DNA of 52,832 nt, from positions 1 to 52,832 of the forward strand of contig OMJM01000060.1 in the NCBI GenBank assembly GCA_900299345.1. Direction: 5' to 3'. The position numbers were made by a program, and so were the translations under genes. Shown in pieces: positions 1 through 52,832 of the stretch (positions within the stretch are counted from its first letter, which is position 1; every line of letters starts with the position of its first letter). The notes under the pieces are model-generated. The model searched no databases, was not told the DNA's origin, and saw only the letters and a list, made by a program, of their open reading frames with translations. Source of the stretch: a bacterium. GTDB lineage: Bacteria; Fibrobacterota; Fibrobacteria; UBA11236.

Positions 1-66
1 AAGGGTTGGACCGTTGCGGAAACCGAAAAATGGCTTTCGCCAAACCTCGGTTACTCGACGAATTGA
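1..66 (+). CDS. metH: Cobalamin-dependent methionine synthase, C-terminal end (partial)
   Basis: The window opens inside a gene. Frame 1 reads 21 codons to a TGA at 64-66, and the residues (KGW..AE.EKWLSPNLGY) match the conserved extreme C-terminus of MetH, whose activation domain usually ends with a WL.PNLGY-like motif. MetH transfers a methyl group from 5-methyltetrahydrofolate to homocysteine through cobalamin. Only the tail is visible, so the call rests on this short but characteristic motif. A strong terminator lies about 115 nt downstream. Confidence 0.72.
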   Translation, partial: KGWTVAETEKWLSPNLGYSTN

Positions 67-181
67 ATCCCAGAAAAAATCTTTAGCCTCCGAGTCCCCT
101 CCGGAAGGATTGTTTCGTCTAAAGGGCGTTGCGATCCTCGATTAGGACTCGTTGCGCGATGAATCGACGACCTAATCACTA

Positions 182-217
182 AACGGCGGCTTCTCATGAA
201 GCCGCCGTTCTTCTTTT
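182..217 (+). terminator. Rho-independent terminator after metH
   Basis: A perfect 12-bp stem (182-193 with 198-209) closes a TCAT loop and is followed by CTTCTTTT. It ends the metH transcript and lies directly in front of the HAD gene. The stretch 67-181 between the metH stop and this hairpin shows no gene. Confidence 0.88.
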
Positions 218-236
218 GCATCTTGGCATCCTCGCG

Positions 237-878
237 ATGCGTCCCACCTGCATTCTTCTGGATTTCGACGGTGTCATCATGGATTCCATGATGCTGAAAC
301 TCGACGCCTATTGTTTTGCGCTGGCCGAATATGGCTTTGACAGGACAAAACTCCGGGAGCAACAACTGCGATATGCCGGGCTTTCACGATCAAAGGCCAT
401 TCCAATCATGTTCGAAGCGCTGGCTGGCAAAACCCTGCCGGAAGGAAACCTTGAACGTATCCTGACTCTTTTTGCGGAAGAAGATGATCGCCTGCGCGAA
501 AAGATGAAGCTGATGCCCGGTTCTCTGGCGTTTTTGAAGAATGCCTCACGAAAGGTGCCGTTGGTTGTCGTCACGGGAACCCCCCAAGAAGCCATTGACA
601 AAACTGTCGAACGCTTCGAACTGCGCTCTTATTTCCAAGAAGTTTGCGGTTACCCTCCTGCGAAGGCGGAGCACCTTCAAGCCCAACTCGATAAGCGGGG
701 ATTGAAACCGGAACAAACGATTTATGTGGGTGATTCCATTCAGGATTACAAGGCGGCAAACGCCTCGGGGATTCCTTTTGTCGGAATCAATAACGGGGAT
801 AATCCTTTTGCGGGCTTGCCGTTGATGGCCGAGTTAAAAGGCTTGGGTGAACTGGCCGACTTGGTGAAACTCGGTTGA
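237..878 (+). CDS. HAD-family hydrolase (phosphoglycolate phosphatase-like)
   Basis: This 213-residue protein is a haloacid-dehalogenase-superfamily phosphatase. Motif I (DFDGV, with the nucleophile and acid/base aspartates) is at residues 9-13, motif II is the VVVTGTP segment near residue 110, and motif IV is VGDSIQDYKAA near residue 170, with the Gly-Asp-Ser and Asp that bind Mg2+. The layout, with an alpha-helical cap after motif I, is that of the Gph/beta-phosphoglucomutase type, but the substrate cannot be read from sequence. The ATG at 237 is preferred over an in-frame TTG at 216, because the TTG falls in the T tract of the upstream terminator. The gene converges on the oxygenase gene with only 11 nt between stops. 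Confidence 0.88.
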   Translation: MRPTCILLDFDGVIMDSMMLKLDAYCFALAEYGFDRTKLREQQLRYAGLSRSKAIPIMFEALAGKTLPEGNLERILTLFAEEDDRLREKMKLMPGSLAFLKNASRKVPLVVVTGTPQEAIDKTVERFELRSYFQEVCGYPPAKAEHLQAQLDKRGLKPEQTIYVGDSIQDYKAANASGIPFVGINNGDNPFAGLPLMAELKGLGELADLVKLG

Positions 879-889
879 TACAGTTTTGT

Positions 890-1702
890 TCAACCGTACC
901 GGTGTTTGATCTCCGCAGCTTTGCGCGGCTTGAATTTGCGATAAACACCGCGCGCCCATGCATCCGTCCGAAGGTAGAGATCGCGCAACGGCTGTTCTGG
1001 GCGGCCGCGGAAACTAGTGACATGGAAATAATCGTATCCCTCGGGTGATTCGGCGGAGAAGTAATAGTTGGATACGCAATTGCGCGTTTTTGATCCGCAA
1101 CGCTGAATGGGTTTCACGGAATGAAACGACGTGCGATTCGTATTCATCAACACCAGGCGATTGAAGCGGGATTCCACCGAAATTGGATTCGCACGCTGCG
1201 CATCCCACAATTCCAGGCTGCCGCCCCAAGCGGGATTCCATCCGGGTGAGACATAATACAACGTGTTAATGCGACGATATTGTCCCAAAAAAGGATTTCC
1301 GGAATTGTCGATATGAGGATTGAGATAATCACCTTCACCCATGGCACTCAGTCCGCTGCTATACAGGCGTTGATCCGGATTCAGGGTAGAAATCCCTGTA
1401 ATCCCCGCAGTCAGTTCCATCACGCGTGGATCCTGAAACGCAAATGTGATGTCCTTGAGTATGGAAGGGTATGCATCCATGTCCACACCCACACCCTTGC
1501 GCTCCTTCAAGCTTTCGTATCGGCGCAAACGGTGCATCTCGGGAAAATCCGAAGCGATGGCGTTCGCCCAATCCTGCGGGAGCAGGTCGTCAATGATGAG
1601 ATGCCGAACAGGGAGCGATTTGCGCCATTGTTCCGAAAGCGATTGAAATTCAGCCTCCAAACGCGCTGAAATCGCATCTGTAAAATCGCGTATCGAAGGC
1701 AT
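890..1702 (-). CDS. 2-oxoglutarate/Fe(II)-dependent oxygenase (prolyl-4-hydroxylase type)
   Basis: The 270-residue protein carries the double-stranded beta-helix signature of 2OG-Fe(II) oxygenases: an HxD iron ligand pair in NPHIDNSG near residue 130, the distal iron His in TSFHSVKP near residue 192, and a basic strand ending in SNYYFS downstream. The LYYVSPGW..AWGGSLELWD segment between them is typical of the P4Hc-like subgroup that hydroxylates protein or sugar-linked substrates. It is probably cytoplasmic, since no signal peptide is visible. The substrate is unknown. The gene is divergent from moeA across 38 nt, so the two may share a promoter region. Confidence 0.85.
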   Translation of the reverse strand: MPSIRDFTDAISARLEAEFQSLSEQWRKSLPVRHLIIDDLLPQDWANAIASDFPEMHRLRRYESLKERKGVGVDMDAYPSILKDITFAFQDPRVMELTAGITGISTLNPDQRLYSSGLSAMGEGDYLNPHIDNSGNPFLGQYRRINTLYYVSPGWNPAWGGSLELWDAQRANPISVESRFNRLVLMNTNRTSFHSVKPIQRCGSKTRNCVSNYYFSAESPEGYDYFHVTSFRGRPEQPLRDLYLRTDAWARGVYRKFKPRKAAEIKHRYG

Positions 1703-1740
1703 GCGCGGAAGGTAAAAAAGCTATTTCTCCCTTGTTCATC

Positions 1741-2955
1741 ATGGCCCGCACGTTCATCGATGTTGCCGAAGCCGATGCCCTATTGCGAGGCATGGTACGA
1801 TCCTTTCCCGTGGAAACGATTCCTATTTGGGAAGCGGAGGGGCGCATCCTGCGCGAACCCGTGAAAGCTGACGCGGCTTATCCTCCCTTCGACCGAGTGT
1901 GTATGGATGGTTTTGCGATTCGATATCAAGACATCGAACAAGGTCGGCGCGTCTTCGCAGTGGAAGGTTATGCACCCGCCGGCAAGGAACCACCCGCGTT
2001 GAATTCTCCGGATGCGTGCATCGAAGTCATGACCGGCGCCGCACTTCCGCCCGGAACGGACTGCATCATCCCCGTGGAGCAGACTCAGCGCTCGGACGAT
2101 CGCATTGAACTCAAACCAGACATCGAGATCCGGCCGCGGCAACACATCCACAACCGGGGCAGAGATTATCAGGCCGGAGATATTTTACTGGAACAGGGAA
2201 CCCGGCTTTTGGGACCACAGTTGGCAGTGGCTGCAGCCGTGGGTTATTCCAGGATTCCTGTTGCACGTCGCCCCAGATTCATGCTGGTGTTGACTGGTGA
2301 CGAATTGGTTCCCGTGGAATCACAACCACAGGGGCCACAAATCCGCATGACGCATCCCTACGCCTTGCAGGGGTTATTGCGTCCATGGCTCGATTTATCC
2401 TGGACCCACAGCCGTGATGATGCGACAGAATTACGTGGAGCAATTAAGAAAGCGTTGACCGAAGCGGATGGCGTGTTGATTACCGGTGGCGTTTCCGCGG
2501 GCAAATATGATCTCGTTCCAGAAACGCTGGAGGCCATGGGTGTGAAAATGCTGTTCCACAAGGTGCAGCAACGACCTGGAAAACCGTTGTGGGTCGGAGA
2601 ATCCAACAATGGAAAACCCGTTTTCGCCTTTCCTGGAAATCCCGTGGCAGCGACCATGTGCACACGTCGTTATCTTATCCCGTGGCTGTGGCGCTGCCTC
2701 GGAATGGATGAACCCGTTTCCCTGAAATTGCCTCTGGGCGAACCGTTGAACGGATTGGAAAAGTTGACCTTGTTTTCCGCCATGCAAAAACAAACGCGGC
2801 CCGACGGAAGCTGGGAAGCCAGGCCTTGCAAAGTGCAGGGATCCGGAGATTTCTCCGGTCTTTCCGGGTCTCACGGGTTCGTCGAAATTCCTGCGGGTCG
2901 CATACAACTCAATGCCGGGGAATTGGTACCGTATTACGACTGGAGCTTCGCGTGA
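1741..2955 (+). CDS. moeA: Molybdopterin molybdotransferase
   Basis: MoeA inserts molybdate into adenylylated molybdopterin in the last step of molybdenum cofactor synthesis. The 404-residue length is typical. Visible family motifs are the CMDGFAIR segment near residue 59, TGAALPPGTD, the MPT-binding segment LITGGVSAGKYD near residue 250, the PGKPLW segment, and FPGNPVA near residue 300. The ATG at 1741 is preferred over the in-frame TTG at 1732. Its stop overlaps the GTG start of moaA (GTGA at 2952-2955), so the two are probably translationally coupled. moaC and mobA lie about 17 kb away in a second Moco locus. Confidence 0.95.
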   Translation: MARTFIDVAEADALLRGMVRSFPVETIPIWEAEGRILREPVKADAAYPPFDRVCMDGFAIRYQDIEQGRRVFAVEGYAPAGKEPPALNSPDACIEVMTGAALPPGTDCIIPVEQTQRSDDRIELKPDIEIRPRQHIHNRGRDYQAGDILLEQGTRLLGPQLAVAAAVGYSRIPVARRPRFMLVLTGDELVPVESQPQGPQIRMTHPYALQGLLRPWLDLSWTHSRDDATELRGAIKKALTEADGVLITGGVSAGKYDLVPETLEAMGVKMLFHKVQQRPGKPLWVGESNNGKPVFAFPGNPVAATMCTRRYLIPWLWRCLGMDEPVSLKLPLGEPLNGLEKLTLFSAMQKQTRPDGSWEARPCKVQGSGDFSGLSGSHGFVEIPAGRIQLNAGELVPYYDWSFA

Positions 2956-3926
2956 TCGCCCGAATGGAATCCCAAACCATTTCCCCGGCCCTGCTTGACA
3001 ACCACAGTCGGGTGATGCGCAAACTGCGTGTTTCGCTTACGGATGCATGCAACTACCGTTGCTTCTATTGCATGGAAGAGAATCCGGTTTTCACGGCGCC
3101 TTCCAATCTGCTTACGCCCGAAGAAATCGAAACCATCTGCCGGCAACTCGTAGGCATGGGACTGGAGGAAATCCGTATCACAGGTGGCGAGCCCACCCTG
3201 CGTCCCGAATTCCCGGAGATCATCGAACGCCTCTCCACGTTGCCGATCAAGACGCTCGCGCTGACCTCCAACGGCCATCATCTGGAAAAAAAACTGGCGC
3301 ACCTTCGGACCACAAAGCTTTCCAAAATCAATATCAGCGCGGACAGTCTCGATGAGGGACGGTTTCACTCCATCACACGCGGCGGCGATCTGCCGCGGGT
3401 GTTAAAGGCACTGTTTCAGGCGCGGGACATGGGATTCGAAGTGAAACTCAACGCCATCATCTTCCGGGGGATCAACGACGAGGAAGTCGTGGACTTTGCC
3501 CGCTTCTCTGGGCGGGAAGGGATCGAGGTCCGATTTCTCGAATACATGAAAATCGGTCCCGGCATCAACGACTTTGACACACGGTTTGTTCCGGCGCGCG
3601 AAATGCGCGCACGGTTGCGAGACGCCTTGGGTGAGTTGACTCCGGTTTCCATGCCGCGCGATTCCACCGCCAAGGTTTACACCACTGCTGAAGGCGGGCG
3701 CATCGGGATCATCGGGTCGGAATCGGAACCGTTCTGCGGAGATTGTTCGCGACTTCGCCTTTCCGCAACCGGAACCTTGCGGCCGTGCCTGATGATGAAC
3801 ATCGGGGTTTCATTGCGCGGGATGGCGACGGAGAATTATCCGGACGTCGTGTCCAAAGTCGTTTCCTGGAAACCCAACGGACGACTCCCGGAAATCGCGC
3901 AAGGCATGTATCAAATCGGTGGTTGA
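2952..3926 (+). CDS. moaA: GTP 3',8-cyclase (Moco step 1, radical SAM)
   Basis: MoaA converts GTP to 3',8-cyclo-GTP using two [4Fe-4S] clusters. The N-terminal radical SAM cluster CxxxCxxC is at Cys33, Cys37 and Cys40, followed by the SAM-binding GGEPTLR. The C-terminal cluster motif FCGDCSRLRLS...PCLM is intact. The protein ends exactly in Gly-Gly, the conserved MoaA tail needed for catalysis, so the 3' end is complete. The GTG at 2952 overlaps the moeA stop and has GGAG 6 nt upstream; an in-frame ATG at 2964 is the alternative start. The last 16 nt overlap the convergent narM-like gene. Confidence 0.96.
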   Translation: MIARMESQTISPALLDNHSRVMRKLRVSLTDACNYRCFYCMEENPVFTAPSNLLTPEEIETICRQLVGMGLEEIRITGGEPTLRPEFPEIIERLSTLPIKTLALTSNGHHLEKKLAHLRTTKLSKINISADSLDEGRFHSITRGGDLPRVLKALFQARDMGFEVKLNAIIFRGINDEEVVDFARFSGREGIEVRFLEYMKIGPGINDFDTRFVPAREMRARLRDALGELTPVSMPRDSTAKVYTTAEGGRIGIIGSESEPFCGDCSRLRLSATGTLRPCLMMNIGVSLRGMATENYPDVVSKVVSWKPNGRLPEIAQGMYQIGG

Positions 3927-4363
3927 AACTCCCGCACTGCCTGAGGAAAGTAGCGGTCGGACTGTTTGCTAACTGCCAGTTTGCACAAAGCATAGCGTTG
4001 CACGGGTTCAAGCCGCTTCCACTGCGCGACATTCATCCCCACACCTAGTACTGAAATTTTTTCCTGGACATTGGACGGAATAATTTCCGGATCGATCCAA
4101 GGTTCTAGCGAAGAAAGCTCTTCGCGGCCCGTGGAAGAAATCGCAGACTTGAGTTCCTCCTCCCATGCTCTTCGTTCCGTTTCACCTTCACACGGCAGGC
4201 CAAGAAGTCTGGCGCGTTCATCGAAGGTCAGTCTTTGCCACGTTGACAGGGGCAGTTTGAGACCGCAGAGATCCAGACGATAGCGAAGCGCCAGCGGCAT
4301 CCAGTTGAGGTCGCCGAATTCGTCCCTCTCAAAGGCGAAAAGATTGGGAGGCAAAAGAGCCAT
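3911..4363 (-). CDS. Nitrate reductase-associated protein, NarM-like
   Basis: The 150-residue soluble protein matches the pattern of the conserved nitrate-reductase-associated family (Nitr_red_assoc, NarM in cyanobacteria): MPLALRYRLDLCGLKLPLSTWQ near the N-terminus, an LPCEG.TE segment, then an EPWIDPE segment, and a terminal W.RLEPVQRYALCKL helix. In Synechococcus NarM is required to obtain active nitrate reductase. The neighbouring moeA-moaA genes make Moco and support a molybdoenzyme-maturation role. No nitrate reductase is in the window. The ATG at 4363 is chosen because the family similarity starts there; the frame is open upstream to 4456, but that part would overlap the cytochrome promoter. 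Confidence 0.72.
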   Translation of the reverse strand: MALLPPNLFAFERDEFGDLNWMPLALRYRLDLCGLKLPLSTWQRLTFDERARLLGLPCEGETERRAWEEELKSAISSTGREELSSLEPWIDPEIIPSNVQEKISVLGVGMNVAQWKRLEPVQRYALCKLAVSKQSDRYFPQAVREFQPPI

Positions 4364-4455
4364 GGGATCTGGATTGAATTTTGACCTAAACGTGACACAT
4401 GGTGGCCGGAAATATGTAAATCTATGGGTACAGCAGAGAGATAAAGGAGAATACA

Positions 4456-4884
4456 ATGCTGAAGAGAATGATTATTTCCGTCCTGGCCGCAGGTCTGCTG
4501 ACCGCGTTTGCTGAGGACGCCGGCACCGCCAAAAAGCCGAGTCTGGCCGAAGGCAAGAAGATTTTCAAGACCAATTGCGCCATCTGCCACGGTGAAAAGG
4601 GCAAGGGCGACGGTGCCGCAGGTGCCGCTTTGAACCCCAAGCCGCGCAATTTCACAGACACCGCGTTCATGACCAAGGAGCCCACGGAAAAACTGTACAG
4701 CGTGATTGCCGAGGGTGGCAAAAAGAACGGCTACTCCGCCATGATGGCTCCCTGGAAAGGCGTGCTGAAGAAAGACGGACAGATCGAAGATGTTCTGGCC
4801 TATGTTCTGACCTTCAGCTCCGACTCAGCAAAGGCTGTGAACCGCGTAATGGAAAAAGGCAAGAAAGCGGAAGCGAAGAAATAA
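4456..4884 (+). CDS. Secreted monohaem c-type cytochrome
   Basis: The 142-residue class I cytochrome c has a signal peptide (cleavage likely after AFA near residue 19), one haem-binding CAICH site (Cys41, Cys44, His45) and a probable axial Met in SAMMAPW near residue 96. Its tail is Lys-rich. It would carry single electrons in the periplasm. A good Shine-Dalgarno sequence (AAAGGAG) precedes the ATG. The gene diverges from the narM-like gene over 92 nt, so a link to nitrate respiration is possible but is only inference. A strong terminator follows. Confidence 0.92.
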   Translation: MLKRMIISVLAAGLLTAFAEDAGTAKKPSLAEGKKIFKTNCAICHGEKGKGDGAAGAALNPKPRNFTDTAFMTKEPTEKLYSVIAEGGKKNGYSAMMAPWKGVLKKDGQIEDVLAYVLTFSSDSAKAVNRVMEKGKKAEAKK

Positions 4885-4905
4885 ATTCCGCTGTTCAAAT
4901 TTCAG

Positions 4906-4935
4906 GCCGTCATCCGAAAGGGTGGCGGCTTTTTT
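4906..4935 (+). terminator. Rho-independent terminator after cytochrome c
   Basis: A 10-bp stem (4906-4915 with 4920-4929, including two G-T pairs) closes a GAAA tetraloop and is followed by six T residues. It lies between the cytochrome and the convergent yejE-like gene. Confidence 0.9.
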
Positions 4936-4943
4936 ATTGCGGA

Positions 4944-5975
4944 TTATTCCACACGCGCATCAGCTTTGGGATCAAACGCTTCGCGGACGCCTTCACCCAC
5001 GAAAGTCGCCAACATCAACGTGATGAACAAAGCCGTCGTGGAAGTGACTGCCAGCCAAGGCGCATGAAGGTTGTCCAATCCCTGCCGCAGAAGCTCTCCC
5101 CACGATGGCGCGGGTGGCTGCAAACCGAAACCGAGAAAATCCAGCGAGGTCAAGGTGGAAATTCCCGCAATCAAAGTGAAAGGCAGGATGGTCACCACCG
5201 GAGTCAATGCGTTGGGCAATACATGGCGCAGGAAAATGCGCCATTCCGGAATTCCCAACGCCCGCGCCGCCCGGACATAGTTGAGATTTTTCAGGCGATA
5301 GAATTCCGCGCGCAGATAATACGACAATCCAATCCATTCGAAAATCGCCACCACGAAGACCAACAGCGCGAAACCGCGGCCATAGATCGCACCCAGCAAG
5401 ATCACGACGTACAGAAACGGGAGCGCCGACCAGATTTCGATGAAGCGCTGGCCGAGCATGTCGGTCCATCCACCGACATATCCCTGCAGCCCGCCGATGA
5501 GAATACCCAGCGCGGCGGCCAGAATCGCAATGACCAACGCAAACACCATGCACAGACGAAACCCATATAACAGGCGCGACAAAACGTCGCGCGCCGTATT
5601 GTCGGTGCCAAGCCAGTGTTGGCGCGACGGTGGATGCGGCGGATTGCCTTCGAGGTCCAGATGCGCACGGTACGGCCCCCAATGCACGGGCGGGAACAAC
5701 ATCCACCCACCGGAGGACTTGAAAGAGGCGTCCTTGTTCAACGCGAGATAATCCGCCTCAGTGGCGTTCGGTAATCCGAAATTCGACTCGGGATAAAAAC
5801 GTACCACGGGGAAATACGTTTTTCCCTGGTGCCTCAAAATCAGCGGTTTGTCGTTGGCGAGAAACTCGCTGAACAGGGACAACACGAAAGCAATGGAGAG
5901 AATCAGCAACGACCACCATGCGCGGCGGATGCCGCGGAAGCGACGAAAGCGATCGCGGGTCAGTTCGGAGAACAC
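4944..5975 (-). CDS. yejE: Peptide ABC transporter permease, YejE-like
   Basis: This is a 343-residue inner-membrane permease of the OppC/DppC class. The long segment between TM1 and the core, with the HQGKTYFPVV, GGWMLFPP and HWLGTDNTARDVLSRLLYGFR motifs, is characteristic of YejE rather than DppC. The EAA loop that contacts the ATPase is present (YVRAARALGIPEWRIFLRHVLPNAL). The start is a GTG one nt after the yejB stop, with AGGT upstream. It is the last gene of the yejA-yejB-yejE operon. No YejF ATPase follows, because the next gene is convergent. Confidence 0.9.
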   Translation of the reverse strand: MFSELTRDRFRRFRGIRRAWWSLLILSIAFVLSLFSEFLANDKPLILRHQGKTYFPVVRFYPESNFGLPNATEADYLALNKDASFKSSGGWMLFPPVHWGPYRAHLDLEGNPPHPPSRQHWLGTDNTARDVLSRLLYGFRLCMVFALVIAILAAALGILIGGLQGYVGGWTDMLGQRFIEIWSALPFLYVVILLGAIYGRGFALLVFVVAIFEWIGLSYYLRAEFYRLKNLNYVRAARALGIPEWRIFLRHVLPNALTPVVTILPFTLIAGISTLTSLDFLGFGLQPPAPSWGELLRQGLDNLHAPWLAVTSTTALFITLMLATFVGEGVREAFDPKADARVE

Positions 5976-5976
5976 A

Positions 5977-6990
5977 TTACCTCAAACGGATGCGTGGATC
6001 GACCCACACATACAGGAGATCGGAAAACAAACGGCCGAGCATGGCGAGAAAACTGGAGATGAGAATGATGCCCAATACCACGTTGTAGTCGCGGTTTTCG
6101 ATGGAGTTGTAAGCGAGTAATCCCATACCGTCGATGTCGAAGACTTTTTCAATGAGCAAGGCTCCCGCGAACATCAAGGTGAAAATTTCCCCGGCGCGCG
6201 TGGCCAGCGGAATCAGGGCGTTGCGCAAGGCATGCTTCCACGCCGCCTGCCGGAACGTCATGCCCTGCAGCAAAGCGGTGCGCATGTAATCCTTCGACAT
6301 TTCCTCGAGCAAGGCGTTCTTCATCAGCAAAGTGAGAAAGGCGAACTCCGAAGCCATGTAGCAGATCAACGGCAAGGTCATGTGCCAGAGAAAATCCTTC
6401 ACCTTTCCGAAAAAGGAAAAGGATTCCCAGTCGTCGGACACAATACCGGAAAGCGGGAACCAGTCGAGGTATCCGCCGCCGCCGAGAAACGTGAGCAGCA
6501 ACACACCGAGCGCGAATCCCGGAATCACGTAGCCCGCGAAAATGACGATGGAAGATCCGGTGTCAAACCCGGATCGATGCTTGAGCGCCTTCCACAATCC
6601 GAGAGGAATGCAGACGGAATATGAAAGGATGAAAGAGGTGAGGCCGAAGAACAGGCTGATGGGAAACTTCGATTTGATCACGTCCCATGCGGGTTCACCG
6701 TACGTGTACGAGCGGCCGAAGTCGAGACGCAGCACGTTGCCCATCCAGCGGAGGTAACGGACGTGCACCGGCTGGTCGAAGCCGTAATAGCGCTTGATGT
6801 TCTCGACCTCTTCGGGAGTGATGACCTTTGACGCATCACGGCCTTTATCGCCGGAGGCGTGTTGAATCCGGGAGATCATCTGCTCGACCGGCCCGCCGGG
6901 CACAAATTGTGTGAGCAGGAAGCATACGAGGGAGATGCCGAACAACGTCGGCGCCATCAGCAAGAATCGGCGGACAAGGTAGGCTTTCAT
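5977..6990 (-). CDS. yejB: Peptide ABC transporter permease, YejB-like
   Basis: This 337-residue permease of the OppB/DppB class begins with YLVRRFLLMAPTLFGI and FVPGGPVEQMI, as YejB does. It has about six membrane segments and an EAA loop (AAWKHALRNALIPL). The ATG at 6988-6990 overlaps the yejA stop (ATGA), so translation is coupled. An in-frame extension to 7185 exists but lies inside yejA. It would pair with YejE to form the pore importing oligopeptides delivered by the binding lipoprotein. Confidence 0.9.
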   Translation of the reverse strand: MKAYLVRRFLLMAPTLFGISLVCFLLTQFVPGGPVEQMISRIQHASGDKGRDASKVITPEEVENIKRYYGFDQPVHVRYLRWMGNVLRLDFGRSYTYGEPAWDVIKSKFPISLFFGLTSFILSYSVCIPLGLWKALKHRSGFDTGSSIVIFAGYVIPGFALGVLLLTFLGGGGYLDWFPLSGIVSDDWESFSFFGKVKDFLWHMTLPLICYMASEFAFLTLLMKNALLEEMSKDYMRTALLQGMTFRQAAWKHALRNALIPLATRAGEIFTLMFAGALLIEKVFDIDGMGLLAYNSIENRDYNVVLGIILISSFLAMLGRLFSDLLYVWVDPRIRLR

Positions 6991-8780
6991 TCCTGATACT
7001 TCACGTCTCCCGTGTCCACCGGCAACGAAGCACCATCGGCCTTGGCATTCTCCAGCGATTTTTGCTTCGCCGGATCGACGTACCAGTAAGTGATGATACC
7101 GTCCTCGCGATTGAACTTGTCCAGAATGTATTTCGGAGTTCCAAACCGGTTCCAGTAAAGCAACCGTGAATTGTCGGCCTGCCACAACAACACATAGGGA
7201 ACAATTTCGTTCAGACGGCCATCCAGCCTCTTCAGAAGCGTGTTCCGCTTGCCGAGATCCATCTCCGTCTTCTGCGCCTCGATCAAACTATCGATCAACT
7301 TGTCCTTGATGCCGGGATAATTATTGGACGCCAGCTGATCGGCCTGCGATGAATGCCACACGGCCTCAGGATCGCGCAAACGTCCCGCACCCCATGCGGC
7401 CCAGTAGAGATCGAAGTCATGGTTGTCGATGCGCTTGCTCAAGGTGGATTGCGAAAGTTGTTCGATCTTGGCCGCAATGCCGACTTTCTTGAGATCCTCG
7501 AGATACACGTTGTAGTGGCGAAGATCCACGGAGGCAACCGGAAAGGTGATTTCAAAACGCTGTCCGTTCCTCGCCAGAACTCCGTCGGAGCCGGGCTTCC
7601 ACCCTGCGTCGGCCAGCAGTTTGCGCGCCTTGTCTGGATTGTACTCGTAGAACGGCGCGTCGGGGTTGCGGTTGTTGGGATAAAGATCGGGATAGTATGA
7701 GTTCAACAGGAAATACTGGTTGAACATCAGTTTGTCGTTCATCAGTTCGCGGTTCAGCAGGTGGCTCAACGCCTGACGCACGCGGACATCCTGAAAGATC
7801 GGCTTGCGCAGATTCACGGCAAAACCCTGAAAGCCCTTGGGTTCGCGGTTGTAAACCCGGTGCTTGGACACCCACCCCTTTTTGATCTGATCGAAATCCG
7901 TGTGTTCGGCCCACAACGATGCCGTGTACACCGGATACACGTCGAACTCGCCTTTTTGAAAGGCCTCCAGCGCCTTGTTGCGATCCTCCATGAAGCGGTA
8001 CTTGATGCGCTCGAAGTTGTATTTGTGCTGGGTATAGCGCTTGGAGCGGCCCCACCAGTCGGCGCGGCGACGCAATGAGACGTAGCGCTCCTTCTTGATC
8101 TCCTCCACGGCATATGGACCACTGACCACGGGAAACTCGAAGTTGATCTGGTTGAAGTCCTTGCCCTCCCAAACGTGGCTTGGAAAAGCCATCATGCCGG
8201 AAGCGGCCCAGAAATTTCCCCAATGCGCCTGTGTGGCGGTCATGCGCACCGTGACACTGTCCACGATTTCGGGACGGGCGAAACGCTTGAGATCGACGCG
8301 GAAAATCGGCGTCATGTTGGATGGGTTCATGATCACGTCGTAGAAAAACTGGACGTCGCGGGCCGTCACGGGCTGACCGTCGCTCCAGCGCGCTCGCGGG
8401 TCGATGTGGAAGGTGAAGGTTTTTCCGTCCTTGGAAATTTCCCACGACTTCGCGAGTACGCCGACAGGTTCATCCTTGGTGGAATGCAGCGTCACCAGAT
8501 TTTCGTAGAGGTACGACATCACCTCGGCGGAAAAACTGTTGTAATCCAGCCACATATTCAAGGATTTTGGAAACGCTCCTCCCCACGACACATAGGTTCC
8601 GCCCGGAACCGCAGCGGTATTGGCGATGGGATCGAATTCACCCGCGGAATCCACCGCAACGGGCGCGGCGGCAACTTCCGACGTTTGGGTTTTCTCCGGC
8701 TCGCGTTTCTGACATGCCAAAAAACCGGTGGAGAGAACAAGGGCGCAGAGGAACGTTCGGGATGCGAAGAATCGTTTCAT
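6987..8780 (-). CDS. yejA: Peptide-binding lipoprotein, YejA-like (SBP family 5)
   Basis: The 597-residue extracellular solute-binding protein family 5 member is close to the length of E. coli YejA. It has a lipoprotein signal peptide with lipobox GFLAC (Cys23), then the GTYVSWGGAFPKSLN opening and the WSDGQPVTARDVQFFYD motif near residue 140 that typify the family. It would capture oligopeptides in the periplasm for YejBE. It is the first gene of the operon and diverges from a second binding-protein gene only 56 nt away. Confidence 0.9.
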   Translation of the reverse strand: MKRFFASRTFLCALVLSTGFLACQKREPEKTQTSEVAAAPVAVDSAGEFDPIANTAAVPGGTYVSWGGAFPKSLNMWLDYNSFSAEVMSYLYENLVTLHSTKDEPVGVLAKSWEISKDGKTFTFHIDPRARWSDGQPVTARDVQFFYDVIMNPSNMTPIFRVDLKRFARPEIVDSVTVRMTATQAHWGNFWAASGMMAFPSHVWEGKDFNQINFEFPVVSGPYAVEEIKKERYVSLRRRADWWGRSKRYTQHKYNFERIKYRFMEDRNKALEAFQKGEFDVYPVYTASLWAEHTDFDQIKKGWVSKHRVYNREPKGFQGFAVNLRKPIFQDVRVRQALSHLLNRELMNDKLMFNQYFLLNSYYPDLYPNNRNPDAPFYEYNPDKARKLLADAGWKPGSDGVLARNGQRFEITFPVASVDLRHYNVYLEDLKKVGIAAKIEQLSQSTLSKRIDNHDFDLYWAAWGAGRLRDPEAVWHSSQADQLASNNYPGIKDKLIDSLIEAQKTEMDLGKRNTLLKRLDGRLNEIVPYVLLWQADNSRLLYWNRFGTPKYILDKFNREDGIITYWYVDPAKQKSLENAKADGASLPVDTGDVKYQE

Positions 8781-8836
8781 GAAAACCTCGGATGGCTCCG
8801 GAGCAATGTAGAAAGGCTCTTTATTAACTTCTGCCC
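8781..8836. promoter_or_regulatory. Shared 56-nt divergent promoter region of two peptide importers
   Basis: The start codons of the yejA-like and dppA-like genes face each other across only 56 nt. Both operons must therefore start transcription here or from inside the opposite gene. The stretch is somewhat AT-richer than the genes (for example TCTTTATTAACTTC). I cannot assign definite -35/-10 boxes or an operator. Confidence 0.45.
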
Positions 8837-10582
8837 ATGCGTGTCATCCATACCGTTCTTGCCGTGTGGTTATGCGCACTGTGCGCTTGCACGCCGCAAC
8901 GGCACGTGGGTCATGTTTACCGCGGTGCACTGGCTTCGAACCTTAAAACTTTCGACCCGGCCCAGGCATCGGATGCCTATTCCAACCAAAGCCAGTTCCA
9001 GATTTACGAATGCTTGTACGAGTACAAATACCTCGCGCGACCGTATGAGGTTCAGCCCTGTCTCGCGTCTTCCATGCCCGTGGTCAGCGACAGTGGTACG
9101 GTTTACACCCTTCACCTGCGATCGGATGTCGAATTTCAGGACGACGCATGTTTTCCCAATGGCAAGGGACGCAAGGTCACTGCGCAGGATTTCATCTACA
9201 GCATCAAACGCCTGACCGATGTGCGCACGCAAACCTTTGGTTGGTGGATTTTCGATGGCAAGGTCAAGGGCCTCGACGAATTCCGGAAACTATCGGAAGC
9301 GCTGCCTCCCTTGCCGGATTCCATCCACCCGGATTTGTACAACCGTGAAGTCGAGGGGTTGCGTGCATTGGACGACACCACCGTGCGCATGGAATTGACG
9401 CGACCCTATCCCTATTTCAAGTATATCCTCGCCATGCCTTATGCTGCCATCATTCCGCATGAAGCCGTGGAATATTATGGCGAAGAATTCCTGAACCATC
9501 CCGTGGGCACGGGTCCGTTTGTGTTGAAGGAGTGGCGGCGAGGCCTGCGCCTGGTGTTCGAGCGCAACCCCAAATACCATCATGGATTTTATCCCTCCGA
9601 AGGCGAAGCGAGCGACAGCGCGGCGGGTTTGCTGGCCGATGCTGGAAAACCCCTGCCTTTTCTGGATCGAGCGGAGATTTACATCTTCGAGGAAACGCAA
9701 CCGATGTGGTTGAACTTCCTGCGCGGCAACCTCGACCGCAGCGCCATTCCCAAAGACAATTACTCCCAAGCTGTCACACCGCAGCGCGCATTGCGTCCCG
9801 AATTGTTTGAAAAAGGCATCCGTCTGCGCCGAATGCAGGAACTCGACATTACCTACATCTGCTTCAACATGGATGATCCCGCGTTGGGCAACGATCGCAA
9901 ACTGCGTCAGGCCATGCAACTGGGCTATGATGTGGAAACCGTCATCGACCGCTTTTACAACGGACGCGGACGCCGCGCCCAAAGCCTGATCCCCCCCGGA
10001 TTGTCCGGTTATGATTCCACCTTCAAAGGCCCCTATGGACGTTTCGATCCCGACGCCGCGCGCAAGCTGCTGGCCGAAGACGGACACCCTAACGGTACGG
10101 GTGTTCCGGAACTGAGTTATCTCACCGTGGCCAGCACGGATGCGCGGCAGCGTGGTGAGCATTTCGCACAGAACATGGCGGCCATCGGCATCAAGGTCAA
10201 GGTGGAATCCTGCACGTGGCCGGAGTATTTGGAACGTCTTCGCCGCAAAAAATTTCAGCTGGTCGGTGCTTCATGGATGGCGGATTATCCCGATCCCGAA
10301 AATTTTCTGCAACTACTCTACGGCCCCAACAAACCTCCGGGGGAAAACAACGCCAGCTACCAGAACGCCGAGTACGACGCCCTGTACCGGAAGATGGCAG
10401 TCATGTCCGACAGCCCGGAGCGGCTTGCAATCCTCCAGCGCATGAAAACCATTGTCAGCGAAGATTGCCCGTGGATTATCGTGGCGCATCGCACCGCGGA
10501 GCTTCTCGCCTTTGATCGAGTCAAGAACGTCAAATCCCATGCGGTGCTGGACGCGCCGCTCAAGTATTACCGGGTGGAATGA
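8837..10582 (+). CDS. Peptide/solute-binding lipoprotein (SBP family 5, DppA/OppA-like)
   Basis: A second family 5 binding protein of 581 residues, clearly different from the YejA-like neighbour. It has a lipobox LCAC (Cys18), the opening ALASNLKTFDPAQASD, a V.FQDDACFPNGKGRKVTAQDFIYSIKR motif and a C-terminal WMADYPDPENFLQLLYGPN segment found in OppA-like proteins. The ligand is probably a peptide, though family 5 also binds sugars and nickel. The stop overlaps the start of the permease gene (ATGA at 10579-10582). Confidence 0.88.
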   Translation: MRVIHTVLAVWLCALCACTPQRHVGHVYRGALASNLKTFDPAQASDAYSNQSQFQIYECLYEYKYLARPYEVQPCLASSMPVVSDSGTVYTLHLRSDVEFQDDACFPNGKGRKVTAQDFIYSIKRLTDVRTQTFGWWIFDGKVKGLDEFRKLSEALPPLPDSIHPDLYNREVEGLRALDDTTVRMELTRPYPYFKYILAMPYAAIIPHEAVEYYGEEFLNHPVGTGPFVLKEWRRGLRLVFERNPKYHHGFYPSEGEASDSAAGLLADAGKPLPFLDRAEIYIFEETQPMWLNFLRGNLDRSAIPKDNYSQAVTPQRALRPELFEKGIRLRRMQELDITYICFNMDDPALGNDRKLRQAMQLGYDVETVIDRFYNGRGRRAQSLIPPGLSGYDSTFKGPYGRFDPDAARKLLAEDGHPNGTGVPELSYLTVASTDARQRGEHFAQNMAAIGIKVKVESCTWPEYLERLRRKKFQLVGASWMADYPDPENFLQLLYGPNKPPGENNASYQNAEYDALYRKMAVMSDSPERLAILQRMKTIVSEDCPWIIVAHRTAELLAFDRVKNVKSHAVLDAPLKYYRVE

Positions 10583-11514
10583 TGCTGTCCTTTCTCGCCC
10601 GACGCACACTGCATGCCATTCCGACCTTGTTCGGAATCACCTTGCTGTTGTTCGTTCTGTTTCATTGGGTCGGCGGCAATCCGGTGTATCGCATGCTCGG
10701 CAAAAACGCATCGCCTGCGGAAATCACGCGCGTCACTCACCAACTCGGCCTGGACAAACCCCTGTGGCATCAATATCTGGATTACGTCGGCGGTCTGGCG
10801 CGTTGGGAGTTTGGACGCTCCTGGGAAACAAAACAACGTGTGTCGCAAATGATTTTGGATGGTCTGGGTCCCTCGATGTCTTTGGCCATTCCCGCGTTCA
10901 TTTTGTCCGCATTGTCCGCGCTGGCCGTGGCATTGATTGCCGCATTGTACCGCAACCGCTGGCAGGATCGCGTGCTGGTAGTATTGTCTGTGTGCGGCAT
11001 GAGCCTGAGCATGCTGGCCTTCATCATTGCGGCGCAATATCTCTTCTCTTTTCGCGCCGGCTGGTTTCCCATTTCAGGATGGGAACCGGGGCTGGTCGGA
11101 ATTCCTTATCTGTCTTTGCCCATCCTGATCTGGATTGCGGCGTCGCTCGGCGCTTCCGTCCGTTTTTACCGCGCCGTTTTCATCGAGGAAATCCGCCGCG
11201 AGTACGTAATCACGGCGCGCGCAAAAGGTTTGGCGTGGCCGCGCGTGTTGGTTCGTCATGTGCTGCCCAACGCCATGATTCCCATTCTGACGCAGCTCGT
11301 CATGGAACTGCCCATGCTCTTCACCGGTTCCTTGTTACTCGAAAACTTTTTCGGGATTCCCGGTTTGGGAAACATGAGCGTCAATGCCATCAACGCCTCG
11401 GATCTCCCGGTCATCAAGGCCATGACCTTCATCGGCGCCGTTCTGTACATTGCGGCGAATATCGTGGGCGACGTGCTATACGCGACATTTGATCCCCGGG
11501 TAAGGATTTCCTGA
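10579..11514 (+). CDS. ABC transporter permease, DppB-like
   Basis: The 311-residue OppB/DppB-class inner-membrane permease opens with FLARRTLHAIPTLFGI and has about six membrane segments. The EAA loop is YVITARAKGLAWPRVLVRHVLPNAM, and LLENFFGIPGLGNM precedes the last helices. It is translationally coupled on both sides, overlapping the binding-protein stop by 4 nt and the next permease start by 1 nt. Its partners are the binding protein upstream and the DppC-like permease downstream; no ATPase gene follows. Confidence 0.9.
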   Translation: MMLSFLARRTLHAIPTLFGITLLLFVLFHWVGGNPVYRMLGKNASPAEITRVTHQLGLDKPLWHQYLDYVGGLARWEFGRSWETKQRVSQMILDGLGPSMSLAIPAFILSALSALAVALIAALYRNRWQDRVLVVLSVCGMSLSMLAFIIAAQYLFSFRAGWFPISGWEPGLVGIPYLSLPILIWIAASLGASVRFYRAVFIEEIRREYVITARAKGLAWPRVLVRHVLPNAMIPILTQLVMELPMLFTGSLLLENFFGIPGLGNMSVNAINASDLPVIKAMTFIGAVLYIAANIVGDVLYATFDPRVRIS

Positions 11515-12362
11515 TGCGCGATCTCTGGGAAAAAATCCACAGGCGTTTTGTCCGGGACAAACTGGCAATGATTTCGGTAGTGATCATTGCGGCCTATGTC
11601 CTCGCGGGCATTTTGGCATTGCTCGGCATTCTGGCACCGGATTATGCCAAGCCGATCGGAGAAGCTTACGCACCTCCTTCATGGATTCATCCGTTTGGAT
11701 TCGATGTACTCGGCCGTTCCGTGTGGGAACGCTTGGTGCAAGGCATACGCGTGGCATTGGTCGTCGGTTTTTTCTCGACCTTTATCGCGATTCCATTGGG
11801 AACGGCACTCGGGTTGATCTCCGGATATTTCAGGGGTGTCGTAGATGCTTTTGTGGTGTGGCTCTACTCGACGCTGGATTCCATTCCTACCATCCTACTC
11901 CTGCTTGCTTTGGCATTGGTCCTGCCCACGGGAAAAGGATTGGCTACGGTATGCATCGCTCTGGGCGTAACTTCATGGGTAAGTTCATGTCGCGTTGTGC
12001 GTGGAGAAGTGATCCGTCAAAAGGAACTGGATTACGTGCGGGCTGCACGATCTTTGGGTGCCTCAGGCCTCCGAATTCTTTTCGTGCATATCCTGCCCAA
12101 CGTGATTCACCTCGTACTGATTCAGGCATCTCTGGTTTTCGTCTACTCCATCAAAAGCGAAATCATCCTGTCATACCTTGGTGTAGGGGTCCAGAATTTC
12201 CCCAGCTGGGGAGTGATGATCGACGATGCCCGGTTGGAGCTGGTGGGTCGGGGGGTTTGGTGGCAATTCGCAGCGGCTACAGCCGCTCTTTTTGTTTTGG
12301 TACTCGCCTTCAATATCTTCAATGACGCCCTGAAAGACACATTGGATTCGCATAAATACTGA
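11514..12362 (+). CDS. ABC transporter permease, DppC-like
   Basis: This is a 282-residue OppC/DppC-class permease. The N-terminal cytoplasmic helix and TM1 are followed by the PFGFDVLGRSVWERLVQGIR motif, five more membrane helices and the EAA loop YVRAARSLGASGLRILFVHILPNVI. It ends the plus-strand operon. The 116 nt that follow (to 12478) are AT-rich, contain no gene and no convincing terminator, and separate it from the convergent aspartate kinase gene. Both importers in this cluster must borrow ATPases encoded elsewhere. Confidence 0.9.
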   Translation: MRDLWEKIHRRFVRDKLAMISVVIIAAYVLAGILALLGILAPDYAKPIGEAYAPPSWIHPFGFDVLGRSVWERLVQGIRVALVVGFFSTFIAIPLGTALGLISGYFRGVVDAFVVWLYSTLDSIPTILLLLALALVLPTGKGLATVCIALGVTSWVSSCRVVRGEVIRQKELDYVRAARSLGASGLRILFVHILPNVIHLVLIQASLVFVYSIKSEIILSYLGVGVQNFPSWGVMIDDARLELVGRGVWWQFAAATAALFVLVLAFNIFNDALKDTLDSHKY

Positions 12363-12478
12363 TTTTTTGTGCACTTGGTTGCTGAAAATCTCTTAATTTT
12401 TGGACCGAAAACACACAAGCTGGGCTATGTTACATTTAGTCACTAATATCAGACCTACAAACAGGCCATTCCGAAACT

Positions 12479-13804
12479 TTAGTCTTTCGTCGTTCGCGTC
12501 ATTTCTCCATAAAGGGCGCGAATGGCTTTTTCATAATCCCCGTTGGCCACACCAACGATGATGTTCAACTCCGAAGCCCCTTGATCAATGATGCGCACGT
12601 TCACCCTGGCGTCGGCCAGGGCCTTGAACACGCGCGCCGCCATTCCGGATTGGCGGGCCATGCCTTCTCCCACCACGGCGATAAGGCTCAACTCATGTTC
12701 CGTGTCGAGATTGTCCGGTTGTAAAATCCGCAAGACATCCTCGCGAATCGCCTCGGACTTGTCGCCGATTTCCTCGGATGCCACCACGACGCTCATAGTG
12801 TCGATGCTGGTCGGACAATGTTCGATACTGACCTGATGGTTTTCGAAAAGTTCAAGAAACTTCCGGGCGAAGCCGACCTCTTTGTTCATCATCGTCTTCT
12901 CGACGCTGAACATGGAGAAATTCTTCTTGCCTGCGACCCCGGCAATGTCATAGCGCGTCACTTCGGGAAGCTTGGATACGATCATTGTTCCCGCGTCGTC
13001 CGGCTTGTTGGTATTGCGGATGTTGATGGGAATGCCCGCCTCGCGCACCGGTGCAATGGCTTCGTCGTGAAAGACGCTGGCGCCCATGTAGGAAAGCTCG
13101 CGGATCTCGCGATAGCTCACGATGTCCAAAGGATGAGGGTTCTCCACGATGCGCGGATCCGCCATGAGCAGTCCCGAGACATCGGTCCAGTTCTCATACA
13201 GTTCCGCTTTTGCGGCGCGCGCGGCAATCGCTCCGGAAATGTCGGAACCGCCGCGCGAAAAAGTCTTGATCCGGCCCTTGGCATCCGCTCCGTAGAATCC
13301 GGGCATGACATAGCGCTTTGATGGATCGGAAAACAACTTGCCCAACGCGTCGTAGCTTTTTGGATCGAGCCGCCCGGCCTTGTCGAAGAAAATCGCCTCG
13401 CCGGGTTCCACGAATACAGCGTTGAGGAATTTCGCCATCAACCGTCCGGAGAAATATTCGCCGCGTGATGCAATGAAATCACGATCCACACCGTCAACAA
13501 TCTGACGGTGAAATTTTTCCATCTCTTCGGCAATGCCGGCATTCAATTTCAGCTCTTTTTCGATCTCAAGGAACCGATCCCGGATCAGAGAAAACGGAGA
13601 GTCGACAGGCATGCCCTTTTTCGCCAGTTCATGGCAGAGATAGAGCAGATCGGTGAGCTTGGCTTCACCGGAATGGCGCTTGCCCGGCGCGGACACGACG
13701 ATGACGCTGCGGCGCTTGTCTTTTTCCAAAATGGCCTGGATTTTCAAAAACTGACGGTGATCGGCCACGCTGGAGCCGCCGAATTTGGACGCAATGCGAT
13801 TCAT
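12479..13804 (-). CDS. lysC: Aspartate kinase
   Basis: Aspartate kinase phosphorylates L-aspartate in the first step to lysine, threonine and methionine. The 441-residue protein starts with the kinase motif KFGGSSVAD, has FSRGGSDISGAIAA near residue 190 and the WTDVSGLLMADPRIV segment, and ends in two ACT-type regulatory domains (from about residue 290), which implies feedback control by an end product. The ATG at 13804 is preferred over an upstream TTG at 13813. It is 23 nt behind the DHH gene on the same strand. The next enzyme, Asd, is 14 kb away. Confidence 0.93.
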   Translation of the reverse strand: MNRIASKFGGSSVADHRQFLKIQAILEKDKRRSVIVVSAPGKRHSGEAKLTDLLYLCHELAKKGMPVDSPFSLIRDRFLEIEKELKLNAGIAEEMEKFHRQIVDGVDRDFIASRGEYFSGRLMAKFLNAVFVEPGEAIFFDKAGRLDPKSYDALGKLFSDPSKRYVMPGFYGADAKGRIKTFSRGGSDISGAIAARAAKAELYENWTDVSGLLMADPRIVENPHPLDIVSYREIRELSYMGASVFHDEAIAPVREAGIPINIRNTNKPDDAGTMIVSKLPEVTRYDIAGVAGKKNFSMFSVEKTMMNKEVGFARKFLELFENHQVSIEHCPTSIDTMSVVVASEEIGDKSEAIREDVLRILQPDNLDTEHELSLIAVVGEGMARQSGMAARVFKALADARVNVRIIDQGASELNIIVGVANGDYEKAIRALYGEMTRTTKD

Positions 13805-13827
13805 GGGGGACAAAACTAAAAACTGGC

Positions 13828-14817
13828 CTAGGCGCTGGCGTAACGTTCAAAAAACTTGCTGATGAATTCGGAAAGGCGGGCTTCCGGAAGGTGGTTGATG
13901 CCCGCGGCCAGCACTCGGCCGCCGCCTGTGGGAAATTCCAGGGCGAGACCAGATGCTGGCGGAATCTCTTGATTACGCTGGCGCGGAGCACGGATGGAAA
14001 CCTGATAAGCACCATCATTCAAAGGATGCAATACAGTCACAGCGCATTCCGGATTTTGAAGGGACAGGCGATTCGCCAGCGTCGCGCCCAAACGCCGCGC
14101 CCAAGGTTTACGCGGCAAGCGATATACCACAGCTCCCACACGCTGTTCAAAAGGTGCGAGCCCCTTTGCACGAGCTTCGTCTTCCTGGAATTGCGCTCTC
14201 AACTCGGGAATGATTCCACCATTGCGAATGAATTCGATCGGATCGCGGAATGACGACAATCGTTGCGCAATTTCCAGCGGTGGAAAAAGAACATCGGCTT
14301 CGGTTTCGCCATAAGCGTTGTAGTTCAGCAACTCTCCGGCTTCGCGCAATTCCGCAATCTCGCTGTCGGAAATGTTGAGCGGTTTCAACAAAGCTTCAGC
14401 GGCTTCCGGGACGTTGTCGCCAAACGCGGCTATGGCCGCCCAGCGCGGATCGGAACCGGGCAAGGATGCATGCACCAATAGAGCCGTGCAGGTTCCCTTT
14501 GCGTTGACGATGGTGGTTTTAAGGTTTGGATAGGTGGGAATTTGACCCGCTTCGTGGTGATCAAACCATGAAATCCGGAACCGGGGGTTGTCCAGCAATT
14601 TCGAAAGCGCTTCTCGATTGGCATCCAGACTGATGTCGAAGACGTGGATACTGGCAGTTTCGAGTGGGGGAATATGTTCCAAAAGTACTATTTGGCGTTT
14701 TAGACCTGTCACACGTAAATCAGGTACAATCCCTGAAATCGCCATTAAATGCTGACTCAGAATGCCGTCGGCATCTCCGTTGAAAACAAAAACTACCGGA
14801 ATTGAAGATGAAGACAT
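13828..14817 (-). CDS. DHH-family phosphoesterase
   Basis: The 329-residue cytoplasmic protein belongs to the DHH/DHHA1 superfamily. It has FNGDADGI (Asp15, Asp17) and WFDHHEAG (Asp86-His87-His88) for Mn2+ binding, and a C-terminal DHHA1-like segment with GGGRVLAAGIN. Family members include RecJ, NrnA-type oligoribonucleases, cyclic-dinucleotide phosphodiesterases and exopolyphosphatases. The sequence alone does not decide among these. It is probably co-transcribed with lysC and diverges from the membrane pyrophosphatase gene across 131 nt. Confidence 0.82.
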   Translation of the reverse strand: MSSSSIPVVFVFNGDADGILSQHLMAISGIVPDLRVTGLKRQIVLLEHIPPLETASIHVFDISLDANREALSKLLDNPRFRISWFDHHEAGQIPTYPNLKTTIVNAKGTCTALLVHASLPGSDPRWAAIAAFGDNVPEAAEALLKPLNISDSEIAELREAGELLNYNAYGETEADVLFPPLEIAQRLSSFRDPIEFIRNGGIIPELRAQFQEDEARAKGLAPFEQRVGAVVYRLPRKPWARRLGATLANRLSLQNPECAVTVLHPLNDGAYQVSIRAPRQRNQEIPPASGLALEFPTGGGRVLAAGINHLPEARLSEFISKFFERYASA

Positions 14818-14948
14818 GCGTGGGTTTGTAATTTTCCCGGACTCATTTTGTTCGGGATTTCATCCGGAAAAATATTTCCAGAAACTCCCAAAGACGAATC
14901 ATTTGCGCCAAATCCCGGAAAAGTTCCGGATAACGGCGAAAGGAACTC

Positions 14949-17024
14949 ATGGACGGCAGTATCGAACTCCCCCTTCTTCTTGGATTGCTCGGAGGGATTG
15001 GGGCGCTGGCTTTTGCGATCTGGAAATCGCGCTGGATTCTGGCCATGACGGTACCGGATGAAAAACTTTCGCGTATCGGCGGTTACGTTGCCAAGGGCGC
15101 GATGGCGTTTTTGATGCGCGAATACACGGTGCTGCTTCCTTTTGCGATTGCGGCGAGTCTGCTTCTGCTGTTCGGAAATCACGGCGTCTTGAAATGGGAG
15201 GCGCTGACGTTCCTCATTGGCGCAGCGTGCTCCGCACTTTCAGGTTATTTCGGCATGAAGGTTGCGACCCAGGCCAATATGCGCACGGCATGGGCGGCAC
15301 GCACCAGCTTGAACGACGCGTTGAAGGTTTCCTTCGCGGGCGGCTCGGTAATGGGAATGAGCGTGATGGGTCTCGCCCTTCTCGGCATCACCTGCATCAT
15401 GGCTTCGACCATCCACATCTTTGGACACGATTATGAAAGCATGACCAACCGCGCATTGCCGATTCTTTCCGGGTTCGCTTTGGGCGCGTCGTGCATCGCG
15501 TTGTTCGCGCGCGTGGGCGGAGGCATTTACACCAAGGCCGCCGACGTGGGCGCGGATCTGGTGGGTAAAGTCGAAGCCGGAATTCCCGAGGACGATCCGC
15601 GCAACCCCGCCACTATCGCGGATAATGTGGGCGACAACGTCGGCGACGTGGCCGGCATGGGCGCGGACCTTTACGAATCCTTCGTAGCCTCGGTGCTCGG
15701 TTGCATGATTCTCGGCCTCTCCGTCGACGCTCCAGCCGAATTGAAAATCCGGTTGTGCCTGTTGCCGCTGGTGCTGGCTGCCGGAGGCGTGGTCGCTTCC
15801 GCCGTGGGTATGTGGTTCGTGCGCGTCAAGGAAAATGGATCACCGCAAGCCGCATTGAACAAGGGTTCGTTCGTCGCGGCCGGTTTGGCCGCCGTGTTCA
15901 GCTATCCGATCTTCCGTGGCTGCCTGGGAAGTGGAACCTTCAACGGCAACGCCGGCGCGGACAATCTGTTCTGGTGCACTGTGATCGGCGTAGTCGGTGG
16001 AACCATCATCGGTTTGCTGACCGAATACTTCACCGGAACCGGACGCAAGCCCGTCAACACCATCGTCAAGGCCTGCGAAACCGGACCGGCCACAACGCTC
16101 ATCACCGGCATGGGCGTGGGCATGACTTCGACCGCTTTGCCCGTGATCACCATGGCAGTGGCCGTGTTCCTGAGCTATTGGCAGGCGGGATTGTTCGGCG
16201 TGGCCGTGGCCACCATCGGCTTGCAACTCACGCTCGGCATTCAACTGGCCGTGGACGCCTTCGGTCCCGTTGCAGACAACGCGGGCGGACTTGCGGAGAT
16301 GGCGGAAATGCCACCTGGTACACGCGCCAACACGGACAAGCTCGATGCCGTGGGCAACACCACCGCCGCCATTGGAAAAGGTTTTGCCATTGCGTCGGCC
16401 GCGCTGACATCGGTCGTACTCTTCTCCGCCTTCAAAGCCGAGACCGGAATCAAGTCCGTGGAAATCACGGATCCCATGGTGTTGATCGGATTGCTTCTGG
16501 GTGGAACCATGCCGTATCTGTTCTCCTCCATGTGCATGATGTCCGTGGGGCGCGCGGCGTTTGCCATGGTCGAGGAAGTGCGCCGACAGTTCCGCACCAT
16601 TCCCGGCCTGCTCGCGGGCAAGGCGGAACCGGATTACGCGCGTTGCGTGGACATCTCCACCCAGTCGGCGCTGCGCGAGATGCTGCTTCCCGGAACGCTG
16701 GCGATTCTTTCGCCCGTGGCCATAGGATTTCTGGGCGGCGTTCCCATGTTGATGGGATTCCTCACCGGTGTCACCGCTTCCGGCGTGGCGCTGGCAATCT
16801 TCATGGCCAACACGGGCGGCGCCTGGGATAACGCCAAAAAAACCATTGAAACCGGCGTGAGCGGCGGCAAGGGCTCGGACGCGCACAAGGCCTCGGTGGT
16901 GGGAGACACGGTCGGCGATCCCTTCAAGGACACGGCCGGGCCTTCGTTGAATATCTTGATCAAGCTGATGGGCGTCATGTCGGTGGTGATTGCACCGATC
17001 CTGCGCCGCTTCTGGGGGTATTGA
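14949..17024 (+). CDS. hppA: Membrane-bound ion-translocating pyrophosphatase (K+-dependent type)
   Basis: The 691-residue integral membrane enzyme, with about 16 helices, hydrolyses PPi and pumps H+ or Na+. The substrate-binding segments are intact: [45 protein letters not shown], and near the C-terminus [17 protein letters not shown]. The motif [10 protein letters not shown] carries Ala where K+-independent enzymes carry Lys, which marks the K+-dependent class. Together with the Glu in ADLYES this leaves Na+ pumping possible, so ion specificity is not settled. A good AAAGGA ribosome site precedes the ATG. An unknown gene starts one nt after its stop. Confidence 0.96.
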
Positions 17025-17025
17025 G

Positions 17026-17814
17026 ATGTCGTCGTACGTGAACCGTCTTTATCAGATCCTGTATCCCAACCAGGGATTGGTCGCCTCGCAGCTGACGCCC
17101 GAGGAATTCGCCCGGCATTATCTCATCGGTTCGGTGCGGCATTACAGCGGCAAGCTGGTGTTCGCGGAAATCGATCCCTCCTTCCGCCACCCTTATTTCA
17201 ACATCGAGGAAATCCTGACGCACATGGTGCCGCATGAGGACGGCTCTCCCAAGCGCACCAAGTTCATCTGTTCCTACCGTGTGATGGAGCATATGGACTT
17301 CAACGCCATCCAAAAGCTGTACCTCACCACTTCCGAAGCACATGTGCTGGAGCTGGTGCCGGGTAAATACGACAAGGCCCACCAGCCGGGCTTTTTACGC
17401 ACCTATGCGGAAATCGCCCCGCTCAGCATGCTCGTGATGTCGCCCATGAACTTCCCGGACTTCGGACGGTTCATCACCGAACCGGGCAACGGCAAGGGCT
17501 GTCCCAAGCTGTTCTACACCCAGATCGATCTCAACATCGAGGAATTCCTTTCCGCCTTCGAAAGCAATCCTTTCACACAGGCGCCATTCCCGTTCCTGCA
17601 TCCCTCCAAGCTGCGCGACGCCATTCTTTCCATGAAGGCCGCTCCGGCGAAGAAAGCCAAGGGCCTTTCGCTGTTCTGCCCGCTCGATCAGATTTCCTTC
17701 AAGCGCATCCGCCACGGATTCATGTTCTCGTCGCAGGAGGGTTACAAGTTTTTCCCCATGCCTTCGGCGCACGAGATCGAAGAGAAGAACTTCAAGTTCT
17801 GGCAGGGGATGTAA
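17026..17814 (+). CDS. Conserved-looking protein of unknown function coupled to hppA
   Basis: The 262-residue protein has no signal peptide and no membrane helix, and I recognise no domain. It looks like a globular soluble protein with many aromatic residues and several short conserved-looking blocks ([54 protein letters not shown]). The start is ATG at 17026, one nt after the pyrophosphatase stop, so co-translation is likely. Codon use matches its neighbours, so it is a real gene. It converges with the beta-barrel gene, the two stops abutting at 17814/17815. Confidence 0.82.
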
Positions 17815-18441
17815 CTAGAAACTGTACCGCGCCCCGATACTGCTGGTGATGATGTGAGGCCAGCCGGGGATGTTGCTGAAGATCAGGCTCACGTTGCGCT
17901 TGACCTTCCACTCCAATTCCATGTTTCCGCCATACCAGATGAGTCTGGATTGGAACGCGTCGTTGGTGAGCGTTTTCCCGTAGAAGGTATCCCCGGTATA
18001 ATTGGCGACGCGCCCGTTCCAGTTCTGACGCCACACCAAGGTCGGGCCGATGCCGATCCGGAATGCAAATCGCTCGCCCAATGCCAGATTGAAATGCGGA
18101 CCGAGATGGAGAAACCCCGCCCAAACGTCCGAGCAATCCTTGTTCAAGGAGGCCGATCCCCGGACTAACACGGCCATCGGCGTATTGGAAAAATGGTAGG
18201 CGTACCAGTCGAGATCCAATTCGCCGCCCAGCAGCAGAACCCAATATGCCCCGTCATCCAACTTTCGCGGATAGGCATCGGTGTGATCCCCGCCACCGGG
18301 ATGATAGGTGAGGCCGGTGAACAGCAGATTGGCCCCGAAACGGTTGGTGTCCTCGGAACCGGCGCGCACGGAAACAGCCGAAAAGGCCAGCAGCAAGGCG
18401 GCCAAAAGCGCGGAGGGAATGCGGGACCGATTTGGATTCAT
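17815..18441 (-). CDS. Secreted protein, probable small outer-membrane beta-barrel
   Basis: The 208-residue protein has a clear signal peptide (cleavage likely after VRA near residue 27). The mature part is built of alternating amphipathic strands (FGANLLFTGLTYHP, YWVLLLGGELDLDWYAYHF, HFNLALGERFAFRIGIGPTLVWRQ, LIWYGGNMELEWKVKRNVSLIF) and ends in Phe (SIGARYSF), the usual C-terminal signature of an outer-membrane barrel. About eight strands are expected. An enzymatic role such as lipid A deacylation cannot be shown from sequence. Confidence 0.72.
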   Translation of the reverse strand: MNPNRSRIPSALLAALLLAFSAVSVRAGSEDTNRFGANLLFTGLTYHPGGGDHTDAYPRKLDDGAYWVLLLGGELDLDWYAYHFSNTPMAVLVRGSASLNKDCSDVWAGFLHLGPHFNLALGERFAFRIGIGPTLVWRQNWNGRVANYTGDTFYGKTLTNDAFQSRLIWYGGNMELEWKVKRNVSLIFSNIPGWPHIITSSIGARYSF

Positions 18442-18541
18442 GGCTCTTGGACGCCTCCGGTGCCGGTTTGGTAACCCTGTGGTTTTGCGACTCGGACGAG
18501 AATTTACTTTAGATCACCATTCGCACTCAGAGGGGCCCCTT

Positions 18542-19210
18542 ATGGATTCCCAATCCTCCTTCAGCCTCGTCGTCGGTCTCAACCTGCTGTTGGGCGCCAT
18601 CCTGTGCTTCGCGGGATATTTCGTATCCCGCGCCCGCATCCTCCTCGGCTTCATCCTCGGTTGCGCCCTGGCGGCGAACATTGCGCTGGGGGTTTCGCAA
18701 AACGCATGGGCGGCCATGATCGCCGGGTTGGTCGGCGGAGCCATTGGAGCCTTGCTGTCCGCTGTGTTTTATTTCTTCGGTATCTTCCTGATCGGCGCGT
18801 TGCTGGGCGGATTTTTGGGCCAGCTCGTCTCTGCGGCCTTCATGCACGGCGAACCGCAACCGGCCATCGTTTCTATCGCGGCACTGGTCGGCGGCGGCGC
18901 GGCGTTGATCTTCCGCAAGTTGCGCATCATGGCGACCATCTCCGCGACGGCGATGTGCGGCGCCGGGTGCATGGTGTTCGGAATCCTGATCTTTGTGCTG
19001 ACAAAATCTGCAGGGCCGATCGCCAACTTCGATCTGTTCTCCCGCCACGGGAAATTCGCAGGGTATTCGTTGTTGCTGGGATGGATCGCGCTGTCGATCG
19101 TGGGGGTGATGGTGCAGTATCGGCTGCTGCCGGATCCGGAGAAGAAGGCGGTGGAGAAACAGATGGACTCTGCGGCCACGTCGTGGGATGGGGATTCGTC
19201 GAAAGTGTAA
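18542..19210 (+). CDS. Multi-pass membrane protein, DUF4203/TMEM198-like
   Basis: The 222-residue protein has about seven closely spaced hydrophobic helices rich in Gly and Ala. The Gly-patterned helices (GFILGCALAANIALG, GLVGGAIGALLSAVFYFFGIFLIGALLGGFLG) resemble DUF4203/TMEM198 proteins. The tail from about residue 195 is charged and cytoplasmic. Function unknown. An AGAGGGG sequence about 8 nt upstream supports the ATG at 18542 over a longer in-frame reading from 18308, which would overlap the divergent barrel gene. Confidence 0.72.
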   Translation: MDSQSSFSLVVGLNLLLGAILCFAGYFVSRARILLGFILGCALAANIALGVSQNAWAAMIAGLVGGAIGALLSAVFYFFGIFLIGALLGGFLGQLVSAAFMHGEPQPAIVSIAALVGGGAALIFRKLRIMATISATAMCGAGCMVFGILIFVLTKSAGPIANFDLFSRHGKFAGYSLLLGWIALSIVGVMVQYRLLPDPEKKAVEKQMDSAATSWDGDSSKV

Positions 19211-19260
19211 GAGAAGTTATTCGATAATATTGTGCTACGGGAAAGACTGAGAAGCAAAAA

Positions 19261-19881
19261 ATGAAGATCGGGTCAAAAAAAGTATTTGGGCTGATCCTCT
19301 GGGCAATCGGCGGTTTGGCCATTCTTATTATTCTAACCGGCGAAAGGCTTGTTGATTCAATTGGCTCGTACAATTTTCAACGGTTAGAAAAAATGGACTT
19401 TGACCGCTGCATTGATGGCGGAAATAATTTCTCGAAAATCCGTACCTGTCTGAACAGTTTTGGAATTGAATACACTGTTCTTGGTGATACGACTCAAGGC
19501 AATTTCAGGGTCACCTTTTCAAAACTTTTCGCAGAAGCGCAGACAGATGTTTTGGATTGGAAGTTCCAAGGCGTTGGTTCAGGGATAACGAGGCCATTTA
19601 ATCGCAAGCCTTGTTTCCTTCTCCAAAACAGAGTGCCAATACTCACCGAGCAAGAAAAGAAACTCCTCAAGACTCACATCAATTCTTGGCTTGAGAAGAA
19701 TCCGGAGGGATTCTCACGATATGTCACAAAAGTGGTGGAGAGAGATTTGACGATCTCTATCTACTCTCAACCTCTGCTAAGACTGCAAGATTATACCGAG
19801 TATTGTGAAAACGGTGTTTCTATGAAGTATCTCGACGATTATCCAAATACGAATCTAGATGTAATTGTGCTTGAGAAGTAA
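19261..19881 (+). CDS. Hypothetical membrane-anchored protein in an AT-richer patch
   Basis: The 206-residue protein has one N-terminal membrane helix (about residues 9-26) followed by an extracytoplasmic domain with several Cys residues. I recognise no family. Its base composition is clearly more AT-rich than the flanking housekeeping genes (many AAT, TTT and ATT codons), as is the next gene, suggesting a recently acquired or fast-evolving pair. Confidence 0.6.
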   Translation: MKIGSKKVFGLILWAIGGLAILIILTGERLVDSIGSYNFQRLEKMDFDRCIDGGNNFSKIRTCLNSFGIEYTVLGDTTQGNFRVTFSKLFAEAQTDVLDWKFQGVGSGITRPFNRKPCFLLQNRVPILTEQEKKLLKTHINSWLEKNPEGFSRYVTKVVERDLTISIYSQPLLRLQDYTEYCENGVSMKYLDDYPNTNLDVIVLEK

Positions 19882-19904
19882 AACTCTTTCGCTATATCAA
19901 CACC

Positions 19905-20342
19905 ATGATATTCTCGTTCGGTCATGCAGAAAAAGAACGCATCGAAGTGGATGTACAGAGCTACGAGCGCGAAGCGACAGGTGAATACTACGACGATAAC
20001 TGGTTAACTGTGGAGATTCGAATCCAAGCTGGCGGATTTCATGGTAAAATGTCCGCGAGCTTTATCACCAACGAATTGATCACGTTTTTGTCAGCGCTTC
20101 GGCCGCTTTATCAAAGCTTGAATGGTACGGCGAGGTTCGACACATTGGAAGAACAATTGAGTTTGAAATTGACTGGTGATGGCAGAGGACACTTTGAGCT
20201 TTCTGGTGAAGTTTCTGATCAACCAGGAATCGGAAACTCTCTTCGCTTCACTTTGCAATTCGACCAGTCGCAGTTGGGAACGTCCATTCGTGAGCTTGAG
20301 CAGGTTACGTTAAGATTTCCTGAACGCAAAGCCCGGCATTAA
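19905..20342 (+). CDS. WapI-family-like immunity protein
   Basis: The 145-residue soluble protein has a pattern like that of WapI-type immunity proteins: DDNWLTVEIRIQAGGFHGKMSASF, then LRPLYQSLNGTARFDTLEEQLSLKL, GDGRGHFELSGEV, and a terminal FTLQFDQSQLGTSIRELEQV segment. WapI neutralises the C-terminal toxin of WapA in Bacillus. No large toxin gene is present here, so this would be an orphan immunity gene or a reused domain. Its AT-richer composition is shared with the preceding gene. Its stop overlaps the convergent mobA stop by 4 nt. Confidence 0.55.
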   Translation: MIFSFGHAEKERIEVDVQSYEREATGEYYDDNWLTVEIRIQAGGFHGKMSASFITNELITFLSALRPLYQSLNGTARFDTLEEQLSLKLTGDGRGHFELSGEVSDQPGIGNSLRFTLQFDQSQLGTSIRELEQVTLRFPERKARH

Positions 20343-20935
20343 TTACCCGAACGTGTAAGTTCTTTCACCGCCTCCTCATACTCCTCCGGCCGATTGACAT
20401 TCGCCAGCGCATGCTCGTGCGCGGGCGCCACAGTGCGAATGTCTGATCGGATCAGCGACTTGCGCGGACAGTGAAGGCCCTGACCCACGAAACCCAGCAA
20501 CGCGGAATACGCCGAAGGTTCGTAGATGGCGCACAGCGGCTCCGGCAGATTTTCATGTCCTAAGTAAGCCGTCGCGATCTTCGACGGATCCCGTGCCGCG
20601 ATCAGCGCCGACAACGTCTCCGCATCGAGATGGGGAAGATCGCAGGCCAGCACCAGAAATGCCGCGTCGCGGCGGGACAGCAGCGCCGAAAGGATCCCGC
20701 CCATCGGGCCGAAGCCCAGAAAGCGATCGTGGATCTGCGGAAGTCCGCGAAAGTTTTCTGCGTCCGCCTGATCCGCGCGGCACGACACGAACGCTTCGAT
20801 GCCGAGACCTTGCAACAGTTCCCAGGCATAAACGATCTGCGGCTTGCCATGATAGGCCAGCGACGCCTTGTCGCGGCCCATGCGCGTGCTCTTGCCACCG
20901 CCCAGCACGAGTCCCAGCAAGGCTGCGTCAGCCAT
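20339..20935 (-). CDS. mobA: Molybdenum cofactor guanylyltransferase
   Basis: MobA attaches GMP to Mo-molybdopterin to form the bis-MGD cofactor used by DMSO-reductase-family enzymes such as nitrate reductases. The 198-residue protein starts with the nucleotide-binding motif LGLVLGGGKSTRMGRDKA and contains LACDLPHL, with the metal-binding Asp, near residue 95. The ATG at 20935 lies 8 nt inside the end of moaC, so the pair is translationally coupled; an upstream in-frame start at 20971 is less likely. Confidence 0.92.
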   Translation of the reverse strand: MADAALLGLVLGGGKSTRMGRDKASLAYHGKPQIVYAWELLQGLGIEAFVSCRADQADAENFRGLPQIHDRFLGFGPMGGILSALLSRRDAAFLVLACDLPHLDAETLSALIAARDPSKIATAYLGHENLPEPLCAIYEPSAYSALLGFVGQGLHCPRKSLIRSDIRTVAPAHEHALANVNRPEEYEEAVKELTRSGN

Positions 20936-21413
20936 TTGGAGATCCCCCGGCGCGATAATCGGACTTGCCACCGGTTTTTTCCAGCAACCGGATCTCGCGG
21001 ATGACGATGTCGTGCGACAGCGCCTTGCACATGTCGTAGATCGTCAGCGCCGCGACCGAGGCCGCAGTCAGCGCTTCCATCTCCACACCGGTCTTGTGGT
21101 GGCAGGCCACCGTGGCCGTGACCACCGCCGAAGTTTTTTCGAGACGAATGTCCACCGAACATTTTTCCAAGGCGATGGGATGGCACAGCGGGATGAGATC
21201 CCAGGTCTTCTTGGCCGCCTGCGTGGCCGCGATGATGGCGGTCTGGAACACCGGACCCTTGGCCGCCAGAATGTCATTGCCCTGGGTCTGCGCCAGAACT
21301 TCCTGGGGCAGATCGACCACGGCCTGCGCCACGGCCTCCCGGTAAGTGACCGCCTTGCCGCCCACATCCACCATTCCGGGCTTGCCTTGCGGGTTTACAT
21401 GCGAAAAACTCAT
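20928..21413 (-). CDS. moaC: Cyclic pyranopterin monophosphate synthase
   Basis: MoaC turns 3',8-cyclo-GTP, the MoaA product, into cyclic pyranopterin monophosphate. The 161-residue protein has the family motifs MVDVGGKAVTYREA, the KGPVFQTAIIAATQAAKKT segment, IPLCHPI and VEMEALTAASVAALTIYDM, covering the conserved active-site Lys and His residues. The ATG at 21413 fits the usual N-terminus (SHVNPQGKPGMVDV) better than one 7 codons upstream. moaA and moeA are at 1.7-3.9 kb, so the pathway is split over two loci; moaD, moaE and mogA-type genes are not in the window. Confidence 0.95.
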   Translation of the reverse strand: MSFSHVNPQGKPGMVDVGGKAVTYREAVAQAVVDLPQEVLAQTQGNDILAAKGPVFQTAIIAATQAAKKTWDLIPLCHPIALEKCSVDIRLEKTSAVVTATVACHHKTGVEMEALTAASVAALTIYDMCKALSHDIVIREIRLLEKTGGKSDYRAGGSPNG

Positions 21414-21476
21414 AGTGGAAAAATGCATTTCCAAAAACCGCTGGAATTACCGGATTTCGGGTAATACATTGGGTAG

Positions 21477-22025
21477 ATGCGATTTACGGCGGGACTCCGA
21501 AAAGTCTTTTGGGCCATCATATTGTGCACCGCTACCGGCGTGTTTGCCAAGCCCCCGGCCGGAAAAACCGCCCCGGAATTTTCCCTGATAGGGTTCGATT
21601 CCACGGAAAAAGTCAAACTGTCAGATTTCAAGGGCAAGGTGGTATTGCTGGATTTCTGGGCCAGCTGGTGCCTGCCCTGCAAAAAACTCCTGCCCATGGT
21701 TGCGGACATGAAATCCCGCTACCCCGACCTTCAGGTGCTGGCCGTCAGTATCGACGTGGATCGGAACAAGGCCATCTCCTTTTTACGCAGTGTCGAAACC
21801 GGACTCAAGGCCGCGCACGACGCCGACCAGAAAACTGCCGCGGCTTATGCCGTGGAATGGATGCCGACCTCGTTCCTGATCGACAAGCGCGGACGCCTGC
21901 GCTTCCGGCACGACAGCTACACTGAACGGGATTTGGCGAAGATGGAACGCGAAACGCGCCTGCTGCTCGCCGAGCCCGACTCCGCGGAAGCCGCAGTCGT
22001 GGACTCGGCGACATTGGGGAAATAA
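21477..22025 (+). CDS. TlpA/ResA-like thiol-disulfide oxidoreductase
   Basis: The 182-residue exported thioredoxin-fold protein has a signal peptide (cleavage likely after VFA near residue 24), the AhpC/TSA-Redoxin style APEFSLIGFDSTEKVKLSDFKGKVVLLDFWASWC opening, and the redox motif WCLPC (Cys65, Cys68). The cis-Pro loop is WMPTSFLID. Such proteins reduce periplasmic disulfides, for example on apocytochrome c, and a c-type cytochrome is encoded at 4.5 kb. It is divergent from moaC and 12 nt ahead of murG. Confidence 0.88.
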   Translation: MRFTAGLRKVFWAIILCTATGVFAKPPAGKTAPEFSLIGFDSTEKVKLSDFKGKVVLLDFWASWCLPCKKLLPMVADMKSRYPDLQVLAVSIDVDRNKAISFLRSVETGLKAAHDADQKTAAAYAVEWMPTSFLIDKRGRLRFRHDSYTERDLAKMERETRLLLAEPDSAEAAVVDSATLGK

Positions 22026-22037
22026 GCCATCGAATCC

Positions 22038-23108
22038 ATGTCGAGCAAGACCCTCGTTCTCACGGGCGGCGGAACCGCCGGGCATGTCATGCCGAATCTC
22101 GCGCTGGCGCCGGGGTTGCGCCAGCAAGGCTGGGAACTTCACTACCTCGGATCCGAGCAAGGCCCGGAAAAAAATCTCGCGGAACAGGCCGGGATTCCTT
22201 TTCACTCCATCGCCACCGGAAAACTGCGGCGCTATTTCTCGTGGAAAAATTTCACCGACCCGTTTCGTGTTCTTCAGGGCGCGGCGCAAGCGTGGAGTTT
22301 ATTGGGACAGTTAAAGCCGGATCTGGTTTTTTCCAAAGGCGGTTTCGTCACCGTTCCCGTGGTGTATGCTGCTTTTCTACGACGCATCCCGGTGATTCTG
22401 CATGAATCCGATCTCAGCCCCGGGTTGGCCAACCGCCTGTGCCTTCCGCTATGCAAACGCATCTGCACCAGCTTTCCTGAAACCTTGGATCATTTGCCGC
22501 GAGGCAAGTCGGCGTTAACCGGAACGCCGGTGCGCGAAGAGTTGCTACGCGGTAACCGGGACGCCGGCCTGCAGTTTCTCGGTTTCTCCAACATCAAGCC
22601 TGTGCTGCTCATCATGGGCGGTAGTCAGGGCGCACGAACGTTGAACCAGAACGTGCGCAACGCTTTGCCCCGATTGCTGGAGCGTTTTCAGGTCGCACAC
22701 CTGTGCGGACCCCGGCAGGTGGATGCTTTGCTGGAAACCACACCGGGTTACCGGCAATTCGAATTTGTGCGCGGCGAGCTGTCGGATGTTCTCGCGGCTA
22801 CAGATTATGCTGTGTCGCGCGCTGGCGCAAATTCGTTGTTCGAGCTGCTGGCCCTGCGCAAACCCTCCTTGTTGATTCCGTTGCCCATGGCCGCCTCGCG
22901 CGGCGATCAGATCCTCAACGCCCGCTCCTTTGAAAAGCGCGGTTTTTCCAAAGTGTTGCTACAGGAAAATCTGACCCCGGATTCGTTGATGCTCGCGCTG
23001 GACAATCTTGAACGCGATACGGAAACCCTGCGCCGCGCCATGGATACTTCATATTTGGCGCATGGGATTGAAAAGGTATTGGAAGTGATTGAGGGGGTGG
23101 CTCTGTAG
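22038..23108 (+). CDS. murG: UDP-GlcNAc:lipid I N-acetylglucosaminyltransferase
   Basis: MurG adds GlcNAc to lipid I at the inner membrane, completing lipid II for peptidoglycan. The 356-residue GT28 protein has the N-terminal glycine loop TGGGTAGHVMPN (residues 9-20), the KPDLVFSKGGFVTVPVV segment, HESDLSPGLANRL, the second glycine loop LIMGGSQGARTLN, and the donor-site SRAGANSLFELLAL. It lies outside any division/cell-wall cluster, and the RRYFSWKNFTDP segment resembles the MurG type of Firmicutes-like genomes. A perfect palindromic repeat begins inside its last codons and supplies its TAG stop. Confidence 0.93.
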   Translation: MSSKTLVLTGGGTAGHVMPNLALAPGLRQQGWELHYLGSEQGPEKNLAEQAGIPFHSIATGKLRRYFSWKNFTDPFRVLQGAAQAWSLLGQLKPDLVFSKGGFVTVPVVYAAFLRRIPVILHESDLSPGLANRLCLPLCKRICTSFPETLDHLPRGKSALTGTPVREELLRGNRDAGLQFLGFSNIKPVLLIMGGSQGARTLNQNVRNALPRLLERFQVAHLCGPRQVDALLETTPGYRQFEFVRGELSDVLAATDYAVSRAGANSLFELLALRKPSLLIPLPMAASRGDQILNARSFEKRGFSKVLLQENLTPDSLMLALDNLERDTETLRRAMDTSYLAHGIEKVLEVIEGVAL

Positions 23109-23142
23109 GGGCGGATTTTAAATCCGCCCCTACAGAGCCACC
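23096..23142. repeat. Perfect palindrome with TGTAGGGGCG half-site at the murG 3' end
   Basis: Two 23-bp arms (23096-23118 and 23120-23142) are exact reverse complements around a single T. The left arm contains the last codons and TAG stop of murG; the right arm copies them in inverse. The inner half-site TGTAGGGGCG is shared with the palindrome at 41459-41500. No T tract follows, so it is not a canonical terminator, though the hairpin could stabilise or end transcripts. Confidence 0.92.
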
Positions 23143-23165
23143 CTATCTACCTTAGCCATACAATC

Positions 23166-23789
23166 ATGCATCAAATCATTGATCTCTTTATCCATCTCGA
23201 CGTCCACCTTACGGACGCCGTGCAACATTACGGCATCTGGACCTATGCCTTGCTGTTCCTCATCGTGTATTGTGAAACCGGTTTGGTGGTGACCCCGTTT
23301 CTTCCCGGCGACTCACTGCTGTTCGCTGCGGGATCTCTGGCCGCATTGGGCGCTTTCGGAATTTGGCCTTTGGCCGCCACCTTGTTGGTCGCGGTGTTTT
23401 TGGGCGACGTTACCAATTACAGCGTTGGCCGGTTTTTGGGAACACGCTTGTTCCGGGAAGGTTCGCGGATCTTCCAGCGAAAACATCTCGACAGAACCCA
23501 GGGCTTTTACGAAAAGCACGGGAGCAAAACCCTCATTATGGCCCGCTTTGTTCCGATCGTGCGGACTTTCGCGCCTTTTGTGGCGGGCGTGGGGAAGATG
23601 CGCTACGCCCGGTTCCTCAGTTTCAGCGTGCTGGCCTCCTTGCTTTGGGTTTCGGTGTGCGTGGGAAGCGGGTTTTTGTTCGGAAATATCCCCGTGGTCA
23701 AGGGCAATTTCTCACTGGTAGTATTAGGAATCATCGCGGTTTCGCTGATTCCTGCTGCGCTGGGGTTTCTGCGTTCGCGACAAGGTTAA
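23166..23789 (+). CDS. DedA-family membrane protein
   Basis: This 207-residue protein belongs to the DedA/SNARE-associated family, whose members are linked to undecaprenyl-phosphate or phospholipid flipping and to envelope homeostasis. Diagnostic parts are the re-entrant segment ETGLVVTPFLPGDSLLFAAG, then GDVTNYSVGRFLG, the amphipathic FYEKHGSKTLIMARFVPIVRTFAPFVAGVGKM with the conserved Arg and Pro residues, and two C-terminal helices. Its position after murG fits a role in lipid-carrier recycling, but that is inference. Confidence 0.92.
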   Translation: MHQIIDLFIHLDVHLTDAVQHYGIWTYALLFLIVYCETGLVVTPFLPGDSLLFAAGSLAALGAFGIWPLAATLLVAVFLGDVTNYSVGRFLGTRLFREGSRIFQRKHLDRTQGFYEKHGSKTLIMARFVPIVRTFAPFVAGVGKMRYARFLSFSVLASLLWVSVCVGSGFLFGNIPVVKGNFSLVVLGIIAVSLIPAALGFLRSRQG

Positions 23790-23816
23790 TTTTCAGGACT
23801 CGGGAGGAATTTCACC

Positions 23817-24881
23817 ATGCTTAAATACGGACCTCTTTTCGCGGGATTGGTTTCGCTGGCGGCGGCACAAAACATCATCCAGCTTCCGGATTCGCTGCGC
23901 GCAACCACGGACACGGTGAAGTGGGTGAAAAAAATCCCGATGTACTGCGAAGGCCCGGCATGGGAACCTTCCACCGGAGCGGTGTATTTCACGGAGCAGT
24001 TCGCGGCCAATGTTCAGAACTGGCCGCTTTGGAAAGTTCTCCCCGGCAACTCCTCCGATACCGGAAGCGTTTTCGTTGCCAACTACCAGAACAACGGTCT
24101 GGATTTTGATCCGCAGGGCCGACTCGTCTCGTGTCAGAATGGGCGCCTCTCGCGTTACAAATCCGACGGTACTTTGGATTCGACCTTGATCACTTTCACA
24201 ACCCCGGCGCAGGCCAACGATCTCAGCATCGGCGCCAACGGCGCGATGTATTTCACGGGTCTGGGAAACGCGGTGTACTACCTCAGCCCCACGCGCCAAA
24301 TGTCCACGGCGACAACCAACATCTCCTCGGCCAACGGCGTGGAGTGGATGGAGTCGGAAAACATGGTGTACGTGAACTCAACCTCTGGAAACGCGGTTTA
24401 CAAATTTCCCGTGGGAACCAACGGTGCCTTGGGAACCCGTTCCAACTACGTGACCTCGCCCGGCCCGGACGGCGGGACCTATGACTCGCACGGCAACCGC
24501 TACGTCGCCAGCTACACGCAGGGAGAGATCCGTGTGTTCAATGCGCGCGGGGATTCCATTGGCCGCATTGCGCTGCGCACGGCCACGGGCACGTACGACA
24601 ATCGCGCGGGAAATCAGGGCAACGTGGACAACTGTGTGTTCGGCGGCGCGGATTTAAAAACACTGTACATCACCGGAGATGGCGGCCTGTATTCACTGCA
24701 ACTCAAGATTCCCGGACAGGTGCGCTACACTACGGGCATCCGCTCCTATCGCATCTCTCCGCTGCGCAAAGTGGATTTGACGTCCGCCGCGCTTCGCGAT
24801 CTCCGGGGCCGCGCAGTGAAGATTTACGGCAGGATGCCGGTGATGAAGATCGTTCCTCTCCCGGTTTCGAAACAGAAGTAA
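23817..24881 (+). CDS. Secreted SMP-30/gluconolactonase-like beta-propeller protein
   Basis: The 354-residue protein has a signal peptide (cleavage near AAA-QN, residue 17) and repeated beta-propeller blades of the SMP-30/gluconolaconase/LRE type: EGPAWEPSTGAVYFTE, GLDFDPQGRLVSCQNGR, ANDLSIGANGAMYFTG, ANGVEWMESENMVYV, DGGTYDSHGNRYVASYTQGEIRVF, and VDNCVFGGADLKTLYITG. These supply the usual metal-binding Glu, Asn and Asp. It probably acts on sugar lactones outside the cytoplasm. After the propeller (from about residue 305) comes an extra 45-residue basic tail with ALRDLRGRAVKIYG, reminiscent of degenerate secretion-type C-terminal domains. Confidence 0.82.
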   Translation: MLKYGPLFAGLVSLAAAQNIIQLPDSLRATTDTVKWVKKIPMYCEGPAWEPSTGAVYFTEQFAANVQNWPLWKVLPGNSSDTGSVFVANYQNNGLDFDPQGRLVSCQNGRLSRYKSDGTLDSTLITFTTPAQANDLSIGANGAMYFTGLGNAVYYLSPTRQMSTATTNISSANGVEWMESENMVYVNSTSGNAVYKFPVGTNGALGTRSNYVTSPGPDGGTYDSHGNRYVASYTQGEIRVFNARGDSIGRIALRTATGTYDNRAGNQGNVDNCVFGGADLKTLYITGDGGLYSLQLKIPGQVRYTTGIRSYRISPLRKVDLTSAALRDLRGRAVKIYGRMPVMKIVPLPVSKQK

Positions 24882-24920
24882 GCGCCTTCCGGTTTTGGGG
24901 AAAACCTATCTTTTCCCTCC

Positions 24921-26105
24921 GTGTCCCCGTCCCTGAGATATGAAGATCGCGGTGCGTCCGCGGATAAGAAGGAAGTTCACGCCGCCATCCAGGGCGAAGA
25001 TCCGGGGCTTTTTCCCGGCGCGTTCTGCAAGGTTCTTCCCGACTCCCTGACCGGAAGCCCGGATCATTGCGTGTTGATCCATGCCGACGGCGCGGGCACG
25101 AAATCCGTGGCTGCTTATCTGTGGTGGAAGGAAACCGGCGACGCTTCCGTGTTCCGGGGGTTGGCGCAAGACAGCCTGGTGATGAACCTCGATGATTTGC
25201 TGTGCGTCGGCGCCACGGGACCTTTCCTGCTTTCCAACACCATCGGCCGCAACGCCAAACTCATTCCCGGACAGGTGATTGCCGAGATCGTGGCCGGGTA
25301 TCGCGACTGCATCGACATGCTGGGTCAATACGGGATTGAAATCCGCAGCGGGGGCGGCGAAACTGCGGATCTCGGGGATGCGGTGCGCACGTTGGTCGTG
25401 GACTCCACGCTTGTCACCCGGATGGAGCGGAAAAAAGTCGTCACTGCAGAAAAACTCCGTCCCGGACTGGTATTGGTCGGCTTTTCCTCCTCGGGAAAAA
25501 CTGTTTACGAGTCCAAAGAAAACTCAGGCATCGGCAGCAACGGGTTGACCTCGGCACGACATGAATTGCTTTCATCGCATTATCGCGAACGGTATCCCGA
25601 AGCCTTTGCGCCTGAAATCGCGGCATTAGCCTATACCGGTCCGTTTCGGCTCAAGGATATGTTGCCGGGATCCAAGATGACCGTGGGTGAAGCGCTGCTT
25701 TCACCGACACGGACCTATGCGCCCTTGCTGGTCAAGGCTTTTGCGGAAGCGGGTGATTCCATCGCTGCGGTGTTTCACAACACCGGCGGCGGACTGACAA
25801 AGTGTCTGCGTTTTGGCAAAGGCCTGACCTATGTCAAAGACAATTTGTTGGATGCGCCCCCCTTGTTTCAAACTTTGCGGGAAAGATCCCAACTTGGGTT
25901 ACGGGAGTTGTATCGTTCGTTGAACATGGGTCAGCGTTTGGAGATCGCCTGCGAAACTGGTGTGGCGGATCACCTCATCTCCATCGCCCAAAAACTCGGG
26001 ATTGCCGCCAAAATCACGGGTCGTATTGAATCCGGGCCTCCGGCCAACCATCTCGTCATCAAGGTTGAAGGGCAAACGCTGGAATACAGCCTCGATTCCT
26101 TCTAA
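24921..26105 (+). CDS. purM: Phosphoribosylformylglycinamidine cyclo-ligase (AIR synthase)
   Basis: PurM closes the imidazole ring of purines by ATP-dependent conversion of FGAM to AIR. The 394-residue protein has an ATP-grasp-unrelated PurM fold: the N-terminal ADGAGTKS motif near residue 55, the [17 protein letters not shown] segment, [35 protein letters not shown], and [11 protein letters not shown] in the C-terminal domain. It is somewhat longer than the usual 345 residues. The start is a GTG at 24921. The moxR gene follows closely, with 10 nt between them. Confidence 0.88.
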
Positions 26106-26115
26106 TTTTCCCGCC

Positions 26116-27081
26116 ATGCCTTTTATCAACGGCGGGGAACTTCTTTCCCAAGTCAAGCACGAAATTTCAAAAGTCATCGTGGGTCAGGAAGGCTTGATTG
26201 AACGCCTTCTGACCGCTTTGCTGTGCCGCGGCCATGTTTTGTTGGTCGGCCCGCCCGGAATGGCCAAGACCACCCTAGTCCACAGTTTTGCGCAATCCTT
26301 GAATCTTCCCTTCAACCGGATTCAGTTCACTCCAGACTTGATGCCTTCCGACATCCTTGGAACGGAAATTCTTCAAGACAACCGATCTTCAGGTCAGCGC
26401 GAATTGGTTTTCATCAAAGGCCCGATTTTCACGCAGGTTCTTTTGGCGGATGAAATCAACCGTACCCCTCCCAAAACCCAAGCGGCTTTGCTTCAGGCTA
26501 TGCAGGAAAAAACCGTGACGATTTTCGGCCGCACGGAAAAACTGGTGGAGCCTTTCATGGTGTTGGCCACTCAAAATCCAATTGAACAAGAAGGCACCTA
26601 TCCGTTGCCTGAGGCGCAACTCGATCGTTTTCTGTTTTCCCTGTATTTGGATTATCCTTCATTTCAGGAAGAAATGGCGATTGTTAAAAAACATTCCACC
26701 AAGCTCGACGCTTCCATCAATGCCGTGATTTCGCACGAACAGATTCTTCAGCTTCAGGAACAGGTTTATTCCATGACTGTCTCTGAACACGTGTTTGAAA
26801 AAGCCGTCAAATTGACACGCGCTACACGTCCTTCTCCGGAAAATCCAATTTCAGAAACTAAACAGTTCGTTAAATGGGGTGCAGGGCCTAGGGCTGTTCA
26901 GTTTCTGGTTCTTGCAGCCAAAGCCAGAGCTTTGCTTCATGGACGTCCCACTCCTGTTGAAGAGGATATTACTTCTCTTTTCAAACCTGCCATGAACCAT
27001 CGTGTTCAATTGAACTTTCAGGCAGAAGCCGAAGGCGTCACGGTGGATCGGTTGTTGGATGTGATTCAAAAAAAAGTCTGA
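26116..27081 (+). CDS. MoxR-family AAA+ ATPase
   Basis: This 321-residue MoxR AAA+ chaperone has Walker [10 protein letters not shown] near residue 41, Walker B LLADEINR near residue 110, the sensor-like [25 protein letters not shown], and the C-terminal AAA lid with [22 protein letters not shown]. MoxR proteins usually work with a DUF58/VWA protein encoded next door to activate enzymes or envelope complexes. No such partner follows here, which is unusual. The ATG at 26116 matches the family start. Downstream, 27082-27333 is an AT-rich gene-free stretch. Confidence 0.92.
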
Positions 27082-27333
27082 TTTATATCCCAGAAATCTT
27101 TTCCTTCAAAGTTCACATACTTCTCTTTTAAATCTTGTCTTTATATAAAACAGGAATAGAAATAGGTGTGTTGGTAGGGAATGAAAAACGGAGTTTTACG
27201 ATTCCAACCCCAGGAAAAAACTCAGGTTATAAGAGAGAGATTGTACGGAGATAGAGCAGGGAAAATAAAGGGGTTGTTCTCGAAGCGGAATGTTGGGAAG
27301 CAGGGAAAATGTTTTTTCCACGTGAATCAACAA
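27082..27333. other. AT-rich intergenic region between moxR and asd
   Basis: This 252-nt stretch is distinctly AT-rich (for example TCTTTATATAAAACAGG) compared with its neighbours. A 64-codon plus-strand reading frame at 27181-27375 runs into the end of asd on the other strand and shows neither gene-like codon use nor a domain. I see no hairpin with a T tract and no RNA family I can name. Confidence 0.5.
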
Positions 27334-28335
27334 TTAAATCCCAAAGAGCTTTTCAGAAATCTGCACCGCATTTAGAGCGGCACCTTTACGGATTTGATCC
27401 CCCACCACCCAGACATCCAAGGTTTTGGGTTGGCTTAAATCTTTACGGAGTCTTCCTACCAACACTGGATCCTTCCCGGAAGCGTCCAATGGCATGGGCC
27501 AGCGATTCTTGGCCCGATCCTCCAAAATTTCCACACCAGGAGCTTTGGAAAGAATGGAATAAGATTCGGAAATGTCCGGTTCGGATTCGAATTCGATGTT
27601 TAAAGCCTCGGAATGTGCTCGCAAGACGGGTACCCGGACACAGGTTGCAGTGACACGGATGGAGGAGTCGTGGAAAATCTTAGAGGTTTCCTTGACCATT
27701 TTGATCTCTTCCTCGCAATACCCGTTGTCCGTCATGGGGGAATTGTGTGGAAAGAGGTTGAAAGCATAGGGGTGGGGGATCACCGTGTTTTGAAACGGCC
27801 GGTTTTCCAGCTTGGCGCGGGTTTCTTCTTCCAATTCATGCATGGCCACGGCACCGGCACCGCTGGAAGCCTGATAGGTGGCGGCCACAACGCGCTTGGC
27901 GCGGTAGCGCTTATGCAACGGCCACAAGGCAAGGCACATGATGATGGTCGAACAGTTCGGATTGGCAATGATGCCTTTGTGCTTGGCGATGTCCTCGGGA
28001 TTGATTTCCGGGATCACCAATGGAACATCCTCGTGCATGCGGAAATAGGAAGTGTTGTCCACCACCACGGCTCCGGCCTTGACCGCTGACGGGGCGAAAT
28101 CCCGGCTGATTTTGCCACCCGCCGAAGCGAGCACCAAATCCAGCCCCTTGAACGAATCGTGTGTCAGCTCTTGAACGGGCAAATCTTCACCCTTGAAGCG
28201 CATGGTTTTTCCCGCGGAACGGGCTGATGCAAGCAGCCGGAGTTCGGACATGGGAAGATTGCGTTCCTCGAGGATGGAGAGGAATTCCTGGCCCACCGCT
28301 CCGGTGGCGCCCATGATGGCGACGCGTATGCTCAT
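27334..28335 (-). CDS. asd: Aspartate-semialdehyde dehydrogenase
   Basis: Asd reduces aspartyl phosphate to aspartate semialdehyde with NADPH, the step after LysC (12.5-13.8 kb), feeding lysine, diaminopimelate, threonine and methionine. The 333-residue protein has the NADP motif MGATGAVGQEF, the catalytic Cys in IANPNCSTI near residue 127, ASSGAGAVAMHELEEE, and the PVLRAHSEA segment with the active His. The ATG at 28335 gives the family N-terminus; the frame is open upstream but that part overlaps gcvP. It diverges from gcvP across 115 nt. Confidence 0.95.
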   Translation of the reverse strand: MSIRVAIMGATGAVGQEFLSILEERNLPMSELRLLASARSAGKTMRFKGEDLPVQELTHDSFKGLDLVLASAGGKISRDFAPSAVKAGAVVVDNTSYFRMHEDVPLVIPEINPEDIAKHKGIIANPNCSTIIMCLALWPLHKRYRAKRVVAATYQASSGAGAVAMHELEEETRAKLENRPFQNTVIPHPYAFNLFPHNSPMTDNGYCEEEIKMVKETSKIFHDSSIRVTATCVRVPVLRAHSEALNIEFESEPDISESYSILSKAPGVEILEDRAKNRWPMPLDASGKDPVLVGRLRKDLSQPKTLDVWVVGDQIRKGAALNAVQISEKLFGI

Positions 28336-28450
28336 AGGGTCAAAAAATTTAATCTCTGCCGCACCCTGATCGAAGACGACGGGTGCGAATTTACAGGGCC
28401 AAAAGCTATTTTTTGCGCTTTCACCCCAACCATTCGCGGGAAATTTCAGC

Positions 28451-31354
28451 ATGTCCGAATCGCTCGTCGCAGCCGTGGAATCCAACGATGCTTTTTCGGC
28501 CCGCCACATAGGTCCCGACGACGCTGAAATCCGCGATATGTTGAAGGCTGTGGGCACTTCGGATCTGGAGACTTTGATTGCGCGCACCGTGCCCGCGTCC
28601 ATTCGCACCCCCAACCCATTGGATATTCCGGCAGTTGCGGACGAAGCCGCGTTTCTTCGCTTGGCGCGCAAGATTTCCGGGGAAAATCAGACCTGGCGCT
28701 CGTGCATCGGCGCGGGGTATTATGGTTGTGTGGTCCCGCCTGTGATTCAGCGCAACGTGCTGGAAAATCCTGGATGGTACACGCAGTACACGCCCTATCA
28801 GGCCGAGATTGCACAAGGCCGACTGGAAGCGTTGCTGAATTTTCAGACCATGGTTCTCGATTTGACCGGCATGCAAATCACTAACGCATCGCTGCTGGAT
28901 GAAGCCACGGCCGCAGCCGAAGCCATGTCCATGCTGTTCGCCTTGCGCGCGGACGAAAGCCGGAAAGTTTTTCTGGTTTCGAACCGTTGTCATCCGCAAA
29001 CGGTCGCTGTGCTGCAGACCCGTGCTGAGCCGTTGGACATCGAACTTCGCATCGAAGATGTGGTGCAATCTGATCTTTCAGCAGGTGTTTTTGGTGTTTT
29101 GTTGCAATATCCCGATACGCATGGGTTGGCAGGAGACATTGGCGTCGCCATCGCGCGATTCAAGAACGCGGGAGCGGCTGTGGCGGTGGCCTCGGATCTG
29201 TTGGCGCTGACGTTGTTGAAGCCGCCTGGAGAATTCGGCGCGGACATCGTGCTGGGATCGGCGCAGCGCTTCGGCGTGCCCATGGGTTATGGTGGACCGC
29301 ATGCGGCGTTTCTATCGGCAAGAGACGAATACAAGCGCCACATGCCGGGTCGTATCATTGGCGTGTCCATCGACCGCCACGGAAAACCAGCACTGCGCAT
29401 GGCGCTGCAAACCCGCGAACAACACATCCGTCGCGAGAAAGCCACCAGCAACATTTGCACGGCGCAGGTGTTGCTCGCGGTGATGGCCGGGTTTTACGCG
29501 GTCTATCACGGCCCCAAGGGGTTACAACGCATTGGACGCAAGGTCCACGGACTCGTGCGCCTTCTGGATGCAGCGCTTACCGGGATGGGTTGCAAGCAGC
29601 GCAACGAGGTTTATTTCGACACGCTGCACATTGATCTTCCGGGTGGCAAAGCGTCATTGCTTGCTATACGGACGGAAGCCGAGTCCGCACGCGTGAACTT
29701 CCGCTACTTGGATGATGGTTCGATCGGCATCAGCGCTGATGAAACATGGGAACTCGAAACCGTCGCCGGCATTGCCGCCATCTTCGCGGCCGCATTGAAC
29801 CGCAAAGCGCCGGCAGCGTCTGATCTGCGCGCGATGGCGAAGGATTTGGACGACAAGATTCCGGCACAGTTGCAGCGCACGAGCGTTTTCCTTTCCCATC
29901 CCATCTTCAACACGCATCACAGTGAACACGAGATGTTGCGTTATATCCGCGGATTGGAAAAGAAGGATTTGTCGCTGACGACCTCGATGATCCCGCTGGG
30001 ATCATGCACGATGAAGCTCAATGCGACCGCCGAGATGTTTCCTTTGTCGTGGCCCGGTTTTGCCGAATTGCATCCGTTTGTCCCGGCGGATCAAGCCAAG
30101 GGTTATCGACGTGTGTTTTCGGATTTGGAGCGCGATCTCGCCACCATCACGGATCTTCCCGGAGTTTCGCTGCAGCCCAACGCCGGATCGCAGGGTGAAT
30201 ATGCAGGCCTGCTGGTCATTCGCGCGTGGCAGAAATCCCGTGGACAGGGGCACCGAAACGTGTGCCTGATTCCCTCCTCGGCACACGGCACCAATCCCGC
30301 CAGCGCGGCCATGGTGGGATTCAAGGTGGTCGTGGTGCGTTGCGACGAAGGCGGCAATATTGATCTTGAAGATTTGCGCCGCCACGCGGAGGAGCACAAG
30401 GACGATCTGTGCTGCGCCATGATCACCTATCCCTCCACGCACGGGGTGTTCGAAAGCGGCATCATGGATATTTGCCGCGTGGTGCACGATTGTGGCGGGC
30501 AAGTTTACATGGACGGCGCCAACCTGAATGCGCAGGTGGGCCTCACCAGCCCGGGCCGCATTGGCGCGGACGTGTGCCACATCAACTTGCACAAGACCTT
30601 TTGCATTCCACATGGCGGGGGCGGCCCGGGCATGGGTCCCATCTGCGTGGCCGCGCACCTTGCGCCGTTCCTCCCCGGACATCCGCTGGCGAAGACCGGC
30701 GGCGACAAGGCAATTCACGCCGTCTCGGCCGCGCCGTGGGGCAGTGCCAGCATCCTCACCATTTCCTGGGCTTACATCCGGTTGATGGGTGGGGCACAGC
30801 TGAAGCGTGCCACGGAAATCGCCATTCTGAACGCGAACTATCTGAAGTCCCGGCTTGCGCCGCATTACCCCATCTTGTATCAAGGCGAAAACGGTTGCGT
30901 GGCGCACGAAATGATTCTGGATTGCCGCGGCTTCAAGCAAACCTCCGGTGTCGAGGTTGAGGACATCGCCAAGCGTTTGATGGACTATGGTTTTCACGCG
31001 CCCACGGTTTCATTCCCGGTGCCAGGAACGCTGATGATTGAGCCCACCGAATCCGAGGGCAAGGCCGAACTGGATCGATTCTGCGACGCCATGATTTCCA
31101 TCCGTGAAGAAATCCGCGCGATTGAATCCGGAAAAGTCGATCGCGCTGACAATGTGTTGAAGATGGCGCCGCACACCGCGGACGAAGTTTCCGCCGACGC
31201 TTGGAGTCATTCCTATGCCCGTGAACAGGCGGCCTTTCCGCTGACATGGGTGCGCCAGCACAAATTCTGGCCGTCCGTGGGACGACTCAACAATGCCTAC
31301 GGCGACAAGAATCTGTTCTGCGCCTGTCCGCCGATGGAGAGCTACGAGAGTTGA
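28451..31354 (+). CDS. gcvP: Glycine dehydrogenase (decarboxylating), full-length P-protein
   Basis: This PLP enzyme of the glycine cleavage system decarboxylates glycine and transfers the aminomethyl group to GcvH. The 967 residues correspond to the single-chain form with both halves. Visible are FSARHIGP at the N-terminus, [17 protein letters not shown], the mid-protein [43 protein letters not shown], and the PLP-lysine motif [20 protein letters not shown] near residue 715. GcvT and GcvH are not in the window. Directly after its stop lies a 23-codon asparagine-synthase remnant. Confidence 0.97.
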
Positions 31355-31359
31355 ATTGA

Positions 31360-31431
31360 ATGTGCGGAATCGCCGGCATTTACAACCGCAACGGCGCCAG
31401 TAGTACGGATCACTGCTCGTACACGTATTGA
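31360..31431 (+). pseudogene. Remnant: N-terminal 23 codons of an asparagine synthase (class II amidotransferase)
   Basis: An ATG at 31360, 5 nt after the gcvP stop, reads MCGIAGIYNRNGA and reaches a stop at 31429-31431. MCGIAGIY with catalytic Cys2 is the strict N-terminus of class II glutamine amidotransferases, most often asparagine synthase. The similarity ends after about 13 residues, and a convergent gene begins at 31438. AsnB-like genes are common next to XrtA-type deacetylase and sugar aminotransferase genes, which are the neighbours here. I read it as the stub left by a deletion. A chance match is unlikely given the exact start, but a novel 23-residue peptide cannot be excluded. Confidence 0.65.
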
Positions 31432-31437
31432 CGAAGG

Positions 31438-32610
31438 TTAAATCCGTTTCGTCAGAACTTTTCCCGTTTCCCCCAAAAACTCTTCCTCGCGCCCCAACAG
31501 CCATGCCGTCACCGGCATGGTAAGGATTTGTTTGGTAATCGCCTCGCATCCTGGATAACTTCCGCTTTTCGGAAATGCATCGGGAACTTTGGGAAGCCGG
31601 GAAAGGATTTCTGGATATTGTCCCGTCACCCCACCGAATTTGCGGTTTAATTCCCGCCGGAGTTTTTCCCGCAGCGCCGGATTTTTCACCATCACCGGAA
31701 ACCGTACAGGCAAACGTCTTTCATCATATCTCGTGAAGGGAAGAGAAATGTCCACCGATTCAGAGAAGGTCCGAATGTAGTTCTGAGCCAGTTCCGCATA
31801 AGCCTTCCGGTGTTTTTCCAAAGCTTCGAAACACGCTGATCCGATCCTGAAAAATTCCGGATGGATGCGGGTGAATGTCATCGGATGCTTCCACACCGTT
31901 TCTCCGATTCCGAAAAAAGGCAGCGAGGATACGATTCCAAAAAGTTGCGGACGAGAAAGCAGATTGATGAGCGCCGCGTTGACCAACGGCGAAGATGTCG
32001 CTTTGGGAAATGATTCCAAGATTTCGGTGCACACCGTCCGCAAGGGTGAGCCTTCAGGAAGGCACAGTGCGCCGCCATGTCCGGCATTCAGGCTCTTGCC
32101 CCGGCCGAAACTGTAAAACACCGCAACATCGGATTCTTTCGCGTTTGTGAAATCGAAATCCTGCGCGCAGTCACGGAGAAACAGCGGCGGTGGATTCGAC
32201 AGCTTGGGTTTGGGCTGGGGAATTCCGAAGTAATGCACCAACAGTACCGTCAATGTGGAATGCGTCACTGCTTTTTCTAGAGACTCCGGTACGTAGGACA
32301 ACGAATCGGGATCGAGATCCGCTTGAATCGGCGCGAGTCCGGCTTGGAGCACGGCTTGGGGAACAGAAGGACAGCACCAGGCTGGCAGCACGACTTCGGA
32401 GCGATCCGGATGAATTTTTTTCAGGGCCAATAGCGCGAGATAAAGCGCGGCCGTGCCCGAACCGGTATAGAAGGTGTTTTCTTCCGGGAATCCGCTGTGT
32501 CGCGAGAAGAGTTCCTGAAAGTGGGAGCTTCCGGATTTTAAAAGCCTTGTGACCGGAACCGCGTTTCCACCGGGCGGTATTCTGGAAAGACTCATGCGTC
32601 GAAAATACAT
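31438..32610 (-). CDS. DegT/DnrJ/EryC1/StrS-type sugar aminotransferase
   Basis: This 390-residue fold-type I PLP protein resembles sugar aminotransferases of the DegT family: YTGSGTAALYLALLAL near the N-terminus, VVLPAWCCPSVPQAVLQAG, the LRDCAQDF segment with the PLP-ring Asp, and SFGRGKSLNAGHGGAL with the Schiff-base Lys. Typical partners make polysaccharide or lipid-linked amino sugars. It follows the polysaccharide deacetylase gene on the same strand with a 36-nt gap, probably one operon. Two possible ATGs (32610 and 32595) cannot be separated. No sugar-nucleotide genes are adjacent. Confidence 0.82.
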   Translation of the reverse strand: MYFRRMSLSRIPPGGNAVPVTRLLKSGSSHFQELFSRHSGFPEENTFYTGSGTAALYLALLALKKIHPDRSEVVLPAWCCPSVPQAVLQAGLAPIQADLDPDSLSYVPESLEKAVTHSTLTVLLVHYFGIPQPKPKLSNPPPLFLRDCAQDFDFTNAKESDVAVFYSFGRGKSLNAGHGGALCLPEGSPLRTVCTEILESFPKATSSPLVNAALINLLSRPQLFGIVSSLPFFGIGETVWKHPMTFTRIHPEFFRIGSACFEALEKHRKAYAELAQNYIRTFSESVDISLPFTRYDERRLPVRFPVMVKNPALREKLRRELNRKFGGVTGQYPEILSRLPKVPDAFPKSGSYPGCEAITKQILTMPVTAWLLGREEEFLGETGKVLTKRI

Positions 32611-32646
32611 CGACAGAAAGAAGAACGAGGTTGGGAAGAGGAGAGC

Positions 32647-33789
32647 TTAGCCGACCAGCGCGTGCAACTCAGCCTCTTCGAGAATGTCCTTGAAGGCGTT
32701 CTTCCCGGACATTTTCTTGAGATAGTTGGAGTTGGAGCGGGCTGTTTCGGGATTGTCGTACAAATCGAACAGGGGCAGCACATTTTCCCGAACCATGTGC
32801 CGCACGGAGGGCAACCCCTCCTTGATGGAGGTGAACGAGAAACCATCCAGAAGGCGATCGAGCTTCCATTCCGTGCTTTCCAGATTGACGTAATGCTGGA
32901 AGGTCTTGCTCGCGCCGAGATAGTAGCGATCCTGCTCCGCGTCGAGCTCCCACGGATGCAAGTAAACCATCGCCGGGAGGCCCAATGCGTTCATGCGCCT
33001 GATGTATGCCGCCGTCACATGATACGGATAGAGACGGAAGTAGCCGCCGCCGGCCACGGGCAATAATTTCGAACCGAACTTTGCCGTGGACATGGGGAGC
33101 TCGATCAGGGGCTTTCCATCGGGCATGCGCAGGCTGTGAGGATAACGATTCGGGTATTTGGGAATGCCGTAACGTTTCCGCGAGATGGGAAAAATGCTCG
33201 AGTCGTAGCGGATGCCATTCTTCGCCAGAATTTCCAGCGCCCACAAAGTGTCCTTGACCACCGTGAAATTGGAGGCGCGATGGCCTAGCACTTCCTGCGA
33301 GGTGTGCCGGCTGATGGCCTCGAGGGATTGGAGCAGATCCGCTTCGAATTCCTGCGGTGTCATCTGGGTGATGAGCTCATGATGATAACCGTGTGTCGCG
33401 ATTTCGTGGCCTTCGGCTGCGATCATGCGCACCACTTCTGGAAAATGATCCGCAACCCATCCGAGTATGAAAAACGTCGCCTTGGTGTCATGCGTGTCCA
33501 GCATGAGCAGAAGGCGATCCATGTTGTTGAGTATGTGCGTCTCCTGCAAATGCCACGTGCTGCGCGGAACGCCGACATTGTGCGCATGGAACCAGCACTC
33601 CACGTCAACTGTCAGGAAGTTCCGTATTTTGGGGGAAAGGGGGACCAAGACGTCGGCGTTCCTTTCCGAACGGACAACGACGTCTTGGTGCTCGGTGCGC
33701 GATGATTTCTTCTTGAAAAGCTGACGCAATTTGGCGATGTAAAAAAACAGGGTTTCGCTCACTTCGGAGGCGAAATCCACCACTCGCAT
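32647..33789 (-). CDS. XrtA/PEP-CTERM-type polysaccharide deacetylase
   Basis: The 380-residue NodB-fold deacetylase resembles the XrtA-system (PEP-CTERM locus) family: NFLTVDVECWFHAHN with the metal-binding Asp, KATFFILGWVADHFPEVV, the metal His pair in IATHGYHHE, GHRASNFTVVKDTLWALEIL, YDSSIFPISRKRYG, GGGYFRLYPY, and MVYLHPWELD near residue 300. It would remove acetyl groups from an exopolysaccharide precursor. The ATG at 33789 is preferred over a GTG at 33801. No exosortase or PEP-CTERM protein is in the window; 33790-34035 upstream holds no gene. Confidence 0.87.
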   Translation of the reverse strand: MRVVDFASEVSETLFFYIAKLRQLFKKKSSRTEHQDVVVRSERNADVLVPLSPKIRNFLTVDVECWFHAHNVGVPRSTWHLQETHILNNMDRLLLMLDTHDTKATFFILGWVADHFPEVVRMIAAEGHEIATHGYHHELITQMTPQEFEADLLQSLEAISRHTSQEVLGHRASNFTVVKDTLWALEILAKNGIRYDSSIFPISRKRYGIPKYPNRYPHSLRMPDGKPLIELPMSTAKFGSKLLPVAGGGYFRLYPYHVTAAYIRRMNALGLPAMVYLHPWELDAEQDRYYLGASKTFQHYVNLESTEWKLDRLLDGFSFTSIKEGLPSVRHMVRENVLPLFDLYDNPETARSNSNYLKKMSGKNAFKDILEEAELHALVG

Positions 33790-34014
33790 GACACGTCCCA
33801 CCCAAAGAGAAGGCTTTGTTCTCTAAGTCCCTTTGGAGGAGTTTTGGAGGGGTGTAACCATTTTTCTTTCTTGAAACTACAGGATTTCCATTGATTTTCA
33901 GGCGTTTTTGAAATTTTGCTTGTGTCGACCATCAGAATTTGCGAAAGAAGTTTTTCCAAAGCAATCAAAATCCCCGTATTTCAGGGAGAGCAACGGTTTT
34001 GAAATCAGTGTAAA

Positions 34015-34050
34015 TTAAAAATCAAATACGAGGCGTTAATCGGACGCCTC
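34015..34050 (-). terminator. Possible terminator overlapping the stop of the MMPL exporter
   Basis: On the minus strand a 6-bp GC-rich stem (34045-34050 with 34030-34035) spans the TAA stop of the exporter and is followed by a T-rich tract (34015-34029). The stem is short and the T tract interrupted, so it is a weak candidate. Confidence 0.4.
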
Positions 34051-36645
34051 ATGCACTGGATTTTTGGGGCAGAGGAATTCCAAGGCACAAGGCAGGGCCG
34101 TAAACATCACCACCAAACCGCAACCGATGCCTAATGTGGCCAAAAAGCCGATGGTCTGCATGCCCTTGTGACTCACGAAACACAGCCCCAGGAATCCGAA
34201 GAGGTTGTTCAAAGTGCCCGTGAGAACGGCTGAACCGGTTGTCTGAAAAAGCTCGCGCATTTTTCCGGCGCCCAACTCCAGACGCCGGTGATAAAGGTGG
34301 ATCACCGAATCCACGGACACGGAAAGAATGGTGGGCACTACGACGAGGTTGAACACGCCCAGTTTCAACCCAAGGATTCCCATCAGTTTGTAGGTCCACC
34401 ACGAGGACAACACGATGAAACCCACAGCGATCAACACACCCCGCCAACGGCGCATGTCGAGCCATGTGATGACGACGAGTAACAACAACGTGGCGATGGC
34501 AAGGATGGGACCGTCGCCCTTGACCATGCGCACCACGTCGGCATAGATGAACCCGCTGCTGGCGACCAGCACCGGTCCCTGTTCTGAGGCGACGTACTGG
34601 AAGCGGCTTTTGAATTTGGCGCTCTCAACGGCGTCGCTTTCGCGCATATCGGCGTAGAGATAACCGAGCTTCCCGTGGCTGCCGTCGGCCTCGGTGAGGA
34701 ATCGTTGCGCCCATCCGGGAAGATCCTCGAAATCGAAGGCCTGCACGTCGAGATATTTCTTCAGGGATTCCAGATCGGAGCGCGTAGAGGAATCGACATG
34801 ATCCAGTGCGCGCGCGCCGAGCAATCCGCGGATTTCCCCCAGCACGGCCAGTCGTTCCTTCTGCTTCTCCGGCGCGGGCACGAAACTCTGGATGGTGACG
34901 AAACTTTCCATCATGGAGTCGGCGGGGTTGCCGTGACGCGCGGCCAAGGAATCGTGAACCGAACGCATTTGCTCAACGCTGTGTCCGAGAATGATGGAAG
35001 GAGACGTATTGCGTCCACCCCCCACGGCTCTTCCATAGCTGATGCCGGCGCCCGTGCTTTTGCCGCGCAAGTTGCGGAAGTCGTTTTCAAATTGCACCTG
35101 CGGACCGAAGGCAATGACCAAAGTGAAAATGCCGGCGCCGATTCCAAGGCCCATCAGCACCTTGCGGGAAAGCGGAAGCGCCGGAAGCAGGATTCCCCCG
35201 TGCACGTCATCGTGGGAGGGAAAAATCCAGTTAATCGTTTTGCTTCCGCCCGGAACGATTTGAAGATGTTTTCCAAGGAAACGGGCCAGGCGTTGCACGA
35301 GGAAGAACAGCGGCGGCATGACGATCCAGTTGGCCAGCAACGCGAAGCTGATGCCCAGGCAGATCACGATGCCGAATTCTTTGAACCCCTTGAAGTGCCC
35401 CATTTGCAGGCTCAACATGGCGAAGATGTTGGTGGCGGCTCCGGAAATCAGGGAGCGGCCCGTGGCGATCATGGCATCGCTCATCGCGTCCACGGGAGAA
35501 CGCCCTTCGCGCCCCTCCTCAGCCCAGCGTGAATAGAGATGCACGGCGTACTCGATTCCCAGACCGAGGATGAGGGAGAGAATGAACGCCGTCAACATGG
35601 TAAGGCGTTGATACACCAGATACGTGGCACCCATGGCCCATGCCATGGCTACGAAGAGGGGCATGTTGATGAGCAGAAGGTTCACCGGCTTGCGCACGAA
35701 GAACCACAGCAGCACCGCCATGAGGATGAAGGAAATCAGACCGGCCACGACCATGTCGGAAGTGACCTCATTAATCTCGTTGAAGTTCCGGTAGGCGCCT
35801 GCAACCTTCGCGACAAGACCTTTTCCGTAACTCTGGGGATGCATCGAATCGATGAGGGCCGTTCCCTTGTCGTAGATTCCCTTGGCGAACAGCGCGTTGG
35901 TGGAAGGCTGGTTCAACTGCGCCAGCACCACGCCCACCCAGACGCCCTTTGCGGGGTGCCATCCCATGAGACGTGATTGCAGGGAATCGGGCCGGACGGG
36001 AGTACCCTCGTCGTCGGTGGTGGTGGACACCGATTCGTGCGCAACTGATCGATGTTGGACCTTCCGGGTCAAGGCCGTGATGATGTCTTCCGGCAGCCCT
36101 TCCTTGCGCAGGGCGTCCATGTTGGGCCATCCCTCAAGGCTGGGCTTTTGAGCTTCATCGTCGAGCGATTCTATCAGCGGGTTGGCGGCGGCGAACTTTC
36201 CGCCGATCATGCCGTTGACGCGGTCGCGCAGATCCGTCAATTCCCCCGTGGGCAGATAGAGCAGTGCGCGCTTCTCGAAGAAGGATCGATCCTGATCGTA
36301 TTGAACCCAGATCGCCTCGGGCCATTTTTGCAGCGACTCGGCGACCGCTTTCTGGAACCGTCCGACCGTTTCGATATCCGGCGCCTCCATAGCGATGGTG
36401 AAGAAATCCGTGGATCCCTTGCGTCGTTCCGCCTCTTCAATCGCTTCCTTCGACGGCGTTCCCTTGGGAAGTAACACGCGGAGATCGGTGTCGATGCGCA
36501 ACTTTGTGGATAAATGAAACCCGCCCCACGCCGTGAGTGCGATGAGAATCAGGGGCCACCAAGGGTATTTGTAGGAGAACACCACATAGGAGCGCGTGAG
36601 GCGGCCGAAGAGGCCGGGCTTTTTTGCAGAATGCGATGACGACAT
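34036..36645 (-). CDS. RND/MMPL-family exporter
   Basis: This is an 869-residue transporter with two repeats of one helix, a large periplasmic loop and a five-helix block with sterol-sensing-domain character (first block MVVAGLISFILMAVLLWFFV to LLANWIVMPPLFFLV near residues 310-450; second block near 700-860). It resembles the MMPL/HpnN-like RND subfamily, which moves lipids or hopanoids between membranes. The signature GLGIEYAVHLYSRWAEEG in the first block is present. The ATG at 36645 is preferred over a GTG at 36672. It is divergent from the transglutaminase-like gene across 78 nt. Confidence 0.9.
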   Translation of the reverse strand: MSSSHSAKKPGLFGRLTRSYVVFSYKYPWWPLILIALTAWGGFHLSTKLRIDTDLRVLLPKGTPSKEAIEEAERRKGSTDFFTIAMEAPDIETVGRFQKAVAESLQKWPEAIWVQYDQDRSFFEKRALLYLPTGELTDLRDRVNGMIGGKFAAANPLIESLDDEAQKPSLEGWPNMDALRKEGLPEDIITALTRKVQHRSVAHESVSTTTDDEGTPVRPDSLQSRLMGWHPAKGVWVGVVLAQLNQPSTNALFAKGIYDKGTALIDSMHPQSYGKGLVAKVAGAYRNFNEINEVTSDMVVAGLISFILMAVLLWFFVRKPVNLLLINMPLFVAMAWAMGATYLVYQRLTMLTAFILSLILGLGIEYAVHLYSRWAEEGREGRSPVDAMSDAMIATGRSLISGAATNIFAMLSLQMGHFKGFKEFGIVICLGISFALLANWIVMPPLFFLVQRLARFLGKHLQIVPGGSKTINWIFPSHDDVHGGILLPALPLSRKVLMGLGIGAGIFTLVIAFGPQVQFENDFRNLRGKSTGAGISYGRAVGGGRNTSPSIILGHSVEQMRSVHDSLAARHGNPADSMMESFVTIQSFVPAPEKQKERLAVLGEIRGLLGARALDHVDSSTRSDLESLKKYLDVQAFDFEDLPGWAQRFLTEADGSHGKLGYLYADMRESDAVESAKFKSRFQYVASEQGPVLVASSGFIYADVVRMVKGDGPILAIATLLLLVVITWLDMRRWRGVLIAVGFIVLSSWWTYKLMGILGLKLGVFNLVVVPTILSVSVDSVIHLYHRRLELGAGKMRELFQTTGSAVLTGTLNNLFGFLGLCFVSHKGMQTIGFLATLGIGCGLVVMFTALPCALEFLCPKNPVHEASD

Positions 36646-36723
36646 GGGACTGACAAAATATACAAGCGGCACTTATGGGTCGCCCGTGTGGTTTTGAGGA
36701 TTGTTTACCATTGTGTTTCTCTG

Positions 36724-38004
36724 ATGTCTGTCAAAGTTGCAACCCTGTGGCTTCTCGCCGGTCTCGTTCCGGGAACAGCTCAATCCGCTGCGCCCGTCAC
36801 CCTTTCTCCCAGGGAGGTGTTGCAGCGTTTTGATTCCCTGATGGACGCCGGAGTCGCGGAACAAGCCAAGGCGTTGTGCGTGGGTTCTGCCTTGCGGATG
36901 TTCCCATTTCTGGTCGAAGCCCAACAGAAACTCGCACCGTTCGTGGACACGGCGTTGAGCCGCGACACGGTGATCGAGGAAAAGCAGGGAGAGGCATGGT
37001 GTGTGCTCAAGGCGGTTTCCGATGCGGTGTTCCGCAAACGGTTGATGGGGATGGATCGGATTCACATGGTTCAGGCCGTGCATTTATACCGTCAGCCCGA
37101 TGGCTGGAAACTGGCCGAGTTCGAAGAGCTTTCGGACGAGAAGAAACCACTGGTGCTTCGCAAGGGAAAACCTGCCGGGGAAAAAATTCAGGGCATGGCT
37201 CCGCTGTTTCCCGTATCGCGCATGGCTCCGGCAAGCAGGGCAACTCGGATGCAGCTCAAATTGTCTTTGCGCAACGGCGATTCCTTGCGGGAATTTCCAC
37301 AAGGATCGGGACAGAAAATTTTGCGGCGCGAGCAGGGTTCAGTTTTGATCCAAACATCGCTCCCCCTCATAGCTCCGGATGAGGATAGAAAGGGGAACGG
37401 AGATTCCTTGAAACCTTATCTCGCGACCAGCACCTATCTCGACCTCACAGATTCCATGCTTCTTAGCAAGGCGGGTGAATTGCAAAAAGGCGCGATGGAT
37501 GGATTGGATCGCGTCCGTCGCGTTTACCGTTTTGTGTCCACTTCGTTCCATTTCAAACTGGGAGCGGCGTTGTTCAGCAACAGCCGCGAAGCCCTGCGCA
37601 ATCTCGAGGGCGATTGTTCAGAGGCGGCCGTGCTTACAGCGGCGTTGCTCCGGGCTTCAGGCGTTCCGAGCCGGGTTGTGTTGGGTTTCGCCACCCTGGA
37701 ACGCGGTGTGTTCATCGGTCACGCATGGGCCGAAGCGTTCTTGGGTGGACAGTGGATCGGAGTGGATCCCGCGTTGCGTGAATTTCCGACCGGAGCTCAG
37801 CGGGTAATGCTGAAACGGCTTTCAGGCTCCGAGGACATGCGGGTGGAAGCTTCAAACCTGATGCTTCAGGCGCTTTCCAATCTCGACATTGAAATCACGG
37901 AAGCCTGGACCGGAGACAAAAAGCTGCCGCTCATCGAGCAGCATGGAAACGCGGAAGAAGGCCGCCGGTTTTTCGAGGATGTGTTAAAAGGGGTGGGGGA
38001 ATAG
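36724..38004 (+). CDS. Secreted transglutaminase-like protein
   Basis: The 426-residue exported protein has a signal peptide (about 20 residues) and a C-terminal transglutaminase-like core with a complete triad: Cys in EGDCSEAAVLTAALLRASGVPSR near residue 297, His in GHAWAEAF near residue 332, and Asp in GVDPALREFP near residue 346. The first 230 residues form an unrecognised domain. Such proteins act as proteases or cross-linkers in the envelope. The ATG at 36724 gives a good signal peptide; an upstream GTG at 36688 does not. The tRNA-Pro gene lies just downstream on the other strand. Confidence 0.86.
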   Translation: MSVKVATLWLLAGLVPGTAQSAAPVTLSPREVLQRFDSLMDAGVAEQAKALCVGSALRMFPFLVEAQQKLAPFVDTALSRDTVIEEKQGEAWCVLKAVSDAVFRKRLMGMDRIHMVQAVHLYRQPDGWKLAEFEELSDEKKPLVLRKGKPAGEKIQGMAPLFPVSRMAPASRATRMQLKLSLRNGDSLREFPQGSGQKILRREQGSVLIQTSLPLIAPDEDRKGNGDSLKPYLATSTYLDLTDSMLLSKAGELQKGAMDGLDRVRRVYRFVSTSFHFKLGAALFSNSREALRNLEGDCSEAAVLTAALLRASGVPSRVVLGFATLERGVFIGHAWAEAFLGGQWIGVDPALREFPTGAQRVMLKRLSGSEDMRVEASNLMLQALSNLDIEITEAWTGDKKLPLIEQHGNAEEGRRFFEDVLKGVGE

Positions 38005-38018
38005 TTCGAAATTAAAGA

Positions 38019-38095
38019 TGGTCGGGACGGCGGGATTCGAACCCACGACCACTTGAACCCCATTCAAGTACTCTACCAGACTGAGCCACGTCCCG
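38019..38095 (-). tRNA. tRNA-Pro (anticodon GGG)
   Basis: The minus strand folds as a complete 77-nt tRNA. The acceptor stem is CGGGACG with CGTCCCG, the anticodon arm has the 7-nt loop ATGGGGT between CTTGA and TCAAG (anticodon GGG, reading CCC and CCU), and the T-arm is GTGGG-TTCGAAT-CCCGC. The discriminator A is followed by an encoded CCA. It lies between the convergent transglutaminase-like gene and pfp. Confidence 0.97.
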
Positions 38096-38172
38096 GCCGG
38101 ACGTGCTAATGTAAAAGCGCGTGGAATCCCCGTCAATGAAATCCCCCGTATCTCATTGCCGGAATTAATTTT

Positions 38173-39855
38173 ATGCCTCTTTCATTTCGAATTGGAGACC
38201 CTTTGAAAACCCTTTCCGCGCTCGATCAACACCGCAAGGCCTATCAACCCAAACTGCCTCCCGCGTTGCGGCAGGGGGCCAACCGGGTGTCGCTTAAAAC
38301 CGGCGCGGCCACGGAACCTCTCAAGGACAAGGACGCCATCAAACAGGCCTTTCCCAAAACATACGGATTGCCCTTGGTGTCGTTCGAGGCTTCCGGATCG
38401 GACAGCGCGGCGGACAAGCCGCTCAAGGTGGGCGTGGTGCTTTCCGGCGGTCAGGCTCCGGGCGGCCACAATGTCATCGCGGGAATTTTCGATTCTCTCC
38501 GCGCGCTGCACAAGGACAGTGTGTTGTACGGATTCTCCGGAGGCCCGGGTGGTTTGGAAAAAGGCCAGTACGAAATCATCGACTCCGAAAAGATGGACGC
38601 GTACCGCAACACCGGAGGCTTCGACATCATCGGCTCCGGACGCACCAAGCTCGAAACCACGGAACAATTCGATCGCTGCATCGAAGTGATCGAGAAGCTC
38701 CAGCTCGACGCGGTGGTGATCATCGGTGGTGACGATTCCAACACCAACGCCGCCATTCTCGCCGAATATTTCCGTGGCAAGGGACTTTCAACGTCCGTGG
38801 TGGGTGTGCCCAAGACCATCGACGGCGATCTCAAGAACACGCATATCCCCACGTCCTTCGGATTCGACACCGCGGTGAAAACCTATTCCGAACTCATCGG
38901 CAACATCGCACGTGATGCGCGATCGGCCCGCAAGTACTGGCATTTCATCAAGCTCATGGGGCGCTCCGCCAGCCACATCACGTTGGAGGCGGGATTGCAG
39001 ACCCGTTCCAACGTCACGCTCATCTCCGAGGAAATCGAGGCCAAGAAAATGAGCCTCGACGAGGTGGTGGGATTGATTTGCCGATCCGTGAAGGCGCGAG
39101 CTGCGCAGGGCAAAAATTACGGCGTGGTCTTGGTTCCGGAGGGATTGGTGGAATTCATTCCTTCCATCAAGTCCCTGATCGCGGAGGTGAATCACCTGCT
39201 GGCGGAGAAGGAAACGGAGTTTTCCAAACTCGATTCCACAGACAAAAAAATCGACACATTGGCAGGCTGGATTAAGACGGACGTTGTGTCCACGTTCAAA
39301 TCGCTTCCCAAATCCATTCAAGCACAGTTGTTGCTCGAACGTGATCCGCACGGCAATGTGCAGGTGTCGTTGATCGAAACGGAAAAGCTGCTGTCCGAAA
39401 TGGTAAGCGCACGCTTGAAAAAAGACGCGGACTACAAGGGCAAGTTCACAGCGCAGCATCACTTCTTCGGTTATGAAGGACGCGCCGCGGCACCGTCGAA
39501 TTTCGACGCGGATTATTGCTATGGACTGGGCAGCGTCGCAGCGGTGCTCATCCGCAACGGAAAAACCGGATACATGGCCTCCATCCGCAATTTGTCGAAG
39601 GGCGTGGATCATTGGGAGGCGGGCGGCATTCCCATCACCATGATGTTCAACATGGAAACCCGCCACGGAAAATTGAAACCCGTGATTCAGAAGGCGCTGG
39701 TGGAACTCACCAGTCCCGCGTTTGAGGAATTGGTCAAACACCGGGATGCCTGGGAAGTCGAAGATGCGTATCTCTTTCCGGGTCCCATCCAGTACTTCGG
39801 CCCTTCGGAAATCGCGGATGCGATTACGAAGACCTTGATGCTGGAAATGGGATAA
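38173..39855 (+). CDS. pfp: Pyrophosphate-dependent 6-phosphofructokinase
   Basis: PFP phosphorylates fructose 6-phosphate reversibly using PPi instead of ATP. The 560-residue length is that of the long (PFP beta-like) clade. The motifs are VVLSGGQAPGGHN (89-100), GGDDSNTNA (185-193), where the second Asp excludes ATP, VGVPKTIDGDLKN (210-222) with the Lys of PPi enzymes, and MGRSASHITLE. The gene is monocistronic by context, following the tRNA and preceding a separate secreted protein. With the membrane pyrophosphatase at 15-17 kb it points to PPi-economising glycolysis. Confidence 0.96.
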   Translation: MPLSFRIGDPLKTLSALDQHRKAYQPKLPPALRQGANRVSLKTGAATEPLKDKDAIKQAFPKTYGLPLVSFEASGSDSAADKPLKVGVVLSGGQAPGGHNVIAGIFDSLRALHKDSVLYGFSGGPGGLEKGQYEIIDSEKMDAYRNTGGFDIIGSGRTKLETTEQFDRCIEVIEKLQLDAVVIIGGDDSNTNAAILAEYFRGKGLSTSVVGVPKTIDGDLKNTHIPTSFGFDTAVKTYSELIGNIARDARSARKYWHFIKLMGRSASHITLEAGLQTRSNVTLISEEIEAKKMSLDEVVGLICRSVKARAAQGKNYGVVLVPEGLVEFIPSIKSLIAEVNHLLAEKETEFSKLDSTDKKIDTLAGWIKTDVVSTFKSLPKSIQAQLLLERDPHGNVQVSLIETEKLLSEMVSARLKKDADYKGKFTAQHHFFGYEGRAAAPSNFDADYCYGLGSVAAVLIRNGKTGYMASIRNLSKGVDHWEAGGIPITMMFNMETRHGKLKPVIQKALVELTSPAFEELVKHRDAWEVEDAYLFPGPIQYFGPSEIADAITKTLMLEMG

Positions 39856-39974
39856 AACCGGGCTTTTCTGAAAAAACGGCCTAATCCTACGTTAAAATCC
39901 AAAGGCGCTGATTTTCGGTTGAGCTTAGATTAAAAGCTCACCATTTCAGTGCTTTTCTGTTTCAAGGGAGTGTT

Positions 39975-41453
39975 ATGAATCGGGCGCTCATGTTTTCCAT
40001 ACCGTTGGCCGCCTTCGCTTTCGGCACGGCTCAAACCGTTCAGATCACGGGTCGCATTATTGAGCGCGCCGCCATGGATCCTGTTCCTGGAGCGACGGTT
40101 CGGTTGAAGGGTTACAACCTGACCGCGACCACGGATTCCGCGGGGAGATTCACGCTGTCAGGCAATCCGGTTTCTTTGCAACCCCGTCGCTTGGAATGGA
40201 AAACCCAGTTGATGGAACACGGCCTGTTGCGTGTGCATGTGCTCGCCGGTCAGACCCACGTTTCGACGGCCTTGTTCGATACGCAAGGAAAAAAAATTGC
40301 AACAAACACTTATCACTTTGTGTCCGAGGGTTGGTACAACCTGAACGTGATGGAAAAAGCTCCGGCGAGTTTTATCGGATTTCTTCAAGTGACGGCAGGT
40401 GATGAGACCTATCACTTCAAGGTGTTCCAGCACGGCACCCCGTCTTCTTACGCGGAAGCGCGATTTGCGAACGGCACTGCGCCATTGGCCAAAACCGCTG
40501 CACCCGGTGATAGTGTTCAAGTGACCATGACCGGGTTGAACTTGAAGACGGTGAGCGCTCCTTCGAACGGCGATCTGGGCGATATCATCATGGAATACCC
40601 GCAGCGCGCCATGACCGGTGTGGGCATGCCGCCACCATATGGCGCCAAGGTGCTTTTCGACGGCACACGCGGCGCGGCTTACGCCACCGCGAATTACGTC
40701 CCGCTTTGGCACGAATGGTGGCGCTTCAACGTGGGCGGCGTGGGGCCCAAGCCGGCGCAGCCCATCAGCTTCAGGCTTGCCCGGGATCCGGAATACCCGA
40801 ATGACACGAACCGCGTGACGTTCCGCATGTGCTGCGAAACCGCGACCGGGCGGTGGGGTTACAGCGACATCCAAGAGAACGAAAAGCACGGTGACGCGCA
40901 GATGCATGTGGAATGGATTCAGATGGGGAAGTGGGACAGCACCCAGGCCGAGAATCCTGATACCACCACGCAATGCACGGCCACGAGCGCCACCAGTTCG
41001 GCCTGCTGGAACAACAGCGGCGTATATGTTCAAAGCCGTTTCGAAATCCAGATCCAGAGCAACGCACTGCCGCCCACGACCATTACGGACACGCATTATA
41101 TGGGATCCGTGGTGAACGAACATGCCCCGCTTTCCAACCAGAACAAGAAGAACGGAATATGGCAGTCCTACGATATCACCTTCCGCACGGCACGTTGGAG
41201 GTCCACCACCACAAACCGCGCTAACGCCGGCGACACGAACGCCCGCATCACGGCCTGGTGGAACGGCGTGCAATCCCATCTGAACTGGTCGGCCACGGGC
41301 GCGGCGGCCGGAACTTCCAATCACAGCGGCGAGAATATGAACGACACTCTGTATGGTCTGAAGCTGCAGGATGAAATCGGTGACGTGCGTTTCCGCAATG
41401 TGTGGATCAAGAAGCTGAAGATCGATTCGACCGGGACAAATTTCTTTTATTGA
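39975..41453 (+). CDS. Secreted DUF1080 (3-keto-disaccharide hydrolase-like) protein
   Basis: This is a 492-residue exported protein with a signal peptide (cleavage near FGTA-QT, residue 19). Residues 22-65 form a carboxypeptidase-regulatory-like beta domain (PVPGATVRLKGYNLTATTDSAGRFTL). Residues 80-150 contain ALFDTQGKKIAT...EGWYNLNV, which resembles the sorting-type beta-sandwich of Fibrobacter or T9SS cargo but here is internal. Residues 215-490 match the DUF1080 concanavalin-like fold (HVEWIQMGKWDS, CWNNSGVYVQSRFEIQI, NGIWQSYDITFRTARW, VRFRNVWIKKL). It likely acts on a glycoside outside the cell. A palindromic repeat follows 5 nt after the stop. Confidence 0.8.
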   Translation: MNRALMFSIPLAAFAFGTAQTVQITGRIIERAAMDPVPGATVRLKGYNLTATTDSAGRFTLSGNPVSLQPRRLEWKTQLMEHGLLRVHVLAGQTHVSTALFDTQGKKIATNTYHFVSEGWYNLNVMEKAPASFIGFLQVTAGDETYHFKVFQHGTPSSYAEARFANGTAPLAKTAAPGDSVQVTMTGLNLKTVSAPSNGDLGDIIMEYPQRAMTGVGMPPPYGAKVLFDGTRGAAYATANYVPLWHEWWRFNVGGVGPKPAQPISFRLARDPEYPNDTNRVTFRMCCETATGRWGYSDIQENEKHGDAQMHVEWIQMGKWDSTQAENPDTTTQCTATSATSSACWNNSGVYVQSRFEIQIQSNALPPTTITDTHYMGSVVNEHAPLSNQNKKNGIWQSYDITFRTARWRSTTTNRANAGDTNARITAWWNGVQSHLNWSATGAAAGTSNHSGENMNDTLYGLKLQDEIGDVRFRNVWIKKLKIDSTGTNFFY

Positions 41454-41458
41454 AAATT

Positions 41459-41500
41459 CCAAGTTGTAGGGGCGAACGGCCGTTCGCCCCTACAACTTGG
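41459..41500. repeat. Perfect 42-bp palindrome with TGTAGGGGCG half-site at the RluB-like gene end
   Basis: The arms 41459-41479 and 41480-41500 are exact reverse complements with no spacer. On the minus strand the element holds the last codons and the TAG stop of the pseudouridine synthase; the opposite arm copies them. It shares its inner half-site with the palindrome at 23096-23142. Confidence 0.92.
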
Positions 41501-42179
41501 CCAACCGATTCAACTCATCCGCCGTCAACTCCCGGAATCTTCCTTCAGGCAGATCTCCGAGTTTCACGCCGCCGAATTCGATGCGCTGAAGATCTTCGAC
41601 ATGATGGCCGATGGCCTGCAACATGCGGCGGATCTCGCGTTTCTTACCCTCCCGCAGGCTCACCAGAAAGTAGTCGTCATCGGGTTCAATCGATTCGCAC
41701 TTGAACACCACACCGGGTTCGATTTCGATCCCGTGCAGCATTTCGTCCGCGTCTTCACGAGAAAGTTCATGACGGGTGCGCACAGCATAGACGCGTAGCA
41801 CACCATGACGCGGATGCGTCAGTGACAAAGTCCATTCGCCGTCACTCGTGAAGAACAAAAGACCGCGACTGTATCTGTCGAGACGGCCCACATAATGCAA
41901 CCGGTGGAATTTTTCGGGGAGAAGATCATATACGGTTTCACGATCGTGCGTGTCGCCGCGCGAGCAGAGATAACCGGGGGGTTTGTTGAAGAGGAGGTAG
42001 GTGTGCTGTTCCGCGGCCTTCACAGGCTTGCCATCCACGGCCACGCGATCCGAATCTCCGACCTCAGTAGACAGCTCCGCGATCTCGCCGTTGACAGTCA
42101 CTCGTCCGAAACGGATGATTCCTTCGACCGAGCGCCGGCTTCCCAACCCGCACAGTGCGAGATAACGATTAAGACGCAT
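41490..42179 (-). CDS. RsuA/RluB-family rRNA pseudouridine synthase
   Basis: The 229-residue enzyme isomerises a specific uridine in rRNA. An N-terminal S4 RNA-binding domain (RLNRYLALCGLGSRRSVEGIIRFGRVTVNG) precedes the catalytic domain with VGRLDRYSRGLLFFTSDG, which contains the catalytic Asp, and the KREIRRMLQAIGH motif. This is the RsuA/RluB/E/F branch; which site it modifies is undecided. The start overlaps the upstream small gene by 11 nt, so they are coupled. Its stop codon is supplied by the palindromic repeat. Confidence 0.92.
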   Translation of the reverse strand: MRLNRYLALCGLGSRRSVEGIIRFGRVTVNGEIAELSTEVGDSDRVAVDGKPVKAAEQHTYLLFNKPPGYLCSRGDTHDRETVYDLLPEKFHRLHYVGRLDRYSRGLLFFTSDGEWTLSLTHPRHGVLRVYAVRTRHELSREDADEMLHGIEIEPGVVFKCESIEPDDDYFLVSLREGKKREIRRMLQAIGHHVEDLQRIEFGGVKLGDLPEGRFRELTADELNRLAKL

Positions 42180-42495
42180 TTCCGTCGCCAGGATTTTTGA
42201 TTCCCAGTCGTGTGCCGAAATCCTTCAGCAATTCCTCGTTGCGCGTCAGGAATTGCCGCGCCACGCCCACCGCGATTTCCACGGTGTCTTTGCCGAAGCG
42301 TTCGGTCCATCCGGCGACCAACGCGGAGGTTTCGCTGCCGAGTGGCTTGCCCGCTTGAAGTTCGCGCGCCATGGAAAGCGCCAGTCGCATGCCGAGTCCG
42401 CTGCGGATGCGCTCGACATCCTGCGTGTTTTCGATCAACTGATCGAGCCGTGCCAGCGTTTCATCCAGATTCCCGGCATCCATGCGCTCAGACAT
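42169..42495 (-). CDS. Small helical protein of unknown function
   Basis: The 108-residue soluble protein is predicted all-helical, with charged amphipathic stretches (LDETLARLDQLIENTQDVERIRSGLGMRLALSMARELQ) and no motif I recognise. It is embedded in an operon: its ATG overlaps the stop of the radical SAM gene (shared base 42495) and its 3' end overlaps the pseudouridine synthase. The conserved overlaps and gene-like codon use support a real gene. Confidence 0.68.
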   Translation of the reverse strand: MSERMDAGNLDETLARLDQLIENTQDVERIRSGLGMRLALSMARELQAGKPLGSETSALVAGWTERFGKDTVEIAVGVARQFLTRNEELLKDFGTRLGIKNPGDGNAS

Positions 42496-45122
42496 CAGGC
42501 CACCTTATCGACTGAAATTTTTTTACCGGTCCCTGAGCTTGTCGAAGGGCCGGTCGTTATTTCAAAGTCTTCCTTGCTCAACGGCTCCGAGCGCAAAGCT
42601 TCTGGGTCCATGCGCAGCAGCAATCCGAATACGGCGTAGGGATTGACAGTGGAACCGCTCGGCTGCGTTTTCAAGCGCAGGCAGAGACCATCTGGATTGA
42701 GACGAGCTTCGAGGATTTCTTCCCGCGCATCCAGAGGCTTGTCGCGGTGCATGCCGGTTTCCACCAAACCGTTTTGAAAGCGATCCAACGCATCCGCCAA
42801 CGCCTGTGTGCCGCCGGAGAAATTGCCCGGCAGCTTGTACAACACGTTTTCGATGCGCGGCATTTTCGCCGTGGGCGCGGCATCGAGCGCGATCACGTCC
42901 ATTCCCTCAGGCAGGCATTCGTTAAGCCGGCTGATCCACGACGTTGAATCGCCTTCCAGAGGTTTCGCAAATTCGACGATCAGCAATTCCTTGTGTGACG
43001 CGAGACCGAGCGGCAAGGCCCCGGTGTTCTTGAGCGCGGCCCGCGGGTTGAATCCGGAAGTCAGCCGCAGGGAGATCTTAAGGCGGCGAAAGGCTTTTTC
43101 AAAAAGGTCGTGCGTATTCTGGTGCGCGATGAAGCGCGCCAATCCGGTCTTGCGGTAATACAGGTGATAGGCATAAGAGGCGTCCGAGCTGCGTGCATGG
43201 CGTTCCTTCGCGAGCGCGGAGATTTCCTCGGGTTGCCGGTTTGGGGCCACATAACGCACGGGATCCAGAGACAGTTTTGTATCCTCGCCGTTGCCGGGGA
43301 TACCGCACTTCTGGCAATCACCCCATTTGCAATCCGGAACCGGCGCCGCATCCTCGCGGAACATTTTCTTGTACTCGTTTTTGAGATAGCCTTTATTCGC
43401 CCCGGCGTGGATGAAATCCCACGGGAAGACTTCATCCAGATCGCGCGAGTCGTAAACCCGCGCCATGTCGTAGCCGGTTTCTTCCCAGATTTTCTGCCAG
43501 CCTTCGAAGCTGAAATGTTCGGAGAAAGATTCGAACACCATACCGCGCTTGTAAGCTTCGTAAATCAGCGCCGACTGGCTGCGGTCGCCACGCGAATAAA
43601 AACTTTCGACCCAAGACAATCCGTAATCGGCCCACGTGATACGCACGCCGGGAACGCGACGGAAGGCTTCACGCACGTACTGGATGTGCGCCTTGACCGT
43701 GACTTCGTCCATGAAAGGAACCCATTGCATGGGCGTGAACGGCTTGGGGACGAGGATGCCGATGTTGGCATGCACGGTATTGCGCTTGTTGTGTTTCAGG
43801 GCGATGGCGCTGAGGTTGCGAATCAGGCCGCAGAACGCTTCCATGTCTTCCAGGTTTTCCGTGGGAAACCCGATCATGGTGTACAACTTGATGTTGTGAA
43901 AGCCGCTTTTGAACACGCTCTCCGCCGCATCGTACATGTCCTGATCGCTGATGGTCTTGTTGATCAGCTTGCGAATGCGCTCGGAACCGGTTTCGGGCGC
44001 GAAAGTTGCGCTCTTGCCGCCGGACAGCGCCGCAGCCTTGCGGGCGAGTCCCTGTCCGAAGCTGTTGGCGCGCAACGAGGGCAACGACACGTCCACACCG
44101 TCGAAGTCTTCGTTTTCCACGATGAAGTCGAGCACTTTTTCCACGGGTTTGTAATCCGCCGTGGACAGTGAAAGCAAACCGAGTTCGCGTTCACCTGTGG
44201 CTTCCATGCCGCGGCGTGCGATGTCGATGGCATCGTCCGCGTTCAGTTCGCGGTTGGGGCGGTACCAGTAACCTGCCTGGCAGAAGCGGCAGCCTTGCGT
44301 GCAACCGCGCATCACTTCCACGGAAAAGCGATCGTGGACAAGTTGCATGTGGGGCACGAGATTGCGTACCGGATAATCAGCCGGATCGAGTTTTTCCACC
44401 CAATGACGCTTAATGCTTTTGGCCCGCACATACGGACCTTGCGACGCTTCCACTACAGGAACGGTTTCACCGCGTTCGTTTTGCGTCGTCTCCAAAAAGC
44501 GCGGGACATAGATTCCGGGAAGTTCGGACACACTGCGGAGAATGTCGCCGCGGGATTTTCCCGCGCGGCGGCCTTCGCCCAGCACGCGCAGCAATTTCGG
44601 CGCGAGATTTTCCCCGTCGCCGATCACGAAGAGATCGAAGAAGTCCGCCACGGGTTCGGGGTTGGCCATGCACGGCCCACCGCCGATCACGAAGGGTTCG
44701 GATTCCGCGCGATCCTTGGCAAAGGCATGCACTCCGGCCAGTTCGAGCACGAAGGGCACGTTGGTGTAATTGAGTTCGGTCTGCAGGGAAATGCCGATGG
44801 CTGTGAAGTCAGCGATGGAGCGGTACGACTCGAGCGTGTACAACGGAATTCCAAGCGCGCGCAATTCCGCCGACATGTCCGGCATGGGCGCAAAGGCGCG
44901 TTCGGCTGCCAGATCCGCTTCGCGGTTGAAGAGGTGGTACAGCACCTTGGTGCCGTTGTGCGACATCCCGATTTCGTAAACGTCTGGAAACACCAAAGCG
45001 ATGGACGCGATTACGGTGTCCGGATCCTTGACGATCTGGTTGGCCTCGCCGCCGAGATAGCGGCCGGGATTTTTCACCTTGGGCAAAATGCGGGGAAGAA
45101 CGTCGGTAATGGAAGCAGTCAT
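42495..45122 (-). CDS. TIGR03960-type B12-binding/radical SAM protein fused to a TIGR03936 (DUF2344) domain
   Basis: The 875-residue protein has an N-terminal cobalamin-binding-like region (ALVFPDVYEIGMSHNGTKVLYHLFN), a radical SAM core with the cluster motif RGCTQGCRFCQAGYWYRP near residue 273, and a C-terminal DUF2344/TIGR03936 domain (YRKTGLARFIAHQNTHDLFEKAFRRL onward, residues about 650-850). Such proteins are often encoded near RNase G and ribosomal L21/L27, but their reaction is not established. The last 20 codons are unusual: they are written by a REP-like palindrome (42525-42554) encoding GPSTSSGTG. Confidence 0.9.
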   Translation of the reverse strand: MTASITDVLPRILPKVKNPGRYLGGEANQIVKDPDTVIASIALVFPDVYEIGMSHNGTKVLYHLFNREADLAAERAFAPMPDMSAELRALGIPLYTLESYRSIADFTAIGISLQTELNYTNVPFVLELAGVHAFAKDRAESEPFVIGGGPCMANPEPVADFFDLFVIGDGENLAPKLLRVLGEGRRAGKSRGDILRSVSELPGIYVPRFLETTQNERGETVPVVEASQGPYVRAKSIKRHWVEKLDPADYPVRNLVPHMQLVHDRFSVEVMRGCTQGCRFCQAGYWYRPNRELNADDAIDIARRGMEATGERELGLLSLSTADYKPVEKVLDFIVENEDFDGVDVSLPSLRANSFGQGLARKAAALSGGKSATFAPETGSERIRKLINKTISDQDMYDAAESVFKSGFHNIKLYTMIGFPTENLEDMEAFCGLIRNLSAIALKHNKRNTVHANIGILVPKPFTPMQWVPFMDEVTVKAHIQYVREAFRRVPGVRITWADYGLSWVESFYSRGDRSQSALIYEAYKRGMVFESFSEHFSFEGWQKIWEETGYDMARVYDSRDLDEVFPWDFIHAGANKGYLKNEYKKMFREDAAPVPDCKWGDCQKCGIPGNGEDTKLSLDPVRYVAPNRQPEEISALAKERHARSSDASYAYHLYYRKTGLARFIAHQNTHDLFEKAFRRLKISLRLTSGFNPRAALKNTGALPLGLASHKELLIVEFAKPLEGDSTSWISRLNECLPEGMDVIALDAAPTAKMPRIENVLYKLPGNFSGGTQALADALDRFQNGLVETGMHRDKPLDAREEILEARLNPDGLCLRLKTQPSGSTVNPYAVFGLLLRMDPEALRSEPLSKEDFEITTGPSTSSGTGKKISVDKVA
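42525..42554. repeat. REP-like palindrome inside the radical SAM coding end
   Basis: The core CCCTGAGCTTGTCGAAGGG (42531-42549) is flanked by ACCGG and CCGGT, giving an imperfect stem with one bulged T. I recognise this core as a dispersed intergenic palindrome of many bacterial genomes. Here it is translated in frame as GPSTSSGTG near the protein C-terminus. A shorter relative is at 46757-46783. Confidence 0.85.
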
Positions 45123-45227
45123 GGCACATCCTCTCGGGCTTCACCTCAGCAAGCGCGAGGCAAGGATTCGAACCTTCCGAAGGGGGTCTCAATTTATACT
45201 TTACCGCTGCTTCTGGCAGCAAACGCG

Positions 45228-45512
45228 ATGTCGACCACCACAATTCGCAAAAAACCGAACAAAGTTCTCCTGCTGGACCGCAGCACCTGCATTTCCTGCG
45301 CGGGTTGCGTGGGCACTTGCCCGGATCTCGCGCTCGACATGTTCGGACTCGATCTGCAGGTCTTTCAGGACAAATGCACGTACTGCACCATCTGCGTGCG
45401 GTTCTGCCCCGTCGGAGCGCTGTCGATTGAAAAGCGCGAGCCGCGTCCTGAAGACAACGCGTATCAAACTCCCAAAACCGCTGCGGATTTCCTGCATCGC
45501 GCCCCGGCATGA
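45228..45512 (+). CDS. 2[4Fe-4S] ferredoxin
   Basis: The 94-residue ferredoxin has two complete cluster motifs, CISCAGCVGTCP (from about residue 21) and CTYCTICVRFCP (from about residue 45), preceded by a short basic N-terminus. The gene overlaps the start of the geranylgeranyl-reductase-like gene by 4 nt (ATGA at 45509-45512), so the two are translationally coupled and probably form an electron donor-acceptor pair. The ATG at 45228 is chosen; the frame is open upstream for about 930 nt only because it is antisense to the radical SAM gene. Confidence 0.92.
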   Translation: MSTTTIRKKPNKVLLLDRSTCISCAGCVGTCPDLALDMFGLDLQVFQDKCTYCTICVRFCPVGALSIEKREPRPEDNAYQTPKTAADFLHRAPA

Positions 45513-46708
45513 AGTCCAATAAATACGACGTCGTGGTGATCGGCGCGGGTCCGTCGGGCAGTCTATGCGCCCGCAATCTGGCGCGCAGCGGTTACAGCGT
45601 TTTGCTGTGCGAGAAACGCCCCGTGGTGGGCGTGCCCGTGCGTTGCGGCGAAGCCACCGGTCCTGTGAAGCGTTTGTCGGACTTCATGACCGTCAATCAT
45701 GACTATATCGAGACCCGTTTCACCGGCGTGATCTTCAACGGCCCCGGCGGCATCAACATCCGCTATGATGCCGGCAAAGAACTCGGTGTGATGCTGGATC
45801 GCAAGCTCTTCGATCAGGATATCGCCAATCAAGCCATGCGTGAAGGCGCGGAGCTTCAGACAAGTGCGCGCGTCACGTCCATTTCATCCACGACAGCTTC
45901 GGGGATCGGAAGAACACTGACGATTGAAAAAGACGGACAAACTTTCGAGGTTGAAGCCAAGATGGTTGTCGGCGCCGACGGCGCGGAATCATTGAGTGGT
46001 CGCTGGGTCGGGCTCAAGACGCGTCAACTGCCTCCGCTCGCATGCACGGCCGTCGAGTTGCGCGTCAAGGCCGAGGATCCCAACCCCAACCACCTAACCT
46101 TCTGGGGCGGACATGACACCATCGGCAAGGGTTACATCTGGGTGTTTCCCAAGGTGAAATCCAAGGTGGTGAACCTCGGTTCGGGCGAACTCGTGCCCAA
46201 GCTCGGCGCGCGGAACATGTACGACCTTTCCATGGAGTACAAGAAGAAGCTTTACCCCGATGCGGAGATCGAGGAAGTGCACGGCGGTTGTGTGCCCGTG
46301 AGCGGCAATCTTGAGGAGTACACGGCGGATCGCTTTCTCCTCTCCGGTGACGCAGCGCATCACACCAATCCGCTGACCGGCGGCGGCATCATGGCCGCGC
46401 TCGTGGCCGCCGAAACGGCGGCGAAGTGGATCGATAAAGGTTTCAAGGCCGGGGATCTTTCCAAGACCTTTTTGAAGCAGTACGAAGAGGAATGCTGGAA
46501 TCGCTTCGGGAAAAACCATCGCAGGGAGGCCCGTATTCGTGACTTCATCCTCGGTCTTGGCCCGCGCGATCAGGAATGGTTCTATCGCATCTTCAAAGGC
46601 ATGGTGGATGGAAACTTCTCGATGCCGTCCCGCATCGTCGGGTTCTCAGGCTTGGGCCTTTTGGCCGGCAAGAATTTCGGCTTGATGAAGAAAAGTTTTT
46701 TTTCCTAA
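45509..46708 (+). CDS. Geranylgeranyl reductase-family FAD oxidoreductase
   Basis: The 399-residue flavoprotein has an N-terminal Rossmann FAD motif VVVIGAGPSGSLCARNLA, the GGR signature PVRCGEATG near residue 50, VGADGAESLSGRW, and the second FAD motif LLSGDAAHHTNPLTGGGIMAALVAAE near residue 275. GGR proteins reduce isoprenoid chains of archaeal lipids, chlorophylls or menaquinone (MenJ). The coupled ferredoxin upstream matches archaeal GGRs, which take electrons from ferredoxin. Which isoprenoid is reduced here is unknown. A repeat-filled spacer follows. Confidence 0.9.
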   Translation: MKSNKYDVVVIGAGPSGSLCARNLARSGYSVLLCEKRPVVGVPVRCGEATGPVKRLSDFMTVNHDYIETRFTGVIFNGPGGINIRYDAGKELGVMLDRKLFDQDIANQAMREGAELQTSARVTSISSTTASGIGRTLTIEKDGQTFEVEAKMVVGADGAESLSGRWVGLKTRQLPPLACTAVELRVKAEDPNPNHLTFWGGHDTIGKGYIWVFPKVKSKVVNLGSGELVPKLGARNMYDLSMEYKKKLYPDAEIEEVHGGCVPVSGNLEEYTADRFLLSGDAAHHTNPLTGGGIMAALVAAETAAKWIDKGFKAGDLSKTFLKQYEEECWNRFGKNHRREARIRDFILGLGPRDQEWFYRIFKGMVDGNFSMPSRIVGFSGLGLLAGKNFGLMKKSFFS

Positions 46709-46711
46709 TTC

Positions 46712-46742
46712 GCTGGGCTGGCTTCGGCTTCGCTCAGCCAGC
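46712..46742. repeat. Imperfect palindrome in the GGR downstream spacer
   Basis: GCTGG(G)CTG at 46712-46720 pairs with CAGCCAGC at 46735-46742 around a CTTCGGCTTCG-type loop. It resembles the GGCTTCG..CGCTCAGCC dispersed repeats seen in many bacteria. No T tract follows. Confidence 0.7.
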
Positions 46743-46756
46743 AAAACACAATTGTT

Positions 46757-46783
46757 TTTGTGCCCTGAGTCGAAGGGCACAAA
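46757..46783. repeat. REP-like palindrome (GCCCTGAGTCGAAGGGC)
   Basis: A perfect 10-bp stem (46757-46766 with 46774-46783) closes the loop GAGTCGA. It shares the CCCTGA...TCGAAGGG core with the element at 42525-42554. It lies between the convergent GGR and NAD(P)-binding genes and could act as a bidirectional transcript end, though no T tract is present. Confidence 0.85.
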
Positions 46784-46804
46784 CAGGCGAGCGGTTATCC
46801 CACC

Positions 46805-47473
46805 CTACACTGCCGCCAGCGTATTCATATCCCTGCTGTACAGAATCCTATTCGACCAGCCTTTGTCCGCCGCGTTGATCATCGCCTTTCCGATCTTCTC
46901 CGTGCTCGTGAGATAGTTCGGAAAGAACACTTTGACGATGGGAAACACCGGCCAGAAGAAGAAGTAAAAGAATCGGTACAGCGCAGTGCGGGATTTGATC
47001 CCGTGCATGGGCTGAATCACTCCGGGGCGAAACAGATACACCGCTTTGAATGGCATGCGCGACAGGGCATTCTCGGCCTTGCCTTTGATCCGCGCCCACA
47101 TGATGGGACCTTGTTCCGTGCTGTCGGTTCCCGCGCCGGAGACAAACACCATGGTCATGTTCGGGTTCAACCGCGACAGCGTTTCGCCCGCGGCGGCGGG
47201 AATGTCGCAGGTGATCCGTTTGTAGTCCTCTTCCTTCATTCCGGTGGAGGCAACGCCGAGGCAGAAGAAACAGGCGTCGAATCCCGACAATTGATTTTCA
47301 ATCGCGGAGTAGTTCCACAGATCCTTGTGCTCGATTTCGCGGAGCTTGGGATGGCTCTGGCCGGTTTTGCTGCGGCCGATGGCGGTGACATTTTTGACGC
47401 GGTTGTCGAGCAGGCATTCGCGCAGGACACCTTGTCCGACCATGCCCGTGGCGCCGAATAGGATGATGTTCAT
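46805..47473 (-). CDS. NAD(P)-binding Rossmann-fold protein (atypical SDR/NmrA-like)
   Basis: The 222-residue protein has the NAD(P) motif LFGATGMVGQGVLRECL at the N-terminus, an RVKNVTAIGRS strand, and FFCLGVASTG and MVFVSGAGTD core strands. It resembles HTATIP2-like NAD(P)H-binding proteins and atypical short-chain dehydrogenases that lack the Tyr-x-x-x-Lys catalytic pair. A hydrophobic stretch (FFYFFFWPVFPIVKVFF) near residue 180 may associate with the membrane. Substrate unknown. The gap to the next gene upstream is 25 nt on the same strand. Confidence 0.82.
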   Translation of the reverse strand: MNIILFGATGMVGQGVLRECLLDNRVKNVTAIGRSKTGQSHPKLREIEHKDLWNYSAIENQLSGFDACFFCLGVASTGMKEEDYKRITCDIPAAAGETLSRLNPNMTMVFVSGAGTDSTEQGPIMWARIKGKAENALSRMPFKAVYLFRPGVIQPMHGIKSRTALYRFFYFFFWPVFPIVKVFFPNYLTSTEKIGKAMINAADKGWSNRILYSRDMNTLAAV

Positions 47474-47498
47474 AAGGAGGAAGTTAAGAAATGGATGA

Positions 47499-48002
47499 TT
47501 ACCAATCCCTCGCCATAAATCTTCCCCTGGTTCCCGACAAAACAGCCATGCACTTTTCCAGATTCCGGGCTTGGGCTTCGGGAGATTTCAGGTGTGAGAG
47601 ATAGCGGAGGATTTCTTTTTGCCGACTCGGGATCAGCGCGTCCCAATTTTTCTTCGCCTTCTTGTTCTTCATCAACGGACGCTCGAACCAAACCGGCATG
47701 GGATGCATTGGCCCGTTGCGGTATTCGGCGTCGAACGCAACCTCCACACGGACCTTGTCCCCGACTTTCGTACCGGAAGCTTTCCGGACAACCTCGTGCA
47801 AATACAGATAGAAGTCGCCGTTGCCGACCGGCATCATGTTGATCCGCCACGGCTCTTTCTTCGGTTCGCCGTTGATCCGCACCAGAACCGGCATCGGCTT
47901 GCGCCAATCCGGCTGCAACTTTTTCGCCCACGCGGCGTTCACCAAGACAAACGGATTGATTCCCCGGATTTCAATCAGGGCGGGGAAGGATTGTTTGGGC
48001 AT
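47499..48002 (-). CDS. YdeI/OmpD-associated family protein with DUF1905-like domain
   Basis: The 167-residue protein combines a DUF1905-like beta domain (FVLVNAAWAKKL onward, with MPVGNGDFYLYLHEVVRKASGTKVGDKVRVEVAFD) and a C-terminal helical YdeI/OmpD-associated segment (KNWDALIPSRQKEILRYLSHLKSPEAQARNLEKC). The function of this family is not established. The ATG at 48002 is preferred over a TTG one codon upstream. It probably forms a two-gene unit with the NAD(P)-binding gene. Confidence 0.78.
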   Translation of the reverse strand: MPKQSFPALIEIRGINPFVLVNAAWAKKLQPDWRKPMPVLVRINGEPKKEPWRINMMPVGNGDFYLYLHEVVRKASGTKVGDKVRVEVAFDAEYRNGPMHPMPVWFERPLMKNKKAKKNWDALIPSRQKEILRYLSHLKSPEAQARNLEKCMAVLSGTRGRFMARDW

Positions 48003-48142
48003 CAAGCAAAAATTAGTTGGGCTCTGGCTTCGATATGCCGCCCGATTTGGATAACTGAAGCGGCTACTCAGCCATCGCTTTAGGAAATTGAGAGGATATC
48101 GATCTTAAAAGAAAAATACAGGGAGTAACAAAGGTTAAGGTA

Positions 48143-48571
48143 TCAGTTTTCATTTGCAACGTGAATAGTGGCTATAACAACAGCTATTGTTACTGCTATA
48201 AAGGAAACCGTATCTTTAATTGCGCGGCCAGTCGGAATCGTTGGTGACTTCCAGACAACAAATACCCCGATTATCATTAGAAGTACCAGTAGAGTTGCCA
48301 TTACAGTAGTGGCGACAACTTTACCACGGGGCGCTATTAAACCGGCGAGATAGCCCCACAAATATCCAAAGGCTAAGCTGCTTATAAATGGTGCAACGTA
48401 TATGTAAAACCATCCATCTACAGATGCTGAACCCCAAAATTTTGCGCTTAGCCAGAAAAAACCACCAATCAAAGCCCCGCCCAGTGCCGCACCTATAATT
48501 GTTCCGAATGGCATTGCAATCCATAGCAACCATTCGTTTTGCTTTACGGTATTCGGCTCTTTCGAATACAT
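48143..48571 (-). CDS. Hypothetical AT-rich membrane protein
   Basis: The 142-residue protein has four hydrophobic helices (about residues 15-40, 50-72, 83-100 and 115-138) and no recognised domain. The gene is visibly AT-richer than everything around it, like the pair at 19.3-20.3 kb, which suggests foreign origin or weak selection. The ATG at 48571 is chosen; the longer reading to 48664 has no signal or domain. Flanks 48003-48142 and 48572-48712 hold no other gene. Confidence 0.55.
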   Translation of the reverse strand: MYSKEPNTVKQNEWLLWIAMPFGTIIGAALGGALIGGFFWLSAKFWGSASVDGWFYIYVAPFISSLAFGYLWGYLAGLIAPRGKVVATTVMATLLVLLMIIGVFVVWKSPTIPTGRAIKDTVSFIAVTIAVVIATIHVANEN

Positions 48572-48712
48572 ACAAGCGGATACTAGTAATTTGGGTTGAA
48601 CTTCAAGGCAAACCTTAAATTTCGGGGGAAAATCTCCTGAAAATCTCCATTTTTCCCAACCCAACCCTTTCTAAATTAGGACCCCGTCCAAAAACACCAG
48701 AAGGAGCCAACA

Positions 48713-50020
48713 ATGGCAGAGTTTTTCCCCGGCATCGGCAAGATCAAATACGAAGGCCCGGACTCCAAAAATTTCCTCGCGTTCAAATACTACGACGAAA
48801 ACAAGGTCGTCGGCGGCAAGACCATGAAGGACTGGCTGAAGTTTTCCGTGTGCTACTGGCACACCTTCCGCGGCGTCGGATCCGATCCGTTTGGTCCCGG
48901 CACCATCAAGCGCCCGTGGGAAGACGGCACCAACTCCGTCGAGAACGCCCTGCGCCGCATGGACGTCGCCTTCGAGTTCATGACCAAGCTCGGCAATCCG
49001 TACTGGTGCTTCCACGACCGCGACATCGCGCCCGAGGGTGCGTCGCTGGCCGAGAGCCACAAGAACCTCGACGCCTTGATCGCCCGCGCCAAGGAATTGC
49101 AGAAGGCCACCGGCATCAAGCTCCTGTGGGGCACGGCTAATCTGTTCTCCAACCCGCGCTTCATGAACGGCGCTTCCACCAACCCCGATGCGCATGTGCT
49201 TGCGTACGCCGCGGCGCAGGTGAAGAAGGCCATGGAAGTGACGCTGGAACTCGGGGGCGAAGGTTATGTGTTCTGGGGTGGCCGCGAAGGCTACATGTCG
49301 CTGCTCAACACCGATATGAAGCGCGAGCTCGATCACTTCGCCCGCTTCCTGCGCGCTGCTGCGGACTACAAGAAGGAAATCGGCTTCAAGGGCACCTTGC
49401 TCATCGAACCCAAGCCGAAAGAACCGACCAAGCATCAGTACGACTTCGACGCCGCTACGGTGATGGGCTTCCTCCGCACCTACGGCCTGGAGAAGGAATA
49501 CCAGATCAACGTCGAAGCCAACCACGCCACTTTGGCGGGTCACACCTTCGAGCACGATCTTGAAATCTCCTCGCGCTATGGCATGCTCGGCTCCATCGAC
49601 GCCAACACCGGCGACGCGCAGCTCGGCTGGGACACCGACCAATTCAACATGGACGTGAAGAGCACGACGCTCGCCATGCTCGTGGTGATGAACCAGGGCG
49701 GCATGCCCGTGGGCATCAACTTCGACGCCAAGGTGCGCCGCGAGTCCACGGATCTCGAGGACTTGTTCATCGCCCACATCGGCGGCATGGACGCGTTTGC
49801 GCGCGGCCTGATCAACGCCGACCGCATCCGTCAGGAAGGCACGTTGGGCGACTGGGTCAAGAAGCGCTACTCCAGCTACGACTCCGGCATCGGCGCGGAC
49901 TTCGAAGCGGGCAAGGCCGGCTTCAAGGAACTGGAGAAGTGGGTGCTTGCCGCCGGCGAGCCGAAGCAGATCTCCGGCCAGCAGGAGAAGTACGAAGTCC
50001 TGTTGAACCGTTACGTCTAA
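48713..50020 (+). CDS. xylA: Xylose isomerase
   Basis: XylA interconverts D-xylose and D-xylulose, the entry of xylan sugars into the pentose phosphate pathway. The 435-residue length is that of the class II (long) enzymes. Motifs include the catalytic His in [13 protein letters not shown] near residue 100, the metal-binding [16 protein letters not shown] near residue 182, the [16 protein letters not shown] segment, and the metal site [16 protein letters not shown] near residue 297. A strong ribosome site (AAGGAG) precedes the ATG, and codon use is very biased, which fits high expression. No xylulokinase is adjacent. Confidence 0.97.
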
Positions 50021-50041
50021 TCGACAAGACCCTCAATGTTC

Positions 50042-50074
50042 AAAAGCCCTTCCATTCCGGTGGAAGGGCTTTTT
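50042..50074 (+). terminator. Rho-independent terminator after xylA
   Basis: A 10-bp perfect stem (50045-50054 with 50061-50070), extended by A-T pairs on both sides, encloses TTCCGG and ends in a run of T residues. It isolates xylA from the DUF3450 operon. Confidence 0.92.
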
Positions 50075-50138
50075 ATTGGTTTGTAACTTACAACGCTGCG
50101 ATTTTGACCTTCCTAGCCACCGGCTTACCGAGGTTTTT

Positions 50139-50948
50139 ATGCCGATTTTTTCGAACCAGAATGCGCGAAGGGTGGTGCTCGTCCTGAGTCTTGCCCTGGC
50201 CGCCCGCGCGCAGGAAACGTTGAGCGGAGTCCAGCGTGAGCTCGATCGCGTGGAGCGCGAAACCGAGCGCGAAAAGGATCTGGACAAGGCCGAGCGCGGA
50301 CGCGCCGCCGAGTTTGAGACCCGCAAGAACGAAAAGCTGCAGGCGCTGCGCGATCAGATGAAGGCCACGGATCGCATAATCGACAGCCTGAAGCGCGCCA
50401 TGGAATTCCAGAAGGGACGCAAGGTCGCCAAGAAAAACGAGGCTGCGCAATTTCAAGCCCGGCAGAAGGAATTCCGCGATGCCATCGGCCGGGAAATTGA
50501 GACCATGAAGGCGTGGCTGGAAAAGGATTTCCCATACCAGAAGGAAAAGCGTCTCAGCGACTGGGATGATTTGGCCAAGGCCAACCAGGAAGCTTCACTT
50601 CCCGTCGAGGAAACGCTGGCGCGGCTGTTCTCACTGGTGCAGACCTCCATGGATTTCGCACAGGACACCGAAGTATATCCGGGAACCTACACCGCCACCG
50701 ATGGTGATCAGTCCGAGGGCACGTATGTGCGGCTTGGCGCCGTGATGCTGGCCTTTGCCTCCTCGGACGGACAACGCGTGGCGTATCTGTCCAAAAGCGA
50801 CAAAGGCTATGAGTGGAAGGACAAAGATTTGAGTTCGGACGCGCGCAATGGAGTTCTCACGGCCGTGCAGGTCGCGCAGGGCAAGGTCGCGCCGCAACTC
50901 GTGGCTCTGCCGCTGGCAGCCCCCAAGGTCAAGGCGGTGGGACAATGA
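50139..50948 (+). CDS. DUF3450 family exported coiled-coil protein
   Basis: The 269-residue protein has a signal peptide (cleavage after ARA near residue 23), a long charged coiled coil (residues about 28-110), and a C-terminal beta region (PGTYTATDGDQSEGTYVRLGAVMLAFASSDGQRVAYLS) typical of DUF3450. In many Gram-negatives DUF3450 genes head operons with ExbB/TolQ, ExbD and TonB homologues, as here. Its role is probably as a periplasmic partner of the proton-channel complex. The ATG at 50139 is preceded by AGGT; its stop overlaps the next start (ATGA at 50945). Confidence 0.88.
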   Translation: MPIFSNQNARRVVLVLSLALAARAQETLSGVQRELDRVERETEREKDLDKAERGRAAEFETRKNEKLQALRDQMKATDRIIDSLKRAMEFQKGRKVAKKNEAAQFQARQKEFRDAIGREIETMKAWLEKDFPYQKEKRLSDWDDLAKANQEASLPVEETLARLFSLVQTSMDFAQDTEVYPGTYTATDGDQSEGTYVRLGAVMLAFASSDGQRVAYLSKSDKGYEWKDKDLSSDARNGVLTAVQVAQGKVAPQLVALPLAAPKVKAVGQ

Positions 50949-52420
50949 ATCGCATCGCCAAGGTATTCGCAATAGGTCTGCTGGCCCTTGTGGGCGCACG
51001 CGCCCAGCAGGTCACGGTGGATGAGAAGCGTGATCAGATCGAGGCCCTGAAGATCGAACTCGATCAGGCCAAGCAAATGCGCGACAAGGTGATCGCCAAG
51101 CGCTGGGACAACAAACAGCGCGACATGGACGCCCGCGAGAAATTCAATCAGGAATATGACGATCTCAAGTCCAAGCTCGACGTCAAGACACAGGAGGCCG
51201 ATCGCCTGCACGCCGAGATCCAAAACTATTTGCGCGATGCCGAAGAAGCCGATGCACAGGCGGAAACCGAACGTGTTCAGTTTCTCTCGCTTGGCGGCAC
51301 TTTGCGCGATAAGATGCGCGAGATCGGTGACCCGCTCGGCAAATCCTTTCCCGTGCAAATTCCGGAGCGGTTGCAGAAGCTGAACGCCGTGTTGAAAGGC
51401 GCAGAGGTCAAACGCGAGGCTCCAGGCGAAGTGTTGGTCGATCTGATGAACTTCGAACGCGACGAACTGGCCCTCAGCCGCGACATTTCCCTCGAACATC
51501 GCGGCTTTGTGCGCGCCAACAAAACACCGGGCGAAGGCACCTTGTTGCGTCTGGGTTTCGTGACGGAGGCCTATCGCGATTCCAAGTCGGGTCAATCGGG
51601 CTTGTTGCTCAAGAATGCTCCGGGAACCTCCTTCACGCCGTTCGATTGGCGCGAAGATTTGCCGGTGTCCGTGGTGCAGCCGCTGAGTCTGGCCATGCAA
51701 AGCCTGGAAAAGGAATCCGCCAAAACCATTTTGATTCCCATGGACGTGCTGCTCACGCAGAACTCCGTGAAATCATACACGCATGAATCCAAAAAGGGAT
51801 TTTTCGCCACGTTGTGGAAGACGGTTAAGACGGGTGGCATTTTCATGTGGCCGCTGCTCATCATCCCGTTCATCGTGATTGGATTGTTCCTGCGCAAAAT
51901 TCTCCAGTTGTTGCGCAGTCGCAAAGGACAGGCCTTGTGCACGCAGGTCATCCTCAAGATGGAACAGGGAGATTTGGCCGCCGCCGCTTCACTGAGCGCG
52001 CGTCAATCCGGGAATCTCGCGTTGCGAGCCTTGGGCGCGGTCTCGGGATTGGGTTCGAGCGTGGGTCGTGAGCACGGCGAAAAGACAGTGAGCGAGCTGA
52101 TGCTGCACGAAGTTCCGCGTCTGGAGCGCCATCTCACCACCTTGTCCGTACTGGCCGCCGCCGCCCCGCTGCTCGGTCTGCTAGGTACGGTGTCGGGTTT
52201 GATCGCCATGTTTCAGATCATCACCGAGCATGGCGTCAACGATCCCAAGCTGCTTGCCGGCGGCATCGGCGAAGCCTTGATCGCCACGGAGACGGGTTTG
52301 CTCATCGCCATCCCGACCTTGATCGGGCACAACTATCTCGCCAACCGCGTGGACGACGCCGTGGCCGAAGCCGAGTACTACGGCATGAAGGCACTGAACG
52401 CGCGCTGGCCCCGGGAGTGA
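50945..52420 (+). CDS. MotA/TolQ/ExbB proton-channel protein with periplasmic coiled-coil extension
   Basis: The 491-residue protein has a signal peptide (MNRIAKVFAIGLLALVGARA), a periplasmic coiled-coil region of about 280 residues like its DUF3450 neighbour, and from about residue 300 an ExbB/TolQ domain: GGIFMWPLLIIPFIVIGLFLRK, then LTTLSVLAAAAPLLGLLGTVSGLIAMF and a final ETGLLIAIPTLIGHNYL helix. Such proteins form the proton channel driving TonB. The first 20 residues double as an export signal, a feature of the long ExbB1 type. A second, shorter ExbB follows. Confidence 0.92.
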   Translation: MNRIAKVFAIGLLALVGARAQQVTVDEKRDQIEALKIELDQAKQMRDKVIAKRWDNKQRDMDAREKFNQEYDDLKSKLDVKTQEADRLHAEIQNYLRDAEEADAQAETERVQFLSLGGTLRDKMREIGDPLGKSFPVQIPERLQKLNAVLKGAEVKREAPGEVLVDLMNFERDELALSRDISLEHRGFVRANKTPGEGTLLRLGFVTEAYRDSKSGQSGLLLKNAPGTSFTPFDWREDLPVSVVQPLSLAMQSLEKESAKTILIPMDVLLTQNSVKSYTHESKKGFFATLWKTVKTGGIFMWPLLIIPFIVIGLFLRKILQLLRSRKGQALCTQVILKMEQGDLAAAASLSARQSGNLALRALGAVSGLGSSVGREHGEKTVSELMLHEVPRLERHLTTLSVLAAAAPLLGLLGTVSGLIAMFQIITEHGVNDPKLLAGGIGEALIATETGLLIAIPTLIGHNYLANRVDDAVAEAEYYGMKALNARWPRE

Positions 52421-52421
52421 C

Positions 52422-52832
52422 ATGTCGGGACAGATTCCGGCATTGATGGAAAACACCTGGTACCTGCTGCAGCAGGGCGGTTGGGTCATGGGTGCGATTT
52501 TTGTCGCGGGCCAGGCCGGATGGTATTTCGTCTGCGAACGCTGGTGGCACTACCGCACACAACGTTGTGCTGTCCCGGAGTTGCTGCGCGGCGCGGAGAA
52601 CAATCCTGAAACATTGGAACGCAAGCTTCTCTCGGATCGCCGTTTGCGCGGTGTGTTCGCCGAGGTGGTGCGCGCTTTGTCCGAAGTGCGGCCGCAGGGA
52701 CGCGAAGCCATGGTGCGTCGCAGTCGCGAAGTGCTGCAGGCTTCGGGAACGCGCTTGAACCGTCACCTCAGCACCATCGCTGTGCTGGCGGGTGCAGCGC
52801 CGTTGCTTGGATTGACCGGAACCGTGGCCGGG
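52422..52832 (+). CDS. ExbB/TolQ proton-channel protein, second copy (partial)
   Basis: The start is ATG at 52422, one nt after the preceding stop, and the gene runs off the end of the window with 137 codons visible. After an N-terminal helix (WYLLQQGGWVMGAIFVAGQAGWYFV) it reads through a cytoplasmic domain to the family core LSTIAVLAGAAPLLGLTGTVAG, where the window ends. Short ExbB paralogues normally follow the long one in DUF3450 operons, with ExbD and TonB downstream. These are expected just beyond the window, but that is inference. Confidence 0.9.
   Translation, partial: MSGQIPALMENTWYLLQQGGWVMGAIFVAGQAGWYFVCERWWHYRTQRCAVPELLRGAENNPETLERKLLSDRRLRGVFAEVVRALSEVRPQGREAMVRRSREVLQASGTRLNRHLSTIAVLAGAAPLLGLTGTVAG

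Follow-up and report, generated by a model that had tools for sequence, protein, structure and literature searches.

How does a palindromic, REP-like repeat come to lie within the reading frame of a conserved protein, and did it create the end of that protein or enter an end that already existed? This question is raised by one locus in the window, the whole stretch of 52,832 nucleotides analyzed here, where such a repeat lies close to the 3' end of a radical SAM (rSAM) gene and just before the next gene begins. The features concerned are as follows.

42169 to 42495, minus strand: coupled downstream gene, 108 aa, matching no Pfam or NCBIfam family; 45-69% identity in the genus and family
42495 to 42497, minus strand: stop codon TGA, sharing one base with the next ATG (TGATG); from the sequence and homologous junctions in relatives
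42495 to 45122, minus strand: B12-binding radical SAM fusion protein (TIGR03960 + TIGR03936/DUF2344), 875 aa; from family profile matches and AlphaFold
42525 to 42554, no strand assigned: full hairpin, ACCGG-CCCT..AGGG-A-CCGGT; from folding against shuffles
42526 to 42549, minus strand: putative insert CCCTTCGACAAGCTCAGGGACCGG, 24 bp, coding PSTSSGTG (residues 859-866), between GACCGG direct repeats; its length is our estimate
42531 to 42549, minus strand: palindromic core CCCTTCGACAAGCTCAGGG, 19 bp; from pattern searches of the window and genomes

First, we examined the element itself. An exact copy of the palindromic core, CCCTGAGCTTGTCGAAGGG on the plus strand, lies within the rSAM gene and is the only core match in the whole window, even when three mismatches are allowed (0.01 expected). 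The minus strand near the 3' end of the gene reads ..GAA ATA ACG ACC GGC CCT TCG ACA AGC TCA GGG ACC GGT AAA AAA ATT TCA GTC GAT AAG GTG GCC TGA TG.., in which the core is in frame with the open reading frame; the protein runs through the repeat as ..TTGPSTSSGTGKK..., and its predicted C-terminal peptide, with the repeat-encoded part included, is ..EDFEITTGPSTSSGTGK. Nine codons separate the octapeptide from the stop. Thus, the preliminary description was correct in placing an in-frame repeat palindrome near the C-terminus of a TIGR03960 protein. Folding analysis revealed that the surrounding 30-nt stretch forms one hairpin (ACCGG.CCCT..11 nt..AGGG.A.CCGGT; z about -2.3 to -2.75), with nine pairs, one bulge and the arms ACCGGCCCT/AGGGACCGGT. 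The GACCGG direct repeats (42555-42550 and 42531-42526) are separated by 24 bp, and may represent the element's own arms rather than a target duplication.

Second, the host protein scored above the curated cut-offs of both TIGR03960 (587.8 bits; cut-off 462.3) and TIGR03936 (94.1; cut-off 71.9), and its closest named relatives were from Fibrobacterota MAGs. A sequence search found no solved structure for it. According to the AlphaFold model, the folded part extends to approximately residue 856, where the last strand (849-856) ends, and the pLDDT of tail residues 859-875 is below 50 (about 30). Therefore, the insert falls within a sequence that is predicted to be disordered.

The preliminary description had further proposed that the repeat carried the frame past an ancestral stop, in which case orthologues should end just before TGPSTSSGTG. 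None of the nine genus and family orthologues ended there. All of them possess tails of their own after the K(E/D)DF strand motif (KEDF or KDDF), the last conserved one, and these tails cannot be aligned (G007, 8 residues; G004, 14; G009, 17; G003, 18; G002, 19; G006, 24; G005, 43; G008, 49; G001, about 49). The tail of the window protein has 22 residues with the repeat and 14 without it. In addition, all genus and family relatives examined have a homologue of the 108-aa gene directly 3' of the rSAM gene, and in most of the nine the rSAM stop overlaps or abuts the start of this homologue (ATGA, TGATG or an 8-nt overlap). The junction in the sister species G003 is an 8-nt overlap, and the downstream MSE.. 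start is common to G003 and the window. The distance from the F of the motif to the ATG is 68 nt in the window, 44 nt once the 24-bp insert is subtracted and 49 nt in G003. Because the homologous gene follows in all relatives and the stop touches its start in most of them, the end of the tail was most likely set by this coupled junction before the repeat arrived. Thus, the suggestion that a REP-like repeat became part of the tail of a TIGR03960 protein held, whereas the suggested extension of the frame was not supported, given the orthologue tails and the anchored stop.

Extension would mean that insertion of the repeat at or ahead of the old stop abolished it, so that translation now runs to a chance stop downstream. 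Such a history would fit the lack of a clear counterpart, in other species, of the tail past the repeat; moreover, flanking ORFs can take their stop codons from GTAG-type REPs (PMC3733652). However, the stop is located at the conserved coupled junction, which the tails of all relatives reach, and with the insert subtracted the window tail is among the shorter ones rather than unusually long. Extension past an ancestral stop was thus rejected in our analysis on the basis of the orthologue tails and the coupled junction, and we regard it as improbable. As a separate observation, two Bacteroidota-labelled rSAM orthologues (L031 and L032) have their stop codon within a different palindrome (GTCCCGAAYTARCTTCGGGAT), and L031 carries a CACTGAGCGGAGTCGAAGTG repeat shortly after the stop, which could be a true case of a repeat ending an rSAM protein.

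Removal of the 24 bp leaves an open frame, ..FEITTGKKISVDKVA*, comparable to ..FNIVEGKSST.. of G003, and excision of the sequence separating the GACCGG hexamers yields ..SKEDFEITTGKKISVDKVA*, similar to ..SKEDFNIVEGKSSTTLILENADV* of the same species around G-K. These pre-insertion sequences are reconstructed rather than observed; the nearest relatives are ~75% identical and their tails are not alignable. Since the orthologues have tails of their own and the stop is anchored at the next gene, GKKISVDKVA is more plausibly part of the original tail, which an in-frame insertion has split. Overall, the simplest account, which appears quite likely, is that a REP-like copy (~24 bp, 8 codons) was inserted in frame into a pre-existing, disordered and rapidly diverging rSAM tail, before a stop that was already coupled, and was retained as a harmless and most likely neutral addition. 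In this scenario, a palindromic repeat found across Fibrobacterota (core CCCTTCGACARGCTCAGGG) would have added approximately 24 bp, or eight codons, to an intrinsically disordered C-terminal tail upstream of the coupled stop. Retention of the copy would be explained by the small size, hydrophilicity and flexibility of PSTSSGTG, which would leave the folded domains and the TGATG coupling undisturbed. In functional terms, the inserted copy is most likely a neutral piece of selfish DNA or debris.

Another possibility is that the element was selected for regulation, with the mRNA hairpin, ~30 nt before the stop/start junction, tuning downstream coupling or mRNA stability and the coding being incidental. 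The hairpin is indeed stable relative to shuffles and close to the coupled start. However, it is not conserved at the rSAM junction in any relative, and copies elsewhere are deep within genes and remote from junctions. Moreover, no terminator-like signal was detected at the element, and a search of 42000-43000 against Rfam gave no match. A regulatory role therefore seems slightly less probable even than extension.

We then asked how widely the repeat occurs. In the genome to which the window belongs, the core had one exact copy, one copy with one mismatch and two copies with two mismatches, and the reversed-pattern control gave none. The R-degenerate core was present in 27 copies in the congener G003 and three in G001, and was absent from G002 and from the sister genus; across Fibrobacterota it occurred in 76 of 168 genomes, with up to 48 copies per genome and again none for the reversed control. 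The palindrome is a genuine repeat family. Chance convergence on a 19-mer, or an assembly or binning artefact, might be suspected from the handful of copies in the own genome and its 91-contig draft assembly, but is very improbable in view of the low expected number of matches, the distribution among the 168 genomes, a downstream gene that is the same as in the congeners and an uninterrupted rSAM frame. The variant with CAC/GTG arms had no copy in the own genome. Viral contigs lacked the extended 26-mer CGGCCCTTCGACARGCTCAGGGACCG but commonly contained the bare 19-mer. Matching flanks (ACCCCACCC..GGGCATCGCC) around one copy in the own genome (L002) and one in G003 (L127) suggest a copy shared from an ancestor.

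The repeat was also found within other proteins. Of the 27 copies in G003, at least 15 are read in frame, either in proteins alignable to orthologues from congeners or in internal repeats of a propeller-like protein. The host proteins, named by inspection of their sequences rather than by family search, are HisA, a lipoate-ligase-like protein, ProRS, TldD, a UvrD-type helicase, PdxA, IleRS, RlmN, a ferredoxin, an oxidoreductase, a DmsBC-like protein, NuoK and three propeller repeats. Thus, the earlier view that the core is normally intergenic fails in this lineage, as more than half of the G003 copies are inside genes. In RlmN, the ferredoxin and the oxidoreductase the copy is at the C-terminal tail, and the ferredoxin and rSAM genes share a gene neighbourhood. 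Alignments of HisA, ProRS, PdxA, IleRS and others revealed in-frame insertion relative to insert-free orthologues. Copies typically add several residues net, in variable loops; the gain is best defined in ProRS (+9 residues, +27 bp) and the propeller repeats (+7, +21 bp). Net insertions in the congener thus differ in length and can depart from 24 bp, so that they do not demonstrate one fixed insert length.

With regard to frame usage, 15 of the 17 in-frame genus copies are read as PST(S/G)SG, and the remaining two as PEPVEG and LRQAQG (one each). This bias was significant against expectations of both 1/5 and 1/3 (binomial P 3e-9 and 4e-6, respectively) and was 13 of 15 with the propeller copies collapsed, although the frames were tallied after the data were seen and selection is not separable from target-site preference. 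Core translations such as PFDRLR, LSLSKG and PE(L/P)VEG are presumably common in databases. Among the G003 loci, nine (L104, L108, L113, L117, L120, L123, L124, L125 and L130) have the palindrome in frame in HisA, the lipoate-ligase-like protein, ProRS, TldD, NuoK, the UvrD-type protein, PdxA, IleRS and the DmsBC-like protein, nearly all in the PST(S/G)SG frame. In the propeller-like repeat protein, three copies in G003 (L134) and one variant in the own genome (L135/L004, G000) occupy the same place in the repeat unit, with PSTGSGTG between W-T-G and xLVAVG. The Fibrobacter genome G086 also has in-frame copies, but these are spread over more frames. In the same genome, histidine-rich proteins (L242 and L250) carry several PSTGSGT and VTEPAEV segments, the latter of which could be encoded by a variant of the palindrome with CACT..AGTG arms. 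Of the copies in the distant genome G011, 20 were sampled and appeared mostly extragenic, with fixed flanks GCTCG/CGAACGG; G086 and G011 were both judged from ORFs alone.

As to how the repeat spreads, no Y1/RAYT transposase (PF01797) was detected in the four genomes of the genus, whereas control genomes gave matches. Mobilization by a RAYT was rejected because PF01797 is absent from these genomes. Complementary flanks beyond the core were observed in 9 of 33 genus copies (two expected), and complementarity between a copy's own flanks exceeded that of shuffles in the genus (P 0.001) and in G086 (P 0.004), but not in G011. When the first five bases were skipped this signal faded (P 0.23 and 0.13 for the genus and G086, respectively), and therefore no conclusion was drawn on a flank-specific palindrome or fold-back insertion model. 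Several copies, including L108, L114, L115 and L125, are flanked by copy-specific inverted repeats (for example, AACCCACC..GGTGGGTT), as if they had been inserted in, or had generated, larger palindromes.

The single copy in the window is probably an ordinary, neutral tail insertion. The wider pattern is of more interest; in-frame protein-coding palindromes occur in Fibrobacterota too. We tentatively propose, with somewhat less than even confidence, that Fibrobacterota may host an undescribed, transposase-orphan palindrome that persists preferentially inside core genes in one frame, as a PST(S/G)SG flexible linker; these would be independent protein-coding palindromes outside Rickettsiales, with the rSAM tail as one example. 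A full-text search of the open literature for the core strings found no paper, which does not prove that the element is undescribed. One genome with about 15 in-frame copies, together with sister species lacking copies at those sites, forms a tractable set for studying the movement of repeats that have no transposase and the peptide frames that proteins can accept.

Finally, we compared the element with known systems. Like REPs in the broad sense, it is an imperfect palindrome of 20-40 bp (the 30-nt hairpin) with multiple dispersed copies; unlike them, it is not predominantly extragenic, given the in-frame copies of G003. The same size, dispersal and partly intragenic location are features of the GTAG and CGTC superfamilies (Di Nocera et al., 2013), a study that does not mention Fibrobacter. 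These superfamilies differ in their unpaired end tag, which is missing from the Fibrobacterota element: no GTAG or CGTC tag was seen at the window copy, and none occurred consistently next to the stem in the flanks of the 33 genus copies, as judged by eye. On the other hand, CGTC REPs are also apparently without a dedicated transposase (Di Nocera et al., 2013). RAYT-associated REPs and REPINs are likewise short palindromic repeats, scattered singly, but the present family differs in the absence of the Y1 transposase from the four genus genomes and in its low copy number (0-27). Rickettsia palindromic elements (RPEs) are in-frame palindromes that are tolerated in many conserved protein genes (PMC2229807, PMC3733652), and the window family similarly consists of palindromic repeats in frame inside conserved proteins. 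RPEs are described as 105-146 bp long and from Rickettsia, whereas here a 19-bp core adds ~21-24 bp in Fibrobacterota, a distinction based on description rather than on sequence. The Rickettsia-type pattern of in-frame insertion relative to insert-free orthologues was observed directly in G003, and for the window copy the empty site is reconstructed. Thus, the repeat family with its in-frame copies resembles the Rickettsia protein-coding palindromes and intragenic REPs, both of which are already known kinds of repeat.
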